Source of the DNA: Arcobacter sp. CECT 8983
GTDB taxonomy: Bacteria; Campylobacterota; Campylobacteria; Campylobacterales; Arcobacteraceae
DNA: 64,000 bases
Direction of reading: 5' to 3'
Assembly (NCBI RefSeq): GCF_004118855.1
Contig: NZ_PDKF01000024.1
Location: 62,001 to 126,000, forward strand
Of this stretch, positions 1 to 64,000 are shown piece by piece; the first letter of the stretch is position 1, and each line of letters opens with the position of its first letter. The notes under the pieces are model-generated. The model searched no databases. It was not told where the DNA came from and saw only the letters and a list, made by a program, of their open reading frames with translations. The position numbers and the translations under genes are program-made.

Positions 1-303
1 AAAATCAGCCTCTTTATCACTTCGTATTAAGATTAAAGAGTCATAGTTTAATTTTAAAAGCTCTTCTTCTAAGTTTTCAAAAGTGATTTTCTTTTTATTT
101 ACATAATAAAAATTCTGTGCATCAATATAGATTGTAAACTCTTTATTCTCTTTTAGTTTTTTAGCACTTTTAGTCTCAGGTAAAGATACAGGGATAACTC
201 CTTTAGCAATAAAAGTTGAAGTCATCAAAACTATTGCTAAAAGAACTAATAATACATCAATAAAAGGAATTACATTAATTGAATCAAACTTTTTAATCTT
301 CAT
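1..303 (-). CDS. exbD: ExbD/TolR-type biopolymer transport protein, partial
   Basis: Partial gene: about 101 N-terminal codons are present and the C-terminus lies beyond the left edge. The start (MKIKKFDSINVIPFIDV) reads straight into a single membrane segment (about residues 14-35) followed by a periplasmic stretch containing SLPET. This is the ExbD/TolR layout: a short cytoplasmic tail with the conserved membrane Asp (here IDVLLVLL), one TM helix and a periplasmic domain. ExbD works with ExbB to harvest the proton motive force for TonB. The ATG at 301-303 overlaps the exbB stop by 11 bp, so the two are translationally coupled at the end of the TonB-receptor operon. No tonB gene is visible inside the window; it may lie just beyond the edge. 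Confidence 0.88.
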   Translation of the reverse strand, partial: MKIKKFDSINVIPFIDVLLVLLAIVLMTSTFIAKGVIPVSLPETKSAKKLKENKEFTIYIDAQNFYYVNKKKITFENLEEELLKLNYDSLILIRSDKEADF

Positions 304-709
304 AGCTACTTTCTAAAACCTCTGCATATCTTGATAAAATATTATAAAAAATCATTGATATAATTGCTACAACAAGTCCTATTGCTGTTGCTTTAAGTGC
401 AAGGGCTAAAGAAGCCATAATCTTAGTTGCTTCAATATTTCCTTCACTCATAGTTATAAAAGTAAGCATGATTGCAAGAACTGTTCCAAGTAAACCAATA
501 TATGGAGAGTTTGATGCAATAGTTCCTATAAAAGTTAAGTTTTTTGTCAAGGCTACTTCTAATTTCTTTTTTGATTCATATTTTTTTACATCAAGTTTTC
601 TGTAAAAAAGAACTCTTTCTATAAAAAACATAACTGCAATAAAACTCATAACTACAAGTAAAGCAATCACACCATAATCAACTAGATTTTTTAATAATTC
701 GATATTCAT
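293..709 (-). CDS. exbB: ExbB/TolQ-type proton channel subunit (short form)
   Basis: MotA/TolQ/ExbB-family inner membrane protein of 138 aa, the short form usual in Campylobacterota and much smaller than E. coli ExbB. Three hydrophobic helices are visible: about 12-33, 66-88 (containing GLLGTVLAI) and 102-124 (ALALKATAIGLVVAI). With ExbD it forms the proton-driven motor that energises TonB-dependent outer-membrane uptake. It starts 4 bp after the polyferredoxin stop and overlaps exbD at its 3' end, so it is cotranscribed with the TonB-dependent receptor. A TolQ role in cell envelope constriction is possible by family, but the operon argues for transport. Confidence 0.9.
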   Translation of the reverse strand: MNIELLKNLVDYGVIALLVVMSFIAVMFFIERVLFYRKLDVKKYESKKKLEVALTKNLTFIGTIASNSPYIGLLGTVLAIMLTFITMSEGNIEATKIMASLALALKATAIGLVVAIISMIFYNILSRYAEVLESSYED

Positions 710-713
710 AAGT

Positions 714-2189
714 CTATCCCTTATTCTCTTGTTTTATTATCACTATATTTAAAGAAGAGTGATTGTTTGTTTGCTTTTGATGTTGTATATGATTGTGCTC
801 TGCTCTTTTTTGTGCTCCATATGTTTTAAATACATAACCTGTGTAAAAATTTAACCCCATATAAAAGATTATAAGTGCTGAAGCAAAAGGATATGCAAAT
901 ACTTTTCTAAGTTTTGTTGAATCTAAAAGTTTTATTCTAGCAATCATAATAATAAATGCCCAAATATATGCAAGATGATTAAACATTTTGAATATATGTA
1001 GCCATGAGTCCCTTCTTGTAGCAAGTGGTTCTATATAGTTAAAATTTAAAGAAAAGGCTTGAATAAAGCCATTTACTATATTTGAAGCATAATGTAAAAA
1101 GAAAAACTCAATAACATGAGATAATCCACCAATGATAAATAAAGGAGCAAAAGCATAACCTAAAGTATAAAAAGTTTTTTCATAATCAACTTTTAAAATC
1201 TTTGAAGCAATAAACATTCCACCCCTACTTGCAATTATTACAAAAAATATTGCATAAGAAAAAGCAAAAAAACTACCTAAATTAATATTTGTATCAAGAA
1301 GAGTACTAAAATAATTAGCTGACTTCATCCAAATAAAATTGTCTGCAATTGCGGTTCTATTTAATGCATGGCTAAAATTTATTGCAAAAGATAAAATTGC
1401 AGTTAATAATATAATTGTCCAAATTTCAATTTTTTGTATTTTAAATTTTTCGAATAACATATGAGAAGGTTTTTTAATTTTGAAAGCAACATTCTGACAA
1501 GAAACTGCACAATCCATACATAAAGTGCAATCCTCCATTGTTTTCTTCTTAGCAAAAGTAAAAGGTTTTAAATTATAAGCACATGCATTAGCGCAATCAA
1601 AACTTTCACATGAAGAACAACCTTCTTTATATGTTTCCAATTTTGTAAAGCTTACTTTTGAAAAGGCTTTTGTTACACTACCTAAAGGGCAAATATATTT
1701 GCAATAAGCCATATCTTTATAAATAAAAAAAACAACAAATGAAAGTATAGTTAATATAAAGAAAAATAATGCAGTATTTAAAGGTGTTCTATAAATACCT
1801 GGAAATGAAAATATTAAAAGCCAATATCCTATAATTAAGATTGATAAACCAATAAAAGGATTTTTTAATACCTCTGGCATTTTTTTATTTAATCCATATT
1901 TTGATATATATTTTCCTAAAAAACCATGAGGACAAATACCACAAAAAACTCTACCCAAACTAGCTAAAGTAATTACCATAAAAAATGGCCAAAACAGTCC
2001 CCAAAAAAGGCCTGTGGTAAACTTGTTTTCTAGTTTAGTTGGATAAACAAAACCAAAATATATTGCATAGATAAACAAAAATAACATAATTGTTCTAAAA
2101 ATCAAAAGAAAGCTTTTATTTTTAAATATAAAAGCAAGAAATGATATTGAAAAAATATCATTTCCATCTTTTTTAATAATTTTATTCAT
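714..2189 (-). CDS. NapH/CcoG-like membrane polyferredoxin (4Fe-4S)
   Basis: Integral membrane iron-sulfur protein of 491 aa, not a standard part of a TonB system. There are membrane helices at about 30-50, 62-80, 112-130 and 136-158, and four or more after residue 250. Cysteine motifs are CGICPHG (C83, C86), CKYICPLG (C163, C167), and two 4Fe-4S ferredoxin-type clusters (C191, C194, C199, C203 and C221, C224, C227, C231). The CxxCP sequences in membrane-embedded loops are typical of the NapH/RdxA/CcoG/YccM superfamily, which passes electrons across or along the membrane to periplasmic or metal substrates. It lies between the TonB-dependent receptor and exbB with short gaps (19 and 4 bp). I infer a reductase for the imported metal or metal-chelate. 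The family assignment is good; the substrate is unknown. Confidence 0.75.
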   Translation of the reverse strand: MNKIIKKDGNDIFSISFLAFIFKNKSFLLIFRTIMLFLFIYAIYFGFVYPTKLENKFTTGLFWGLFWPFFMVITLASLGRVFCGICPHGFLGKYISKYGLNKKMPEVLKNPFIGLSILIIGYWLLIFSFPGIYRTPLNTALFFFILTILSFVVFFIYKDMAYCKYICPLGSVTKAFSKVSFTKLETYKEGCSSCESFDCANACAYNLKPFTFAKKKTMEDCTLCMDCAVSCQNVAFKIKKPSHMLFEKFKIQKIEIWTIILLTAILSFAINFSHALNRTAIADNFIWMKSANYFSTLLDTNINLGSFFAFSYAIFFVIIASRGGMFIASKILKVDYEKTFYTLGYAFAPLFIIGGLSHVIEFFFLHYASNIVNGFIQAFSLNFNYIEPLATRRDSWLHIFKMFNHLAYIWAFIIMIARIKLLDSTKLRKVFAYPFASALIIFYMGLNFYTGYVFKTYGAQKRAEHNHIQHQKQTNNHSSLNIVIIKQENKG

Positions 2190-2208
2190 AATAAATACTT
2201 TTTATAAA

Positions 2209-4080
2209 CTAAAAGTTTATAGTTATGCCAGTGTAATAATATCTTTCTCCAGGGTCATTAGGAGTACCTCTTGAAGTCATATTATATGGCATAGTATTAT
2301 TTGTTAAATTATCAATACCTAAGAATAAAGAAACATCATTATTTAATTTATAATCAAACTTTATATCTGCACTAGTATAATTACTATCAACATTAACTCT
2401 ATTTTCATCCTGATCGTAGTAATTCATGTATCTTTTTATATCTAAATATGCTCCAAATTTATTAATTTCATATGAAAGATTAGTTTTCCAAGTAGTTTTA
2501 GCACTACCTGTTAATCTTTCATTTGTTGTTTTATCTTTAGCATCTAGAAATTCTAATCCAGTATTAAATTTAAAACCATTTTGAAAGTTATATGATAAAG
2601 AAAGTTCTGTACCATTTATTTCTGATTTATCAATATTTTGGTATGTGTAATATGAAGTAAATCCAGACGTATTAGCAACATATGAATTAATTAAATTTTT
2701 TAACTCAGATCGATGATGAACTATTTTTAAGTCTAAATTATCTTTATTATATGCAATTGCAAACTCATAAGTTTTTGACTCTTCGGGTTCTAAGTCTTTA
2801 TTACCTGAAATATCTGAAACAAACGGTCCTCTTGATCTAGTAAAATGGCTATACATATTCGTAAAGCTAGGTGCTTTAAATGCTTCTCCATATCCTGTTC
2901 TAAAAGTAAAATTATCATATTTATACATAATTGATAATTTTGGGTTTACTGTACTTCCAAAATCACTAAAATCGTCATATCTAACACCTATATTTGTTGT
3001 TAAATTGTCTGTAATATTATATTCATTTTGAAGTAAAGCAAAATAGTTATCTCTTGTAGCATCTTTAGTATACATAGATACTTCAATATCATCTTTTTTA
3101 TATCCGAACCCTAAGATATTTGTACTGTTATCTGTAGTAAAATGTCTAAAATAATTATTAAACTCTAACTGTTTATAATTAGTAGTTTCTTTTCCTGTCC
3201 CTCTATTTACTTCAGTGTCACTTTTCCCATAACTTAAACTTGTATCGTATATGAACTCTTCACCTGTATATTTATAATTACTTGTTGCTTGATATCTTTT
3301 TTCTTTTTCATATGTTTCATTAGCTGATGTATTAATACCTTTATCATTTTGATTTGCATATTCTAATTTATTTGTAAGAATGCTATTATCATTAATCTTA
3401 ATTGTATGTCCATAGTTTAAAAATTTTCTTGACTCTTTTTTTAAATCTGTACTAACTTGACTTTTATCTTCTTTAAAATCTTCTTTTTTTCTCATTTCTA
3501 AAGCATAGTTATGTGTTACATCTCCAAAAGTTTTTGCTCCGCTAAACTTTGTAATATATGTATCTCTTTGACCAGTTTGATTTATACCAGATAAAAAAGT
3601 TAACTTATTATAATCTTTTTGCTTTTCTTTTTTTGTAATAATATTTATAACACCCGCTATAGCATCAGCACCATAAAGTGTTGACATAGGTCCTCTAACT
3701 ACTTCTATTCTTTCAATATCTTCAAGTTGAATTGATGTTAAATCAAAAGAACCATATTTACCTGTTCTTCTTAATCCATCTATTAAAATCAAAGTATGTG
3801 AACTATCAAATCCTCTTATTGATATAGAAGAAGTACTACCTGCATCTTTTATATTCAAACCTAAGACTTTATTATTTAATAATTGAGGAACACTTCTCGC
3901 ATATGTTTTTTCAATTGTTTTTTTATTAAGTACTTGTACACTTGCTTGGATATCATCAATGTTTTTTTCTTCACCAAATGATGTAGTACTAGAAACTAAA
4001 ACCTTTTCTAAATTATAAACATCTGAGTATGATATAGTAGAAATACATGCTAAAGCACATAGCGACAATCTAATTTTCAT
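2209..4080 (-). CDS. TonB-dependent outer-membrane receptor (CirA/BtuB-like)
   Basis: Outer-membrane active transporter of 623 aa. It has a Sec signal peptide (about 1-19, cleavage near SYSDV), a TonB-box-like stretch EKVLVSST just after it, a plug domain (about 40-150, with IRGFDSSHTLILIDGLRR and EVVRGPMSTLYGADAIAGVI), then a long beta-barrel rich in alternating aromatic strands. It ends in YYYTGITINF, whose terminal Phe is the usual outer-membrane assembly signal. The size and plug resemble colicin-I/vitamin B12/catecholate receptors, but the ligand cannot be read from sequence. It is preceded by four 11-bp repeats (4119-4162) and by its own two-component system, and followed by the polyferredoxin and ExbBD. 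Confidence 0.9.
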   Translation of the reverse strand: MKIRLSLCALACISTISYSDVYNLEKVLVSSTTSFGEEKNIDDIQASVQVLNKKTIEKTYARSVPQLLNNKVLGLNIKDAGSTSSISIRGFDSSHTLILIDGLRRTGKYGSFDLTSIQLEDIERIEVVRGPMSTLYGADAIAGVINIITKKEKQKDYNKLTFLSGINQTGQRDTYITKFSGAKTFGDVTHNYALEMRKKEDFKEDKSQVSTDLKKESRKFLNYGHTIKINDNSILTNKLEYANQNDKGINTSANETYEKEKRYQATSNYKYTGEEFIYDTSLSYGKSDTEVNRGTGKETTNYKQLEFNNYFRHFTTDNSTNILGFGYKKDDIEVSMYTKDATRDNYFALLQNEYNITDNLTTNIGVRYDDFSDFGSTVNPKLSIMYKYDNFTFRTGYGEAFKAPSFTNMYSHFTRSRGPFVSDISGNKDLEPEESKTYEFAIAYNKDNLDLKIVHHRSELKNLINSYVANTSGFTSYYTYQNIDKSEINGTELSLSYNFQNGFKFNTGLEFLDAKDKTTNERLTGSAKTTWKTNLSYEINKFGAYLDIKRYMNYYDQDENRVNVDSNYTSADIKFDYKLNNDVSLFLGIDNLTNNTMPYNMTSRGTPNDPGERYYYTGITINF

Positions 4081-4104
4081 TATTATCCTTAAAATTTTAT
4101 TAGA

Positions 4105-4110
4105 ATAATA
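4105..4110 (-). promoter_or_regulatory. Candidate -10 box of the TonB-receptor promoter
   Basis: On the minus strand TATTAT lies 8 bp downstream of the last 11-bp repeat and about 25 bp upstream of the receptor ATG. The ribosome binding site AAGGA follows before the ATG at 4078-4080. The spacing from repeat to -10 box matches that seen before the SNF transporter (24392-24436), which is the main support for this weak box. Confidence 0.4.
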
Positions 4111-4118
4111 AATTAGAT

Positions 4119-4162
4119 TTGTTAATTAATTATTAAATAATTGTTAAATAAATGTTAAATTT
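4119..4162 (-). promoter_or_regulatory. Four 11-bp direct repeats, candidate response-regulator operator
   Basis: Read on the plus strand the units are TTGTTAATTAA, TTATTAAATAA, TTGTTAAATAA and ATGTTAAATTT, without gaps, in the space between the kinase stop codon and the receptor start. Direct repeats at exactly 11 bp are the arrangement bound by tandem winged-helix response regulators of the OmpR/PhoB family, and such a regulator is encoded two genes upstream (5012-5671). Confidence 0.6.
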
Positions 4163-5022
4163 TACTTTTTTGATATTATATTCTTTAAATCTAAAATAAA
4201 TTTATTGCCATTTTCAATAGGTTCTATCTTAATAGTAATAAAATTTTTGTCACAAAACTCTTTTACTATAGAAAGCCCTAAACCAAAACCTTCTTTCTCA
4301 CTATTTTCTTGAAAATATTTTTCAAAAATAATAAACAAATTTTTCGTATCAATCTCTTTTCCAGTATTAAAAACTATTAGCTTTGTATCTTCAAAAGAGA
4401 TTTCAACAAGTCCATCTTTTTTAATATTATATTTTAAAGCATTTGATAAAAGATTATCTATAGTTTTTTTAAAACCATTTTTATCGCTTTTTAAGATAGC
4501 ATCTTCTTTTAAATCAACTCTAATTTCAATATCTCTTTTTATATCAGTAAACTTTTCTAAACTACTACTAATAAGCTCTTTTAAACTAAACTCTGTAATA
4601 TCAATCTTGTCAATCTCTTTTTTAATTTGATACTCCATATTTTCATATAACTTTAGCAGTTCATTTGAAGCTTTTTTTATTCTTTCCAATCTTTTTAAAG
4701 CTTTTTCATCTTCTATTTTTTTTTCTAACATTTGTGTATTTAAATTAATAGTTGAAATAGGAATGTTTAACTCATGTAAAGTCTCTTTTACTGTTTTTTG
4801 TAAATTTTCATCACTTTTAAAAAGTGGTTCAAAAATTGATTTACTAAGAAGCAGATATAAAATAAGTCCAAAGATTAAAACTGTAATTGTTATAAGTAAA
4901 AAAGTATTTTGATTAAACCCAAATATTGATGTTAGATAGTAGTTTAAAAATAAAGACAATAAAAGTACAAATACTATTACAATAGAGTTTGTTATAAAAA
5001 AATTTCTTTTTTTAAAGTTCAA
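4162..5022 (-). CDS. Sensor histidine kinase of the TonB operon
   Basis: Membrane histidine kinase of 286 aa. Two closely spaced TM helices (about 11-32 and 41-60) leave almost no periplasmic loop, so sensing is intramembrane, cytoplasmic or via a partner. The dimerisation/phosphoacceptor segment is ETLHELNIPIST with His83. The HATPase domain shows the N box (NLLSNALKYN) and the G box (FGLGLSIVKEF). The start is TTG at 5020-5022, preceded by AGGA with 7-nt spacing; it overlaps the response regulator by 11 bp, so the pair is coupled. Its place directly upstream of the TonB receptor suggests it controls that operon. Confidence 0.88.
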   Translation of the reverse strand: MNFKKRNFFITNSIVIVFVLLLSLFLNYYLTSIFGFNQNTFLLITITVLIFGLILYLLLSKSIFEPLFKSDENLQKTVKETLHELNIPISTINLNTQMLEKKIEDEKALKRLERIKKASNELLKLYENMEYQIKKEIDKIDITEFSLKELISSSLEKFTDIKRDIEIRVDLKEDAILKSDKNGFKKTIDNLLSNALKYNIKKDGLVEISFEDTKLIVFNTGKEIDTKNLFIIFEKYFQENSEKEGFGLGLSIVKEFCDKNFITIKIEPIENGNKFILDLKNIISKK

Positions 5023-5671
5023 ATTTATATCCTATACCTTTTAGATTTGTAATTGAATCTTTTCCAAATATTTTCTTTAAGTTATTGATATAAACTCTAA
5101 TAGAACCTTCACTATAATCTTCACTATAAGACCAAAGTCTATTTATGATCATATCTTTGGTAACTATTGCTTCTTTTTGTTCTAAAAATAGTTCTAGTAA
5201 GTCAATTACTTTACTTGTAAGGTTTAAATCTTTTTCATCTTTTATAAGTCTTCTATTTCTTACATCAAAAACCATATTATTAGGTAAATTTATTTGTTTT
5301 TTTAATTTACCACTTCTTTTTAATAAAGAGTTTATTCTAAGTAATAATTCATCTAAATCAACAGGCTTTTTTAAATAATCATCACAACCACTTAAAAAAC
5401 CTTTTGTTAACATCTCTTTATCTTTATGAGAAGTTAAATAAATAGTAGGAGTTGTATCATTGGCTTCTCTAAGTCTTTTTAATAACTCAATTCCACTTAT
5501 TTTTGGAACATTTATATCTAATAAATATAAATCATATTTTTCTTCAAAACAGTAGTCTAAAACCTCTTCTCCATCTTTTGCACATTTTACGGTAAAACCC
5601 TCATCACATAGAAAGTCTTCTAAGGTCTCTAAAAAAAGTTCATCATCTTCTAAAATTAAAATCTTTATCAA
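5012..5671 (-). CDS. OmpR/PhoB-family response regulator
   Basis: Two-domain regulator of 219 aa. The receiver domain (1-115) has acidic pocket ED at 8-10, phosphoacceptor Asp52 in LLDINVP, a conserved Thr/Ser in YLTSH and Lys in LKKPVD. A C-terminal winged helix (about 125-219) contains VYINNLKKIFG and ends in the typical LKGIGYKFEL. The start is TTG (5669-5671) with AGGA 7 nt upstream. It is the first gene of the six-gene operon and overlaps the kinase. The family binds tandem 11-bp repeats, which occur at 4119-4162 before the TonB receptor, so I infer it regulates receptor expression. Confidence 0.9.
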   Translation of the reverse strand: MIKILILEDDELFLETLEDFLCDEGFTVKCAKDGEEVLDYCFEEKYDLYLLDINVPKISGIELLKRLREANDTTPTIYLTSHKDKEMLTKGFLSGCDDYLKKPVDLDELLLRINSLLKRSGKLKKQINLPNNMVFDVRNRRLIKDEKDLNLTSKVIDLLELFLEQKEAIVTKDMIINRLWSYSEDYSEGSIRVYINNLKKIFGKDSITNLKGIGYKFEL

Positions 5672-5721
5672 AAAATAATCCTAAATCTTTATTTTTATAA
5701 AAAAATATATTATAATAACTA

Positions 5722-7500
5722 ATGGTTAAAAAAACGTTAATTATATTATTGCTTCTTATCACAGCATTTTATGTTATCTCTGAAGAGAACATAAAAATTA
5801 TTCTTTCTGGTATTGCAATTTTCCTAATTGGTATGCACTTTATGGAAGATGGCTTTAAACTATTTTCAGGAGGAACTTTAGAAAAGATTCTTGAAAAATT
5901 CACTAGCACAAAAATAAGAGCTTTAACAACAGGATTTATTGTAACTTCTATAGTACAGAGTTCTTCATTAATTTCTGTAATCGTAATCTCTTTTTTATCA
6001 GTTGAACTTATCTCTTTAGCAAAAGGTATTGCAATTATCTTTGGTGCAAACCTTGGTAGTACAACAACAGCATGGATTGTTTCTTCTTTTGGATTAAAAC
6101 TAAAAATATCTGTTTATGCTATGCCTATGATTATCTTTGGTGTGATTTTTAGATTTTCTAAAAACAACACTTATGTAGGCTTAGGTAATATTCTTTTAGG
6201 CTTAGGTTTTATCTTCTTAGGTATTTCATACATGAAAGAAGGTTTTGATACTTTAAAAGACTCAATTGACTTAGCTGCTTACTCTGTAGGTGGATATTTA
6301 GGTATTTTTATTTATATTTTAATTGGAGCAGTTTCAACTGTTGTAATTCAATCAAGTTCTGCTACTATGGCTATTATTATTACTGCCCTAGCAGGAGCAA
6401 ATATTTTATATATAGATGCCCTAGCACTAGCAATTGGAGCAAATATTGGTACAACAGTAACTGCTGTTTTAGGTTCTTTGACTTCAAATGAAAATGGTAA
6501 AAGACTTGCTTTTGCTCACTTTATTTTTAATATTTCAACAGGATTAATTGCGGTAGTTCTTATATACATACTAAAAGATTTAGTTGATATAATCTCACCA
6601 CTATTTGGAATAGAACACGACAACTATACAATGAAATTAGCACTATTTCATACTATATTTAATTTACTTGGAATTATTGCTCTATTTCCATTTATTAATT
6701 ATATTGTTAAGCTTGCAGAGAGATTTATTTCAGACAAATACCAAAAAAGTTCTAAGCCATTATATCTTGCAGAAGCTAATATAAAAATTCCATATAATGC
6801 CATGGTTTCTATTCAAAAAGAAACAATAAGATTATATGATCTTGCACAAAGTGCTATTTTACATGCCCTTTCAGTTCATACAAGCCAATTAAATACTAAA
6901 GATGATATTCAAAAAGTTGTTAATCAATATACAAAAATAGATACAAACTTAGATAATATATATCAAAAAGAATTGAAATCTTTATATAGTGACATTATTG
7001 AGTATGCTTTAATCTCTCAACAAAATATGACTCCAGAACAAAGTAAATATGTAACAGATTTGAAACAAGTCTCAAGTATAATTATACAAACACTAAAAGA
7101 TACAAGAGATATTCAAAAGAATATTAACTTTTATCTAAATAGTAAAAATGAGAATATAAAAGAAGAATATAAATTTATAAAAAAAGAGATAGTTACTTTT
7201 ATATTTGAAGTAAACGAATTAAAAAAAGATTTTGAAAGTGATAGTGTAACTGATGAATTAGAGGTTTCTACACAAATTCAAGTAGATAAAGAGAGTTTAC
7301 AAAATCTTGATGTTATTCATAATGGAAGAATTGATTCTTTAATAAAAGAAGAAAAAATTACTTCAAAAATGGCAACTTCAGTCATAAATGATACTTCAAA
7401 TGCATATACAATCTGCTCAAATCTTTTAACAATTGCAAATACTCTTTTTATTAGAGATAATAAGTTAAGAAAACTAGGAGAAGAAGATGAAGTTAAGTAA
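5722..7500 (+). CDS. Na+/phosphate cotransporter family protein with PhoU-like tail
   Basis: NptA/YjbB-type protein of 592 aa. The N-terminal half is two inverted membrane repeats, each with a QSSS signature (residues 79-82 and 210-213) followed by a GANLGSTTTAW / GANIGTTVTAV motif, the hallmark of PF02690 Na/Pi cotransporters. From about residue 350 a soluble helical PhoU-like domain follows. Likely role: phosphate, or another anion, movement across the inner membrane coupled to Na+. It diverges from the TonB-operon regulator across only 50 bp. The start lacks a clear Shine-Dalgarno sequence, and a TATAAT-like string lies only a few bases upstream, so the exact start is uncertain. It overlaps the next small gene by 14 bp. 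Confidence 0.85.
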   Translation: MVKKTLIILLLLITAFYVISEENIKIILSGIAIFLIGMHFMEDGFKLFSGGTLEKILEKFTSTKIRALTTGFIVTSIVQSSSLISVIVISFLSVELISLAKGIAIIFGANLGSTTTAWIVSSFGLKLKISVYAMPMIIFGVIFRFSKNNTYVGLGNILLGLGFIFLGISYMKEGFDTLKDSIDLAAYSVGGYLGIFIYILIGAVSTVVIQSSSATMAIIITALAGANILYIDALALAIGANIGTTVTAVLGSLTSNENGKRLAFAHFIFNISTGLIAVVLIYILKDLVDIISPLFGIEHDNYTMKLALFHTIFNLLGIIALFPFINYIVKLAERFISDKYQKSSKPLYLAEANIKIPYNAMVSIQKETIRLYDLAQSAILHALSVHTSQLNTKDDIQKVVNQYTKIDTNLDNIYQKELKSLYSDIIEYALISQQNMTPEQSKYVTDLKQVSSIIIQTLKDTRDIQKNINFYLNSKNENIKEEYKFIKKEIVTFIFEVNELKKDFESDSVTDELEVSTQIQVDKESLQNLDVIHNGRIDSLIKEEKITSKMATSVINDTSNAYTICSNLLTIANTLFIRDNKLRKLGEEDEVK

Positions 7501-7720
7501 AATAATAGATTCTTTTGAAACCATTTTTCAATGGGATAATAAAGAGATTAAAGAAAATAAAAAAGAGATAGAAGAGTTAAAAGAAAAACTCTTTACAAAA
7601 AGAAAAAATCTAAAGAAAAAAATCAAAAAATGTGATGATTGTGAAGAGAAAAAAGATTTAGATAAAAAATTAAAAGCAGTAAAAAAGCTTATAAAGAAGC
7701 TTAAGAAAAACTCTTTTTAA
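7487..7720 (+). CDS. Small lysine-rich coiled-coil protein, unknown function
   Basis: 77 aa, very rich in Lys and Glu, predicted to be almost entirely helical/coiled coil (EIKENKKEIEELKEKLF, then repeated KKLKK segments), with a CDDC pair in the middle (about residues 49-52). No family recognised. Its ATG lies inside the last codons of the Na/Pi transporter gene (14-bp overlap), arguing for translational coupling and that it is real. Its 3' end overlaps the convergent trmL by 20 bp. It could be a small partner of the PhoU-like domain, but that is a guess from position only. Confidence 0.6.
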   Translation: MKLSKIIDSFETIFQWDNKEIKENKKEIEELKEKLFTKRKNLKKKIKKCDDCEEKKDLDKKLKAVKKLIKKLKKNSF

Positions 7721-8177
7721 GCCCTTTAAAGTTTTGTCTTAATGCTTCATAAGCCACAATCGATACAGAGTTTGCTATATTCAAACTTCTTGCATTGTTT
7801 GTCATAGGAATAGTTATACATCCCTCTTTATTCTTCTTTAAAATATGTTCTGGAAGTCCTGCATCTTCTCTTCCAAAATAGAAAAAGTCATTTTCTTCAA
7901 AGTCTGCTTCAAAATATACCTTATCAGTTTTAGTTGTAGCAAAGAAGTGTCTGTCATCTAATGGATGTTTTGCCCAAAAAGCTTCTATATTTTCGTATTC
8001 ATATACTTCTAAATCAAACCAATAATCAAGCCCTGCTCGTCTTACTTCTTTTTCAGTAATCTCTCCAAATCCATAAGGCTTTATAAGGTGAAGCTTACAA
8101 TTTAAAGCAAAGGCAAGTCTTCCTATAGTTCCTACATTACCTGGAATTCTTGGTTCATGAAGTACTATATTAAACAT
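7701..8177 (-). CDS. trmL: tRNA (cytidine(34)-2'-O)-methyltransferase
   Basis: SPOUT-class methyltransferase of 158 aa, the normal TrmL length. It opens with NIVLHEPRIPGNVGTIGRL, and has FGREDAGLPEHIL and, near the C-terminus, the SAM-binding trefoil-knot sequence IPMTNNARSLNIANSVSIV. TrmL methylates the wobble ribose at position 34 of tRNA-Leu isoacceptors. Its ATG overlaps the purU stop by one base, so the two are coupled. The last 20 bp overlap the convergent small coiled-coil gene. Confidence 0.92.
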   Translation of the reverse strand: MFNIVLHEPRIPGNVGTIGRLAFALNCKLHLIKPYGFGEITEKEVRRAGLDYWFDLEVYEYENIEAFWAKHPLDDRHFFATTKTDKVYFEADFEENDFFYFGREDAGLPEHILKKNKEGCITIPMTNNARSLNIANSVSIVAYEALRQNFKGLKKSFS

Positions 8178-9010
8178 TATAAAATTACCGTTTTGTTTTC
8201 ATGTACAAATACTCTATCTTCTAAAAGATATTGTAAAGCATTTGATAATACAATTTTTTCAACATTTCGCCCTGCTCTTCTCATATCTTGCCAAGAATAA
8301 GTATGATCAACATTTACAACATCTTGGAAAATAATTGGACCTTCATCTAAATCATCAGTTACATAATGTGCAGTTGCACCAATGATTTTAACACCTCTAT
8401 GATGGGCTTGTTTATATGGATTTGCTCCAATAAATGCAGGTAAGAAAGAGTGATGAATATTTAGTACTTGTTGAGGAAAAGTATTAACAAATTTTGGTGT
8501 TAATATTCTCATATATTTTGCAAGCACAATTAGTTCAGGTTCATACTCTTTAATTTGTTCAATTACTAAATCCTCATGGGCTTCTCTATCCATATCTTCA
8601 GCACTAATACAATGAAATGGAATATCGAATTTTTCTACTAAATCTTTTAAATATTCATGGTTAGCTATTACAGCTTTGATATTTACATCAAGTTCACCAT
8701 CAATATATCTAATAAGTAAATCCCCTAAAACGTGAGACTCTTTAGTAGCTAGAATTACAATATCTTTTTTTGATTTTTTATTTAATCTAATTGTTGAATT
8801 TGCAGGTAAAGCCTCATTTAACTCTTTTAAAAGTAAATCTCTATTTACTTCTCCTGAAATAACGGTTCTCATAAAAAATTTGTTAGTATCTTTATCAACA
8901 TATTCTGCATTTGTTTCTATGTTTAAGTTATTTGCAAAAAGGATTTTAGAGACATTGTAAACAAGTCCCTTAGAGTCATGAGTATTAATTAAAAGTATAT
9001 AATCTTTCAT
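8177..9010 (-). CDS. purU: Formyltetrahydrofolate deformylase
   Basis: An N-terminal ACT domain (about 1-80) and a C-terminal formyltransferase fold with LNIHHSFLPAF and GATAHYVTDDLDEGPII carry the Asn/His/Asp catalytic set of PurU and PurN enzymes. PurU hydrolyses 10-formyl-THF to formate and THF, balancing one-carbon pools. I place the start at the ATG at 9008-9010 (MKDYILLINTHDSKG): it has AGGA at 9016-9019, while the longer in-frame start at 9034 is a TTG with no such site and adds eight residues unlike the family's start. A strong hairpin lies just upstream (9027-9060). Confidence 0.93.
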   Translation of the reverse strand: MKDYILLINTHDSKGLVYNVSKILFANNLNIETNAEYVDKDTNKFFMRTVISGEVNRDLLLKELNEALPANSTIRLNKKSKKDIVILATKESHVLGDLLIRYIDGELDVNIKAVIANHEYLKDLVEKFDIPFHCISAEDMDREAHEDLVIEQIKEYEPELIVLAKYMRILTPKFVNTFPQQVLNIHHSFLPAFIGANPYKQAHHRGVKIIGATAHYVTDDLDEGPIIFQDVVNVDHTYSWQDMRRAGRNVEKIVLSNALQYLLEDRVFVHENKTVIL

Positions 9011-9026
9011 TTTGTTCCTAGTATTA

Positions 9027-9060
9027 GGTTTCAATAGAAGTTTTAACTTCTAGAGAAACC
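9027..9060 (-). terminator. Two-tier hairpin between malic enzyme gene and purU
   Basis: GGTTTC pairs with GAAACC and, inside, TAGAAGTT pairs with AACTTCTA around a 2-base loop; AA/GA form an internal loop. It is strong but has no U-run on the minus-strand transcript, so it could be an mRNA-end or processing structure rather than a classical terminator. It sits 17 bp before the purU ATG. Confidence 0.45.
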
Positions 9061-9107
9061 ATTAATTCCAATTTATTTTAAGAATGGAATAATACCAAAA
9101 TAAAGTT

Positions 9108-10364
9108 TTAAATCATTTTAGATAAGTTAGCTTTATATGTTTCTAAATCAAATTCTTTAACTCTTGCAACACCAGTTTCTACAGCTGCATTTGCAACTGC
9201 ACTTGAAACTTCTACAAAAAGTCTTTTGTCAAATGGTACAGGAATAATATACTCTCTACCATAAGTTAAGTCTCCGAAATCTTTTTTAAGTTCATCAGTC
9301 AATGGCTCTTTTGCTAAATCTGCAATAGCTTTTGCAGCAGCCATTTTCATAGTCATATTTATTTTTCTTGTTTGTACATCAAGTGCACCTCTAAAAATAA
9401 ATGGGAAACCAAGTACATTATTTACTTGATTAGGGAAATCACTTCTACCAGTTCCAACTATTGCTTTTGGTTTAACTTCTTTAACTTCTTCAGGGAAAAG
9501 TTCAGGAGTAGGATTTGCTAATGTAAATACAATTGGTTCTTCACTCATTAAGGCAATATGCTCTTTTGTAAATGTTCCAGGTCTTGATAAACCTAAAACC
9601 ATATCTGCATCAGTGAAAGCCTCTTCTACAGACATAGGCTCATCTTGCATGAAGGCTTTTTTGTATTTATTTAAATCTTTTCTTCCTTTATGTATAACAC
9701 CTTTAGAGTCACACATAATTAAGTTTTTTACACCTAGTTCTTTATACATAGTAGAACAAGCAATTGCAGATGCACCAGCACCAACTACAACTACTTTCAT
9801 ATCTTCTACTTTTTTATTCATCATATCACTTGCATTCATCAATGCAGCACTTGTAATAATTGCCGTTCCATGCTGATCATCATGCATAACAGGAATATTT
9901 AATTCCTCAATTAATCTATCTTCAATTTCAAAACATTCTGGTGCTTTAATATCTTCTAAATTAATTCCACCAAATGTAGGAGAAATTGCTTTTACAGCTT
10001 CACAAAACTTATCGATGTCAGTTGCATCTAATTCAATATCAAAAGAATCAACTGCTGCAAACTTTTTAAATAATACAGCTTTACCTTCCATTACTGGTTT
10101 TGAAGCTAGTGCACCAATGTCACCTAGTCCTAGTACAGCTGTACCATTTGAAATCACTGCTACAAGATTTCTTTTTGCAGTATATTCATATGCTAATTCA
10201 GGGTCTTTTTTTATTTCTTCACAAGGATATGCTACACCTGGAGAATAAGCTAAAGATAAATCCCTTTGTGTTGATAGTTCTGTTGTTGTAGAGATTGCCA
10301 CTTTTCCCGGGTTTGGCACTCTATGATAATCTAATGCTTCTGTCTTAGTTACTTTTACACTCAT
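9108..10364 (-). CDS. Malic enzyme, NAD(P)-dependent (short form)
   Basis: 418 aa, matching short bacterial malic enzymes (malate to pyruvate plus CO2) and lacking the phosphotransacetylase tail of E. coli MaeB. The malic N-terminal domain has SLAYSPGVAYPCEEI and NGTAVLGLGDIG...KPVMEGKA, with the catalytic Lys region FKKFA. The Rossmann part has VVVVGAGASAIA, and FTLANPTPELFPEE and VGTGRSDFPNQVNNVLGFPFIFRGA are the typical C-terminal blocks. It links the TCA cycle to pyruvate and therefore to the pyruvate dehydrogenase encoded at 48878-55121. Upstream lie four 11-bp repeats (10469-10512) and a TATAAT at 10429-10434. Confidence 0.93.
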   Translation of the reverse strand: MSVKVTKTEALDYHRVPNPGKVAISTTTELSTQRDLSLAYSPGVAYPCEEIKKDPELAYEYTAKRNLVAVISNGTAVLGLGDIGALASKPVMEGKAVLFKKFAAVDSFDIELDATDIDKFCEAVKAISPTFGGINLEDIKAPECFEIEDRLIEELNIPVMHDDQHGTAIITSAALMNASDMMNKKVEDMKVVVVGAGASAIACSTMYKELGVKNLIMCDSKGVIHKGRKDLNKYKKAFMQDEPMSVEEAFTDADMVLGLSRPGTFTKEHIALMSEEPIVFTLANPTPELFPEEVKEVKPKAIVGTGRSDFPNQVNNVLGFPFIFRGALDVQTRKINMTMKMAAAKAIADLAKEPLTDELKKDFGDLTYGREYIIPVPFDKRLFVEVSSAVANAAVETGVARVKEFDLETYKANLSKMI

Positions 10365-10428
10365 TTAATAACCTTTATATAATTTAAAGAGTGATTGTAA
10401 CCAAACGAAACTTAATTTTTTTCAAATT

Positions 10429-10434
10429 ATTATA
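10429..10434 (-). promoter_or_regulatory. Candidate -10 box for malic enzyme gene
   Basis: A perfect TATAAT on the minus strand, 65 bp before the malic enzyme ATG. There is no good -35 box, which would fit an activated promoter using the repeats 35 bp further upstream. Confidence 0.45.
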
Positions 10435-10468
10435 ATTTTTGCTTATTAACATTAATTTATTTTTAAGA

Positions 10469-10512
10469 TACATGATTTTTACATGATATTTACATAATTC
10501 TTACATAATTAC
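10469..10512. promoter_or_regulatory. Four 11-bp direct repeats upstream of the malic enzyme gene
   Basis: Plus-strand units TACATGATTTT, TACATGATATT, TACATAATTCT and TACATAATTAC follow each other without gaps, directly after the pgeF stop codon. The period of one helical turn and the conserved TACATRAT half suggest a regulator binding array of the OmpR/PhoB type, with a different recognition sequence from the array at 4119-4162. Confidence 0.5.
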
Positions 10513-11184
10513 CTATTTTATGGTAACTATACCAGCAAAGCGACCACACTTTTTATACACTCTATATGAAAAATATGGTTTATTTGAACACTTAGTACAT
10601 ATATTAGAGGAACTTATATTTACAATTCCTATATCATTTAGTAACATAGTATTTATACCTTGTAAGTCAATATTGTTACCTTTTATAAACTCTTCACCAA
10701 AAGTAGTTTTAACTATCTTCTTTAACTCTTCATTTACTTCATAACAACATTTTCCAATTGATGGTCCCATAACAACTTCTATATCAGAAGGCTTACATGA
10801 AAATATATTTATCATCTTATTTGCAGTTATTGAAACAATTTTTTGAAAAGTAGAATTTCTTCCTGCATGAACTGCTGCAATTACACCTTTGTTTTTATCC
10901 ATAAAAATAATTGGAATACAATCTGCAACCATAACCATTAAAGTTAAGTTTTTATTATTTGTAATTATTCCATCACAATCATCTTTTAATCTAGGAGAAT
11001 TTTCATCTACTATTTGAACACTGTTTCCATGAACTTGATTCATATAGAAAAGGTTTTTTAAAACAAAATTATATTTCTTTGCTAGCTTTTCTCTATTTTT
11101 ATCTACATTTTCTTTTTTATCTTCAACATGATATGCAACATTTCCATCACTTTTATCTGTAAAGAAATAATCAATTTTTTTCAT
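10513..11184 (-). CDS. pgeF: Peptidoglycan editing factor / purine nucleoside phosphorylase, YfiH family
   Basis: Multicopper-polyphenol-oxidase-like (DUF152/LACC1) protein of 223 aa. The conserved metal and active-site residues are visible in NQVHGNSV, VMVADCIPIIF and AVHAGRNS. E. coli YfiH removes wrongly inserted L-Ser from lipid II/UDP-MurNAc precursors; other members phosphorylyse or deaminate purine nucleosides. It has a monocistronic look, with its own promoter space (11185-11289) shared with the divergent aroE. Family is secure; which reaction dominates here is open. Confidence 0.88.
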   Translation of the reverse strand: MKKIDYFFTDKSDGNVAYHVEDKKENVDKNREKLAKKYNFVLKNLFYMNQVHGNSVQIVDENSPRLKDDCDGIITNNKNLTLMVMVADCIPIIFMDKNKGVIAAVHAGRNSTFQKIVSITANKMINIFSCKPSDIEVVMGPSIGKCCYEVNEELKKIVKTTFGEEFIKGNNIDLQGINTMLLNDIGIVNISSSNICTKCSNKPYFSYRVYKKCGRFAGIVTIK

Positions 11185-11289
11185 AGTTTTTCCTACTATT
11201 TATTCTTAAACTTATTTTACTATTTGAAGATTAAATTTTAATCTATTCTAATAAGGTTTTAGCTAAAATCCCCATAACAAAGGATATTT

Positions 11290-12093
11290 ATGAGTGATAA
11301 CAAAAAAACATTTGCAATATTTGGAAATCCTGTTGAACATTCAAAATCACCACAAATGCAAAATGCAGGATTAAAAAAATTAAATTATAATGGTATTTAT
11401 AAAAAACATCATCTTGAAGATGGAAATAATATAAAACAAGTATTTTTAGATGAAAATTATCAAGGAGCTAATATAACTGTTCCCCACAAAGAGTTTGCTT
11501 TTAAAAATGCTGATGAAGTTAGAGGAATCGCAAAAAAAATTCATGCAGTAAATACATATATAAATGAAAATGGAAAAGTTATAGCATACAACACAGATGC
11601 ACCAGGTTTTTTAAAAGCAATTGAGTCTTTTGGGGAAGTTAAAAATGTACTACTTTTAGGAGCTGGTGGAACTGCAAAGGCTATTGCTCTAGCCTTACAA
11701 GAAAAAGATATTGAGGTAACAGTTTTAAATAGAAGTGAAGAAAAACTAAAGTTTTTTAAAAATGAAAATATCACTTCATACTCTTGGAAAAACTTTAAAC
11801 CTAAAAAATACGACCTTGTAGTTAACTCTACAAGTGCAGGATTGAAAGATGAATATCTTCCTTGTGATAAAGAGATTTTAGAACCAATTTTAAAAGAAGC
11901 TTTATACGCTTTTGATTGTGTATATGGAAAGATAACACCATTTTTAGCCTTGGCACGTGAAAATAATTGTGAAATAAAAGATGGGGAAGATATGCTACTT
12001 TATCAAGGTGTTTTAGCCTTTGAATATTTTACAAATACAAAAGCTGATGAAAAAATTATAGAAACTATGAGAAAAGGTTTAAAAGGACAATAA
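11290..12093 (+). CDS. aroE: Shikimate dehydrogenase (NADP+)
   Basis: 267 aa, standard AroE length. The substrate site has NPVEHSKSPQMQN, the catalytic Lys is in NITVPHKEFAF, the Asp in NTDAPGFLKA, and the NADP-binding motif is LLGAGGTAKAIALAL followed by VLNRSEEK. It reduces 3-dehydroshikimate to shikimate in aromatic amino acid biosynthesis. AAAGGA stands 5 nt before the ATG. The stop overlaps the following PhzF-like gene by one base, so the two form an operon. Confidence 0.95.
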   Translation: MSDNKKTFAIFGNPVEHSKSPQMQNAGLKKLNYNGIYKKHHLEDGNNIKQVFLDENYQGANITVPHKEFAFKNADEVRGIAKKIHAVNTYINENGKVIAYNTDAPGFLKAIESFGEVKNVLLLGAGGTAKAIALALQEKDIEVTVLNRSEEKLKFFKNENITSYSWKNFKPKKYDLVVNSTSAGLKDEYLPCDKEILEPILKEALYAFDCVYGKITPFLALARENNCEIKDGEDMLLYQGVLAFEYFTNTKADEKIIETMRKGLKGQ

Positions 12094-12881
12094 TGAATCT
12101 AAAAATATATCAAGTAGATGCTTTTACTAATAAAACATTTAAAGGAAATTCTGCTGCTGTAATTATTCTTGAAGAGTGGTTAGAAGAAGAACTTATGCAA
12201 GAAATTGCAATTGAAAACAACTTATCAGAAACTGCTTTTGCTAAAAGATGTGAAGACTCAAGCTATGAAATAAGATGGTTTTCTCCTATAACAGAAATTG
12301 ACTTTTGTGGACATGCAACTTTAGCAACTGCATTTATTTTATTTAATAAGTATGATTTTAAAAAAGTTACTTTTAAAGCTGCTGCAGTAGGAAATATGGA
12401 TGTAACACAATTAGATGATGGTTATATAAAAATGGTATTTCCAAATAGAAAACCTATTCTTGTTTCAGATATTCCTAATGAATTAATAAATGGTTTATCA
12501 ATTAAACCAAAAGAGGTTTTTGTTAACCAACAAGCTTATTTTGCTGTTTATGAAAAAGAAGATGACATTTACAATATAGAAGTTAATTTAGAAGAAATAA
12601 AAAAACTAGCACCACTAGACGTAACAATAACTGCAAAAGCAGAAAAATATGATTTTATTACAAGATATTTTTGGCCAGCTAATGGTGGGATTGAAGATCC
12701 AGTAACAGGTTCTATGCATACAGGAGCTGCGCCTTTATGGGCTGAAAAACTAAATAAAAATGAATTAATTGCTTATCAAGCTTCAAAAAGAGGTGGTGAC
12801 TTAAAGTGTATAGTTGATGATAAAAATGTAACTATCTTAGGTGAAGCAGTTTTATATCTTGAGGGAAATATAACTATTTAA
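12093..12881 (+). CDS. PhzF-family isomerase/epimerase-like protein
   Basis: 262 aa PhzF fold (diaminopimelate-epimerase-like). The opening IYQVDAFTNKTFKGNSAAVI, the general-acid region NNLSETAF, FCGHATLATAF and the C-terminal GGIEDPVTGSMHTG are family signatures. PhzF in pseudomonads isomerises a phenazine intermediate, but most members lie outside phenazine clusters and have no known substrate, as here. It is cotranscribed with aroE (1-bp overlap) and followed by a bidirectional terminator. Confidence 0.88.
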   Translation: MNLKIYQVDAFTNKTFKGNSAAVIILEEWLEEELMQEIAIENNLSETAFAKRCEDSSYEIRWFSPITEIDFCGHATLATAFILFNKYDFKKVTFKAAAVGNMDVTQLDDGYIKMVFPNRKPILVSDIPNELINGLSIKPKEVFVNQQAYFAVYEKEDDIYNIEVNLEEIKKLAPLDVTITAKAEKYDFITRYFWPANGGIEDPVTGSMHTGAAPLWAEKLNKNELIAYQASKRGGDLKCIVDDKNVTILGEAVLYLEGNITI

Positions 12882-12904
12882 AGATAGAGTTAAACTCTAT
12901 CTTT
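12880..12904. terminator. Bidirectional terminator hairpin
   Basis: A perfect 11-bp stem (AAAGATAGAGT / ACTCTATCTTT) with a 3-base loop begins in the stop codon of the PhzF-like gene and lies before the end of the convergent universal stress gene. A-rich and T-rich flanks suit both directions. Confidence 0.75.
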
Positions 12905-12908
12905 ACTA

Positions 12909-13766
12909 TTAAGGTACATAAATTAATAAATCACTTTTTAGGTTTTCCATCAAAAATGAAGTTGTAGAACCAAATATAAATGAGTTTGAGTTATTAACTC
13001 CCCTTGAACCTAAAATTACTAAATCGTTTTTATTTTTTTCAACGTAGTTCATTAAACCACTATTTACGCCAATATTACTTTCAACTAATTCAGTATCTTT
13101 CAAATCATATTTATCAATAAAATCACCAAACCTAGCATTTTCTTTCTCTTTTATACCTTGTTGAATTTTTTGCTTGTTTTTATCTTCATTGTAATATTTA
13201 ATTGCTATTTCACTTATCTGTGTATACATATATGTAGTTTTAATACGTTCTTGATTTAGTAACTTTTTTGCAAAAGTTAAACTCTTATAAGATGTTTCTG
13301 ATAAATCTGTAAATGCAACCATATTTTTATAGTCACCTTCACAAGGATTTTTTACAATAATCATTGGGATTCTACCATTTTGAGCTATTTTATGAGCCGT
13401 TGAACCTAAAATAGCAATTTCATCTTGATCTTTTTCATTTGCACCAATAATGATCAAATATGCATCTAAATCTTTTGCAGCTTTAACAACAAGTTCTGAA
13501 GCACTACCTTTATCCACTAAAATCTCATATTCTACTTCTTTTGTATCTACATGACTTAGTTGAGTATCAATAGTTGTCATAGCATGACTTTTAAGTTCAT
13601 CAAAATTTGATGTAGAGAATAATTCACTAAACCAATTATTATCAATAGCATGCACTATAGTAACCTTAGAATTATTTTTCTTTGCTAAGGTAAAAGCTTT
13701 TTGAAGTACATAGGTACTATGCTTAGAAATATCTAAGCCAACAACAATATTTTTAAAACCTTTCAT
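12909..13766 (-). CDS. Universal stress protein with two UspA domains
   Basis: 285 aa tandem Usp protein. Domain 1 (about 1-145) starts FKNIVVGLDISKHS and carries the ATP-binding glycine motif in IIGANEKDQDEIAILGSTAHKI. Domain 2 (about 148-285) ends with VILGSRGVNNSNSFIFGSTT. Such proteins bind ATP and help cells survive starvation or stress; the exact biochemical role is not known. The gene is monocistronic, with a good AAGGAG site upstream, and is separated from the divergent lipoprotein gene by a 349-bp AT-rich gap. Confidence 0.9.
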   Translation of the reverse strand: MKGFKNIVVGLDISKHSTYVLQKAFTLAKKNNSKVTIVHAIDNNWFSELFSTSNFDELKSHAMTTIDTQLSHVDTKEVEYEILVDKGSASELVVKAAKDLDAYLIIIGANEKDQDEIAILGSTAHKIAQNGRIPMIIVKNPCEGDYKNMVAFTDLSETSYKSLTFAKKLLNQERIKTTYMYTQISEIAIKYYNEDKNKQKIQQGIKEKENARFGDFIDKYDLKDTELVESNIGVNSGLMNYVEKNKNDLVILGSRGVNNSNSFIFGSTTSFLMENLKSDLLIYVP

Positions 13767-14115
13767 AATAAACTCCTTTAATAAAATTAATGAATACTAC
13801 ATTTTTAAAAATTATTGATGTAATATTTACAAATCTTAAATAAGCATATTTCATATCTATTCTTTAAATTTTTTAAATAAAAATATTATTTATTTAACAA
13901 TAACATAAAGACTTAAATAAAAGCTAAATTGATATTAATTAGATTTATACTTTTATTCTTTGCTAACAAAAGTTACAATTTATTTTCTAATTATATTTTT
14001 ATATATTTCTAGTAGTTTTTTATAAGTAAAAGTTTAACTCATAAAATATATAGCATAATTTTAGTAACATAATCAAATTTTATTATTATAAACATATATA
14101 CAAAAGGACTTAAAC
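13767..14115. other. AT-rich divergent promoter region
   Basis: 349 bp without a gene between the universal stress gene (minus) and the UPF0323 lipoprotein gene (plus). It is extremely AT-rich with several TATAAT-like strings but no convincing inverted or tandem repeat. It ends in the ribosome binding site AAAGGAC at 14103-14109. Confidence 0.5.
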
Positions 14116-14763
14116 TTGGAAAAAAGAAAAAATCATATTAAAAAATTATCTAACTATGCACTTGTTGGTGGACTTGGAGCTTTTTTAGTTACAGGTCTTA
14201 CTGGTTGCTTTGATTCAGGTTCTAATAATAACCAACAACAAGGTCAAAATGGTGCTTTTACAAATGCTTCTCAAAAGCAAGGTGCTTTTGTAATTATTGA
14301 AGAATCAAAAGATGGAAGATATGCTATTGCCGATGAGTTTCCAGCTTCTAAAACAACTATAGTTTTAAGAAAACCAGATGGAACGGAAAGAATTCTTTCT
14401 CAAGAAGAAATTAATGCCTTAGTAAAACAAGAAGAAGCTAAAATTGATGCAGGAACATCAGCACTTACAAATCCAGAAATATCAAATGGTGGCATGGGAT
14501 TAGGAGGTGTACTTCTTTCTTCTATTGCAGGTGCTATGATTGGTTCTTGGTTAGGAAATAAACTATTTAATAATCAAAACTATCAAAATCAAAGAAAAGC
14601 ACAATACAAATCGCCACAAACATATAGTAGATCACAAAGTTCATTTAAAAATGCTACAAAATCTACATCAAGCTCTTCTAAAAAAAGTGGTTTTTTTGGA
14701 AGTAAATCTTCATCAAGTAGTTCAAAAAGTTTATTTGGTTCTACTAGATCATTTGGTGGATGA
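14116..14763 (+). CDS. UPF0323 family lipoprotein
   Basis: 215 aa. It starts at TTG (14116-14118) with AAAGGAC at ideal distance upstream. The N-terminus is positively charged, then hydrophobic, with lipobox LTGC (Cys at about 31), so it is a lipoprotein. After a Gln/Asn-rich linker comes a conserved globular part (GAFVIIEESKDGRYAIADEF), a glycine-rich hydrophobic segment (GGMGLGGVLLSSIAGAMIGSWLG) and a Ser/Lys-rich low-complexity tail. I recognise it as UPF0323, found in Campylobacter and Helicobacter next to a glutathionylspermidine-synthase-like gene, the same arrangement as here (ATGA overlap). Function unknown; it resembles the E. coli YgiB-YgiC pairing in organisation. Confidence 0.8.
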   Translation: MEKRKNHIKKLSNYALVGGLGAFLVTGLTGCFDSGSNNNQQQGQNGAFTNASQKQGAFVIIEESKDGRYAIADEFPASKTTIVLRKPDGTERILSQEEINALVKQEEAKIDAGTSALTNPEISNGGMGLGGVLLSSIAGAMIGSWLGNKLFNNQNYQNQRKAQYKSPQTYSRSQSSFKNATKSTSSSSKKSGFFGSKSSSSSSKSLFGSTRSFGG

Positions 14764-15944
14764 TAATGAAACTACAAAAATTACAACCTTTAACTAATGA
14801 GTACTTAGAATCAATTGGTTTTGTTTGGCATACAGATGAAGATAACACTTCATATATTGCAAATGAAGTAGTACAAATTACAGAAGATGAGGCAAATGCT
14901 TATTATGAAGCTACAAATGAACTTTATGATATGTTTTGCGAAGCTGGTGAATACGTAATTGAAAATGAACTATTTCATGAACTTAATATTCCTTTTAATC
15001 TTGTTGAAATGATTAAAGAGTCTTGGGAAAATGATGTGCACTGGTATTTATATTCAAGATTTGATTTAGCAGGTGGAATTGATGGAAAACCAATTAAACT
15101 TATTGAGTTTAATGCGGATACTCCAACTTCTCTTTTTGAAACTGCTATTATTCAATGGGCACAACTTAAAGCAAATAATCTTGATGAAGCTAGCCAATTT
15201 AATAATTTGTATGATGCATTAAAAGATAACTTCAAAAGAATAATTACTCTAGATAGTGATATTGAAAAGTTTGATGAATATTACTCTAAACTTGGATGGA
15301 AAATTTTATTCTCATCAATCTCTGGACTTCCAGAAGATGAACATACTACAAAACTATTACAACATTTAGCAAAGGAAGCTGGATTTAATACTGACTTTGA
15401 ATTTATAGATAAAGTTAACTTTAGTGATGATGGTATTTTTAAAGAAGATGTAAATTTTGAGTTTTGGTTTAAACTTATTCCTTGGGAAGATATAGCAATA
15501 GATGAAAGTGAGTTAGCTCTTCTTTTAACTGAAATAATTAAAGAGAAAAAAGCAATCATTTTTAATCCAGCATATACTTTAATGTTCCAATCAAAAGGTT
15601 TTATGAAAATACTATGGGATTTATATCCAGAACACCCACTACTTCTTGAAACATCTTTTGAGCCTTTAGAAAATAAAAAACAAGTTGAAAAAAGATGTTT
15701 TGGAAGAGAAGGAGCAAATACAAAAATCATAAATGAAGATGGTTCTATTGATGTTGAAACAACAGGAGATTATGAAGGGCATAAAGCTATCTATCAAGAG
15801 TTTGTAGAGCTTCCAAGAGATGAAGAAGGCAACTACTATCAAGCAGGAGTTTTTTATGCATACGAAGCTTCTGGTCTTGGATTTAGAAGAGGTGAAAAAA
15901 TCTTAAATAATATGTCTAAATTTGTAGGTCATATTATAAAATAA
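14760..15944 (+). CDS. Glutathionylspermidine-synthase-like ATP-grasp protein (YgiC-like)
   Basis: 394 aa protein of the GSP_synth family (C-terminal ATP-grasp ligase domain of glutathionylspermidine synthase), without the amidase half. Recognisable parts are SRFDLAGG, KLIEFNADTPTSLFE, the nucleotide-binding C-terminus IIFNPAYTLMFQSKGFMKIL, and KRCFGREGANTKI. By family it forms an amide bond between a peptide carboxylate and an amine using ATP; the real substrates of YgiC-type proteins are not established. It is coupled to the UPF0323 lipoprotein by an ATGA overlap and followed by a 10-bp perfect hairpin. Confidence 0.82.
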   Translation: MIMKLQKLQPLTNEYLESIGFVWHTDEDNTSYIANEVVQITEDEANAYYEATNELYDMFCEAGEYVIENELFHELNIPFNLVEMIKESWENDVHWYLYSRFDLAGGIDGKPIKLIEFNADTPTSLFETAIIQWAQLKANNLDEASQFNNLYDALKDNFKRIITLDSDIEKFDEYYSKLGWKILFSSISGLPEDEHTTKLLQHLAKEAGFNTDFEFIDKVNFSDDGIFKEDVNFEFWFKLIPWEDIAIDESELALLLTEIIKEKKAIIFNPAYTLMFQSKGFMKILWDLYPEHPLLLETSFEPLENKKQVEKRCFGREGANTKIINEDGSIDVETTGDYEGHKAIYQEFVELPRDEEGNYYQAGVFYAYEASGLGFRRGEKILNNMSKFVGHIIK

Positions 15945-15966
15945 CTAAGGATTCCCCCTTAGTTAT
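15941..15966. terminator. Hairpin at the end of the GSP-synthase-like gene
   Basis: Perfect 10-bp stem ATAACTAAGG / CCTTAGTTAT with loop ATTCCC, beginning in the stop codon. There is no U-run after it, so termination would be weak or the structure only protects the mRNA end. Confidence 0.55.
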
Positions 15967-16041
15967 GTAAATGTTACACTTCAATCTTTTTTAATCATTT
16001 TAAGACTAATATATATTTATACATTATTTTAAAGGTTTAAT

Positions 16042-16437
16042 ATGATAATTTCAAATACTACTCAAAATAACTATTTAGATGAAATAAAAAAAAAGAATAG
16101 AGAAAAAAGAATAGAAGTTAGAAAAGAACTTTTTGAAAAAACAATATCTAAAAATAAAGAAGAAAGAAAAAGTAATATAACAGATTCAAGTGTCTTTCTA
16201 GATATATCCCCTGATGCAAGACAAAAGGCTACTAAAACAGTAAATAGCCCTGCAAGTGAACTTCAAAAACTATATAAGAAGTTAGATGAGTATGAAAGTA
16301 AAGTAGATACATTTACTAAAGAGTTAAAGTTCACTGATAATAAGCATGAATCTAATAATTTAAATAAAACTATTGTAGAGTTTAATCAAAAAATATCTGA
16401 GATAAAAGAGAAAATTCAAAACCTTTCAAAGTCATAA
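16042..16437 (+). CDS. Small charged coiled-coil protein, unknown function
   Basis: 131 aa, not assigned to a family. It has an N-terminal Lys/Arg/Glu-rich helix (DEIKKKNREKRIEVRKELF), a linker SSVFLDISPDARQKA, then a C-terminal coiled coil (ELQKLYKKLDEYESKVDTF ... NQKISEIKEKIQNL). There is no signal peptide or membrane segment. AAAGG precedes the ATG. It stands alone between hairpin 15941-15966 and the TPR gene. The central LDISPDA-type sequence with flanking helices is reminiscent of small flagellar or secretion regulators, but I cannot support that. Confidence 0.55.
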   Translation: MIISNTTQNNYLDEIKKKNREKRIEVRKELFEKTISKNKEERKSNITDSSVFLDISPDARQKATKTVNSPASELQKLYKKLDEYESKVDTFTKELKFTDNKHESNNLNKTIVEFNQKISEIKEKIQNLSKS

Positions 16438-16506
16438 TATTTTTGATTACTAATATATTTAAATAAGAATAAAGTAATTAATCAATAAAATAATTTTAAA
16501 TAGTAT

Positions 16507-16914
16507 ATGAGCATGAAAATGAACAAAAAAGAAAAGATTTTAGAAAAGATTATTCACTTAAAAAAAGAGCTTAAAGAAGACCCAAATAATAGTAAACTCT
16601 ATGTTAAACTTGCAAAAACATATCTAAAATCAGAAGATTTTGAACTGCGTGAAGAAGCCTACAAATCATATAAAAAAGCCTTTAAACTTAGCAAAAGATC
16701 AGATATTGCTTTAAAGATTGCAAACTTATACTTAAGTGATGAAAATCGTGCTTATGCATACAAGTACTTCTTAAAAGCTATTAAACTATCCCCAGAAGAT
16801 CATGAGATTATTTTAAAAGCTAAAGAGTGTGCATTTGAATATTATCTTGAAGATTACGTAGAAGATAAAGAAGAGAAAGAGTTAAGAAAAAAACTTATTA
16901 AATATACTACGTAA
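16507..16914 (+). CDS. Small tetratricopeptide-repeat protein
   Basis: 135 aa soluble protein with about three TPR-like helix pairs: NSKLYVKLAKTYLKSEDF, EEAYKSYKKAFKLSKRSDIA and NRAYAYKYFLKAIKLSPED. TPRs usually bind other proteins; no enzymatic motif is present. It is followed 3 bp later by the convergent lpxK, with a 7-bp hairpin between them. No stronger assignment possible. Confidence 0.65.
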   Translation: MSMKMNKKEKILEKIIHLKKELKEDPNNSKLYVKLAKTYLKSEDFELREEAYKSYKKAFKLSKRSDIALKIANLYLSDENRAYAYKYFLKAIKLSPEDHEIILKAKECAFEYYLEDYVEDKEEKELRKKLIKYTT

Positions 16915-16930
16915 CTATTATTTATAGTTA
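16912..16930. terminator. Small convergent hairpin
   Basis: TAACTAT pairs with ATAGTTA (7 bp) around TATTT, overlapping the stop codons of the TPR gene and lpxK. A/T-rich on both sides. Confidence 0.35.
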
Positions 16931-17865
16931 TTTATATAATTCTCAATAATTTCTAATTTATTTTCATCTTTTAGACGAAGTTCTAGATTCATTAAATATA
17001 CATCTTCTAAATCAAACTTTTGTAATTTTACAAAATCTTTTTCTGTAGTAATTATTGAATAATCTTTATACTTAACTTTTATTTTTTCAATATCATCTTT
17101 AGTAAAAGAGTGATGATCTTCAAATGCTTCCATTATTGTATTTTCTGGTAAAAAATCTAAAAGTCTTTTTGGCTTAGAAATAGCAGTTAATAAAAGTAAT
17201 TTCATAGGTAAAACATCAACATACTTATCATCTTTTGAGAAAGAAACAACTCTTCTAAAATCTCTTCCTTCTTGTAGTTCTAAATCAGCATAAGAATAAG
17301 CCATTTTAGGTTCTCTATATCCACCACTTGGAAGACAAAATATATTTGTAGGTTCTTCTTTAGGTCTTATTAAAATATCAAACTTTTTAATATCATATTT
17401 TGAAAATCCATCATCTAAAAAAACTATTTTACAACCTAACTCTTTAGCCTTTAAAATAGCTTCTTTTCTGTTCTCACTTACAATTACTGTTGCATTTTTT
17501 AGTCTATTTGCTAAAAGCATTGCTTCATCACCACTTGTTTTTACATCTTCTAAAATCTCTCCTTTATTTGATATTATATAAAGACCTTTTGATTCTCTAC
17601 CAAATCCTCTTAATACAACACAAACATCGGTATATTTTTTAGCTAAATGAATAGTAAAAGGAGTTTTACCACTTCCACCTACAATTATATTTCCAATAGA
17701 AATAACAGGAATACCAAACTCTATAGTTCTTGAACTTGCTCTTTTTAAAGCAATAATTAACATATAAAGAAAAGTAATTGGTAATAAAAGAAAAGATATT
17801 ATTTGTTGAAAAGTATTTGGGAAGAAGAGATAATCTTCAACCCATAGGAATATTTTTTGTCTCAA
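16918..17865 (-). CDS. lpxK: Tetraacyldisaccharide 4'-kinase
   Basis: 315 aa membrane-associated kinase that adds the 4'-phosphate of lipid A. An N-terminal hydrophobic anchor (about 17-40) is followed by the Walker A motif VGGSGKTPFTIHL, then LRGFGRESKG, the catalytic-region FLDDGFSKYDI and IVSENRKEA. The start is TTG (17863-17865), leaving 3 bp after the aminotransferase stop. It forms an operon nadE - DegT aminotransferase - lpxK; nadE and lpxK are also neighbours in Campylobacter as far as I recall. Confidence 0.93.
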   Translation of the reverse strand: MRQKIFLWVEDYLFFPNTFQQIISFLLLPITFLYMLIIALKRASSRTIEFGIPVISIGNIIVGGSGKTPFTIHLAKKYTDVCVVLRGFGRESKGLYIISNKGEILEDVKTSGDEAMLLANRLKNATVIVSENRKEAILKAKELGCKIVFLDDGFSKYDIKKFDILIRPKEEPTNIFCLPSGGYREPKMAYSYADLELQEGRDFRRVVSFSKDDKYVDVLPMKLLLLTAISKPKRLLDFLPENTIMEAFEDHHSFTKDDIEKIKVKYKDYSIITTEKDFVKLQKFDLEDVYLMNLELRLKDENKLEIIENYINNYK

Positions 17866-17868
17866 AAA

Positions 17869-19005
17869 TTAAATCCACTCAGCTGCAATCTCAATAATTT
17901 GATCACAAATATAATTAACTTCATCATCAGTTAAACCTGGATACATAGGAATAGATAAAATTTGTTGATAAGAAGTTAATGCAGAACTATATGCAGTAAT
18001 CTTAATAGAGTATTTATTTTTATAGTAAGATAAAAGATGTAAAGGAATATAGTTTAATCCAGTTGCAACTCCTCTTTCTTTTAATGCTCTTGCAAAAGCA
18101 TCTCTATTTCTTGAAATTTTGATAATAAATTGAGTAAAAATATGCTCATCTTTATGTTGAGGAATAGTTACATGTTTAATATCAGATAATCTATCTTTAT
18201 AGATTTTTGCAATTTCTTTTCTTCTTTTTATAAATTTATTAGTCTTTTTTAATTGAGCTAAAGAAAAAGCTGCATCTAATTCAGAGATATCATATTTATG
18301 TCCAATATCAACTACATCATAAATATAGTCTAAGTTTCCAAAATCATCATATGTAGTAGTAATAGCATGAGTTCGTAGAAGTCTTGCTCTTTCTGCTATC
18401 TCTTCATTATTTGTAACAATCATACCTGATCTACTTTCAGAATATTTACCATTTGATGGGTTTGTAGAAAAAATCGTCATATCAGCTCTTAAGCTTCCTA
18501 CAGTTTCATCATTGTATGTTACACCTAATGCACAAGTAGCATCTTCAATAAGAATAATTCCATACTCTTGAGCAATATCATAAATTCTGTCTAAGTCTGG
18601 AGTTTGACCTGCAACAAAAGTTATAATAGCACCTCTTAATTTTTTTGTTTTATTTTCAGCAAGTGCTTTTTCAAACTTATTAACATCGATATTCATATCT
18701 TCTGTATTGATATCAATAAAAATTGGCTCAGCATCAAAGTGTCTTACTACTTCTGGTACATTAACAAAAGAGTTAACAGACATTAAAATCTTATCACCTC
18801 TTTTAAGTTTTATTGCACTAAGAGCTAAGTGAATAGCTGCTGTAGCATTACAAGTAGCAACAGCATATTTAGCACCAACAAAATTTGAAATATTATCTTC
18901 TAATTCAAGTACTTTGTTAGTATCTTTATCTTGTGCTAATACTGCCTTAATTTGATCTAATTCTTCTTCTGCAATTGATGTTTGGTAAAAAGGTATATCT
19001 CTCAT
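17869..19005 (-). CDS. DegT/DnrJ/EryC1/StrS-family PLP aminotransferase
   Basis: 378 aa sugar-aminotransferase fold. Features: substrate-side opening IPFYQTSIAEEELDQIK, CNATAAIHLAL for PLP phosphate binding, ILIEDATCALG, and the probable PLP lysine in NPSNGKYSESRSGMI. The last region departs from the usual TGEGG sequence, though the Lys is kept. Members transaminate keto-sugars for LPS, capsule or flagellin glycans. It is wedged between nadE and lpxK with 1-3 bp gaps, suggesting a surface-polysaccharide or lipid A-linked amino sugar. Substrate unknown. Confidence 0.85.
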   Translation of the reverse strand: MRDIPFYQTSIAEEELDQIKAVLAQDKDTNKVLELEDNISNFVGAKYAVATCNATAAIHLALSAIKLKRGDKILMSVNSFVNVPEVVRHFDAEPIFIDINTEDMNIDVNKFEKALAENKTKKLRGAIITFVAGQTPDLDRIYDIAQEYGIILIEDATCALGVTYNDETVGSLRADMTIFSTNPSNGKYSESRSGMIVTNNEEIAERARLLRTHAITTTYDDFGNLDYIYDVVDIGHKYDISELDAAFSLAQLKKTNKFIKRRKEIAKIYKDRLSDIKHVTIPQHKDEHIFTQFIIKISRNRDAFARALKERGVATGLNYIPLHLLSYYKNKYSIKITAYSSALTSYQQILSIPMYPGLTDDEVNYICDQIIEIAAEWI

Positions 19006-19006
19006 T

Positions 19007-19768
19007 TTAACTCCATTTTATTTTTGCTATTACAGGTAATTTACCCTTAAATGCATTTGCTTTCATTCTATAATTTAATAAATCAATTAGTTTTTCATCA
19101 TAACCTAAAGAAATTAATTCCTCTTTTGTTTTATTTTCATCAACTAAAAACTTTAATACTTCATCCATTTGTGAATAAGAGTACCCTAGTTCCTCTTCAT
19201 CACTTTGACCTTCCCAAAGATCTGCGCTTGGCTTTTTATTTATAATTGAATCTGTTACACCAAGGAATTTTGCAAACTCAAATTCATCACTTTTATACAT
19301 TTCTCCAATTGGATTTATTGCACATGCAATATCACCAAAAATAGTTCCATATCCAAGTAAAAGTTCACTTTTATTTGATGTACCTACTACTATTGAGTTA
19401 TCTCTTGATGAAGTATCATATAAAACAGACATTCTCATTCTAGCACTAAAATTACCTATTCTAAGCTTATCTTCATCCATATTTTGGATATAAGCTTCTA
19501 CCATAGGAGCTATAGATTTTATTTCATATTTTATATTAAATTTCTCACAAAGTTCTACTGCGTCTTCAATACTCTCTTTAGATGAAAATTGAGAAGGCAT
19601 TAACACACAACTCATATTGTCACCAAAAGTTTCTTTACAAAGTATTGCAACAACTGCAGAGTCTAAACCACCTGATAGCCCTACTGTAACTTTAGTTAAT
19701 CCAGTTTTACTAAGTTCTTCTTTCAAAAACTCTTGTAATTGTTCTTTTATATTTTTCCAATTAATCAA
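19007..19768 (-). CDS. nadE: NAD+ synthetase (ammonia-dependent type)
   Basis: 253 aa, the length of NadE without a glutaminase domain. The ATP pyrophosphatase signature SGGLDSAVVAILC, the NaAD/ATP site KSELLLGYGTIFGD, and KKPSADLWEGQSDEEELG are present. It converts deamido-NAD and ammonia to NAD+. The start is TTG (19766-19768) with AAGGA upstream at the right distance. First gene of the nadE-DegT-lpxK operon; a 75-codon gene ends 23 bp upstream. Confidence 0.94.
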   Translation of the reverse strand: MINWKNIKEQLQEFLKEELSKTGLTKVTVGLSGGLDSAVVAILCKETFGDNMSCVLMPSQFSSKESIEDAVELCEKFNIKYEIKSIAPMVEAYIQNMDEDKLRIGNFSARMRMSVLYDTSSRDNSIVVGTSNKSELLLGYGTIFGDIACAINPIGEMYKSDEFEFAKFLGVTDSIINKKPSADLWEGQSDEEELGYSYSQMDEVLKFLVDENKTKEELISLGYDEKLIDLLNYRMKANAFKGKLPVIAKIKWS

Positions 19769-19791
19769 CTTTAATCCTTTGATAATAATTA

Positions 19792-20019
19792 TTATATAGA
19801 ATCTTCCTTTGTTTTTTCATAAATTTCATCTAAATAATCAAAAGTATCTTCTCTAATATTATTTTTTCTTTTTATTAATTGTTCTTTCATTGAAACTAAC
19901 TCTTCTATTTGAAAATACTCAAGAAAGTTAGGGTTAATATCAACATTGTCATCATCATCTGTAGATATTAATAATTTAATATCTTTTATTAGTTCTTCTT
20001 TTGTTTCTTGTTCTACCAT
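19792..20019 (-). CDS. Small acidic protein, unknown function
   Basis: 75 aa, acidic, all soluble, with the motif STDDDDNVDINPNFLEYF and a C-terminal amphipathic helix. No family recognised. It is coupled by a one-base overlap to the Bfd-like gene upstream and is the last gene of a four-gene run (TerB/DnaJ protein, two Bfd-like proteins, this one). That packing makes it a likely real gene; role unknown. Confidence 0.55.
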   Translation of the reverse strand: MVEQETKEELIKDIKLLISTDDDDNVDINPNFLEYFQIEELVSMKEQLIKRKNNIREDTFDYLDEIYEKTKEDSI

Positions 20020-20246
20020 TATTTTATAAACTTATTTGCTATTTCTTCTAAATATAATTCCATTTTTTCTGTTCCAAAGTCTTTTTTACTACTTTGACAA
20101 CATTTACAACATGTACCTGCATCTGTTAGTTTACCTATTTCCTCTATACTTTTTGCATCTCTTTCTTTAATTGAATGTATTACTTCTCCTAAAGTAACAT
20201 GTTTACATTTACATACTTCAAAAGAGTGTGGAAAGCTTTTAGCCAT
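20019..20246 (-). CDS. Bfd-like [2Fe-2S]-binding protein, copy 2
   Basis: 75 aa single BFD-type (Fer2_BFD) domain: CKCKHVTLGEV with CxC, then LTDAGTCCKCCQSSKKDF with the second cysteine group, the spacing that holds a [2Fe-2S] cluster in bacterioferritin-associated ferredoxin and in NifU/nitrite reductase middle domains. Two extra Cys (CCKCC) are unusual. It overlaps the upstream paralogue by 8 bp. No bacterioferritin lies nearby, so the electron partner is unknown. Confidence 0.75.
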   Translation of the reverse strand: MAKSFPHSFEVCKCKHVTLGEVIHSIKERDAKSIEEIGKLTDAGTCCKCCQSSKKDFGTEKMELYLEEIANKFIK

Positions 20247-20469
20247 TTAATACCTCATTTAATATAGTTTTACAATAAATTTTCTTTTTAATTTTTCCAA
20301 AGTCACCTTCTGAGAAGATACAATGCCTACATTCAGTTCCAGCTTTTGTAACTTCTTGTAAATCTCTCAAAGATTTTACATTTTTATTTTCAATTGAGTC
20401 TATAATATCACTTATAGAAACTTTCAAACAGTTACAAACCTCATAATCCAAAGAAAACTCTTTTAACAC
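20239..20469 (-). CDS. Bfd-like [2Fe-2S]-binding protein, copy 1
   Basis: 76 aa paralogue of the next gene, with the same frame: YEVCNCLKVSISDIIDSIE, then LQEVTKAGTECRHCIFSEGDFG, giving CxC ... CxxC, the classical BFD cysteine set. Parallel residues such as the YEVC/FEVC start, AGT and DFG show a tandem duplication. It begins directly after the TerB/DnaJ gene (adjacent stop and start). Confidence 0.75.
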   Translation of the reverse strand: MLKEFSLDYEVCNCLKVSISDIIDSIENKNVKSLRDLQEVTKAGTECRHCIFSEGDFGKIKKKIYCKTILNEVLNG

Positions 20470-21225
20470 TTATATTCCCCTATGTTTTTTTATTATTTCA
20501 TAGGCTTCATTTATTTCTTGAAGTTTTCTTGTTGCTTCATCAATAATATCTTGGCTTTCCCCTCGTCCAGCTACGATATCTGGATGATGTTGTTTAACAA
20601 GTTTTCTATATTTTTTCTTTAAAATATTATTATCATCACTTTCACTTGCTTCTAAAACTTCATATGCCTTTTCTAAAGATAAAGTTTCATTTGCTTTTTG
20701 TTCTCGATAGAAACTCTCAAATTTATTAACAAGATTTTCAAAATCTGCTTTTTTTACTTGTAAAGCATTTGAAATATCTTCTGTAATCATAAATTCAGTC
20801 TGTGAAAACTCTTTATCTATAAATGCCAAGTTTAAAAGGTATTCTACTATTTTAACACGCTTTTGGTAGTCATGTTTTGTTATTTTGTATAATTTTTCAC
20901 ATATATTAATAGTATTATCAAAACTCTCTTTCTCTTTTTGGTATATCTCTTTTAGCTTTTCTCTAATATCTTCACTATTTTCAAAATGTCTTGAAATATC
21001 ATTGAAAGTATGTTTTAACATTTCTGCTTCAAGTTCACTTACTTGTCCATCTGCTTTTGCAACTTTTGCCATAAGAGCTATTAAAAGACCCGCTTCATGA
21101 TTCATTAAATCACCAGTAAATTTCTCTTTTACATTTAACTTAATATTTTCAAACTTTTCTGTTTTGTAGTTTTTTGCAATAAAGTATAATACTATTCCTA
21201 CAAATAGTAAAAAAATTAATTTCAT
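20470..21225 (-). CDS. Membrane-anchored TerB-like / DnaJ-domain protein (DjlA-like)
   Basis: 251 aa. An N-terminal TM anchor (about 2-17) is followed by a TerB-like helical domain (about 45-150, LIALMAKVAKADGQVSELEAEML) and a C-terminal J domain (about 185-250) with KLVKQHHPDIVAGRG containing the HPD that stimulates DnaK. The organisation matches DjlA co-chaperones, although the order and spacing are compact. It starts a run with two Bfd-like ferredoxins, hinting at assembly or repair of an Fe-S or membrane protein. Confidence 0.82.
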   Translation of the reverse strand: MKLIFLLFVGIVLYFIAKNYKTEKFENIKLNVKEKFTGDLMNHEAGLLIALMAKVAKADGQVSELEAEMLKHTFNDISRHFENSEDIREKLKEIYQKEKESFDNTINICEKLYKITKHDYQKRVKIVEYLLNLAFIDKEFSQTEFMITEDISNALQVKKADFENLVNKFESFYREQKANETLSLEKAYEVLEASESDDNNILKKKYRKLVKQHHPDIVAGRGESQDIIDEATRKLQEINEAYEIIKKHRGI

Positions 21226-21318
21226 ATATTTTCCTTATCATTTCGAATAAATAATAGAGAGATTTTATCAAAAATAAGGTAAAATCTTCACCTTTAAATA
21301 GATAATGGAGTATTGTAT

Positions 21319-21759
21319 ATGTTTGGAATGGGTTTTATGGAAATATTTTTAATTGCAATAGTTGCAATTATCGCTTTAGGTCCTGATAAACTACCAACAG
21401 CAATGGTAGAAATAGCTAAGTTTATCAAAAAAATCAAATCAGGTGTTGAAGATGCTAAATCTACACTTGACAATGAATTAAATATTAATGAGATGAAAGA
21501 AGAAGCTGCTAAATATAAAGCTCAAATTGAAGATGCAAAAAATACTCTAAATGTAAAAGAAAATATGAATTTAGATTTAAATAATATCTTAAATGACGAA
21601 AATGAACCTTCTAAAGAAAAAGAAGAATTAAAAGAAGAGCCTAAAGAAGATGAAAATAAAGAACAAGTTTCATTAAAAGAACCAAAGAAAAAAAAGAAAA
21701 AAGATAATAGTAATAAATTTAAAGTAAATTTTGATGAAGAAATTAAGGATGAAAAATAA
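21319..21759 (+). CDS. tatB: Sec-independent translocase subunit TatB
   Basis: 146 aa with one N-terminal TM helix and the TatA/B hinge (FLIAIVAIIALGPDKLP), an amphipathic helix (MVEIAKFIKKIKSGVEDA) and a long charged tail ending in Lys-rich low complexity. It recruits twin-arginine signal peptides with TatC. I choose ATG 21319: GGAG lies 8 nt upstream, whereas the alternative TTG at 21313 is only 2 nt from it. It is followed by tatC with a 1-base overlap. Confidence 0.9.
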   Translation: MFGMGFMEIFLIAIVAIIALGPDKLPTAMVEIAKFIKKIKSGVEDAKSTLDNELNINEMKEEAAKYKAQIEDAKNTLNVKENMNLDLNNILNDENEPSKEKEELKEEPKEDENKEQVSLKEPKKKKKKDNSNKFKVNFDEEIKDEK

Positions 21760-22493
21760 TGCTTGATGATTTAAAGCCCCATATAGCTGACCTTAGAAAA
21801 AGGTTAATGGTCTCTGCACTAGCCCTTGGTATTGCATTTTTTGCTTGTTTTTTCTTTTATGAACCTATTTTAGGTTGGATGATGGTTCCAGTTGAAGCTG
21901 TACTTCCACCAAACTCTCAAATGGTAGCAGTAGAGATTCAAGAAACATTCTTTACAGCCCTTAAAGTAGCATTTTTTGCAGGTTTTATTGTTTCATTACC
22001 TGTAATTTTCTGGCAAATGTGGTTATTTTTAGCACCTGGTCTTTATGAACATGAAAAAAAACTAGTTGTTCCTTTTGTATTTTTTGCAACATTAATGTTT
22101 TTAATTGGCTCGTCTTTTGCTTATTATATTGTTGTGCCATATGGTTTTGAGTTCTTAATTAACTTTGGTTCGGCTGTTGTTACGGTATTACCAAGTATTG
22201 GTAAATATGTTGGTTTCTTTACAAAATTATTATTTGGTTTTGGTGTTGCTTTTGAATTACCTGTAATTACATTTTTCTTAGCAAAAATTGGACTTGTTGA
22301 TGATAAAACATTAAAAGACTTCTTTAAATATGCAGTTGTATTGATTTTTATTTTAGCATCACTTTTAACTCCACCTGATGTAATTACACAATTTTTAATG
22401 GCTGGACCACTTATTTTCCTTTATATTGTTTCAATATACATTGCAAAGGTATTTAATCCACATCAACCATTAGATGAAGATGATGAAGAGTAA
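21759..22493 (+). CDS. tatC: Sec-independent translocase subunit TatC
   Basis: 244 aa six-helix membrane protein with the usual N-terminus HIADLRKRLMVSALALG, the periplasmic loop PNSQMVAVEIQETFFTALKVA, FWQMWLFLAPGLYEHEKK and the cytoplasmic LLTPPDVITQ motif. It is the receptor for folded proteins with twin-arginine signals, such as periplasmic Fe-S and molybdenum enzymes. It overlaps tatB by one base and queA by about 20 bp. Confidence 0.95.
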   Translation: MLDDLKPHIADLRKRLMVSALALGIAFFACFFFYEPILGWMMVPVEAVLPPNSQMVAVEIQETFFTALKVAFFAGFIVSLPVIFWQMWLFLAPGLYEHEKKLVVPFVFFATLMFLIGSSFAYYIVVPYGFEFLINFGSAVVTVLPSIGKYVGFFTKLLFGFGVAFELPVITFFLAKIGLVDDKTLKDFFKYAVVLIFILASLLTPPDVITQFLMAGPLIFLYIVSIYIAKVFNPHQPLDEDDEE

Positions 22494-23514
22494 TCTAGAC
22501 CCACTTAAAACTTCTAGCTATGATTATAACCTTCCAAAAGAACTCATAGCTACGAAGCCAGTTTACCCAGCAGACAGTGCAAAACTTTTAGTTTATAACA
22601 CAGAAACTGACACGATAACTCATACAACTTTTAAGTCTTTAATGGATTTTCTTCCTGATAACTTGTCTGTATTTTTAAATGATACAAAAGTTATAAAAGC
22701 AAGAATTTTTGGAGAAAAAGAGTCTGGTGGAAAAATTGAGCTTCTTTTTAATAAGCCTCTTTTTATGGATAGATATTTAGTAATGATTAGAGGAAAGGTA
22801 AAAGTAGGAACAAAATTATTCTTTCCTTTAGATTTAGAAGCTGAAGTCTTAGAAGTAAACGATGATGGAAGTAGAATTGTAAATTTTAAACAAAATGAGA
22901 AAAAACTAGATTTTTTATCATTAGTTGATATCTTAAATGAAATAGGTCATTTACCTCTTCCACCTTATATGAATAGAGAAGATGAAGAAAAAGACAATGA
23001 AGATTATCAAACTTTATTCGCTAAAAATTATGGAGCAGTTGCTGCACCAACTGCATCATTACACTTTACAGAAGAATTATTAGAAAAAATTAATGACAAG
23101 TATGATGTAAATTATTTAACACTTCATGTTGGAGCTGGAACGTTTAAACCAGTTGATAGTGAAGATATTTTATCTCACCCAATGCACAGTGAATACTTTG
23201 AAATAGGAAGTGAAGCTAAAAAATCTTTAGATGAAGCACAAAAAGTTCTTGCAGTAGGAACTACTGTTACAAGAACAGTTGAATACTATGCAAGAACAAA
23301 TAAAATACAAGGGGAATGTGATCTATTTTTGAATCCAGCTAATACACCTATAAAAGTTGATCATTTACTTACAAATTTCCACCTTCCTAAGTCAACATTA
23401 ATTATGCTTATTGCATCATTCGTTGGTTTAGAAAAAACACTAGAAATATATGAAGAAGCCATCAAAGAGAAATATAGATTTTACTCTTATGGTGATGGTA
23501 TGCTTATCATCTAA
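22474..23514 (+). CDS. queA: tRNA preQ1(34) S-adenosylmethionine ribosyltransferase-isomerase
   Basis: 346 aa QueA: DYNLPKELIATKPVYPADSAKLLV, FLNDTKVIKARIFG, PPYMNREDEEKDNEDYQTLFA, GAVAAPTASLHFTEELL and LTLHVGAGTFKPV are diagnostic. It makes epoxyqueuosine on tRNA wobble guanosines. Three in-frame ATGs (22474, 22480, 22483) all lie inside the end of tatC and none has a clear Shine-Dalgarno sequence, so initiation is probably coupled to tatC; the third is closest to the usual family start. RNA element A follows 8 bases after the stop. Confidence 0.93.
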   Translation: MKMMKSNLDPLKTSSYDYNLPKELIATKPVYPADSAKLLVYNTETDTITHTTFKSLMDFLPDNLSVFLNDTKVIKARIFGEKESGGKIELLFNKPLFMDRYLVMIRGKVKVGTKLFFPLDLEAEVLEVNDDGSRIVNFKQNEKKLDFLSLVDILNEIGHLPLPPYMNREDEEKDNEDYQTLFAKNYGAVAAPTASLHFTEELLEKINDKYDVNYLTLHVGAGTFKPVDSEDILSHPMHSEYFEIGSEAKKSLDEAQKVLAVGTTVTRTVEYYARTNKIQGECDLFLNPANTPIKVDHLLTNFHLPKSTLIMLIASFVGLEKTLEIYEEAIKEKYRFYSYGDGMLII

Positions 23515-23522
23515 ACACCTAA

Positions 23523-23635
23523 GCTTTACTCGTAAAGCACTTTAGAATTTGCTTCTTTTAAGAGAAATTCATTTTCTCTGCTAAAAAGAAGATATAAAAC
23601 AAAAGGTCCCTAAAAAAATAGGGACTAATTTTTTA
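23523..23635 (+). ncRNA. Structured RNA element, copy A (three hairpins)
   Basis: Hairpin 1: GCTTT/AAAGC (23523-23538) with loop ACTCGT. Linker CTTTAGAATTTGCT. Hairpin 2 (23552-23591): outer stem CTTCTTTT/AAAAGAAG, a single left bulge A, right bulge GCTA, inner stem AGAGAAA/TTTCTCT, loop TTCAT. A-rich linker AAAAGG. Hairpin 3 (23606-23625): GTCCCTA/TAGGGAC followed by TAATTTTTT, a good intrinsic terminator. The same architecture recurs at 62892-63010 with all stems changed by paired substitutions. It lies between queA and the exonuclease gene, all on the plus strand. It could be a small RNA, a leader/riboswitch of the exonuclease gene, or a repeated intergenic element. I recognise no known riboswitch class. 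Confidence 0.7.
23606..23635 (+). terminator. Intrinsic terminator closing RNA element A
   Basis: 7-bp stem GTCCCTA / TAGGGAC, loop of six A, then TAATTTTTT. The ribosome binding site AAGGAC of the exonuclease gene starts right after it, so termination or read-through could decide expression of that gene. Confidence 0.75.
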
Positions 23636-23647
23636 AGGACTTAAATC

Positions 23648-24385
23648 ATGCCACACTACATACTATTTGACACAGAAACAACAGGAAATCAAGAAGAAGA
23701 TAGAGTAATCCAATTTGGAGCAATGATAGTTGATCAAAAAGGTAAAATTGAAGCATATGATGAGTTTTGTTATTCAGATGTTGAAATTAAAATTGAAGCA
23801 ATGGAAGTTCATAATATCACTCCTGATTTAATAAAAGGAAAACCAAAAGCTACTGAAACTTCTTTTTATAAAAGACTAGAAGAGTTAAACTCTAATGAAA
23901 ACTTTCTAATTGCACATAATATCTCTTTTGATATGGGAATGATAGAAAAAGAAGGTTTTATTAACAGTTATCAAACTATTGATACTTTAAGATGTGCTAA
24001 GCATCTATTTCCAGAAATGCCTTATCATAGATTACAATATTTAAGATATGCTCTTGAGCTATACAAAGTAGAAGAAGCAGAAGCAGCTAAACACAATATC
24101 ACAATTAAAGCCCATGATGCTATTGGTGATGTTTTAGTTATGAAACTATTTTTAACTAAACTTGTAAAAAAATGTAGAGAAATCTACCCAGATTATAATC
24201 CAATGGAAAAATTAGCTGAACTAACTAAAACACCTGTACTACTAAAAAGCTTTAGATTTGGAAAATACAAAAATAAAGAGATTGCAAAAGTAGCACAAGA
24301 AGACCCTGGATATCTAAACTGGATGAGAACAAATATGGATTTAGATGAAGATTTAAAATATACCTTGGATAAAGTTCTAAGTTAG
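23648..24385 (+). CDS. DnaQ-like DEDDh 3'-5' exonuclease
   Basis: 245 aa. Exo I motif FDTETTG with Asp/Glu at the N-terminus, Exo II in FLIAHNISFDMGMI, and Exo III in KAHDAIGDVLV (His and Asp) give the DEDDh set of DNA polymerase epsilon-subunit-like nucleases. About 60 extra residues follow the nuclease fold, including KSFRFGKYKNKEIAKVAQEDPGYLNWM, a short C-terminal module often seen on DnaQ-like proteins (DUF3820-type). Probable role: proofreading or DNA repair trimming. It follows RNA element A closely; ribosome binding site AAGGAC. Confidence 0.88.
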   Translation: MPHYILFDTETTGNQEEDRVIQFGAMIVDQKGKIEAYDEFCYSDVEIKIEAMEVHNITPDLIKGKPKATETSFYKRLEELNSNENFLIAHNISFDMGMIEKEGFINSYQTIDTLRCAKHLFPEMPYHRLQYLRYALELYKVEEAEAAKHNITIKAHDAIGDVLVMKLFLTKLVKKCREIYPDYNPMEKLAELTKTPVLLKSFRFGKYKNKEIAKVAQEDPGYLNWMRTNMDLDEDLKYTLDKVLS

Positions 24386-24391
24386 CACTAA

Positions 24392-24424
24392 ATTTCATTA
24401 AAATTTCATTAAAATTTCATTTTA
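24392..24424 (+). promoter_or_regulatory. Three 11-bp direct repeats before the SNF transporter
   Basis: ATTTCATTAAA, ATTTCATTAAA, ATTTCATTTTA in perfect tandem, ending 6 bp before the -10 box TATAAT. The position over the -35 region is that of a class II activator site, as in PhoB-dependent promoters. Confidence 0.6.
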
Positions 24425-24430
24425 GTTCAC

Positions 24431-24436
24431 TATAAT
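24431..24436 (+). promoter_or_regulatory. -10 box TATAAT for the SNF transporter gene
   Basis: A consensus TATAAT 30 bp before the GTG start, with no recognisable -35 box but three 11-bp repeats in its place. The ribosome binding site AAGGA follows. Confidence 0.6.
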
Positions 24437-24466
24437 TATAACAAATTTTTTCACACAAGGATTATA

Positions 24467-25804
24467 GTGACACGGTTTTCTAGAATAGGCTTTATTCTAG
24501 CAGCTGCAGGTTCAGCTGTTGGTTTAGGAAACATATGGAAGTTTCCATATGTAACAGGTGAATATGGTGGTGGAGCATTTGTAATTGTTTATTTGCTTGC
24601 TATCTTATTCATTGGTCTTACAATATTCATTGCAGAAGCAGTAATTGGACAAAATGGACAGTCTGATGTTTCTACCTCTTTTGTAAATTTATCAAAATCA
24701 AAAAACAAAAACTGGAAGTTTGCAGGCTTTATGGTTTTTACTGGTTTAATTATTCTTTCATTTTATTCTGTTGTTTTAGGATGGATTTTAAATTATGTAT
24801 TTACTTCTTTTTCAGCATTGCCAACGGAAGCAAAAGTTGCAGGTGCAGCTTTTGAAAAACTAATTTCAAATGATATAGGTTCGTTACTTGTATATCATAC
24901 TTTAATTGCTGGTTCAGTAGTCTATATTGTATTAAAAGGAATTAAAGAAGGTATTGAAAAAATAAACTTAATTTTAATGCCTTTATTAGGATTAATTCTT
25001 TTTGGTCTTTTAATTTATTCATTAACATTAGACTCTTTTTCACAAGCTGTTTCTTTTATGTTTTCTGCTGATTGGAGTAAAATAAATGGTGATGCACTTT
25101 TAGCAGCTTTAGGACAAGCCTTTTTTACATTGTCACTTGGTGTTGGTACAATTTTAACCTATTCTGCTTCTTTATCAGAAAATACTAATTTTATTAAAAC
25201 ATCAATATCTGTTGCACTTGTTGATACTTCAATTGCAATAATTGCAGGTTTAATCATTTTTTCATTTCTTTTTGAAGCTGGTGCTCCAAGTGCAGCGGGA
25301 CCTGGCTTAGTATTTATTTCATTGCCTGTGATTTTCTCTGGATGGGGAGTATTAGGTCAAGTTATTGCTTTTTCATTTTTTATTGCATTAATTTTTGCTG
25401 GTATTACTTCGGCTGTATCTATGATTGAGCCATCACTTAGATTTTTTATTGAAAGATTTAATATAACAAGAGCAAAGGCAACACTTATTTCTGGAACAAC
25501 ATTTTATATTCTAGGTATTGTTGCCCTACTTTCAATGAGTAAGTCTTTTTCAACAGAATTAACATTTTTTGGAAAAAATGCCTTTGATTTAATGGATTTT
25601 ATGACTTCATCAGTACTTATGCCTATTGCAGCTATTTTAACTTCTGTGTTCTTAGGATACTTTGTTGATAAACAAACTATTCAAGATAAATTTACTCAGC
25701 ATGTACCATTGGCTGTATTTAATATTTGGTATTTTTTAATTAGATATATTGTTCCTTTAGCAATTGTAGTTTTACTATTAAATAAAGTAGGTATTATTAA
25801 ATAA
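24467..25804 (+). CDS. Sodium:neurotransmitter symporter (SNF) family transporter
   Basis: 445 aa, LeuT-fold Na+-coupled transporter. The signature GSAVGLGNIWKFPYVTGEYGG in TM1 forms the Na+ and substrate site. About eleven TM helices can be traced, including LGQAFFTLSLGVGTILTYSA (TM6) and AFSFFIALIFAGITSAVSMIEP (TM8). Likely an amino acid importer (Trp/Tyr-type subfamily in bacteria), substrate not readable. Start GTG at 24467 with AAGGA five bases upstream. Monocistronic, with a clear promoter and repeat array (24392-24436) and terminator 25810-25837. Confidence 0.9.
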   Translation: MTRFSRIGFILAAAGSAVGLGNIWKFPYVTGEYGGGAFVIVYLLAILFIGLTIFIAEAVIGQNGQSDVSTSFVNLSKSKNKNWKFAGFMVFTGLIILSFYSVVLGWILNYVFTSFSALPTEAKVAGAAFEKLISNDIGSLLVYHTLIAGSVVYIVLKGIKEGIEKINLILMPLLGLILFGLLIYSLTLDSFSQAVSFMFSADWSKINGDALLAALGQAFFTLSLGVGTILTYSASLSENTNFIKTSISVALVDTSIAIIAGLIIFSFLFEAGAPSAAGPGLVFISLPVIFSGWGVLGQVIAFSFFIALIFAGITSAVSMIEPSLRFFIERFNITRAKATLISGTTFYILGIVALLSMSKSFSTELTFFGKNAFDLMDFMTSSVLMPIAAILTSVFLGYFVDKQTIQDKFTQHVPLAVFNIWYFLIRYIVPLAIVVLLLNKVGIIK

Positions 25805-25809
25805 AAAAT

Positions 25810-25837
25810 AATAGTTTAGGAATTTTCCTAAACTATT
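25810..25837. terminator. Bidirectional terminator
   Basis: A 12-bp perfect stem AATAGTTTAGGA / TCCTAAACTATT with loop ATTT between the convergent SNF transporter and helicase genes, flanked by A-rich sequence on the left and T-rich on the right. Confidence 0.78.
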
Positions 25838-27120
25838 TATCTTCTAAAGCTTCTATTAGCATCTCTTTTTGTAGTTTTCTTAGATTTTGCACCTGTTTTT
25901 TTAGGTTCACTTAAAGGAGCTTTTCTTCCTTTTTTCTCACTAAGTTTTTTCTTTTTTTGAACTTTCTGTCTAGGTTGTCTATCTTTTAAAGGAAAATTCT
26001 CATGAACCTCTCTTTTAACATTAAGCCTTAAATCTCTTTCAATCTTTGTAAAGTGATTATAATCTTCAACTGTTAAAATAGTAATAACTTCACCTTTATT
26101 TCCAGCTCTACCTGTTCTTCCTACTCTGTGAGTGAAGTCATCTGTTGTTTCTGGAAGATTGTAGTTAATAACTAAAGGTAGCTTTTCAATGTCAAGTCCA
26201 CGTCCAGCAATATCAGTTGCAATAAGAACTTGTATCTTTTTATTTTTAAAATCTTTAATTGCTTGAACTCTTGACTTATATTCTATTTCACCATGAATAG
26301 GAGCTGATTTTACACCATTTGCAGCAAAATGTTCTTGTGCTGCATTTGCTGCATCTTTTTTATTTACAAATAGAAGTATTTGCTCATATTTTGAATCTTT
26401 TATTAATCTTGTAACTAACTCTTTTTTCTTTTTAACATCAACTTTAAAAGCTTTGTGTTCTATTAAACTAACAGTATCTCTTCTTTCATGAACCTGCACA
26501 GTTACAGGATCTTTCATAAACTCTTTTGCAAGTTTTCTAATATTTTGTGAAATAGTTGCAGAACACATAACTATTTGTTTATATGGCGAACATAAAGAAA
26601 AAATCTCTTCAATTTCTTCTAAAAATCCCATTTCAAGCATAGTATCTGCTTCATCTAAAACTAAATAGTTTACACTACTTAAATCTAAAATCTCACTTTC
26701 TACTAAATCTTTTAATCTTCCAGGTGTTGCAACAATAATATCAATACCACCATTAATAATTTGTTCTTGCTTCGCTTTACTTGTACCACCCATGATTTTC
26801 GTATGCTTTATTTTTAAAAACTTACCATAATCATTTAATGATTTTGAAACTTGTTCCACAAGTTCTCTTGTTGGAACTAAAACTAAACCTCTTAAAACTC
26901 TATTATTGAAGTTTAATTTTGAATTTACTTTGTCTAACATTGGTAAAACATATGCAGCAGTTTTTCCCGTTCCAGATTTAGATGCAGCAATTGTATCTAT
27001 ACCTTTTTTTATAATAGGAATTACTTTTCTTTGAACTTTTGTTGGAGTGTCATAACCTTTTTGTTCAATAGCAGTATTAATTGCTTTATTAAAGTCAAAC
27101 TCTAAAAATTTTTTTATAAT
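25837..27120 (-). CDS. DEAD-box RNA helicase with non-canonical (AUU/AUA) start
   Basis: The full frame is 427 codons, from ATT at 27118-27120 (or ATA at 27115-27117) to the stop at 25837. The first ATG (26938-26940) would remove the Q motif region (KGYDTPTKVQRKVIPII) and the Walker A motif ASKSGTGKTAAYVLPML, which are read perfectly in frame upstream; without them the enzyme could not bind ATP. An in-frame TAA overlaps the stop of the upstream gene just before the AAAAGGA site, and no ATG, GTG or TTG occurs between. Other motifs are normal: PTRELVEQV, ATPGRL, LDEADTML, CSATIS, ATDIAGRGLDIE, HRVGRTGRAG, then a basic tail. RhlE-like RNA remodelling enzyme. Confidence 0.85.
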   Translation of the reverse strand: MIKKFLEFDFNKAINTAIEQKGYDTPTKVQRKVIPIIKKGIDTIAASKSGTGKTAAYVLPMLDKVNSKLNFNNRVLRGLVLVPTRELVEQVSKSLNDYGKFLKIKHTKIMGGTSKAKQEQIINGGIDIIVATPGRLKDLVESEILDLSSVNYLVLDEADTMLEMGFLEEIEEIFSLCSPYKQIVMCSATISQNIRKLAKEFMKDPVTVQVHERRDTVSLIEHKAFKVDVKKKKELVTRLIKDSKYEQILLFVNKKDAANAAQEHFAANGVKSAPIHGEIEYKSRVQAIKDFKNKKIQVLIATDIAGRGLDIEKLPLVINYNLPETTDDFTHRVGRTGRAGNKGEVITILTVEDYNHFTKIERDLRLNVKREVHENFPLKDRQPRQKVQKKKKLSEKKGRKAPLSEPKKTGAKSKKTTKRDANRSFRR

Positions 27121-27129
27121 GTATCCTTT

Positions 27130-27453
27130 TTAATATACAGTTGCTAATTCATCATCTAAGTATGAATCTATTGTGTCAATTAACTTTTCATAAGAGGCTT
27201 TACCCTCTTTATTGAAAATAACCATCTCTTCACCATGTTCATCTTTAATATAATGCTCTTGTTTTTTAACTTTTTTATATAATTCTTTTATATCTTCAGG
27301 AGAATCTAAATCATTATATAAAAACCAATTAGCACTTGTATTTTCATATCTTATTAAACCGTAAGTTTGTGCTTCATCTACATAATCTTGAATAGTTCCA
27401 TTCTCAAATTTAGCACCAACAACCATATCATATTCATTTAAAATCATTTCCAT
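27130..27453 (-). CDS. Conserved-looking small soluble protein, unknown
   Basis: 107 aa, acidic, no signal or membrane segment, no recognised family. It has a compact mixed composition (GLIRYENTSANWFLYNDLDSPEDIKELYKK) and ends DSYLDDELATVY. AAGGT lies nine bases before the ATG. Its stop is nine bases upstream of the AUU of the helicase with the helicase ribosome binding site in between, so the two are cotranscribed; translational coupling might help the poor helicase start codon. Confidence 0.6.
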   Translation of the reverse strand: MEMILNEYDMVVGAKFENGTIQDYVDEAQTYGLIRYENTSANWFLYNDLDSPEDIKELYKKVKKQEHYIKDEHGEEMVIFNKEGKASYEKLIDTIDSYLDDELATVY

Positions 27454-27538
27454 TGATAAAATACCTTAAAACTTATATTTATAATGGAATGATACCTAGA
27501 TTTTAATTAAAGCTAAAAAATTATAGAATAATATCAAT

Positions 27539-28693
27539 ATGAAAAAAACAATACTAATATCTCTGGCCTTTTTATTTACTGGCTGTACAGTTAATGATGC
27601 TTATAGAATTACAAATGCTGCATTAAGTAAAAATCCATCTGCTGCACTTAAATCTATTGCTAAATCTAAAGCAATTTCTTACTCTACCAATCCCAAGAAA
27701 CTTATAAATGATATAAATTTTTTATCTTCATTAATTGAGAACATTGATAAAAAATGGGGAAAAGGAAATAGAAAAGTTCCTAAACCAAAAGAGTATGTAA
27801 AATATATGCAAAACTATAAAAGTAGAGCTTATGTAGATTTTGATAAAGGTTTGGTAACTGTAGAAACAATTGATAATAAAGATGCAAAATCAAGTTTAAA
27901 AAATGCAATTATTACAACACTACTTTTACCTGAAGATCCAAGAGCTTTTGATTTATTTGGAACAGCAAAGGTAAAACTTGGTAAAACTCCATATCTTTAT
28001 AAAGAAATTAAAGATGATCAAAATAAAGATATTAGATGGGAATGGAGAGCAAATAGATATGCAAATATTTTAATTAACTCAAAAGTTAAAACTAAAAAAA
28101 TTGAAAATGAAAATAAAACACTAAAAGTATCTTATGTTGAAATTCCTATGGTAAAAGACCATGCAAATATTAGAGTTGCAAAATTTAAACCTTTTGTTCA
28201 GAAATTTGCAAAAAAATATAATTTAAGTGAAAACCTTGTTTATGCAATTATTCAAACAGAAAGTAACTTCAATCAATTTGCTGTTAGTCATGCAGGAGCT
28301 ATTGGTCTTATGCAAATAGTTCCTAGCACTGCTGGAATTGATGCTTATAGCTATACAAAAGGTAAAAGATGGAAACCAACAAACTCTTATCTTTTTAATG
28401 CAAAAAACAATATTGAACTAGGTTCTGCCTATATAGATATACTAAAAAGTAAATATTTAAAAGGTATTTCTAATCCTATTTCAAAAGAGTATTGTGTAAT
28501 TAGTGCATATAATACAGGAGCAGGAAATGTTTTAAAAACATTTTCATCAAGTAAAGCAACAGCTATAAATAGAATCAATAATAAAAAACCAAATGAAGTC
28601 TATAAAACACTAAGAACTGAACTTCCCTATGAAGAAACAAGAAACTACCTAAAAAAAGTAATCACAAATAAAAAAGAGTTTATTAGTATTTAA
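27539..28693 (+). CDS. MltC-like membrane-bound lytic murein transglycosylase
   Basis: 384 aa lipoprotein: signal and lipobox FLFTGC (Cys at about 16). The N-terminal half (about 40-200) resembles the DUF3393 domain of MltC, and the C-terminal half is an SLT lysozyme-like domain with the catalytic Glu in IIQTESNFNQFAVSHAGAIG, LMQIVPSTAG, and YCVISAYNTGAGNV. It cleaves peptidoglycan glycan strands with formation of 1,6-anhydro ends. A 10-bp hairpin overlaps its stop codon. Confidence 0.88.
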   Translation: MKKTILISLAFLFTGCTVNDAYRITNAALSKNPSAALKSIAKSKAISYSTNPKKLINDINFLSSLIENIDKKWGKGNRKVPKPKEYVKYMQNYKSRAYVDFDKGLVTVETIDNKDAKSSLKNAIITTLLLPEDPRAFDLFGTAKVKLGKTPYLYKEIKDDQNKDIRWEWRANRYANILINSKVKTKKIENENKTLKVSYVEIPMVKDHANIRVAKFKPFVQKFAKKYNLSENLVYAIIQTESNFNQFAVSHAGAIGLMQIVPSTAGIDAYSYTKGKRWKPTNSYLFNAKNNIELGSAYIDILKSKYLKGISNPISKEYCVISAYNTGAGNVLKTFSSSKATAINRINNKKPNEVYKTLRTELPYEETRNYLKKVITNKKEFISI

Positions 28694-28702
28694 AATACTA
28701 AT
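28682..28702 (+). terminator. Hairpin at the transglycosylase stop
   Basis: ATTAGTATTT pairs with AAATACTAAT across one base. There is no U-run, so it is a weak terminator or mRNA-end structure. Confidence 0.4.
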
Positions 28703-28767
28703 ACTCTACTCTACTTTCAAAGCAAACCTCTAAACTAAAAGAAAAACAAGAATTAAAATATAGTTTT

Positions 28768-28823
28768 GCAACTAAGTCGCATTTTATATTTATTCGTTAA
28801 AATTTTACTGCAACTTAGTTGCA
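28768..28823 (+). promoter_or_regulatory. Two operator-like dyads before the metal ABC transporter
   Basis: The distal site GCAACTAAGTCGC (28768-28780) is a near-perfect dyad with one mismatch. The proximal site TGCAACTTAGTTGCA (28809-28823) is perfect, with the 7-1-7 geometry of Fur-family operators. Centres are about 42 bp apart, four helical turns. The genes downstream (metal ABC transporter and ribA) fit control by a metal-sensing repressor; which one is unknown. Confidence 0.55.
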
Positions 28824-28849
28824 ATTACTTTAAGGAATAAAAATTACGA

Positions 28850-29596
28850 ATGCAAATAGACAATGCAATAGAAGTTAAAAACCTTAGTTTTTCTTATGAT
28901 GAACAAAAGGTTTTAGAAGATATAAACTTTGAAATTAAACAAAAAGACTTTTTAACAATAATAGGTCCAAATGGTGGAGGTAAATCAACTTTACTAAAAC
29001 TAATTCTTGGACTAAATGACTTAAATAATGGTTCTATAAAAATATTTGGGCAAGAACACTTAGAACAAATTCATAATTTAGGTTATGTTCCTCAAAATAC
29101 AAATGTAAATTTAAACTTTCCAATCACTGTACTTGAAGTTGTGATGATGGGACAGAACTGCCTTACAAAAAGATTATTTGGATACAAAAAAGAAGAGAAA
29201 CAAAGAGCAATGGAAGTTCTTGAAAAAGTAAAGATGAAAGAGTTTGCAAAAAATAGAATATCAAATCTTTCAGGTGGACAAAGACAAAGAGTTTTAATAG
29301 CCCGAGCACTTTTTTCTAAACCAAAAATTTTACTTCTTGATGAACCAACTTCAAGCATTGATATAAAAGGTTGCGAACAAATTTATTCTACTTTAGAAGA
29401 ATTAAATAAAAATATTCCAATAATTGTAGTTAGTCACGATATCTCAGTTATTTTAAAATATGCCTCAAAGGCTTTTTATGTAAATAAAAAACTTACACAC
29501 CATGATTTAACTACTATGAAAGATGAATTTAAATCTATAGATTCTCATGTTTGTGAAATAGAATTATTAGAGATGTTAGGAAGATGCAGATGTTAG
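28850..29596 (+). CDS. Zinc/manganese/iron-type ABC transporter, ATP-binding subunit
   Basis: 248 aa ABC ATPase. Walker A GPNGGGKST (about 40-48), Q loop YVPQNTN, signature LSGGQRQRV, Walker B KILLLDEPTS and switch His in VVSHDIS are all intact. The ZnuC/MntB/SitB subfamily fits because the next gene is an ABC-3 metal permease overlapping by 13 bp. The ribosome binding site AAGGA lies 13 nt from the ATG, longer than usual. No gene for the periplasmic metal-binding subunit is in the neighbourhood, so it must be elsewhere. Confidence 0.88.
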   Translation: MQIDNAIEVKNLSFSYDEQKVLEDINFEIKQKDFLTIIGPNGGGKSTLLKLILGLNDLNNGSIKIFGQEHLEQIHNLGYVPQNTNVNLNFPITVLEVVMMGQNCLTKRLFGYKKEEKQRAMEVLEKVKMKEFAKNRISNLSGGQRQRVLIARALFSKPKILLLDEPTSSIDIKGCEQIYSTLEELNKNIPIIVVSHDISVILKYASKAFYVNKKLTHHDLTTMKDEFKSIDSHVCEIELLEMLGRCRC

Positions 29597-30393
29597 AGCT
29601 ACTTTCATACTCATTTATCCAAAATGCTTTAATTGCAGGAGTTATCATAAGTATTATCACTGCAATAATAGGAACTTATGTTGTTGTAAATAAAATGGTG
29701 TTTTTATCAGGGGGTATTGCTCATAGTGCTTATGGTGGTATTGGAATAGCAATGTATTTTGGATTACCAATGCTTTTATCAACCTCTGTATTTTGTGTAC
29801 TTATTAGTATTCTTATTGCTTTTGCAAGTTATAAAAACAGAGAAAATCTTGATATTATGATTGGTCTTACTTGGGCAGTTGGTATGTCTTTTGGAATAAT
29901 CCTAGCAGACCTTACACCTGGGTATCAATCTGATTTGATGAGTTATCTTTTTGGTTCTTTACTTGCAGTAACTAATCAAGATTTATACTATATGGCTTTT
30001 TTACTTATATTTACAATTGCAATTGTAGTAGTTTTTTATAGGGATATCTTAGCAGTATCTTATGATACAGAATATGCAAGTTTAAGAGGAATAAAAACAA
30101 AGTTTTTTTATACACTTATATTGATTCTATCAAGTTTGGCAATTGTTATATCTATCAAGGTTGTAGGTTTAATACTAGTTATCGCTCTACTTACTATACC
30201 AATTTATATATCAAGTTTTTTTTGTAAGAACTTATTATCTATGATGCTTATTTCTGCTCTCCTATCGATAATGTTTACCATCATAGGACTTTATATCTCA
30301 TATGAGTTTGATGTGAGTTCAGGACCTTCTATTATAATAAGTAGTTCGCTTTTTGCATTGGTTATTTTCATAATAAAAAGTATAAAAAAATAA
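29584..30393 (+). CDS. ABC-3 family metal permease (ZnuB/MntC-like)
   Basis: 269 aa with eight or nine TM helices. Family landmarks: GTYVVVNKMVFLSGGIAHSAYGG, GLTWAVGMSFGIILADLTPGY, and YASLRGIKTKFFYTLILILS, which faces the ATPase. It carries Zn2+, Mn2+ or Fe2+ across the inner membrane with the preceding ATPase. Cation specificity cannot be read. It is followed 14 bp later by ribA on the same transcript. Confidence 0.88.
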   Translation: MQMLELLSYSFIQNALIAGVIISIITAIIGTYVVVNKMVFLSGGIAHSAYGGIGIAMYFGLPMLLSTSVFCVLISILIAFASYKNRENLDIMIGLTWAVGMSFGIILADLTPGYQSDLMSYLFGSLLAVTNQDLYYMAFLLIFTIAIVVVFYRDILAVSYDTEYASLRGIKTKFFYTLILILSSLAIVISIKVVGLILVIALLTIPIYISSFFCKNLLSMMLISALLSIMFTIIGLYISYEFDVSSGPSIIISSSLFALVIFIIKSIKK

Positions 30394-30407
30394 AGAAAAG
30401 AGAAAAT

Positions 30408-31013
30408 ATGAATATTAATTTAAAAGAACAGAAGATAAAAAACATTATTGAATCACAAGTTGCAAATCTACCAACAAGATATGGAAACTTTGATATTAAA
30501 GCTTATAAAGATGGTTGCCAAGAACACCTTGCAATTATGAGTAAAAACTTTAAAAATATTAAAGTTCCTTTAGTAAGAATACACTCTGAATGTTTAACAG
30601 GAGATACAATAGGTAGTTTAAAATGTGATTGTAATAATCAACTTGCATTAGCTTTAGAGCTTATTTCTAAAGAAGGTGGTTTAATAATTTATCATAGGCA
30701 AGAAGGAAGAAATATAGGACTTGTAAATAAAGTTAATGCTTATAACTTACAAGATAAAGGATTTAATACTATTGAAGCAAATTTAAAACTTGGATTTGAA
30801 GCTGATGAAAGAGATTATACTGCAATTGGTTTTATACTAAAAGATTTAAATTTAAAAAAGATAAAACTAATTACTAATAATCCAAAAAAGATTGAGTTTG
30901 TTAAAAGTTGTGGAATAGAAATAGATACAAGAGTTCCTGCACTTACAAAAACAAATAAACACAATAAAAACTACTTACAAACTAAAAAAGAGCACTTAGG
31001 TCATATACTTTAA
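30408..31013 (+). CDS. ribA: GTP cyclohydrolase II
   Basis: 201 aa stand-alone RibA, without the DHBP synthase domain of RibBA. The zinc site is in CLTGDTIGSLKCDC (three Cys), the catalytic Tyr/Arg region is IIYHRQEGRNIGL, and TNNPKKIEFVKSCGI is near the end. First step of riboflavin synthesis: GTP to the 2,5-diaminopyrimidine plus formate. Its place behind a metal ABC transporter with Fur-like dyads is notable, since riboflavin made by related enzymes has been tied to iron reduction in Helicobacter and Campylobacter. Confidence 0.92.
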   Translation: MNINLKEQKIKNIIESQVANLPTRYGNFDIKAYKDGCQEHLAIMSKNFKNIKVPLVRIHSECLTGDTIGSLKCDCNNQLALALELISKEGGLIIYHRQEGRNIGLVNKVNAYNLQDKGFNTIEANLKLGFEADERDYTAIGFILKDLNLKKIKLITNNPKKIEFVKSCGIEIDTRVPALTKTNKHNKNYLQTKKEHLGHIL

Positions 31014-31034
31014 AGAAGGTTTACTACCTTCTTT
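31012..31034. terminator. Bidirectional terminator
   Basis: 9-bp perfect stem AAAGAAGGT / ACCTTCTTT with loop TTACT between ribA and the convergent REC-PAS gene. Confidence 0.7.
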
Positions 31035-31035
31035 A

Positions 31036-32097
31036 CTAATTTCCACACAACATAGTTGCTTGAAACTCTTCAAACCTAGTTTCTTGCATTTTTAATTTTT
31101 CTCGTAAAATCTTATTTTGTTTTTTAACTTCATATAACTCAAATAGTATTTTTTGTGCATTATTAACATTTTCATCAACTTGTTCTTGAAGCTTTTCTGC
31201 TAGTTCAAAGTAGTAATTTTTTTCTTTTTTAAGTTCAGAATTTACTTTTAGGTTTTCACTTTTTAATAAATATATATGTTTTCTTAGAGATAAGACTTCA
31301 TTCTCATATTTTGAAATTAAAGTAGAAAATTCAATAAACTTTTTTATTCTTCCATCATTATAAAATATTGGCAAAATAGTCGAATGAGTATAATAGTTAG
31401 TACCTTGTTTTGTAAGCTTCTTACTAAGTCCAACCCATATTTTTCCATTTTTTAAAGTATCAATTATTTTTCTATCTGCTGCATCTGCACTTTTAAAAAT
31501 TTGATTATCATTAAAACTCATTCCTATTAATTCATCTAAAGTAAATTCTGAATTGATTAAAAAAGCATCATTTGCAGAAGTAATTTTAAAATTTAAATCC
31601 ATTTCGCAAATAATATTACAAGAGTCTAAAATAGCCATAAACTGTCTTAATTCATTATTTTTAACAGCAAGCTCTTTTTTTTGATGTTTTCTTTTAATAA
31701 TTTCAGACATAATCTTAAGTGTAGTATTTAATTGGATAGGTTTTACAATATAATTTGAAAGATTAAATTTAATAGCTCTTACTAAAATATTCATATCTGA
31801 AAAAGTTGTAGTAATTAAAATAGGAACTTCCCAATTTATACTTCTAATTTGAGATAAAAGATCTATACCTTTATAATCTGGAAAATCAACATCTGTTATT
31901 ATGATATCAATACTAGCACTATTATTTTGGTAAATATTTATTGCCTCTTCTATTTCCTTTGCAATTAATACTTTTTTGAAAAATGCTGAAAATATTTCTG
32001 AAGTTTCAAATCTTATTTTATCATTATTTTCAATAAATAAAACAGTTGTACTTGCTAAGTAATTTTTGTCAAATGAGCATACATTAGGTTGTGACAT
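31036..32097 (-). CDS. Response regulator with PAS domain and coiled coil
   Basis: 353 aa without a DNA-binding or enzymatic output. The receiver domain (about 12-130) has phosphoacceptor Asp in IIITDVDFPDYKG and Lys in NYIVKPIQL. The PAS domain (about 150-265) starts FMAILDSCNIICEMDLNFKI. A long coiled coil (about 268-345) follows. Likely a signalling adaptor or sensor that modulates a partner kinase, chemoreceptor or cyclase by protein contact. The gene is monocistronic with a terminator on its 3' side and no kinase beside it. Confidence 0.82.
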   Translation of the reverse strand: MSQPNVCSFDKNYLASTTVLFIENNDKIRFETSEIFSAFFKKVLIAKEIEEAINIYQNNSASIDIIITDVDFPDYKGIDLLSQIRSINWEVPILITTTFSDMNILVRAIKFNLSNYIVKPIQLNTTLKIMSEIIKRKHQKKELAVKNNELRQFMAILDSCNIICEMDLNFKITSANDAFLINSEFTLDELIGMSFNDNQIFKSADAADRKIIDTLKNGKIWVGLSKKLTKQGTNYYTHSTILPIFYNDGRIKKFIEFSTLISKYENEVLSLRKHIYLLKSENLKVNSELKKEKNYYFELAEKLQEQVDENVNNAQKILFELYEVKKQNKILREKLKMQETRFEEFQATMLCGN

Positions 32098-32175
32098 AAT
32101 TATCTCCTATCTTTTATCTTCACCAAATATTATGACTTAAATATTATTTTTAAATTAATTTTAATTTATTTATAC

Positions 32176-33414
32176 TTAGAAGAACATTGTAACATTGAAT
32201 ATTATTAGTAAAATATTTAAAAGAATAAAAAACTTTTTACTAAAAATGCTAAAGAAACTAATAGCTACATAAATGATAAAAAAATACAAACTTGTATCGG
32301 TTTCATAAATACTCACTTTATAGTTTAAAAACATTAATATGTATTTATCTAAAACATCTGCAAAACCAAGCAGGTGTACGATTATTTCTAAAGGATAAAA
32401 AAAAGTAAATAACAATGTAAAAAAAGGTGATAATAACTGCTCATATGAAGTATTAGGAAAAAAGAAATGAACAATAGGATTAAAAACAAAAAATATCCAA
32501 AAATTAAAAAAGATTATTGAAAATAGTTTAGGTAAAGTTTTAAAATAATGAATATATAAAAAGATATAAAATACTCCAATAATAGAAAACCATAAAGAGA
32601 TAGAAAATAGATATTTTGGAAATAAGGATAGTATTATTAATAGTGTAATTGCTAAAGATTGAAATGAAAAAACTTTTATATTTGAACGTAAATATAGAAA
32701 AGCCAGAGAAAACATAATAAAAGAGCGAAGCAAAGAAGGAACAAGATTAGTTAAATGTAAATAATATAAAAGTATAACTATTGAAATAAGAACTACATCA
32801 GCCTTTTTATTTCTATAAGGAAAATATCTTTCATGAAAAAAAGAGTATGGATAATAAAAAAGAATAAAGATTATAAATGAAATTATAGACAAATGAAAAC
32901 CAGAAATTGCAATAAGGTGACTAATACCAAAATCAGTATAAATTTGTCTATTCTCTTTAGAAATAGGTATAGCTAGAAACAAAGCATTAAATAACTCTTG
33001 TATTTTTTCTTCTTTATGTAAGCTATTTATATGATTGAAAAGTTCTTTTTTTAAAGTATCAATTCTTTCTATGTTTTCATAGAAAATTGATTTAGTATAA
33101 AAGCCTTTTAAGAACTCATAAAAAGAAACACCCTTTGATAAAACTGCAATAGTTATTAAATCTAATTTTTTAATACTATTTTCTTTGTCAATTGAAGTAA
33201 AAAATTCAAGTTTCTCATTTTGAAGTTTAAGAACTAAAAAATCTTCTTTTTCATAGATATTTAATACTTCATAAGTATCAAGGTAAACTTCTTCTTTAGT
33301 AAAATCTTTATATTTAAAGTATTCATAAAAAATATTAAAAGAAAAAATAGTAAGCAAGATTAAAAGAAAAGATATTAACTGTTTTTTAGTTGAGATTAAT
33401 TGTAAACTATCCAT
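32176..33414 (-). CDS. comEC: ComEC/Rec2-family DNA uptake channel (short form)
   Basis: 412 aa multi-spanning membrane protein. It has an N-terminal TM (about 12-30), a soluble OB-like stretch, then the competence domain with the signature GISHLIAISGFHLSIISF at about 168 and further helices. The metallo-beta-lactamase domain of long ComEC is absent, as in the short Campylobacter/Helicobacter form. It moves single-stranded DNA across the inner membrane during natural transformation. The start ATG lies in the loop of a 13-bp inverted repeat (33398-33432) and lacks a clear Shine-Dalgarno sequence. It follows ovoA by 40 bp. Confidence 0.85.
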   Translation of the reverse strand: MDSLQLISTKKQLISFLLILLTIFSFNIFYEYFKYKDFTKEEVYLDTYEVLNIYEKEDFLVLKLQNEKLEFFTSIDKENSIKKLDLITIAVLSKGVSFYEFLKGFYTKSIFYENIERIDTLKKELFNHINSLHKEEKIQELFNALFLAIPISKENRQIYTDFGISHLIAISGFHLSIISFIIFILFYYPYSFFHERYFPYRNKKADVVLISIVILLYYLHLTNLVPSLLRSFIMFSLAFLYLRSNIKVFSFQSLAITLLIILSLFPKYLFSISLWFSIIGVFYIFLYIHYFKTLPKLFSIIFFNFWIFFVFNPIVHFFFPNTSYEQLLSPFFTLLFTFFYPLEIIVHLLGFADVLDKYILMFLNYKVSIYETDTSLYFFIIYVAISFFSIFSKKFFILLNILLIIFNVTMFF

Positions 33415-33432
33415 AAAGAATAGTTTACAATT
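33398..33432 (-). promoter_or_regulatory. 13-bp inverted repeat holding the comEC start codon in its loop
   Basis: The arms are AATTGTAAACTAT (33398-33410) and ATAGTTTACAATT (33420-33432). On the mRNA the 9-base loop reads UCUUUAUGG, containing the initiator AUG. The structure could hide or present the start site, or be an operator dyad for a DNA-binding protein. Confidence 0.6.
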
Positions 33433-33454
33433 GTTTAGTTTATAATTTTATTTA

Positions 33455-35548
33455 TTATTTATTTTTCTTCCAAATACTCATTTGAGAAATCGTATATTGA
33501 TGCTTTCTAGCTGTTTCTTTAATAACAAATGGCACATCTATAGTTTGAACTAATTCAAATCTATCTTCAAGATTATCTTTTAAAGTATCTAAAGTTTTTA
33601 TCTCTTTATTATCTTGAATAAATCCACCAAGCCAATTTTTCTTTGGAGTGTAATCTTCTAACCAAGTATATGGAGATAAAAGAACTAATAATCCATCTTT
33701 ATTTACTCTATTTGGGATATCATCTAAAAACTTTTGAGGATAATATAATCTATCAATTAAATTTGAACAAAAAATTAAGTCATAACCTGAATATAACTCT
33801 TTTAAATTACAAGCATCTCCTTGCATAAATGAAACTTTTTCTTTTGTATCATCTAAATCAAAATCTTTTAAAGAGATAGTTTTTTCTTCAAAAAGTTCAC
33901 CTTCAGTTGTTACCTTATATGTTAAGGTATCATACTTTTTAAGTTTAACTCCCACATTAATAAAGTTTGCACTAAAATCTATTCCAAGTACCTCATCAAA
34001 ATATTTTGCCAACTCAAAAGTACTTCTACCAACTGAACAACCTAAATCAAGAGCTTTTTTAGAATTTAATCCTTCAAAATATGGTTTTAATAATTCCACA
34101 CTAGATTTAGGGAAGTTTTTAACACCAAAGTTTTCCTCGCCATAATGAAACTCACAATATTGAGAAATCTGTTCATCTGTTTCATATACATTGTCGTTTA
34201 ATTGCGTTCTATAGTCATTTGAGCTTTGAACATATCTGAACCCTGCATGTTGAAAGAAATGCTTTCTAAAGGCATATCTTGCACTTCTAAGAACCTCATT
34301 TCCTAAAGAGATAAATGACCCACCTTTCATAAGAGCATGCCTATCATCAAATGTTGGAGTTGTAAAGTCATCATATACAGGATGTGTTTTAAATCCATCT
34401 AATGGATATGTTGGTGTAATACTCCATTGCCATACATTTCCAACTACATCATAGAAATCACCCATTTTATATTTATCTACTGGTGTTTGATTAAAGTATT
34501 TTAGTCCTATATTTGCTTCTTGGCTTTGAGCTTTAACATAATCATTTAATCTATAAAATTCATCTTCACTAGGAAGTCTAACTTCAAAACCTAACTTTTC
34601 ACTTTTAAATCTACAAAAAGCCTCTGCTTCATAAACATTTATATCAACTGGGTAATTTAAAGGTAAAGGAACTAATCTATTTATTTCTCTTAGATAATAT
34701 CTACCTTCTTTTTTAACCCAAAAAGTAGGATGCTTGGCAGTAGAAAACTCTAACCACTCTTTTCCATCTTCAGTAAAATATTCAGGTTTTGAATAACCAC
34801 CTTCTTTTACAAACTCTAAAAATTCTCCATTTGAAACTAAGTACTTAGAAGCTTTGAAATCTTTTATAGAAGCTTTATGAAAAGCAAACTCATTATCCCA
34901 ACCATAATATATAGGATTGTCATAATCTTTCTCTAATATAACTTCCCCACCTTTAACTTCTACTAGTTCATTTTTAGGGAAAGAATCGCTAAACTCATTA
35001 CAGTAAGTAAATAGCTCTTCTTCTTTTAAATACTTTAGGTTTAACTCTCTTAATAATACAGATGAAGTCTCTATATGAATATTTTCATGCTCTATACCCA
35101 TTAAGATAACCCACATAGGATTATCCCAGTTTATTGGCATTGTAAACTCTATAGTATCAATTAGTTCTAAAACTAACTTTTTAACCTCATCTCTATATGC
35201 TTTTGTTTGTTCAAAAGTTGGCCAAGTATAATGTTTATCATTTAAATCATCCCACGACATTTCATCAACACCAATTGCAAAAATAGATTCATATGTTTTA
35301 TTTATTCTTTTATCAATGATGTTTGCGATATTTAGTTTATTTATAAAAAAAGTTGCTGTATGTCCATAATAAAATATAAGAGGATGTCTTAGCCTATTTG
35401 GTTGCTTAAATATATGTTCTTTATCTTTTAATAAATCAAAAAGTTTTTCATCTAACTCATAAGTTTGTAAAAAGTACTTTTTAATCTCTTCTCTTTTTTC
35501 TTCAACTGTACCTTCACTTAAATTAATTGTATTTTGTATATAGTTCAT
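33455..35548 (-). CDS. ovoA: OvoA: 5-histidylcysteine sulfoxide synthase / mercaptohistidine methyltransferase
   Basis: 697 aa three-domain enzyme. The N-terminal DinB-like domain supplies the iron ligands (H63 in YYGHTATFF; H154, H158 and E160 in GIEHENIHIE). The middle formylglycine-generating-enzyme-like domain (about 200-440) includes VGNVWQWSITPTYPLDGF and MKGGSFISLG. The C-terminal class I methyltransferase (about 480-690) has ALDLGCSVGRSTFELA and LGIDFSANFI. OvoA joins cysteine to the imidazole of histidine using O2 and its C-terminal domain N-methylates the product, giving the antioxidant ovothiol A; a separate PLP lyase (OvoB) is needed and is not seen here. It sits 9 bp behind a TPR membrane protein in the rraA-GGCT-TPR-ovoA run. 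Confidence 0.9.
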   Translation of the reverse strand: MNYIQNTINLSEGTVEEKREEIKKYFLQTYELDEKLFDLLKDKEHIFKQPNRLRHPLIFYYGHTATFFINKLNIANIIDKRINKTYESIFAIGVDEMSWDDLNDKHYTWPTFEQTKAYRDEVKKLVLELIDTIEFTMPINWDNPMWVILMGIEHENIHIETSSVLLRELNLKYLKEEELFTYCNEFSDSFPKNELVEVKGGEVILEKDYDNPIYYGWDNEFAFHKASIKDFKASKYLVSNGEFLEFVKEGGYSKPEYFTEDGKEWLEFSTAKHPTFWVKKEGRYYLREINRLVPLPLNYPVDINVYEAEAFCRFKSEKLGFEVRLPSEDEFYRLNDYVKAQSQEANIGLKYFNQTPVDKYKMGDFYDVVGNVWQWSITPTYPLDGFKTHPVYDDFTTPTFDDRHALMKGGSFISLGNEVLRSARYAFRKHFFQHAGFRYVQSSNDYRTQLNDNVYETDEQISQYCEFHYGEENFGVKNFPKSSVELLKPYFEGLNSKKALDLGCSVGRSTFELAKYFDEVLGIDFSANFINVGVKLKKYDTLTYKVTTEGELFEEKTISLKDFDLDDTKEKVSFMQGDACNLKELYSGYDLIFCSNLIDRLYYPQKFLDDIPNRVNKDGLLVLLSPYTWLEDYTPKKNWLGGFIQDNKEIKTLDTLKDNLEDRFELVQTIDVPFVIKETARKHQYTISQMSIWKKNK

Positions 35549-35557
35549 TGATTCCCC

Positions 35558-37771
35558 TTAATAGTTTTCCAAAAAATTAATAGTTGTTATTTTATTTGCT
35601 TTTTTAAACTCTTTGTATATGTTTAATAGCTGTTTTAACTCATTATCGTCTAAATTATCTAAATGTTTTTCCAATCTAGTTGCAATCTGAGTGAAATCTA
35701 TATTAAGTAAAGATTTACATATTATATTTTCAATAAGTAGCATTCCAAGTCTTTTAATAGAACCTGTTGAATCTAAAATCTCTATTGCTTCATTTGTATA
35801 AGCTAAAGCTTCGTTAAGTAGTTCTTCTTCTTTTTGAATAGAATATAACTCTTTAGATAAGATATTTAAAGCTTGATTGTGTTGAACCACAGGAAGTTCA
35901 TCTCTATCTCCTACTGATTCTTTTAGTTTTAAACCTACTTTTCCATAATATATTGACTTCTGTATAATACTAGCGTCTTTTTGTTTAGTACTTGTTAGAT
36001 ATGTAAATCTATAAGCAATAGCCATATTAACAAAAGTAGCCCCATACTCAAATGCTCCAAGAGTTGGAATACTTAGACACTTTTTATAGTTTTTAATAGC
36101 TTCTTCAAAGTTACAATACCACTCTTCATAGTTTGCTTTGATGTTATAATAGTGCCATAACCAAATTGGTTCATTATCTTCATTGTGAGAAGAGATTAAA
36201 GTAAATAGTTTTTCTAAAGTCTCTTTACCCTCTTTTCTTAACTCTTCTTTTCTTTGACTTACTATTATCCATGCTTTTCTTTGTAAGTATTTTATTTCTA
36301 TTTCATTTGGCTTTTTATTTTCATTTATTTGTAACTCTTTTGGTAAATATGAAAAGGCTTCATCAAACAATCCCATTCTTTCATATAAAGATGAGATTAA
36401 TACAGAGTACTTATTTGGGTTTATTTCATAAAGATATTTTGCCACTAAAATAGCTTGTTCAAAATACCCATTTCTTTCAAATAGAGCTAAAAGAAGATTT
36501 AAACTCTCAACAGATAGTTTTCTATATATAGACTCTTTTGTAGTTTCAAAACTTTTTAAATCATAAGAATCAAACATCTTTCCAGCTATATCAAACCAAT
36601 ATTCATCTATAAGTTTATACTGTTGTCTCTTTTCAACTGTTACAATAAACCTTTCTAAAATATTTAAAATTCTTCTTTCATCTAAAACAATATTTTTTAC
36701 ATAATTATATAAAATCAATAGAGAAATAGGATTATCAAAATACTCAATACACTCTTCTATATGATTTCTTAAAAAATAAGCTAACCTTCTTTGCTCATCA
36801 CTTAAAACCTTAAAGTGAAAGTTATTGGTAAAATATATCCTTGAAGAGTCTTCTTGTCTTAAGAACTTAAAATCATCAAAACTTCTATTTATAAAGTTTT
36901 GGAAACCAAAAGTTAAATGCTCATTTTTTTCATTGCTTTCAAATAAATTTTTACCACAATACTCAAAAAGCTCTAAAGATATATAAATCAAAGATGTATT
37001 AAATCCATTCGTAGAACATAGTTGCAATAAAGAGTTTAGTTTTTGTTCCCTTGAAGAAAAAAGAAAGTTTATATCTTTTGTAAAGGCTTTTGACTTTTCT
37101 TTTATTATCTCAATATTAGTTATATGATAAGAATTTAATCTTTTTTCTATTTTTTTTACTTCATCATTTCTAACATGTATGTTTATATTTGAAAACTTTT
37201 TAAATAAGACTTTTAATAAAATCTGATAAGCCCAATGCTCTTTTTCAAAAAGATCAATATTGTATATATCTATTTGAGTCTTTTTATCATATTGAAAAAA
37301 AGCAAGGGAAACTCTTTTTTGTTTTTTAATATCTTTGTTTAACCATGAAGCTAAAATATTTTTAAACTCATTTCTTTTTGCCTCTAAAATAGATGGCATT
37401 AAAAAAAGTCCAAATAAAAATAGTAAAACAAAACCTAAAGCAATAGAATCATTAGTTTCCCATTCAAAAGGCATTTCGAAAACTATCTTTTTGAGTAAGT
37501 CTTCATATATAGATACAGAAAGGAAAGCAAACATTATTACAAGAATAGAAATTATTGAGATCATAGAAGAAGAGACTCTTTTTTTAAAGTAATAAGAAAA
37601 AGAGTTTCCACATAAAGAGTTTAAATTTTCTTCAAACTTATCAAAGTCATCCTCTTCACAAAAGCTTATATCTAAACAATTATCTTTTTTTGTGATTATT
37701 GGGTCACTTACCTTTGTTCTATTTGTTTTATATAAAGAAGAGGAGTATATAGTGCAGTTATTTTGAATCAT
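35558..37771 (-). CDS. Large TPR-containing membrane protein, unknown function
   Basis: 737 aa. Residues 1-65 are cytoplasmic; two TM helices lie at about 70-92 and 108-127 (LGFVLLFLFGLFLMPSIL); the rest is soluble and helical, with tetratricopeptide-like pairs at about 430-490 (LLALFERNGYFEQAILVAKYLYEINPNK) and 540-650. The segment at about 180-260 resembles a small alpha/beta domain. I know no named family. It abuts the GGCT-like gene (adjacent stop and start) and ends 9 bp before ovoA, so it belongs to that operon and may be a scaffold or regulator. No catalytic motif seen. Confidence 0.65.
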   Translation of the reverse strand: MIQNNCTIYSSSLYKTNRTKVSDPIITKKDNCLDISFCEEDDFDKFEENLNSLCGNSFSYYFKKRVSSSMISIISILVIMFAFLSVSIYEDLLKKIVFEMPFEWETNDSIALGFVLLFLFGLFLMPSILEAKRNEFKNILASWLNKDIKKQKRVSLAFFQYDKKTQIDIYNIDLFEKEHWAYQILLKVLFKKFSNINIHVRNDEVKKIEKRLNSYHITNIEIIKEKSKAFTKDINFLFSSREQKLNSLLQLCSTNGFNTSLIYISLELFEYCGKNLFESNEKNEHLTFGFQNFINRSFDDFKFLRQEDSSRIYFTNNFHFKVLSDEQRRLAYFLRNHIEECIEYFDNPISLLILYNYVKNIVLDERRILNILERFIVTVEKRQQYKLIDEYWFDIAGKMFDSYDLKSFETTKESIYRKLSVESLNLLLALFERNGYFEQAILVAKYLYEINPNKYSVLISSLYERMGLFDEAFSYLPKELQINENKKPNEIEIKYLQRKAWIIVSQRKEELRKEGKETLEKLFTLISSHNEDNEPIWLWHYYNIKANYEEWYCNFEEAIKNYKKCLSIPTLGAFEYGATFVNMAIAYRFTYLTSTKQKDASIIQKSIYYGKVGLKLKESVGDRDELPVVQHNQALNILSKELYSIQKEEELLNEALAYTNEAIEILDSTGSIKRLGMLLIENIICKSLLNIDFTQIATRLEKHLDNLDDNELKQLLNIYKEFKKANKITTINFLENY

Positions 37772-38335
37772 TTATTTTCTAATACCCTCTTTAGCTAGCT
37801 TATTTTGTAAAGGATCTGAAAACTTATATACACCTTCTTTTAAAGGAAAAGGAAACTCCTCTAAAGCCTCTTTTTTATATTCACTTACAAACTCTTTATC
37901 ATAGTGTTTAAAGGCTGTTGTTAAAATATCTATATATTTAGCAGGGATATAAGTATTTTTAGCTCCTATTTTTGCTAATTTTTCAACATTAGTAGTCATA
38001 AAAGCAATAACATCTTCATCAAGATTTGCTCCTTGAATATCTTGGGCTTTAATTATTACTTGAGAGTAGTTTTTTTCTCTTTGTTTTAAAACTTCAAACT
38101 CTTCATCACTTAGTTTAATAACCACACCGTTTGTAGAAGAATTTTCATCTTTTTGAAGATTTAAAAATACTCCATTTGTATCTTTACCATCAAAATTAAT
38201 ATGCTCGATAGAGTTCCAAACTTTTTTAAAACCTTTAACTCTAACTGGAATTAAATCTTTATAAGTAAGTTCTCTTTCAAAAGATTTTTGAGCACTATTT
38301 AGATTAATTAAAGAACCAAAACCAAAAAGATACAT
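37772..38335 (-). CDS. Gamma-glutamylcyclotransferase-like protein
   Basis: 187 aa GGCT/AIG2-fold protein. The opening MYLFGFGSLINLNSAQKSF matches the Y/FGSLxN glycine loop; the general-base Glu would be in LKQREKNYSQVII. GGCT-type enzymes cyclise gamma-glutamyl groups to 5-oxoproline, or act as related amide-processing proteins. It overlaps rraA by one base and abuts the TPR membrane gene, in the ovoA operon, so a role in thiol or peptide metabolism is plausible but unproven. Confidence 0.7.
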   Translation of the reverse strand: MYLFGFGSLINLNSAQKSFERELTYKDLIPVRVKGFKKVWNSIEHINFDGKDTNGVFLNLQKDENSSTNGVVIKLSDEEFEVLKQREKNYSQVIIKAQDIQGANLDEDVIAFMTTNVEKLAKIGAKNTYIPAKYIDILTTAFKHYDKEFVSEYKKEALEEFPFPLKEGVYKFSDPLQNKLAKEGIRK

Positions 38336-38814
38336 TAGACAATTTTCTCTTTTGCTAGTATTATTCCATCCACATCTGCGTAAACATAATCCCCATCATT
38401 AAACTGTACTCCACAAAAAGACAATTCAATATTTCTTTCACCTTTTGTTTCTGGAATATATTTTCTAGGACAAGTTCCCCTTGCATAAAGTGCAACCGGA
38501 ATATCTTTTATTTGCTCTGTATCTCGCACATATCCATTTACTAAAATAGCTTCATAACCATTTGCATGGGCAAATTTCATTAGGTTTTCACCTACAACTG
38601 CAAAATACTCATCATCTACATCAACAACTACTATCTTACCAGTTCCATCTTCATCTCTTAAAATCTTAATAAGTTCACTATTGTTTTTATCTAATTTTAC
38701 AGTTACAACTTGTGCACAAAACTTATCTTTTGCACCATAGTTTTTAAATTCATTGTCTAGTACGTGTACTTTATCTGGATGTCCATCACAAATATCAGCA
38801 GTATAAAAATTCAT
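38335..38814 (-). CDS. rraA: RraA-family protein (RNase E inhibitor homologue)
   Basis: 159 aa, RraA length. DICDGHPDKVHVLDN at the N-terminus, GKIVVVDVDDEYFAVVGENL, AILVNGYVRDTEQIKDIPVALYARGTCPRK and a C-terminal VDGIILAKEKIV are typical. In E. coli RraA inhibits RNase E, but Campylobacterota generally lack RNase E, and the same fold includes HMG/CHA aldolases, so an aldolase-like or other role is possible. First gene of the run leading to ovoA. Confidence 0.85.
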   Translation of the reverse strand: MNFYTADICDGHPDKVHVLDNEFKNYGAKDKFCAQVVTVKLDKNNSELIKILRDEDGTGKIVVVDVDDEYFAVVGENLMKFAHANGYEAILVNGYVRDTEQIKDIPVALYARGTCPRKYIPETKGERNIELSFCGVQFNDGDYVYADVDGIILAKEKIV

Positions 38815-38924
38815 TTTTGCCCTTTTAAATATTTCTTTTTTATAATTATCTCTAAAAAGCTTTAATTTACTCTTATCTTAAATATAATAGGAATTAATGA
38901 AAAATAATATATAATTAAACCACT

Positions 38925-41744
38925 ATGATTAAAATAAGTAAATATCTTATAACTTTTTTATTATTTCTAACTATTTTAAATGCAAGTGAAATAAATCTTA
39001 CTTTAAAAGAAAAAGAGTTTTTAAAGAACAACTCTCCAATAAGACTACATAATGAACTAAATTGGCCACCTTTTAACTTTTTTGAAAATGGTAAACCTAG
39101 AGGTTTTTCTATTGATTATATGAATCTTCTAGCAAAAAAACTTGATGTTGAAGTTGAATATATAACAGGTCCTTCTTGGGATGAATTTATGCAAATGTTA
39201 AAAAAAGATGAACTAGATGCAATAATAAATATCTCAAAAAATAAAAAACGTTCTCAGTATATAGCTTTTACTTCTGTTTTCCATACTGCTGCAAATGCAA
39301 TTTATGTTAAAGAAGGAAATGAATACATTGATAGTCTAGAAAAACTAAAAGGTAAAACAATAATTATGCCTAAAGGTTTTTTTGCTCAAAAAGCAATAGA
39401 AAAATATTATCCACAAATCAAACAAATTTTAGTAAAAGACTCCCTAGAAGCATTAGAACTTTTATCTTTAGGAAAAGCTGATGCAACTATTGGTAAAAAA
39501 AATGTACTTGACTATGTGATTACTACAAATAACATATCAGGAGTTACTCCTACAAGTTTTGTTGATGATAATAGAATGGTTAGCTTAATTTCAATTGGTA
39601 CATCAAAAGATAAAACAATATTAAGAGATATATTAAAAAAAGCACAAAAAAGTGTAAGTGATGAAGAAATTCTAGAATTAAAAAGAAAATGGTTTGGAAC
39701 AAATAATAAAAAGATAAAAAGAAAAGAGGTTTCTTTTTTATCTAAAGAAGAGTTAGAATATTTAAAAAATAGAAAAGTTATCAGAATGTGTAATACTTCT
39801 GACTTAAAGCCTATTTCATTTGAAGAAGATGGAAAAATAAAAGGTATTTCTATTGATATTTTAAAAAAAATTGAAAAACTTTTAAATATAAAGTTTATTC
39901 CTATTCCAACTGCTTCATGGGAGCAAACAAAAGAGTTTCTTAAAATCAAACAATGTGATGTTATACCAACAGTTACAAACGATGAAGACATAAAAAACTT
40001 TGCTTCTACTACAGATACTTACTTAAATTATAAACTTGCAATTATTACGCAAAAAAATGAATCAGTAGTTTCTAGTTTAGAAGAAGTGCTAGATAAACCA
40101 ATGGCTGTAAAATATGACTCCTTTTTAATAAGAAAATTAAAAAGTTCAAAACCAAATTTAAATATTGTTATTACAAGAACCCATAGAGAAGCTTTAGAAA
40201 AAGTTAGTAAAGGTGATGCATACTTTGCAATACAACCTTTACCAATAGCTTCATACTATATGTCAAAATATGCTCTAAAAAATCTATATATTTCAAGATA
40301 CACAAATATGACTTACTCTGTAAGTATGGCTGTAAATGAAAAAAACTATATTTTATTAAATATTTTAGATAAAGCTCTTGGAAAAATATCTGAAGATGAA
40401 CATCGAGAAATCTTCAATAAGTGGACTGCTGTATCTATAAAAAAAGGTTTCGATTATAAAGAGATTTGGCAAATAATTATCATAATAATTTTGATTTTTG
40501 CAGTATTTATCTATAGACAAACTATTTTAAATAAACACAATAGAAAACTTCAAGAAGCAAATAATCAAATTGAAGAAAAGACTATAGAATTAGCTAAGCA
40601 AAAGCTACTTTTTGAGACACTGTACAATAAATCATCGGATAGTGTTTTAATTATAAAAGATAAAGTTATAGTAGATTGTAATGAATCAACAAAGAATGTT
40701 TTAGGCTTAAACAAACAAGAGTTAATAAATAAAGCTTTACATAATATTGCACCAGAATATCAACCTGATAATACTTCATCAGAAAGACTTTTTGATAATA
40801 AGTTAGAAAAAGTTTTAATCTTTGGGGTTAGTAGTTTTGAAGCAGTACTTTATAACCATTATAAAAAGCAACTATGGGTTGAAATAGTTTTAACATCTAT
40901 CGAAATTGAAAATAGAAGGGTTATTCATACTGTTATTAGAGATATTTCAAATAGAAAGATTCTTGAAAAAAGGCTTGAAGAGTTAAATGCTAATTTAGAA
41001 GAAAGAATTAAAAAAGAGATTAGAAAAAATGAAAATAGTACAAAACAATTAATTCAACAAAGTAGATTAGCTCAAATGGGAGAAATGATTTCAATGATTG
41101 CACACCAATGGAGGCAACCTCTTGCAGCAATTTCTGCTACTACTAATAACCTACTTATAAAACTAATGTTTGAAGAGAAAGTAAATAAAGAAGACTTTAA
41201 AGAAGAACTAGTTTTAATAACAGAGTATTCAAAACATCTTTCTTCTACTATTGATGATTTTAGAAACTTTTTCAAAACAGACAAAGGAAAAGAGGAGTTT
41301 GATTTAGAAGATATTATCAAAAGATCAATAAGTATTACTAAAACATCAATTGAATCAAAAAATATAAAATTAGAAATAAATCTAGAAAAAGATTTAAAAC
41401 TATTCTCTTATGCAACAGAGATACAACAAGTTATTTTAAACATCATTAAAAATGCAGAAGATATTCTTACAGAAAAAGATATTCCAAATAAAAAGATTTG
41501 TATTACCACATATAAAAGAAGTGAACAAAGTGTTATTATCAAAATTCAAGATAATGGTGGAGGAATAGATGAATCTTTAATAGAAAAAATCTTCGATCCA
41601 TATTTTTCTACTAAAAGTGATAAAGATGGTACAGGACTAGGTTTATATATGAGTAGAATCATTATAAATGACCATTGCAAAGGTAATTTAAAAGTTATAA
41701 ATGAAAATGATGGCGCAACATTCTTAATTGATTTACCTATCTAA
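38925..41744 (+). CDS. Hybrid sensor kinase with two periplasmic SBP domains and a PAS domain
   Basis: 939 aa. A signal peptide (about 1-20) is followed by two bacterial extracellular solute-binding (SBP family 3, PBPb) domains at about 25-265 and 270-505, one TM helix (about 512-530), a PAS domain (about 560-690) with a following coiled coil, and a kinase core with phosphoacceptor His727 in [15 protein letters not shown] box [13 protein letters not shown] and G boxes DNGGGIDES and GTGLGLYMS. It resembles BvgS/EvgS-type sensors that bind small nutrients or respond to pH through Venus-flytrap domains. It overlaps no receiver of its own; the separate regulator next to it is its likely partner. 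Confidence 0.9.
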
Positions 41745-41760
41745 AAAACAAAGGAAAAAA

Positions 41761-42198
41761 ATGCAAAGTTTAAAAGAATTAGTAGAATTTAGTAAAGAAT
41801 TAAAGGTACTTTTCATTGAAGATAACCTTGATGTTAGAGAACAATTATATAAACTTTTAAAAAATTTCTTTTCTAATATAGATGTATGTTTTAATGGTAA
41901 AGAGGCATTACAACAATATAAAAATCACCAAATAAATAGTAGTGATTTTTATGATTTGGTAATTACAGATATTAGTATGCCAAAACTTGATGGTATTGAA
42001 CTTTGTAAAGAGATTTTATTGATAAATAAAGAGCAAAAGATTTTAGTTATTTCTGCACATACAGAAAAAGAAAAATTAGCTCAACTAAATGAGATAGGAG
42101 TAACATATATACTTCAAAAGCCTGTAGAACATGATAATCTAATAAGTACTTTAACAAACTTAATTAATAGTATTAAACAAAGTAAAGAAGAGAATTAA
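41761..42198 (+). CDS. Stand-alone receiver-domain response regulator (CheY-like)
   Basis: 145 aa, only a receiver domain with short extensions. The acidic pair is in LFIEDN, phosphoacceptor Asp in LVITDISMPKLDGIE, Ser in LVISAHTEK and Lys in ILQKPVE. No output domain, so it likely relays to another protein. I choose ATG 41761 (AAGGA seven bases upstream) rather than the in-frame TTG at 41728, which lies inside the kinase gene. Immediately follows the sensor kinase, so they form a pair. Confidence 0.88.
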   Translation: MQSLKELVEFSKELKVLFIEDNLDVREQLYKLLKNFFSNIDVCFNGKEALQQYKNHQINSSDFYDLVITDISMPKLDGIELCKEILLINKEQKILVISAHTEKEKLAQLNEIGVTYILQKPVEHDNLISTLTNLINSIKQSKEEN

Positions 42199-42217
42199 AT
42201 CTGAAGACTATTCAGAT
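42199..42217 (+). terminator. Small hairpin after the response regulator
   Basis: ATCTGAA / TTCAGAT, 7 bp, with loop GACTA, beginning in the last base of the stop codon; a weak T-rich stretch follows. Confidence 0.4.
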
Positions 42218-42247
42218 ATACTTCTTAAAAATATATATGAGGTTCAA

Positions 42248-42433
42248 ATGCTAGGACAATGTACACCCTATGGGTTTATAATCAAGTTAGTTATCATATT
42301 TTCATTAGCTGCACTTGCAGTAACTATTACACAATTATTTACTAGTAACTCTATAATAAGTCTTATAGTATTTGTAGTCACTTATGGTGGTGCTGCGTAT
42401 TTCTATCCTAAAGCTAAAGATTGCCAAATATAA
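42248..42433 (+). CDS. Small two-helix membrane protein, unknown
   Basis: 61 aa with two TM helices (about 9-30 and 33-51) and a short C-terminal tail YPKAKDCQI. GAGG lies 6 nt before the ATG, so translation is likely. Composition resembles small YgaP/DUF2892-type membrane proteins but the usual N-terminal sequence is missing; not assigned. It stands between the two-component pair and the KAP NTPase, both on the plus strand. Confidence 0.55.
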   Translation: MLGQCTPYGFIIKLVIIFSLAALAVTITQLFTSNSIISLIVFVVTYGGAAYFYPKAKDCQI

Positions 42434-42597
42434 CAGATTGTTGAACTGTTTAAACTTAAATAACATTATTTGTTGTGTAGTTTTTTAGACAATTAATACA
42501 CACTTTATTTATAAATTAGTTAGTTATTTTCAGGGTATTTTATGTATAATCTATATCCAATAAATAGTTATATGATAGATAACACAAAAGAGAAAAA

Positions 42598-45500
42598 ATG
42601 GAAAATAAAATTCAATATATAAGTAATAAACCAATAGGAGAAGATTCTTTTATTGGTAAATCTCATGACAATATAGCTAATAGTATAGCAGAGCATATTA
42701 TGGATGAATCTCATCCTATGAAAGTTATAGGTTTAGAAGGTGAATGGGGATCGGGTAAATCAAATATTATTGAAATAATAAAAAATAAACTTAATTCTAC
42801 CCACTATGTTTATATTTACGACTCTTGGGGTCATCAAGAAGATTCTCAAAGAAGAGCATTCCTAGAAGAAATGACTGAAGAACTAGAAGAGAATAATTTA
42901 TTAACAAAAAAAACACAATATAAAAATATTAATGGAAAAACATTAAATATATCATGGCAAGAAAAAATTAAATTTCTTCTTGCTAGAAAAAAAGAAACAA
43001 ATAAAAAGACAATACCTAAATTAAGTATTGGGTTAATTCTTATTGGATTAATTGTAGTTCTAACTCCTATTCTTGCATTAATTTCTCAGCTAATTGGAAA
43101 TAATCCACAAGAAAATATAATAGTAAAAATACTGTTTTCTTCATCTGTAGTGATTTTAGCAATAGTTAGTTTTATTATTTATACTTTTTATAAAAAGTTT
43201 ATACATAAAAATAAAGAGTGGGCTAATTTATCATCATTTTTCTACCTATACAAAGGCAAAGAGTTAGAAAATACAACTTTTGAAATATTGTCAGATTTAG
43301 AGCCATCAGTAAAAGAGTTTAAGAATTGGATTAGATCTATATCAAGTGGATTAAAAGATAAACAGCTTTTAATAGTCTATGATAATATGGATAGACTTCC
43401 TCCTAAAAAAGTTGAAGAGATATGGTCATCTATCCATACTTTTTTTGCAGAAGAGCAATATGACAAAATACATATAATTATTCCATTTGATAGAAAACAT
43501 CTTCAAAAAGCTTTTGAATACGAAGAAAATACAAGCCAAATTGATGAATTTATAAATAAAACCTTTTCATTAATATATAGAGTTACTCCTCCTATCTTAA
43601 CTGATTGGAAAAACTACTTTCACATAAAATACCATGAAGCTTTTAAAAATAGTGAAGATGAAGAATTACCGTTAGTCGTATCAATATTTGATAGACTCAA
43701 GGAAAGATTTACACCAAGAGATATTATCGTATTTCTAAATGAAATTGTTAGTTATAAAAAAATATGGAAAGATGAAATACCTTTAAGGTATATTGCTCTT
43801 TTTGTATTGAGTAAAGAATCAATTTTAGAAGATACTCATAAAAATATACTAGATAATAATTATTTGAAAACTACGGATGAACTATTTTCTAAAGATAAAG
43901 AATTACAAAATTATATTTCAGCTTTAGTATTTAATGTACCTGTATATCAGGCGTATCAAGTATTATTGATTAGAGATTTAGAATTAACTTTAAGAGATGA
44001 AGAAGATGCATTAGATATTAATGAGTTAGCAAATAATATACATTTTATTGAAATATTAGAGGTAGTTATTGAATCAAATAACATAGTATTGGATAAAGCT
44101 ATCAAAGTATTAGCTAACCTTGATAAAGAAAAACTACAAGGTGAAAATAAAGAAAAAAGACTTGAATATATATGGAATTTACTAGTTACTAAACAATTGA
44201 AGAATGATATAACAATGTTGTATTTTAACGAGGACTATCAAAACTTATTACTTAATTCATCAAGTGAAAGCAAAATAAAATTACTTGGATTTTTAACAGA
44301 ACAATTTAATAATCTTAAAGAAATCAATGGAAAGGACTACTATGAATGCTTTAATGAATTAGACGGCTTTATTAAAAAAGAAGCTATAGAATTTAACTTG
44401 CAAGATAACATCAAAGAAATAAAAGTAGAAAATGATGTATTTTTAGATTACTTACAAACTGCTGGTAAAGACTATGAAACATATAAACTTACTACAGCTT
44501 ATGAAAAGATAGATACATTTGTAGAAAATAAAATACCTGGTGAAATCAAAAATCTACATTTAGTTGATCTATCAAATATTTTATCTGAATGTGATTTTCA
44601 AAATACTAAGAAAAAAATTGAAACAATAATTACATCAAATCAATTAACAAAAGATAATTTTTATCAGTTACTGAGTATTTACAAATCAATCTCAGAAGAT
44701 AAACCGTTAGCTCAAATTGTAACTATGCCTAACTTATATCAATTACTAGAAAAAGTTACAGAAGAAGATTTAGGTTTTTATGATTTAGTTGCGTTAAGAA
44801 TTAAATATTCAAATCAATATAGACACAATACATGTAGTGCACAACCTCAGCTATGGCAAGACAGATTAATAGATACTTTGGAATTAAATGATGAAAAAAC
44901 AGTTAAAGAAGTAGCAAAACAAATTGAGTACTATATTAGCTATGGAGATTTATTGCTTCTTTCTATAACATGGCAAAAGCCTTTATTAAAAGAAGTTTGT
45001 AAAGATTTAGTTTTTCACAGATATAGCGGTATGAGAAGAATGGATATAAAAGAATCCTTAAAGAATTTTGAAAATATTAAAACTTCATTAGATATTAGCG
45101 AAGAAGATTTACTTAATTCTTTTGAACGATGGACAAAATTTGCAAAAGATGAAATTACACAAGAAAATATACAAGAAGTAATAACAGATTATGAATTTTA
45201 TAACTATTCTGTTTCTATATCTTTAAATTTAACAGAATATATTAATAAAACAATAGAAGCATTTATTAACTCACTAGAACAAGAATCTTTAATAGAAGAA
45301 TGGAATGATAATAGCTCTTATATATATAATACACTTCACATCTTCATGAAACAAAATAAAATCAAGAAGCTTCCTGATAATGTTTTTAATGCACTTAAAG
45401 AAATACTAGTTCAAATATCAAAGTCTGAAACAGTCTTATCCGAAGAAAACTCTATATGGAGCTTTTTTATAGATAATGCAGATAAGAAAAAACTCACTCC

Positions 45501-45846
45501 AACTATCAAAGATATAAGAGACTATTTTATTAGAGAGAATAATATCGATTGTGCTAAGTTTCAGTTTTTTGAAAAGCTATTTAGAGAAATTGGTGATTTA
45601 AATGATAAATCAGGAGATGTTACAAGAACTATTTTTACTAAAATTATTTCCAGTGATGATTGTTTAAATATAATACTAGGGAATGAAAAATTTTATTCTG
45701 AAATCATCAATGCTGCAGGAGATGATGCAGAGAATTTTAAAGATATATTTTTAAATAAATTCAAAGTAGATAATGAGAATACAAAGTTAAAAATATTTGC
45801 AAAAAAAATAAATGTCAATGTTGAAGAGAAAAAAGAAACTAAATAA
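42598..45846 (+). CDS. KAP-family P-loop NTPase, membrane-anchored
   Basis: 1082 aa. The KAP ATPase domain shows Walker A GEWGSGKSN (residues 48-56), two TM helices inserted in the domain (about 143-166 and 177-198), and Walker B LLIVYDNMDRLPP (257-269), followed by KAP-type FVNKTF-like sequence (EFINKTFSLIYRVTPP) and RFTPRDIIVFLNEI. The TM insertion between Walker A and Walker B is the KAP hallmark. The remaining 650 residues are helical with no recognised domain. KAP NTPases include PifA, a plasmid protein excluding phage T7, and animal Kidins220; many bacterial ones are thought to act in defence. The gene is flanked by a 164-bp upstream gap and a 286-bp non-coding stretch with decayed coding-like sequence, consistent with an accessory insertion. 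Confidence 0.85.
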   Translation: MENKIQYISNKPIGEDSFIGKSHDNIANSIAEHIMDESHPMKVIGLEGEWGSGKSNIIEIIKNKLNSTHYVYIYDSWGHQEDSQRRAFLEEMTEELEENNLLTKKTQYKNINGKTLNISWQEKIKFLLARKKETNKKTIPKLSIGLILIGLIVVLTPILALISQLIGNNPQENIIVKILFSSSVVILAIVSFIIYTFYKKFIHKNKEWANLSSFFYLYKGKELENTTFEILSDLEPSVKEFKNWIRSISSGLKDKQLLIVYDNMDRLPPKKVEEIWSSIHTFFAEEQYDKIHIIIPFDRKHLQKAFEYEENTSQIDEFINKTFSLIYRVTPPILTDWKNYFHIKYHEAFKNSEDEELPLVVSIFDRLKERFTPRDIIVFLNEIVSYKKIWKDEIPLRYIALFVLSKESILEDTHKNILDNNYLKTTDELFSKDKELQNYISALVFNVPVYQAYQVLLIRDLELTLRDEEDALDINELANNIHFIEILEVVIESNNIVLDKAIKVLANLDKEKLQGENKEKRLEYIWNLLVTKQLKNDITMLYFNEDYQNLLLNSSSESKIKLLGFLTEQFNNLKEINGKDYYECFNELDGFIKKEAIEFNLQDNIKEIKVENDVFLDYLQTAGKDYETYKLTTAYEKIDTFVENKIPGEIKNLHLVDLSNILSECDFQNTKKKIETIITSNQLTKDNFYQLLSIYKSISEDKPLAQIVTMPNLYQLLEKVTEEDLGFYDLVALRIKYSNQYRHNTCSAQPQLWQDRLIDTLELNDEKTVKEVAKQIEYYISYGDLLLLSITWQKPLLKEVCKDLVFHRYSGMRRMDIKESLKNFENIKTSLDISEEDLLNSFERWTKFAKDEITQENIQEVITDYEFYNYSVSISLNLTEYINKTIEAFINSLEQESLIEEWNDNSSYIYNTLHIFMKQNKIKKLPDNVFNALKEILVQISKSETVLSEENSIWSFFIDNADKKKLTPTIKDIRDYFIRENNIDCAKFQFFEKLFREIGDLNDKSGDVTRTIFTKIISSDDCLNIILGNEKFYSEIINAAGDDAENFKDIFLNKFKVDNENTKLKIFAKKINVNVEEKKETK

Positions 45847-46132
45847 AATATACAACAAAAGCTAACCCTGAACAGGATATCCTATTCGGTAAAGTTGAAT
45901 GTTCAACAACCTCTAAATTTTGGAATAAAATTAGAAAATCTAAGTTATTGGTTTTATAGCCTTTATTTAGAGATATAATTTGTTCCAAAAAGTATTCAAA
46001 AAGTAGAATTTATAGATTCTCTCAAACTCTTAGAACTTTTTGAACAAGAAAAATCACTTTTTAAGTCATAAATTTAAAATTCATCTAGTCTTCACTCAAA
46101 CAATATTACCAACTATGAAATAGTTTCACTCC
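45847..46132. other. Gap with possible decayed coding sequence
   Basis: 286 bp with no intact gene. In one plus-strand frame an open stretch LNVQQPLNFGIKLENL is interrupted by a stop and then continues FVPKSIQKVEFIDSLKL and LLELFEQEKSLFKS to a stop near 46069. Another frame gives EQDILFGKVECSTTSKFW. This looks like a remnant of a former gene at the edge of the KAP insertion. No inverted or direct repeat marks an element boundary. Confidence 0.3.
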
Positions 46133-47968
46133 CTAAATCTCTTCTAACTTCTTATCATATAAAGCCATTAACTCATCTAGTTTTAGTTGATTCTCTTCTA
46201 AAGACTCAAACATCTGCTCTACTTCATCTTCTTGTTTTTTGATAACTTGAGATAGCTCTATAATCTTGCTATTATCACCTTGATTTGAAGCTTGGATTAG
46301 TTCTGCTTGTTGTTTTTCAATATAGTCCTCTATTTCCATAATAGAAGCTTCAAGTTTTTCTATTTTCTTTTTTAATGGATTCGTTTCTTTACTTCTTTCT
46401 TGAATAATCGAAGCTCTTAGTTTTTTGTTCTCTTTTTTATTTACTTTAGGCTGTTTTGGTTTCTCTTTTTGTTCTTCACCTTCTTCATCTTCCCAACCAA
46501 TTTTCTCTAAGAACTCATCATAAGTTCCATCAAAATAATCAGCTCCATCTTTAGCGAAAACAATAAGTCTATCACATACTTGTCTTAATAACTCTTCTGA
46601 GTGAGTTACAATAATACAAGAACCTTGAAAGTTTTTAATAGCTTTTGTAAGTGAGTCAATTGATTGCATATCAAGGTGGTTTGTAGGCTCATCTAGAAAT
46701 AAAAGGTTTACATCTTTTGCTAAGATTTGTCCTAACATTACCCTACTTTTTTCGCCCCCTGATAAAAGTGAGATTTTCTTTTTAACATCATCTCCACTAA
46801 ACATCATAGAACCACAGATACCTCTAACTGTAGATTCAGGAAGTTTTGCATTTGAAACATAAATTTCATCCATGATTGTATTGTTTAGATTTAAGTGAGA
46901 AATATTTGTTTGACCAAAATGCCCAAAAACAGTTGTCCCATGATAATCTATAGTTCCACTAAGAGGAGTTAGCTCTTTTGCAATATTATTTAGAAGTGTA
47001 GATTTACCTTTACCATTTTTACCAATGATTCCTAAAGTTTCACCTTTTTTTAGAGTAAAAGAGATATCTTTAAAAAGTATTTCATTCTCTTGATATCCAA
47101 AGCTTAAATCTTTTACATCAAGTAAAACTTTCGCAGGAGTATCTTTATAGTTAAAGTCAAACTCTAAAGTTGCTTCATCTACAATAGAATCCATCTCATC
47201 CATTTTTTCTAAAAGTTTTACTTTTGATTGAGCTTGTGCAGCTGTTGAAGCTCTTGCTTTATTCTTAGCAATAAACTCTTCTAACTCTTTTCTTTTTTTA
47301 TCTTGTGCTTCTTTTTGTTTTTCATAATGTTCATCATTTGCTTCAAGTTGAGCATAGAACTTATGAGTATTTCCTTCAAGCATAAATAAAGATTGTCTTA
47401 CAATACCCATTGTGTGTGTACAAACAGTATCCATAAAGTCTCTATCGTGTGTGATGATGATAACTTCACCATCAAAACTTTTTAAAAAGTTCTTTAACCA
47501 TCTTAAAGAAAGAATATCTAAGTAGTTTGTAGGCTCATCTAGAAGTAATAAATTTGGTTCTGTAATTAAAAGTTTTGCTAGGTTTATTCTAATTTGATAA
47601 CCACCAGAAAAAGATAAAGGATCTTTTTGTAAATCTTCATGAGAAAACCCTAGACCAAAAAGTATCTTCTCTACTTTATAAATAGAATACTTATCATCTT
47701 CACTTAAAGCTAATGCAGTTTCATCCACTAATGTTTTTTCACTAAACTCTAAGTGCTGTTTTAAAGCCCCTATCTTATAGTTTTTAGGAATTAAAATCTC
47801 CCCATCATCAGCTTGCTCTTCACCTAAAATAAGTTTAAATAGTGTAGATTTACCTGTACCATTTCTTCCTACAAGCCCAACTTTTTGACCTTGTCCTAAT
47901 ATTAAATTTAAATCTGTAAATAGTGTCTTTTCACCAAAATGTTTTGAAAGATTTTTTAGTTGTATCAT
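46133..47968 (-). CDS. ABC-F family ATPase (Uup/YheS-like)
   Basis: 611 aa soluble protein with two ABC domains, no TM. Domain 1: Walker A GRNGTGKST, signature LSFSGGYQIRI, Walker B LLLLDEPTNYLDI. Domain 2: GKNGKGKST, LLSGGEKSRV, LLFLDEPTNHLDM. A helical P-site tRNA-interaction-type linker (about 215-260) separates them and a C-terminal coiled coil (about 525-611) follows, as in Uup. ABC-F proteins act on ribosomes to resolve stalled or distorted elongation complexes. Monocistronic. Confidence 0.92.
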   Translation of the reverse strand: MIQLKNLSKHFGEKTLFTDLNLILGQGQKVGLVGRNGTGKSTLFKLILGEEQADDGEILIPKNYKIGALKQHLEFSEKTLVDETALALSEDDKYSIYKVEKILFGLGFSHEDLQKDPLSFSGGYQIRINLAKLLITEPNLLLLDEPTNYLDILSLRWLKNFLKSFDGEVIIITHDRDFMDTVCTHTMGIVRQSLFMLEGNTHKFYAQLEANDEHYEKQKEAQDKKRKELEEFIAKNKARASTAAQAQSKVKLLEKMDEMDSIVDEATLEFDFNYKDTPAKVLLDVKDLSFGYQENEILFKDISFTLKKGETLGIIGKNGKGKSTLLNNIAKELTPLSGTIDYHGTTVFGHFGQTNISHLNLNNTIMDEIYVSNAKLPESTVRGICGSMMFSGDDVKKKISLLSGGEKSRVMLGQILAKDVNLLFLDEPTNHLDMQSIDSLTKAIKNFQGSCIIVTHSEELLRQVCDRLIVFAKDGADYFDGTYDEFLEKIGWEDEEGEEQKEKPKQPKVNKKENKKLRASIIQERSKETNPLKKKIEKLEASIMEIEDYIEKQQAELIQASNQGDNSKIIELSQVIKKQEDEVEQMFESLEENQLKLDELMALYDKKLEEI

Positions 47969-47997
47969 AATGCTCTTTATATATTTTGTTTTAAAAA

Positions 47998-48031
47998 GTG
48001 ATTGTACAGTAAACTCAATTATACATCACTC
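47998..48031. other. Imperfect inverted repeat between ABC-F and glucosaminidase genes
   Basis: AGTGATTGTA pairs with TACATCACT with one bulged T, loop about 15 bases. It may be a weak terminator for the glucosaminidase gene or an operator for the ABC-F gene. Confidence 0.3.
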
Positions 48032-48040
48032 AAAGAAATG

Positions 48041-48799
48041 CTACCAACTTTCATCAAAGCTTTTTTTATCATAGATATCTTTTGTAAGTTTAGTTAATCC
48101 TGTTTTTTCTAAGACTTTTATTACCTTTATTGGCCAAGTTTTCCTGTAGTTAAAAGAGTTTTTCTTTCCACCGATATGATTTATAAACTCTTCGTTAAGT
48201 TTCTTTGTAAAAAGTATCTCTTTTCCATACTTTTTAACTTGTTCATCTAAAAAGGATCTTGCACCACTAAAAGCCTCAAATCTATTGTTATAACTTATCC
48301 AAAGAGTTGAAAAATCTTTTATGTTTTGTAAGTTTGCTTTTTTCTTTTCTTCTTTATTATAATCAAAGTAATCAAGATTTGTAGTAGTTCCAGCTAAGCT
48401 CTTAGGCCTATAATCTTTTTTAAGACTCTTTGGTCTTTGTTTCCATACTAATTCTTTTTTGTCGTAACTAGCTATCTTTTTTTTATTGTATATTACTTTA
48501 TATGGGTCTTTTGTATTAGGTAAATATAAAGAAGGTAATGCTTTATCATTTTTATTTGCACCAAGGCTTAAGATATTTCCAGAAATAGAAGCGACATAAC
48601 CTCTTCCATATCCAGACTCCACACTTGCTATTGCTAAGATAGCTGCAGGAGGCATATTATGCTTTAAAGCTATATCAACTGTTTCTTTTACCAAAGAAGA
48701 ATAAAACTTCTTTACATGGATATATTTTCTATATGAAAAGTTTTTATCATAAGAGAATAAAAAGTTTGTAAGTAGTAGTAATATTAAAATATGTTTCAT
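48041..48799 (-). CDS. Glucosaminidase-domain protein (Bax-like)
   Basis: 252 aa with a Sec signal peptide (about 1-17). It is a beta-N-acetylglucosaminidase (PF01832) fold: catalytic-region AILAIASVESGYGRGYVASISGNILSLG, later LWISYNNRFEAFSGARSFLDE and YGKEILFTKKLNEEF. E. coli Bax and related proteins belong here. Likely cleaves peptidoglycan in the periplasm. Monocistronic, with the PDH-operon terminator just upstream of its promoter. Confidence 0.82.
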   Translation of the reverse strand: MKHILILLLLTNFLFSYDKNFSYRKYIHVKKFYSSLVKETVDIALKHNMPPAAILAIASVESGYGRGYVASISGNILSLGANKNDKALPSLYLPNTKDPYKVIYNKKKIASYDKKELVWKQRPKSLKKDYRPKSLAGTTTNLDYFDYNKEEKKKANLQNIKDFSTLWISYNNRFEAFSGARSFLDEQVKKYGKEILFTKKLNEEFINHIGGKKNSFNYRKTWPIKVIKVLEKTGLTKLTKDIYDKKSFDESW

Positions 48800-48820
48800 G
48801 AAATAATATTAGCATAAAAA

Positions 48821-48851
48821 AAAGCCCACCTTCATTAAGAAGATGGGCTTT
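48821..48851 (-). terminator. Terminator of the aceE-aceF-lpd operon
   Basis: AAAGCCCA / TGGGCTTT (8 bp) continues, after one mismatch, with CTTC/GAAG around ATTAA. On the minus strand it is followed by a run of T, the classic intrinsic terminator, 27 bp after the lpd stop. Confidence 0.85.
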
Positions 48852-48877
48852 ATTTCAAATTGTTTAAACAGTTTAAA

Positions 48878-50683
48878 CTATTTTTTCTTTACAGCTTTTT
48901 TGTTTGGTAAGTCAGTAATACTTCCGTGGAAGATTTCTGCACACATACCAACTGATTCGTGTAAAGTAGGATGTGCATGAATTGTTAATCCAATATCTTC
49001 AGCATCACAATCCATTTCAAGTGCTAATGAAATTTCACCAAGTAATTCACCTGCGTTTTCACCAACTAAAGAACCACCGATTAACTGGTGAGTATCTTTA
49101 TCAAAGATTAGTTTTGTCATACCAGTTTCAGATACATCTGAAGCTAAGGCACGTCCTGAAGCAGACCAAGGGAATGATGCAACTTCATAGTTGATTCCAG
49201 CTTCTTTTGCTTCAATTTCACTCATACCAGCAGTTGCAATTTCTGGGAATGTATATGCAATACCAGGAATTTGTTTAGGTTCAAAGAATACTTTGTGACC
49301 TGCAATAACTTCTGCTGCAACATGACCTTCATGTACTGCTTTATGAGCAAGCATTGGTTGACCAATAATATCACCAATAGCAAAGATATGAGGAACTTTT
49401 GTTCTCATTTGATTATCTACAGAGATAAACCCTTTATCATCAACTTCAACACCAGTATTTTCTAATCCTATGTTTAATCCATTTGGAGTTCTACCCATAG
49501 CAACTAATACTGCATCATAAGTTTGAGGTTCAGCAGGTGCATTGTCACCTTTAAACTCTACATAAATACCCTCTTGCTTAGGAATAATAGCTTGAGTTTG
49601 AGTTTTAAACATAAAGTTAAACTTCTTCTCATTTGCTTTTGTATATACCTTAACGATATCTTTATCTGTACCTGTCATAACTTGAGGACCACGTACTACT
49701 ACATCAATCTCAGACCCTAGTCTTTGATAAACTGTAGCCATTTCAAGACCAATAATTCCACCACCCATTACAAGTAGTCTTTTTGGAACTTCTTTTACTT
49801 CAAGTGCATTTGTAGAATCCCAAATTCTTGGATCTTCATGAGGAATGAATCCCATTTTAGAAGACTGAGAACCAGCTGCAATAATACAATTATCAAATGA
49901 AACTTTAGTTTGTTCACCCTCTTTATCTGTATGATTTACAATAACAGTATGCTCATCTACAAATTTAGCAACACCTTGAACAACAGTTACTTTTCTCATT
50001 TTAGCCATAGCAGATAGACCATCAGTAAGTTTTTTAACAACTCCTGATTTATATGCTGCTACACCTGGTAAATCAATTTCTGGTTTAGGGAATTTGATAC
50101 CAGCATGCTCAATATGTGCTGCTTCATCAATAACTTTAGCAACATGAAGTAATGCTTTTGAAGGAATACAACCAACATTTAAACAAACTCCACCTAAAGT
50201 TGGGTGTCTTTCTACTAAAACAGTATCTAAACCCAAATCAGCACATCTAAATGCAGCAGAATATCCACCAGGTCCTGCTCCAATTACAAGAACTTGACCT
50301 TTTACTTCTTTTGCATTTGCACTTACTTCAACATTTGAAGGTGCTGGTTTAGAAGAAGTAGTTTTTTCAGCTGGTGCTGCTGTTTCTTTTACTTCTTCTT
50401 TTGATGGTGTTTCTTCTGCTTTATCTTCTGAATCACCCTCTTCTTCAACTTCAACTTTAGCAATTAAATCGCCAGAGTTTACTTTATCACCAACTTTTAC
50501 AAGAATCTCTTTAATAACACCTGCCTCTGTTGTTGGAACATCCATAGAAGCTTTTTCAGTCTCTAAAGTAATAAGTCCATCTTCTACTTCTACAGTATCA
50601 CCAACTTCAACCATAACTTCAATTAAATCTACATCTTTATCTGCACCTAAATCAGGAATAAGAATATCAACAATTTTACCCAT
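48878..50683 (-). CDS. lpd: Dihydrolipoyl dehydrogenase with N-terminal lipoyl domain (PDH E3)
   Basis: 601 aa. Residues 1-80 are a lipoyl domain (lipoyl Lys in LETEKASMDVP), then an Ala/Pro/Glu linker, and from about 128 the flavoprotein disulfide reductase: VIGAGPGGYSAAF, redox-active GGVCLNVGCIPSKALL, NAD-binding VMGGGIIGLEMATVY, IFAIGDIIGQPMLAHKA, and C-terminal HAHPTLHES with His-Glu. It reoxidises dihydrolipoamide with NAD+. The lipoyl domain is nearly identical to the first one of AceF. 9 bp behind aceF, AAGGAG ribosome binding site, end of the PDH operon. Confidence 0.95.
   Translation of the reverse strand: MGKIVDILIPDLGADKDVDLIEVMVEVGDTVEVEDGLITLETEKASMDVPTTEAGVIKEILVKVGDKVNSGDLIAKVEVEEEGDSEDKAEETPSKEEVKETAAPAEKTTSSKPAPSNVEVSANAKEVKGQVLVIGAGPGGYSAAFRCADLGLDTVLVERHPTLGGVCLNVGCIPSKALLHVAKVIDEAAHIEHAGIKFPKPEIDLPGVAAYKSGVVKKLTDGLSAMAKMRKVTVVQGVAKFVDEHTVIVNHTDKEGEQTKVSFDNCIIAAGSQSSKMGFIPHEDPRIWDSTNALEVKEVPKRLLVMGGGIIGLEMATVYQRLGSEIDVVVRGPQVMTGTDKDIVKVYTKANEKKFNFMFKTQTQAIIPKQEGIYVEFKGDNAPAEPQTYDAVLVAMGRTPNGLNIGLENTGVEVDDKGFISVDNQMRTKVPHIFAIGDIIGQPMLAHKAVHEGHVAAEVIAGHKVFFEPKQIPGIAYTFPEIATAGMSEIEAKEAGINYEVASFPWSASGRALASDVSETGMTKLIFDKDTHQLIGGSLVGENAGELLGEISLALEMDCDAEDIGLTIHAHPTLHESVGMCAEIFHGSITDLPNKKAVKKK
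50439..50683. repeat. Lipoyl-domain direct repeat, copy 1 (in lpd)
   Basis: About 245 bp encoding the lpd lipoyl domain, nearly identical at the DNA level to 52193-52438 in aceF, including an uninterrupted identical stretch of roughly 80 bases. Suggests recent duplication or gene conversion. Confidence 0.7.
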
Positions 50684-50692
50684 TTTTACTCC

Positions 50693-52438
50693 TTATAGAC
50701 TTAATAGTCTGATGTCACTTAAAAGCTTAGATAATGTAGTAGTGAATCTAGCACCATCTGCTCCATCAATAACTTTGTGGTCATAAGATAATGATAATGG
50801 TAACATTAATCTTGGTACAAAGTTTTCTCCATCCCATACTGGTTTCATTTCAGATTTAGATAATCCTAAAATTGCAACTTCAGGAGCATTGATGATTGGA
50901 GTAAATTTAGTTCCTCCAATTCCACCTAAAGAAGAGATTGTAAATGATGCACCTTGCATATCAGCTGATTTAAGTTTCCCTTCTCTAGCTCTGCTTGAGA
51001 TATCTGCCATTTCAAGAGCAATCTCTTTGAAACCTTTTTTATCAACATCTTTGATTACAGGTACTACTAGTCCATTTGGAGTATCTACTGCAATTGCAAT
51101 ATTGAAGTATTTCTTCATAATTAGACTTTGACCATCTGCACTTAATGAAGCATTGAATTTTGGATGAATTTCAAGTGCCTTAGCTACTGCTTTAACTACA
51201 AATACTAATGGAGATAATTTAAATCCATCTGCAATTGCATTTTGTGCTTTTCTAAAGCTTTCCATCTCAGTAATATCTGATTCATCAAATTGAGTAACGT
51301 GAGGCATTGAAACCCAGTTTCTATGTAATGATGGTCCAGAAATTTTTTGAATTCTGCTAAGCTCAACAGTTTCAATTTCACCAAATTGTGAGAAATCAAT
51401 CTCTTTAAGTTCTGGGAAGTTAAATCCAAGACCTGTTCCAGTTCCCGCAGCTGCTACTGCTGGTTTAGATAATTGCTCTTTTACATAAGCTTTAATATCG
51501 TCTTTAAGGATTCTTCCTTTTCTACCAGTTCCTTTTACAAAACCTAAATCAACACCAAACTCTCTTGCCACTTTTCTAACAGAAGGAGAAGCATAGATTT
51601 TCTTAGCTTTTTCAGTTAATACTGAAGTTGCTTCAGGTGCAGATGTTGCTGCCACTTCTTGAACTGTTGCTGTTTTCTTTGGTTCTTCTTTTTTAGTTGG
51701 CGCTTCTTCTTTTTTAGCTGGAGTTGGAACTTTTGATTCCATAACAACTTTTTTAACCATTTTTGCAATTAAATCACCAGAATTTACTTTCATTCCAGCT
51801 TCTACAGCTAATTCTAAAATTTCTCCTGCGAATGGAGCTGGTACATCCATTGAAGCTTTTTCAGTTTCTAGTGTAATTAAACCATCTTCATGCTCAACAG
51901 TATCACCAACATTAACCATAACATCAATTAAATCAACATCTTTATCAGCACCTAAATCTGGTACATGAACTTCTTCAATTACTGAACAAATTGTTTGCTC
52001 ATTTACAAATTGACAAGATATTTCTGCACCAGCTGCACTAATAGCTTTTAATTCAGCTTCTGCTTCTTCTAATCCCATTGCTTCAGAAGAATTTGTTGAA
52101 GAAGTTGCTTCTTCTTTTTTTGGTTCTTCTTTTATAGGTTGAGATTCAGAAGCTTCTTCAGTTTTTTCTTCTGCTTTTTCTTCAGATGCACCCTCTTCTT
52201 CAACTTCAACTCTAGCGATTAAATCACCAGAGTTTACTTTATCACCAACTTTTACAAGAATCTCTTTAATAACACCTGCATGAGTTGTAGGAACATCCAT
52301 TGAAGCTTTTTCAGTCTCTAAAGTAATAAGTCCATCTTCTACTTCTACAGTATCACCAACTTCAACCATAACTTCAATTAAATCAACATCTTTGTCTGCT
52401 CCTAAATCAGGAATAAAAATATCTACTAAAGTACTCAT
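50693..52438 (-). CDS. aceF: Dihydrolipoyllysine acetyltransferase (PDH E2) with two lipoyl domains
   Basis: 581 aa: lipoyl domain 1 (about 1-80), Glu-rich linker, lipoyl domain 2 (about 155-230, VHVPDLGADKDVDLIDVMV), peripheral subunit-binding domain (about 288-325, SPSVRKVAREFGVDLGFVKG), and the catalytic acetyltransferase (about 350-581) ending with the His/Asp motif LSYDHKVIDGADGARF. It passes acetyl groups from E1 to CoA in the pyruvate dehydrogenase core. It stands between aceE and lpd with 9-10 bp gaps. Confidence 0.95.
   Translation of the reverse strand: MSTLVDIFIPDLGADKDVDLIEVMVEVGDTVEVEDGLITLETEKASMDVPTTHAGVIKEILVKVGDKVNSGDLIARVEVEEEGASEEKAEEKTEEASESQPIKEEPKKEEATSSTNSSEAMGLEEAEAELKAISAAGAEISCQFVNEQTICSVIEEVHVPDLGADKDVDLIDVMVNVGDTVEHEDGLITLETEKASMDVPAPFAGEILELAVEAGMKVNSGDLIAKMVKKVVMESKVPTPAKKEEAPTKKEEPKKTATVQEVAATSAPEATSVLTEKAKKIYASPSVRKVAREFGVDLGFVKGTGRKGRILKDDIKAYVKEQLSKPAVAAAGTGTGLGFNFPELKEIDFSQFGEIETVELSRIQKISGPSLHRNWVSMPHVTQFDESDITEMESFRKAQNAIADGFKLSPLVFVVKAVAKALEIHPKFNASLSADGQSLIMKKYFNIAIAVDTPNGLVVPVIKDVDKKGFKEIALEMADISSRAREGKLKSADMQGASFTISSLGGIGGTKFTPIINAPEVAILGLSKSEMKPVWDGENFVPRLMLPLSLSYDHKVIDGADGARFTTTLSKLLSDIRLLSL
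52193..52438. repeat. Lipoyl-domain direct repeat, copy 2 (in aceF)
   Basis: Partner of 50439-50683, same orientation, about 1.75 kb apart. Homologous recombination between the copies would delete most of aceF and fuse its start to lpd in frame. Confidence 0.7.
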
Positions 52439-52448
52439 CTTTTACTCC

Positions 52449-55121
52449 TTATGCTTTTATTGGGTTGATTTTGTTTACATCAATATTGTATTTCTTAATA
52501 GCTTCATTAACAACTGATTTTTCAATTTTACCTAGTTTAGCTAATTGTGCTAATGTTGTAAATACAATAAAGTTAGTATCAACTTCAAAGAACGTTCTTA
52601 AGTTAGCTCTTGAATCTGATCTACCAAATCCATCAGTTCCTAATGCTTTAAATGAACCTTTTACAAATGGAGCAATTTGCTCAGAATAAGATTTCATATA
52701 ATCAGTTGCAGAAATAATAATATTTTCATCATCACTTCCAAGAACTTGATCAACATATGCAACTTCATCTTCGCTATCTACATTTAATAAGTTTCTTCTT
52801 TCAACATCTTGAGCTTCTCTTGTTAACTCATTATAAGAAGTTGCAGAATAGATATCTGTAGCAATTCCATACTCATCAGCTAAAATATCAGCAGCTGCTA
52901 ATACTTGTTGGAAGATTGAACCAGAACCTAATAATTTAACTTTATAATTATTTTTAGCTTCTACTGTTTTTAGTTTATAGATACCTTTTAAGATACCTTC
53001 TTCAACACCTTCTGGCATTGCAGGTTGTTTATAGTTTTCATTTAATGTTGTTAAGTAATAGAATACATCTTCTTGGTTTTCACCATACATTCTTTCTATA
53101 CCTTTTTGAACAATAACTGCAAGTTCATATCCGAATGTTGGGTCATAAGATACACAATTTGGTACAGTATTAGCAATAATGTGAGAATGTCCATCTTCGT
53201 GTTGTAAACCTTCACCATTTAATGTAGTTCTACCTGATGTTCCACCAACTAAGAAACCTCTTGCCATTTGGTCACCAGCTGCCCAAGTAATATCACCTGT
53301 TCTTTGGAATCCAAACATTGAATAGAAGATATAAAATGGAATCATAGGACAATCATTAATTGAATATGAAGTTGCCGCAGCAATCCAAGAACCCATAGCT
53401 CCAAGTTCATTAATACCTTCTTGAAGTACTTGACCTTTTTTATCTTCTTTATAGTATGCAACTTGGTCTCTATCTTGAGGAATATATCTTTGACCTTCAG
53501 AAGAATAAATACCTAATTGTCTAAACATACCTTCCATACCAAAAGTTCTAGCTTCATCTGGAACAATAGGGACAATTCTTTTTCCAATTTTTTTATCTTT
53601 AACTAATACATTTAAGATTCTTACAAATGCCATAGTTGTAGAAATTTCTCTATCTCCACTACCATCTAAAACTGCTTTAAATTTATCTAAAGCTGGAAGT
53701 TCAAGTTTTTCAGTGAATTTTGGTCTTCTTTGAGGAAGAGGTCCATATAATTCTTCTCTTCTTTCTTTCATATACTTCATTTCAGCAGAATCTTCTGGGA
53801 ATGTATAGTATGGGTAGTTTTCTAACTCATCATCAGAAACTGGAATTCTAAATCTATCTCTAAATTGCTTTAATGAATCAGTATCAACTTTTTTAACACC
53901 ATGGGCAATATTTTTACCTTCAGCTGCTTCACCCATTCCATAACCTTTTACAGTTTTTGCTAAGATTACAGTTGGTCTATCTTTAGTTTCCATTGCCGCT
54001 TTATATGCTGCATAAACTTTTAATGGATCATGCCCACCTCTGTTTAAAGCAAAAATTTCATCATCTGACATATTTTCAACTAATTTTGCAGTTTCAGGAT
54101 ATTTGTTAAAGAAGTTTTCTCTTGTGTAAGCTCCACCTTTTTGTTTAAAGTTTTGGTACTCACCATCAACAGTCTCTTCCATAAGCTGAAGAAGTTTTCC
54201 AGAAGTATCTTTTCTTAGAAGTTCATCCCATAATCTACCCCAGATTACTTTAACTACTCTCCATCCATTTCCTCTAAAGTTTCCTTCAAGTTCTTGAATG
54301 ATTTTTCCATTTCCTCTTACAGGTCCGTCAAGTCTTTGTAAGTTACAGTTAATAACAAATACTAAGTTATCTAATCCTTCTCTACCCGCAAGTCCTATTG
54401 CACCAAGTGATTCTGGTTCGTCACACTCACCATCACCCATGTAACAATATACTTTTTGTTCAGAACAATCTTTGATTCCTCTATCTGTTAAATATTTTAA
54501 AAATCTTGCTTGATAAATTGCTTGAATTGGTCCAAGTCCCATTGATACTGTTGGGAACTGCCAATATTCAGGCATAAGTTTTGGGTGAGGATAAGAAGAT
54601 AATCCATCAGCTAAGGCTTCTTGTCTGAAGTTATCCATTTGAGCTTCAGTAATTCTACCTTCAACAAAACTTCTTGCATAAATACCAGGAGCAATATGTC
54701 CTTGATAAAAAATTAAATCTCCACCATCTTTTTCATTTGGTGCTCTAAAGAAATGATTGAATCCTACATCATAAAGTGTTGCAGATGATTGGAAAGATGC
54801 AATATGACCACCAAGTTCTAAATTCTTTTTAGAAGCTCTTTGTACCATCATTGCGGCATTCCATCTGATAGCAGATCTGATTTTTTTCTCCATATCTCTA
54901 TCACCAGGCATTTTTGGTTCATCATTAACATCAATACTATTTAAATATGCTGTAGTTGCTTTAAAAGGTAAGTAAGTTCCCTTTCTTCTAGCTTTATCAA
55001 TTAGCTTTTCTAAAAGATAGTGAGCTCTTTTAGGTCCTTCCGTTTCTAATACTGCATCTAAGGCCTCTATCCACTCTTGTGTTTCAGCCGGATCAATATC
55101 ATTTAAGTTTAAATCTGACAT
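52449..55121 (-). CDS. aceE: Pyruvate dehydrogenase E1 component, homodimeric type
   Basis: 890 aa, the length of E. coli AceE. Landmarks: N-terminal AETQEWIEALDAVLETEGPKR, HxxH-type active site in GGHIASFQSS and FYQGHIAPGIYARSF, thiamine diphosphate motif GDGECDEPES with the N in INCNLQRLDGPVRGNG, ILAKTVKGYGMG, FGMEGMFRQLGIYSS and GRTTLNGEGLQHEDGHS. It decarboxylates pyruvate and reductively acetylates the E2 lipoyl groups. First gene of aceE-aceF-lpd, with AAGGAAACGCAA before the ATG and an 18-bp palindrome 46 bp upstream. PDH rather than pyruvate:ferredoxin oxidoreductase sets the Arcobacter group apart from many Campylobacterota. Confidence 0.96.
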   Translation of the reverse strand: MSDLNLNDIDPAETQEWIEALDAVLETEGPKRAHYLLEKLIDKARRKGTYLPFKATTAYLNSIDVNDEPKMPGDRDMEKKIRSAIRWNAAMMVQRASKKNLELGGHIASFQSSATLYDVGFNHFFRAPNEKDGGDLIFYQGHIAPGIYARSFVEGRITEAQMDNFRQEALADGLSSYPHPKLMPEYWQFPTVSMGLGPIQAIYQARFLKYLTDRGIKDCSEQKVYCYMGDGECDEPESLGAIGLAGREGLDNLVFVINCNLQRLDGPVRGNGKIIQELEGNFRGNGWRVVKVIWGRLWDELLRKDTSGKLLQLMEETVDGEYQNFKQKGGAYTRENFFNKYPETAKLVENMSDDEIFALNRGGHDPLKVYAAYKAAMETKDRPTVILAKTVKGYGMGEAAEGKNIAHGVKKVDTDSLKQFRDRFRIPVSDDELENYPYYTFPEDSAEMKYMKERREELYGPLPQRRPKFTEKLELPALDKFKAVLDGSGDREISTTMAFVRILNVLVKDKKIGKRIVPIVPDEARTFGMEGMFRQLGIYSSEGQRYIPQDRDQVAYYKEDKKGQVLQEGINELGAMGSWIAAATSYSINDCPMIPFYIFYSMFGFQRTGDITWAAGDQMARGFLVGGTSGRTTLNGEGLQHEDGHSHIIANTVPNCVSYDPTFGYELAVIVQKGIERMYGENQEDVFYYLTTLNENYKQPAMPEGVEEGILKGIYKLKTVEAKNNYKVKLLGSGSIFQQVLAAADILADEYGIATDIYSATSYNELTREAQDVERRNLLNVDSEDEVAYVDQVLGSDDENIIISATDYMKSYSEQIAPFVKGSFKALGTDGFGRSDSRANLRTFFEVDTNFIVFTTLAQLAKLGKIEKSVVNEAIKKYNIDVNKINPIKA

Positions 55122-55166
55122 TTGCGTTTCCTTGTAAAGATTTAGCTAGATTTACTAGCGTTTTTG

Positions 55167-55184
55167 AATGAACATATGTTCATT
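55167..55184. promoter_or_regulatory. 18-bp palindrome upstream of aceE
   Basis: AATGAACATATGTTCATT is perfectly symmetrical and lies in the divergent aceE / lplA region. The string ATGAACATATG is repeated at 55226-55236, 58 bp away. Candidate operator pair for a dimeric repressor of the PDH operon; the sequence does not match the E. coli PdhR site as I know it. Confidence 0.55.
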
Positions 55185-55225
55185 GTGTAAAAATTGTGTA
55201 GCTATTCGTACCGTCAAGTCGAATT

Positions 55226-55236
55226 ATGAACATATG
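55226..55236. promoter_or_regulatory. Second copy of the aceE operator core
   Basis: ATGAACATATG, identical to the core of the palindrome at 55167-55184 but with only a partly conserved right arm. Confidence 0.4.
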
Positions 55237-55389
55237 ATACTTTAATATTTTTAATTTTTACTTAATATAATTTTTAGTACCATTCAATTCAGTTTGATGA
55301 TAAAAAAATGAAATATAATGGAAAAAAGAGTCAGAATTTTTTCTATTTTTTCATGACTTTTTAAATAAATTTTTTGGTTGACTTTATAT

Positions 55390-56130
55390 ATGAAAGATAA
55401 GAAAAGTAAATTTAGAGTAATAAAATCTTCTAAAGCAAATGCGAAAAATAACATGGCAAGTGATGATGCTTTACTATCATGTTACAAAGAAAATAATCTA
55501 CCAATATTGAGAGTTTATTATTGGGATAAATCCTTTACTATTGGTGTTTCTCAAGACTTTGATATGTATAACTTTAAAGATGAATATAACGGAAATTATG
55601 CCAAAAGAATTACAGGTGGTGGAGTATTATTTCATGGACATGATATTTCATACTCATTAGTTATACCTGCAAATCTTTTAGAAGGTTTAAATATAAAAGA
55701 ATCTTATGAATTTATTTGTAGATTTATCATAAATTTTTATAAAAAGTTAAACTTAGACGCAAAATATGCTAAAGATATTGAAGAGATTAATTTATCTAAA
55801 AGTGAGTTTTGTCAAGTAGGTTTTGAAGCCTATGATATTATTGTAAATGGAAAAAAAGTTGGTGGCAATGCTCAAAGAAGAACCAAAAAAGCGATATTTC
55901 AGCATGGTTCTATTCCATTAAAGAGTTTAAATAATAAGTATGATGAAAAAATAGGTACAACATTAGAAGATTTTAATATAAATTTAGAATTTAATGAAGC
56001 ATGTGTGTTACTAATCGAAGCATTTAATGAAACATTTAATGTTGAATTAGTAAATAGTGAATTAACAGAAGAAGAGACTAATAAAAAAAGTCAATTACTA
56101 AAGGATAAATATGACTATAGCAGAAAATAA
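55390..56130 (+). CDS. lplA: Lipoate-protein ligase A family protein
   Basis: About 246 aa biotin/lipoate A/B ligase fold: NNMASDDALLSCY, VYYWDKSFTIGVSQDFDMYN, KRITGGGVLFHGHDISYSLVIP (lipoate-binding glycine stretch) and the catalytic Lys in NGKKVGGNAQRRTKKAIFQHGSI. It lacks the C-terminal accessory domain of E. coli LplA, so it could be an octanoyltransferase (LipM-like) instead. Start taken as ATG 55390; a TTG at 55378 is also in frame, and neither has a good Shine-Dalgarno sequence. It overlaps lipA by 20 bp and diverges from the PDH genes it would serve. Confidence 0.85.
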   Translation: MKDKKSKFRVIKSSKANAKNNMASDDALLSCYKENNLPILRVYYWDKSFTIGVSQDFDMYNFKDEYNGNYAKRITGGGVLFHGHDISYSLVIPANLLEGLNIKESYEFICRFIINFYKKLNLDAKYAKDIEEINLSKSEFCQVGFEAYDIIVNGKKVGGNAQRRTKKAIFQHGSIPLKSLNNKYDEKIGTTLEDFNINLEFNEACVLLIEAFNETFNVELVNSELTEEETNKKSQLLKDKYDYSRK

Positions 56131-57013
56131 ACTTACACCAAGAAAAAAAGTTGATTTCAAAAAACCAGAGTGGCTAAGAAAAAAATTAGTACCAACAGCA
56201 CAAAAAGAGATGGAAGACTTACTTGGGAAGCATGGACTACATACTATTTGCCAAGAAGCTAAATGTCCAAATATTTCAGAGTGTTATGCAAAGAAAAATG
56301 CAACTTTCCTTATTTTAGGAAATATCTGTACAAGAAGATGTACTTATTGTAATGTACATACAGGGAAACCAACAGAAGTAGATTTAGCAGAAATTGATGG
56401 TGTAACTGAATCAGTTATCAAGTTAGGTCTTAAATTTGTTGTTATTACAAGTCCAGCAAGAGATGACTTAGCAGATGGTGGAGCAGATCAGTTTTATAGA
56501 GTTACTCAAAATATTTTAGAAAAATCTCCAGGAACACAAGTTGAAATTTTAATTCCTGATTTTAAAGGAAAAGAAGAGTCAATCCAAAAAGTAGTTGATA
56601 GTGGTGCTGTAATTATTGGACACAATGTGGAAACAGTACCTTCTTTATATAATATTAGAAGAAATGCTTCATATGAAAGATCACTAGAAGTTCTTAGAAA
56701 AACAAAAGAGTTAGGTAAAGATAAAGTTAAAACAAAATCTGCACTTATGGTTGGGCTTGGTGAAACAGAAGAAGAAATGATTCAAGTATTTAAAGACCTA
56801 AGAGAAGTTGGATGTGAGTTCTTAAGTATTGGTCAATATTTAGCACCAAGTGGTGATTATGCAAAAGTAAAAGAGTTTGTTCACCCTGATCAATTTGATA
56901 GATATAAAAAACTTGCAAAAGAATTAGGATTCTCTTTCGTACACTCTACACCATATGCTAGAAGTTCTTACTTAGCACATGAATATTTATCAAACAACAA
57001 AGGAACACTTTAA
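56111..57013 (+). CDS. lipA: Lipoyl synthase (radical SAM)
   Basis: 300 aa LipA. The auxiliary 4Fe-4S cluster comes from CQEAKCPNISECY, the radical SAM cluster from CTRRCTYCNV, and the C-terminal ligand from the RSSYLAHE motif. GNICTRRC, VGLGETEEEM and IGQYLAPSGDYAKVKEFVHP complete the family. It inserts two sulfurs into octanoyl groups on the lipoyl domains of AceF and Lpd. It is coupled to lplA and ended by hairpins at 57000-57051. Confidence 0.96.
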   Translation: MTIAENKLTPRKKVDFKKPEWLRKKLVPTAQKEMEDLLGKHGLHTICQEAKCPNISECYAKKNATFLILGNICTRRCTYCNVHTGKPTEVDLAEIDGVTESVIKLGLKFVVITSPARDDLADGGADQFYRVTQNILEKSPGTQVEILIPDFKGKEESIQKVVDSGAVIIGHNVETVPSLYNIRRNASYERSLEVLRKTKELGKDKVKTKSALMVGLGETEEEMIQVFKDLREVGCEFLSIGQYLAPSGDYAKVKEFVHPDQFDRYKKLAKELGFSFVHSTPYARSSYLAHEYLSNNKGTL

Positions 57014-57051
57014 AAGTTCCTTCTTAAAGTATAATATCTTTTAGATATTAT
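57000..57051. terminator. Two adjacent hairpins between lipA and the iclR-type gene
   Basis: AAGGAAC/GTTCCTT (57000-57022) overlaps the lipA stop, and ATAATATC/GATATTAT with loop TTTTA (57031-57051) overlaps the end of the convergent regulator gene. Together they probably end both transcripts. Confidence 0.6.
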
Positions 57052-57775
57052 GCTTGTTTACTATTAAAAATACCTCTTGACCTATCTTATGAAGTGTCTC
57101 TAAATCAAGTCTTACTGAAAGTCCAGATATACCTATTGTTGCAATTAGTTTATTTTTCTTATTAAAATAAGGTACGGCAACAGAACGCAATCCAAACTCA
57201 TGTTCTTCATTTCCTATTGCATAACCTCTTTCTTGAATTAGTTCTAACTCTTTTTGAAGTTTTATTGTAGAGGTAATTGTATTACTCGTATATTTTTTTA
57301 GTTTTAAGTTTTTTATTTCAATATCTGAAAAGGCTAAAAGAATTTTCCCAAAACCATTTGTATGAAGAGGTGTTTTAAGCCCTATAGAGTTTCTTGTTTT
57401 TAAAACTCTATTTGAGTTATCTACTTGATTTAAGTATAAAACAGCACCCTCTTCTAATACTCCTACATATGCACACTCATTTGAAACTTCATGAATCTCT
57501 TCTAATATAACTTTTGTTTTTTCAACTATTCTATCTCTATCTTCGTCTTCTAAGAGATTTTGCATAAAGTCACTTAAGATTATCTCTTTACTATTATCTT
57601 TGTATTCTATAAACTCTTCATCTATAAGTGTTGTTATAAGTCTTGACATTGTACTTTTATCAATTAAAAGTTTTTGACATAATGTATTTGCAGTTAAAGG
57701 TTTAGTGGCAATCATAATCTCTTTTAAAATTCTAAGTCCTCTAGACAAAGATTTATTTCGATTGTTCTGTACCAA
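57041..57775 (-). CDS. IclR-family transcriptional regulator
   Basis: 244 aa. The N-terminal winged helix-turn-helix (about 8-70) has LSRGLRILKEIM and LCQKLLIDKSTMSRLITTL; the C-terminal IclR effector domain (about 80-244) contains GKILLAFS and EHEFGLRSVAVPYF. Start TTG (57773-57775) with AGGAG five bases upstream. IclR regulators commonly control catabolic operons for carboxylic or aromatic acids. It diverges from the CoA-ester operon starting at 58141 across 365 bp that hold symmetrical TTTCA/TGAAA elements, so that operon is its likely target. Confidence 0.9.
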   Translation of the reverse strand: MVQNNRNKSLSRGLRILKEIMIATKPLTANTLCQKLLIDKSTMSRLITTLIDEEFIEYKDNSKEIILSDFMQNLLEDEDRDRIVEKTKVILEEIHEVSNECAYVGVLEEGAVLYLNQVDNSNRVLKTRNSIGLKTPLHTNGFGKILLAFSDIEIKNLKLKKYTSNTITSTIKLQKELELIQERGYAIGNEEHEFGLRSVAVPYFNKKNKLIATIGISGLSVRLDLETLHKIGQEVFLIVNKHNI

Positions 57776-58140
57776 CTTTACTCCTAATCATTTCTATTAA
57801 GGCTGTTATATTAGCATTTTTGTATTTAAACTTAAGAAAATCTCACCAAATATATGTTTTCGTTACAATTTAATGGACAAATTTCAAAAAAAATATTTTA
57901 CTATCTATGACAACTTTTTTAGATTTTCTCACTATATGCAACTTTTTATTGAGCATATTCTAAAAAGCCTATTTTATGGGGCTAAAATAGAATATTATTT
58001 TTTACTTAATTTTTAAATCTAGTTTTAATATTTTGGTTTCACTTATGAAATGTATGGATTAATTTCAGTGTCAGAAGAATAAATAGTCTGAAAAAATTAT
58101 TGAAAATTCTTCAATAAAATAAAAAATAAGAGGTACTATC
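57776..58140. other. Divergent control region of the CoA-ester operon
   Basis: 365 bp, AT-rich, no ORF. The notable content is the TTTCA-type dyads at 58037-58067. The plus-strand operon's ribosome binding site AGAGGT lies just before 58141. I see no sigma-54 type -24/-12 pair. Confidence 0.5.
58037..58067 (+). promoter_or_regulatory. Candidate IclR-type operator
   Basis: TTTCACTTATGAAA (58037-58050) is a dyad of TTTCA/TGAAA with a 4-base centre. The right arm TGAAAT (58046-58051) also pairs with ATTTCA at 58062-58067. The half-site resembles that of known IclR-family palindromes (of the GAAAT/ATTTC type). Confidence 0.5.
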
Positions 58141-59274
58141 ATGACTGCATCAGTTGTAGATTTATCAAAACTAACAGCAAATGATGATTTAACTCCTGTG
58201 TTAGGTGGACACTGGCCAGGGATTCAAATATATTATCCGCCAATCAAATTCAATCCACTAGATGGAAGTTATGAAACAATGGAGCAAGCAAAGCTTAGAT
58301 TACAAAAGCATGCTTATAAAACAAAAGCCCACACTGTTTTATTTGACCTTGAAGATGGTTGTAGACAAAAAGCTATGTCAAGAAAACTTTTAATTGAAGA
58401 ATTACCAAAATTCCCAGAAAGAGATTTTCAAATAGCCATTAGAATTAATCCATTCAGAACAGATGAGTATGAAGAAGATTTAAAAATGATTAAGCAAGTG
58501 CATAAATATATTGATGCAATTGTTTTAGCAAAAGCTGGAGAAGTATATGGAGATGCAGAGATTAGAGACTTATCTTCATGGTTAGTTTCAATTGGAAGTG
58601 ATTTACAAATTCAACCAATTATTGAGCACCCAAAATCTTTACAAATTGCAGACAAGCTAATGAGTCATTCTACTGTTAAGCATGTAGTATTTGGTATTCA
58701 TGATTTCTCTAAAGCAATGGCTTATAAAATCACACCTGAGGGTTGGATTGATGAGTTAGAGACTTTCTTTAATATGCTTACTATGGAAGCAAGAGTTAAA
58801 GGTAAAGGTGTAATTGGTGGGGTTGAAGTGCTATTAACACCAAACTCTTTACCAGATTCATGTGTAGAGAAAAAAGATATTAGAAGATGGTTAGATTTAC
58901 ATGGGGATGATGCATCAAGACATGTTTATGCTCATGCAAAAAGAGAAACTGCAATGGGATTAACGGGTAAACAAGTTATCACGCCAAATCACATTAATGT
59001 TTGTAAAGTTGCATTTACACCATCTCCTAAAGAGATTGAAAAAGATGTATCTATATTAAGTGCTGCAATTGAAGCAGATGCACTTTTATCTGGTGCTATT
59101 AGATATAAAGGTGAAATGTTAGACCCACCAATGTTTGGTAAATCTTTACAAAATTTATTAAGAGCATATGCTTTAAATAGTCTTTCAAAACAAGATGAAG
59201 CATTTGCAGTAAATGTATTAAATAGAATGCCTTTACATACATTTAAAGAAAACTGGCCTTACGGTCTAATCTAA
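58141..59274 (+). CDS. HpcH/HpaI/CitE-superfamily C-C lyase
   Basis: 377 aa CoA-ester-lyase-like enzyme with an intact metal and substrate site: FDLEDGCRQK (residues 68-77), R101 in IAIRINPF, metal Glu162 in IIEHPK, metal Asp188 in VFGIHDFSKAM. The usual IHPxQ near the C-terminus is replaced by ITPNHINVCKVAF. Members split malyl-CoA, methylmalyl-CoA or citramalyl-CoA to acyl-CoA and a 2-oxoacid, or form them. First gene of the operon with a ligase-lyase fusion, a mesaconyl-CoA-hydratase-like enzyme and a further lyase. Substrate not certain; glyoxylate or pyruvate chemistry is likely. Confidence 0.82.
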   Translation: MTASVVDLSKLTANDDLTPVLGGHWPGIQIYYPPIKFNPLDGSYETMEQAKLRLQKHAYKTKAHTVLFDLEDGCRQKAMSRKLLIEELPKFPERDFQIAIRINPFRTDEYEEDLKMIKQVHKYIDAIVLAKAGEVYGDAEIRDLSSWLVSIGSDLQIQPIIEHPKSLQIADKLMSHSTVKHVVFGIHDFSKAMAYKITPEGWIDELETFFNMLTMEARVKGKGVIGGVEVLLTPNSLPDSCVEKKDIRRWLDLHGDDASRHVYAHAKRETAMGLTGKQVITPNHINVCKVAFTPSPKEIEKDVSILSAAIEADALLSGAIRYKGEMLDPPMFGKSLQNLLRAYALNSLSKQDEAFAVNVLNRMPLHTFKENWPYGLI

Positions 59275-59289
59275 GAAAGGAAGTCAAAA

Positions 59290-61809
59290 ATGAGTTCAAC
59301 TATTGAAATCGAAGTACCAGAATTTTTAAATATTGGTGTTGCTTGTACATCTGCACACCTTGGTACAAAGAATGAAAATAATAAAGCAATGATTATCGAA
59401 GATGATAAATTAGGGACTGATGAAATAACTTATAAAGATTTATCAGAAAAATCTGATCAAGTTTGTAACTTCCTTACATCAATTGGAATTGGTCCTAGAG
59501 ATAGAGTTTTAGTTTGTTTAAAAAACTCTTTAGCTTACCCAATTTCATTTTTTGGTGCAATTAAAGCAGGAATTATTGCTGTACCTACATCTACACTATT
59601 AAGTGGTTCAGAAGTTAAATACTTAGCAGAAGATTCACAAGCAAGTGCGATTGTTTTATCAGCATCTATGTATGAGAATCTTGTTCCATATTTAGAAAAT
59701 TGTGATAACTTAAAAACAATTATTGTTGCTGCAACTGATAGTGTTGAAGATTTAAAAAAGCCTAAGGGAATTAATGTTTACTCATTAAATGAAATCTTAA
59801 AAAATACAGATAAAACGCCTAATCATTATAATTCAAAAGCTGGTGAGCCTGCATACTTAGTATATACATCTGGAACAACAGGTTTTCCTAAAGGTGTTTT
59901 ACACTCACATAGATCATTAGTTGGAAGAACTCCTGCTACTGAATATTGGTTTAACTTCAAAGAGAATGATAGAATTATGCACTCTGGTAAGTTTAACTGG
60001 ACATATGTATTAGGTTCTGCATTAATGGATCCATTATTCAATGGACATACTGTTATTGCATATGAAGGAGCAAATGATGCTTCTACATGGATTAATCTAA
60101 TCAAAAAACATAAATGTACTATTTTCATTGGGGTTCCAACGATTTATAGACAAATTATTCAAAAGACAGATTTCACAATTGAAGATTGTCCATCATTAAG
60201 ATATTGTATGTCTGCTGGTGAACACTTATCAACTGAAATGATTGAATTATGGAGAGATAGATTTAAACAAGATATCTTTGAAGCAATTGGTATGAGTGAG
60301 TGTTCATATTATATTTCTCACTCTGTAAACAATCCAATTAGACCAGGAAGTGCTGGATTTGTTCAACCAGGTCACACAGTTAAATTACTTGATCCTAATA
60401 CACTAGAAGAAGTGGGTGTAGAAGAAGAAGGTATGATTTGTATAGGAATTGATGATCCAGGATTATTTTTAGAGTACTGGCAACTTGAAGATGAAACATC
60501 AAAGGCTAAGCATGATGGATACTTCTTTACAGGAGATTATGCAAAAAAAGACAAAGATGGTTATATCTGGTTTATAGGTAGAAAAGATGACATCATTAAT
60601 ACTTTTGGATTTAGAGTATCACCACACGAAGTTGAAAGAGTTGTTAAAACTCATCCTTTAGTAGCAGATTGTGTAGCATTTGGATTTGACTTAGCTAAAG
60701 ATAAAACATTAGTGGCAATTGCTGTAATTGGACATGAAGAATTAACAGAAGAACAACAAGAAGAAGTTCTTAAATTCTCTCAAGATAATCTTGCTAAATA
60801 CAAAGCACCAAAGAAAATCTTTGCAATGGCTGATTACCCAAGAACTAAAAATGGTAAAGTTCTTAGAAAACAACTTGTAAAAAATATACATGAAGTTGAA
60901 AGTGCACATGCGAGAGGAGAAGAAGTAGTAGAATATAAAGCTAGAAGATCTATGTTATTCGTACCGTCATACAATAAACATAATGTAGAAAAAGCTAAAT
61001 CTGTACTTGCGGACACTGTTATATTCGACCTTGAAGCTATCTTGCATGAGCAAAGAGAAGTTGGTAGAGAAGTTATTAAAGATGTTTATAAAAATCAAGG
61101 TTCTAAATTTGGAGAATCAGAGAGAGTTCTAAGAATTAATAACCTAAGAAGTGAAGATTTACAAAAAGATTTAGAATTAGCAAAAGAAATTGAGATTGAT
61201 GCTTTATTATTCTCAAAAATTGATACAAAAGAAGATGTATTAGAAGCGGCAAAAATTATTGATGAAGTTAATCCAGAATTGACGTTAATGATTATGATTG
61301 AAACGCCTCTATCTGTACTAAATATCCAAGAGATTTGTGCAGCAAGTCCAAGGGTTGAAGTTGTAGTTGTTGGTTCAAATAAATTAGCTAACAGACTTCA
61401 TGTTGATATCAAAAAAGGTTCAAAAGCAATGTTTAATTACCTATCACAAATTGCACTTGCTGCAAAAGCATATGGTAAAACTGTTATTGATGGTCCTCAC
61501 TTTGATGTTCATGATGAATTTGCTTGTGAAGATTCAACTAAAGATGCATTTAATTTAGGATTTGATGGTAAGTCACTAATCCATCCAGTTCAAATTGAGT
61601 ATATCAACGATATCTTCACTCCTAAACAAAAAGAAGTTGAAGACTATGAAGCAATGATTAATGAATATGAAGAAGCTAAAAAACAAGGTAAAGAAGTAAT
61701 TATGCATAACAACAAACTTGTTGATGGTTCTAGAATTAAATGGGCTAGAAAAATGATTACTCTTTATGAGACATATAAATCATTAGGTCAAAACCTATTT
61801 GGGAAATAA
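59290..61809 (+). CDS. Fusion: acyl-CoA synthetase + CitE-like domain with altered active site
   Basis: 839 aa. Residues 1-545 form an AMP-dependent ligase: P-loop YTSGTTGFPKG (192-202), IGMSECSYYISHS, YFFTGDYAKKDKDG, and GRKDDIINTFGFRVSPHEVE, ending with the PRTKNGKVLRKQL lysine motif. It resembles benzoate/acetyl-type ligases. Residues 552-800 are CitE-like (RRSMLFVPSYNKHNVEKAK; RINNL; IETP with E671; GFDGKSLIHPVQ). But DLED is DLEA (580-583) and the metal Asp region reads GSNKLANRL (695-703), lacking Asp. So the lyase half may be inactive, regulatory, or act on a different chemistry. Good ribosome binding site AAAGGAAG. I know no described protein with this fusion. Confidence 0.88.
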   Translation: MSSTIEIEVPEFLNIGVACTSAHLGTKNENNKAMIIEDDKLGTDEITYKDLSEKSDQVCNFLTSIGIGPRDRVLVCLKNSLAYPISFFGAIKAGIIAVPTSTLLSGSEVKYLAEDSQASAIVLSASMYENLVPYLENCDNLKTIIVAATDSVEDLKKPKGINVYSLNEILKNTDKTPNHYNSKAGEPAYLVYTSGTTGFPKGVLHSHRSLVGRTPATEYWFNFKENDRIMHSGKFNWTYVLGSALMDPLFNGHTVIAYEGANDASTWINLIKKHKCTIFIGVPTIYRQIIQKTDFTIEDCPSLRYCMSAGEHLSTEMIELWRDRFKQDIFEAIGMSECSYYISHSVNNPIRPGSAGFVQPGHTVKLLDPNTLEEVGVEEEGMICIGIDDPGLFLEYWQLEDETSKAKHDGYFFTGDYAKKDKDGYIWFIGRKDDIINTFGFRVSPHEVERVVKTHPLVADCVAFGFDLAKDKTLVAIAVIGHEELTEEQQEEVLKFSQDNLAKYKAPKKIFAMADYPRTKNGKVLRKQLVKNIHEVESAHARGEEVVEYKARRSMLFVPSYNKHNVEKAKSVLADTVIFDLEAILHEQREVGREVIKDVYKNQGSKFGESERVLRINNLRSEDLQKDLELAKEIEIDALLFSKIDTKEDVLEAAKIIDEVNPELTLMIMIETPLSVLNIQEICAASPRVEVVVVGSNKLANRLHVDIKKGSKAMFNYLSQIALAAKAYGKTVIDGPHFDVHDEFACEDSTKDAFNLGFDGKSLIHPVQIEYINDIFTPKQKEVEDYEAMINEYEEAKKQGKEVIMHNNKLVDGSRIKWARKMITLYETYKSLGQNLFGK

Positions 61810-61819
61810 GGAGAAAGAA

Positions 61820-62881
61820 GTGTCTAGTAAGATAAATATAGGAAACTTTTTTGAAGATTTTTCAATTGGACAAAAAATAATACACCCTCTTCCTAGAACA
61901 ATCACTGATGGTGATGTATCTTTATACATCGCTTTCACTGGTTCTAGATTTGCTTTACACTCTTCAGATGTAGTAGCAAAAGAGATTGGATATGAGAAGA
62001 GACCTATTGATGATGTATTAATGTTTCACTTAACATTTGGTAAGTCAGTTCAAGATATCTCTTTAAATGCAATTGCAAACTTAGGTTATGCAGAAATTGC
62101 ATTCCCTAATCCAGTTTATATTGGAGACACAGTTTCTATGACTTCAACTGTAATTGGATTAAAAGAGAACTCAAATGGTAAATCTGGAGTTGTGTATGTT
62201 CATTCTATTGGTGTAAACCAAAAAGGTGAAGAAATACTTAACTTCAAAAGATGGGTTATGGTTCATAAAAAAGATAAAAATACAACTACTGGAATTAAAG
62301 AGATTCCCCAGTTTAAGGAATCAACTCCTATTTTGGATGAAATTAATATACCTCAAATCAAATGTGTTGACACAGATGCTTCTGGAGGGAAATTCTTCTT
62401 TGAAGATTATGAAAAAGGTGAAAGACTAAATCACCCAGAAGGTATTACAGTTGATAATAGTGACCATACTTTAGCAACTAAGTTATACCAAAACAATGCG
62501 AAGGTTCACTTTAACGACCATATGATGAAATCTACTCCAATGGGAGAAAGATTAATGTATGGAGGAATTGTTATTTCTATGGCTAGAGCAATTTCATTTA
62601 ATGGTTTGCAAAATGCACAATGGATGTATGCTATTAACTCTGGAGCTCATGCTAACCCAACATATGCTGGTGATACTATCTATGCATATACGGAAGTGAT
62701 TGATACTATTAATCATAAAAGAGATGATATTGGTTTACTAAGATTAAGAACAATTGCTGTTAAAAATCAAAAACCAGAAGAGATTGAATCACCAAAAGGT
62801 GAAGATGGTAAGTACTTAAAAAATGTAGTACTTGATTTAGATTACACTGTAATCATTCCTAAAAGAAAGACACAAAAGTAA
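61820..62881 (+). CDS. Mesaconyl-CoA hydratase-like (double MaoC hot-dog) enzyme
   Basis: 353 aa, two MaoC-like halves, the size of beta-methylmalyl-CoA dehydratase/mesaconyl-CoA hydratase. N-half: NFFEDFSIGQKIIHPLPRTI, TGSRFALHSSD, FPNPVYIGDTVSMTSTV. C-half: FFEDYEKGERLNHPEGITV, FNDHMM, MYGGIVISMARAI, ANPTYAGDTIYAYTEV. Family members hydrate mesaconyl-C1-CoA to beta-methylmalyl-CoA. I place the start at GTG 61820 (AAGGAG six bases before); an earlier TTG in the upstream gene has no such site. It follows the fusion gene by 10 bp. The family is clear; the exact substrate is inferred. Confidence 0.85.
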   Translation: MSSKINIGNFFEDFSIGQKIIHPLPRTITDGDVSLYIAFTGSRFALHSSDVVAKEIGYEKRPIDDVLMFHLTFGKSVQDISLNAIANLGYAEIAFPNPVYIGDTVSMTSTVIGLKENSNGKSGVVYVHSIGVNQKGEEILNFKRWVMVHKKDKNTTTGIKEIPQFKESTPILDEINIPQIKCVDTDASGGKFFFEDYEKGERLNHPEGITVDNSDHTLATKLYQNNAKVHFNDHMMKSTPMGERLMYGGIVISMARAISFNGLQNAQWMYAINSGAHANPTYAGDTIYAYTEVIDTINHKRDDIGLLRLRTIAVKNQKPEEIESPKGEDGKYLKNVVLDLDYTVIIPKRKTQK

Positions 62882-62891
62882 TTTTGAGCCA

Positions 62892-63010
62892 AAGGCAACT
62901 CGTTGCCTTCTTTAGGATTTTGCTACTTTTAGCAATTTTTCACAAATTGCGTTAAAAAGTAGACAAATAGTAAAAAAGGTCCCATTTTTATTAAATTTGG
63001 GAACTAAAAT
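62892..63010 (+). ncRNA. Structured RNA element, copy B (three hairpins)
   Basis: Hairpin 1: AAGGCA/TGCCTT (62892-62909) with the same loop ACTCGT as copy A. Linker CTTTAGGATTTTGCT. Hairpin 2 (62923-62962): outer stem CTACTTTT/AAAAGTAG, left bulge A, right bulge GTTA, inner stem GCAATTT/AAATTGC, loop TTCAC. A-rich linker AAAAGG. Hairpin 3: GTCCCA ... TGGGAAC with one bulged base, followed by a weaker T-run. It starts 10 bases after the hydratase stop and ends before the AAGGA of the next lyase gene. See copy A for comparison. Confidence 0.7.
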
Positions 63011-63031
63011 TTTATAAAAAAGGAAAATAAT

Positions 63032-64000
63032 ATGACACACCCTAATGAAGCACTATTTGAATCTGGAAAATCTTTACCGATTATTCCTACTTGTGAGCAC
63101 TTTGCAGGAAGCGAAAAGCTAATCAAAAAAGGTTTTGATATGCAAAGAAAACTTGGACCTGTTTTTGATATCACTTGTGATTGTGAAGATGGAGCTGAGA
63201 CTGGTAAAGAAGTTGAACATGCAGAGATGATTGTTAGAGTTGTTAACTCTGAAGACAACCCTTATGCAATGGCTGGAACAAGAATCCATGATTTCTCACA
63301 TCCAGATTGGAGACAAGATGTTGATATTTTAGTTCCAGGTGCTGGTGAAAAACTAGCATATATTACATTACCAAAATCAACTTCTTATGAAGATGTAAAA
63401 ACTCAAGTTGAGTATATTCAAGAAGTAGCTAAAAAAGCTGGTATTAGTAGAGAAATTCCTATTCATATCTTAATTGAAACTCATGGTGCATTACAAGATG
63501 TAGAAAAAATTGCTACATTACCATGGCTACAAGTATTAGACTTTGGATTAATGGACTTTGTATCAGGATACCAAGGTGCAATTCCTGCAATTAACATGAG
63601 AAGCCCAGGTCAATTTGATCATAGATTAATTGCTGCAGCTAAAGCAAAGGTTTGTCAAGCAGCAATTCAAAATCATGTTATTCCTTGTCACAACGTAACA
63701 TTAGATCTTAAAAACCCATACCAAACTTATAAAGATGCAGAAAGAGCTAGAAATGAGTTTGGATTCATGAGAATGTGGTCAATTTACCCAACACAAGTAC
63801 AAGCAATTGTTGATGCTATGAAACCAGACTTTACTGAACTAGAAGCTGCACAAAATATTTTATTAGCTGCACAAGATGCTGAGTGGGGACCAATTCAATA
63901 TGATGGTGAGTTACATGATAGAGCAACATATAGATATTTCTGGGAATTAGTTCAAAGAGCAAAGTTCTCAGGAGCAAAATTATTAGATAAAACAGAAGAA
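63032..64000 (+). CDS. Malyl-CoA / methylmalyl-CoA lyase-like CitE-superfamily protein, partial
   Basis: 323 codons to the right edge, no stop yet, so the C-terminus is missing. The CitE-like active site is complete: CDCEDGAETGKE near 49-60, Arg in AGTRIHDF, Glu in ILIETHGAL, Asp in FGLMDFVSGYQG, and the end motif MWSIYPTQVQAI. The fold and length fit malyl-CoA/beta-methylmalyl-CoA lyases. With the hydratase before it, it would split beta-methylmalyl-CoA to propionyl-CoA and glyoxylate, or the reverse. ATG 63032 with AAGGA 6 nt upstream. RNA element B lies in the 150-bp gap before it. Confidence 0.85.
   Translation, partial: MTHPNEALFESGKSLPIIPTCEHFAGSEKLIKKGFDMQRKLGPVFDITCDCEDGAETGKEVEHAEMIVRVVNSEDNPYAMAGTRIHDFSHPDWRQDVDILVPGAGEKLAYITLPKSTSYEDVKTQVEYIQEVAKKAGISREIPIHILIETHGALQDVEKIATLPWLQVLDFGLMDFVSGYQGAIPAINMRSPGQFDHRLIAAAKAKVCQAAIQNHVIPCHNVTLDLKNPYQTYKDAERARNEFGFMRMWSIYPTQVQAIVDAMKPDFTELEAAQNILLAAQDAEWGPIQYDGELHDRATYRYFWELVQRAKFSGAKLLDKTEE

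Follow-up and report, generated by a model that had tools for sequence, protein, structure and literature searches.

The pho box of PhoB consists of head-to-tail 11-bp units in place of the -35 element, which is replaced by PhoB at its promoters. The Pseudomonas systems PfeRS and PirRS are triggered by iron-siderophores, each serving a single receptor. The control of copper export is well studied, the control of bacterial copper uptake is not. CusRS, CopRS and PcoRS as well as CrdRS of H. pylori react to an excess of copper and switch on its export or detoxification (PMC7558416, PMC9449129), and the copper two-component systems named in reviews respond to excess (PMC7558416, PMC9449129, PMC10141476). 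The known control of copper receptors is exerted by CueR, a MerR-type regulator, or by the CruR upstream ORF (PMC7558416, PMC12914433); such copper-receptor loci sometimes include ExbBD-TonB, PCuAC and ScoI (PMC12914433, PMC7558416). A search of the open-access literature revealed no copper-shortage two-component system in Campylobacterota, which is weak evidence of absence, and no description of the TTAACA box presented here. The locus lies in a stretch of 64,000 nucleotides from Arcobacter sp. CECT 8983, henceforth the window.

Repeat array and gene neighbourhood

Between the stop codon of a sensor kinase gene and the start codon of a receptor gene, both on the minus strand, lie four tandem 11-bp units (4118..4161, minus strand) with the consensus (A/T)TTAACAnTTA. 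The minus-strand sequence of the array is AATTTAACATT-TATTTAACAAT-TATTTAATAAT-TAATTAACAAA. Its four TTAAYA cores are spaced by exactly 11 bp and span 4120-4158: TTAACA at 4153-4158 and at 4142-4147, TTAATA at 4131-4136 and, proximal to the promoter, TTAACA at 4120-4125. A preliminary description of this DNA had correctly placed four plus-strand units at 4119-4162, the final base touching the kinase stop codon (4162-4164). Tandem Repeats Finder reported the array unprompted (4119-4160, period 11, 3.8 copies, 87 % matches). The 4x11 periodicity score of the 82-bp gap was 54 of 66, a value reached by none of 2000 dinucleotide-preserving shuffles (mean 32, maximum 49), and the score of the array was the top value in the 64-kb window, where periods of 7 to 16 otherwise came nowhere near. 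The hexamer TATTAT, noted in the preliminary description beyond the array on the minus strand, is present at 4105-4110 as a -10 element, nine bases past the proximal TTAACA core, a gap equal to that of the other promoters described below. Further on the same strand, at 4085..4090, the receptor gene has the Shine-Dalgarno sequence AAGGAT. The array has the attributes of an OmpR/PhoB-family direct-repeat operator, tandem units at 11-bp spacing and a place in the -35 region with a constant gap to the -10 hexamer. It very probably serves as the site at which the neighbouring sensor-regulator pair acts, two dimers of the response regulator being the proposed occupants.

The gene order regulator, kinase, array and receptor on the minus strand was found as previously claimed. 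The regulator (5012-5671), proposed to bind the box, combines a receiver domain (Response_reg, 99 bits) with a winged helix (Trans_reg_C, 56 bits), both above the Pfam cutoffs, and has PDB relatives of the same family; thus, it belongs to the OmpR/PhoB family. It scored below the cutoffs for a PhoB equivalog (113.8 bits, cutoff 296) and for the CusR/CopR heavy-metal subfamily (TIGR01387, 126 bits, cutoff 279). No box was located before the regulator gene itself, thus there is no sign of autoregulation. A Na/Pi cotransporter gene is divergent from the regulator gene; the control by phosphate hinted at by this neighbour was unsupported, as no box lies between the two genes. The sensor histidine kinase (4162-5022, minus strand) has two transmembrane helices, a very short loop and the phosphoacceptor motif HELNIP. 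Its membrane part contains no conserved Cys, His or Met, thus the kinase need not sense copper directly and sensing may be indirect.

The receptor (2209-4080, minus strand) is a TonB-dependent outer-membrane protein of 623 aa, similar to CirA and BtuB, and its nearest solved relatives import catecholate siderophores or B12; a copper chelate is the proposed substrate. It is followed on the minus strand by a membrane-bound [4Fe-4S] NapH/CcoG-like protein (Fer4_5, 714..2189), possibly a periplasmic cupric reductase, by the ExbB energiser of the TonB system (293..709, TIGR02805 above the cutoff) and by an ExbD-like gene that runs off the window (1..303). A TonB-like gene comes after ExbD, outside the window (G000:C24:61265-61930).

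Two further 11-bp tandem arrays were observed in the window. Four units of TTACATnATTT at 10469-10510, approximately 105-146 bp upstream of a malic enzyme gene on the minus strand, probably serve another OmpR-type regulator, and locus L044 holds a match of three units. Three perfect units of AAATTTCATTA at 24390-24421, just upstream of a sodium-symporter-like gene (24467-25804), are again of the OmpR-type pattern, with a word of their own.

Boxes before copper genes and a small RNA

A genome search for the repeat, recommended in the preliminary description, detected TTAACA-N5-TTAACA only four times in the 2.74-Mb genome, always before copper-handling genes. Besides the site before the receptor/ExbB/ExbD/TonB operon of the window, one site precedes PCuAC-SCO1 (PCuAC 129 bits, SCO1-SenC 137 bits) and one an OprC-like receptor of 650 aa (L055), a candidate copper receptor. 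The nearest PDB chain of the latter is OprC, the CxxxM motif is kept as 'CPNRM', and the score against TIGR01778 (OprC/NosA) is 205 bits at a cutoff of 472. The fourth site lies before a small-RNA-like gene that precedes a UreH_2-type membrane protein (DsbD_2/UreH_2, 175 bits). The regulon and its link to copper go beyond the preliminary description, in which neither had been seen.

In 16 genomes of the genus (g1), the exact motif occurred 77 times and the reversed control 68 times. Raw counts are thus not enriched, and the case rests on context and spacing. Among 60 inspected sites with 11-bp spacing in the 16 related genomes, 57 were intergenic and 47 were located at most 250 bp upstream of a gene. 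The genes behind them coded mostly for TonB receptors, OprC-like receptors, PCuAC, NosL-type proteins, UreH_2 and ExbB, once for NosZ. With half-sites 10 bp apart, the same genomes presented 24 sites, of which 23 fell within genes and not one in a promoter. A loose search for TTAAYA-N5-TTAAYA with one mismatch was useless in an A/T-rich genome, its 555 hits equalling the control. A recurrent TTAACAAAAAATTAACA site approximately 4.3 kb from a LysR-type gene was left out of the regulon; it lies in a long ORF-less stretch, presumably beside an rRNA operon. In the other genera of the family, 14 of 17 OprC-like genes had a box with its spacing intact approximately 25-66 bp ahead of them, and nine of 12 PCuAC genes carried the box, eight of them 35-44 bp before the start, while two further PCuAC genes had a box with one mismatch. 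A box 111 bp upstream of nosZ itself was identified in locus L104 (G059:C7:57860), and by coordinates nosZ has a box closely upstream in several other genomes (e.g. G001, G004, G019, G023, G024, G035).

Alignment of 65 promoters on the box revealed a -10-like hexamer, T90 A78 A67 A63 A69 T76, nine bases past the second TTAACA. The best TATAAT-like match was at the 9-bp gap in 34 of the 65 promoters versus five of 65 after shuffling, and the window promoter fits the rule with TTAACA, nine bases and TATTAT. This geometry is that of a regulator replacing the -35 element. The targets, PCuAC, SCO1, NosL, OprC-like receptors, UreH_2 and NosZ, serve copper uptake and delivery, as is expected for a copper-starvation regulon.

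A regulon answering a respiratory signal, i.e., low oxygen, nitric oxide, nitrous oxide or the state of the quinones, would include copper genes because the cbb3 oxidase and NosZ need copper. The presence of NosZ and NosL-type genes among the targets and a kinase without evident metal ligands agree with such a signal. We regard it as rather unlikely: nosZ is absent from the genome of the window and from several box-bearing relatives, thus nitrous-oxide respiration cannot be the common purpose, and outer-membrane receptors together with a TonB system are more in keeping with a nutrient in short supply than with a gas signal.

A unit of approximately 90-130 nt follows many of the sites that stand 120-180 bp ahead of NosL-like or UreH_2 genes, as well as some sites that precede no such gene. 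In the genome of the window, this is a putative RNA gene of approximately 100 nt on the plus strand (G000:C8:469512-469620, equal to L056:3512-3620), with a hairpin carrying the loop CUCCUAC and an intrinsic terminator. Homologues were obtained at L061, L064-L066, L073, L075, L080, L086, L087, L096, L110, L113 and L117, and further at L048, L051, L052, L074, L079, L189 and L191-L202. The hairpin stem varies between genera, the loop keeps CUCCUAC, and a strong terminator follows whose stem shows covariation. Rfam contained no match to this RNA. A covariance model found matches in 62 of 104 genomes of the family at E <= 0.1, some of the weak ones being plain terminators; the low-scoring hits L190 and L203-L205 were rejected as terminators only. 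All inspected hits outside g2 that showed the hairpin had a box in front, one with a single mismatch. Genomes of g2 (Aliarcobacter-like) kept the hairpin, but not the preceding box, hence the RNA is not under control of the box everywhere. The CUCCUAC loop resembles the anti-Shine-Dalgarno sequence. A search for targets of the RNA identified none: among the first 30 of 103 AGTAGGAG sites, at most one or two were just before a plausible start codon.

Linkage to the kinase gene and conservation at the locus

In 22 of the 40 genomes with mapped coordinates, versus about two expected, the kinase gene had a box no more than 15 kb away, invariably on its own strand; close relatives among them are not independent, so that a formal probability would be too small. 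The island of response regulator, histidine kinase, box, receptor, NapH-like protein, ExbB, ExbD and TonB recurs in several genera and frequently continues with a second box and the RNA, NosL-like and UreH_2 genes. In two genomes (G014, G016), coordinates place the OprC-like gene next to the kinase gene in convergent orientation. Across 28 orthologues of the regulator, the recognition helix YSEGSIRVYIN is nearly constant, as is the box.

The box may be genuine and bound by another regulator of the OmpR family, with the nearby kinase-regulator pair a chance or partial neighbour. Each genome has many other sensor kinases, and four genomes maintain boxes without a detected kinase orthologue: G061 (91 % complete) and G074 (61 % complete) have boxes despite an undetected kinase, and the kinase is also missing from G088 and G101, whose boxes have one mismatch. 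However, all four are drafts, with completeness between 61 and 95 %, whereas in G069, which is 99 % complete and without the kinase, the PCuAC gene has no box. Together with the linkage in 22 of 40 genomes and the near-invariant recognition helix, this makes a foreign regulator improbable. The pairing of the OmpR/PhoB-type site with the regulator two genes upstream, put forward in the preliminary description, is supported by the linkage to the kinase and by the retention of the box with receptor or ExbB genes.

In relatives with a TonB receptor or ExbB gene after the kinase gene, the TTAACA units and the 11-bp spacing are mostly kept. Relatives with an SPFH gene after the kinase lack the box at that place; in many of these genomes it is found 1.5-2.5 kb further on, before receptor or copper genes. 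The intergenic region of the window (4081-4162) differs at a base or so from that of locus L044 (9836-9980), and the first 19 coding bases of the receptor gene are shared, but the receptor bodies are of different kinds, with a best local identity of about 24 %. Thus the promoter was kept and the receptor exchanged. In locus L046 (G081), the receptor and [4Fe-4S] genes are apparently missing between kinase and ExbB, and a short coding remnant follows the promoter. In L016 and L046, the receptor appears to have been lost, leaving a promoter remnant with a degenerate box only, now before ExbB. The array had been taken as showing that the receptor has its own promoter within the operon: the -10 hexamer at a fixed 9 bp and the promoter kept under an exchanged receptor favour such a promoter by comparison, while "showing" was too strong a word. 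An A/T-rich accident, or else a transcription terminator or a curvature element where the kinase gene ends, is an extremely improbable explanation of the repeats even for a region of about 90 % A+T in a genome where the reversed motif is equally frequent, since no shuffle matched the periodicity, relatives conserve the repeats only before receptor or ExbB genes and the spacing control, promoter-bound at 11 bp and not at 10 bp, contradicts it.

Proposed regulation and known systems

The adjacent OmpR/PhoB-type regulator is likely to activate a copper-acquisition regulon from this box. The array would serve as operator-promoter, on which the phosphorylated regulator, encoded two genes upstream, would bind head-to-tail to TTAACA units spaced by 11 bp, one unit per monomer and two dimers on four units. 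The bound regulator would occupy the -35 place, 9 bp from the -10 hexamer, and recruit RNA polymerase, and transcription starting there would drive the operon of receptor, [4Fe-4S] protein, ExbB, ExbD and TonB. The same box would control in Arcobacteraceae the OprC-like receptor, PCuAC-SCO1, NosL-type chaperones, UreH_2, nosZ where present and the small RNA. The kinase probably responds when copper, or respiratory enzymes loaded with copper, are in short supply and would thereby turn on copper scavenging. From the genomes we infer that this regulator binds the box, that it activates and does not repress, and that the signal is a lack of copper; for uptake genes with an operator at the -35 position, activation when copper is short is the natural interpretation.

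With a box that is tied to a single regulator pair and predicts genes of copper acquisition in many genera of one family, the sensing of copper shortage in Campylobacterota can be tested directly. The box offers candidate substrates for several unassigned TonB receptors, the boxes before nosZ tie the nitrous-oxide reductase to the same regulon, and a small RNA is brought in as part of the copper response. A more far-reaching proposal is tentative: a family-wide two-component system for copper shortage, in which one 11-bp box drives copper receptors, TonB machinery, chaperones, nosZ and an RNA of approximately 100 nt whose CUCCUAC loop could silence dispensable copper proteins. No bacterial copper-sparing RNA was found in the open-access literature; the proposed one would be the copper counterpart of RyhB or of the plant copper microRNAs.

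The locus resembles PhoB with its pho box and other operators of the OmpR/PhoB family in the head-to-tail 11-bp units, two or four in number, in the winged-helix regulator and in units that replace the -35 element approximately 9-10 bp from the -10 hexamer. It differs from PhoB in the word, TTAACA instead of the pho-box word, and in its targets, copper genes instead of phosphate genes. As in PfeRS and PirRS of Pseudomonas, an OmpR-type pair adjoins the gene of its TonB receptor, but the box is common to a whole regulon of copper type. The proposed two-component control of copper genes is shared with CusRS, CopRS, PcoRS and CrdRS of H. pylori; unlike in these systems, the targets serve uptake and delivery and there is no large periplasmic sensor in the kinase. 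The proposed control by copper of a TonB-dependent copper receptor has its parallels in CruR-CrtA of Bordetella and CueR-OprC of Pseudomonas, where an upstream ORF or a MerR-type regulator acts in place of the two-component system proposed here.
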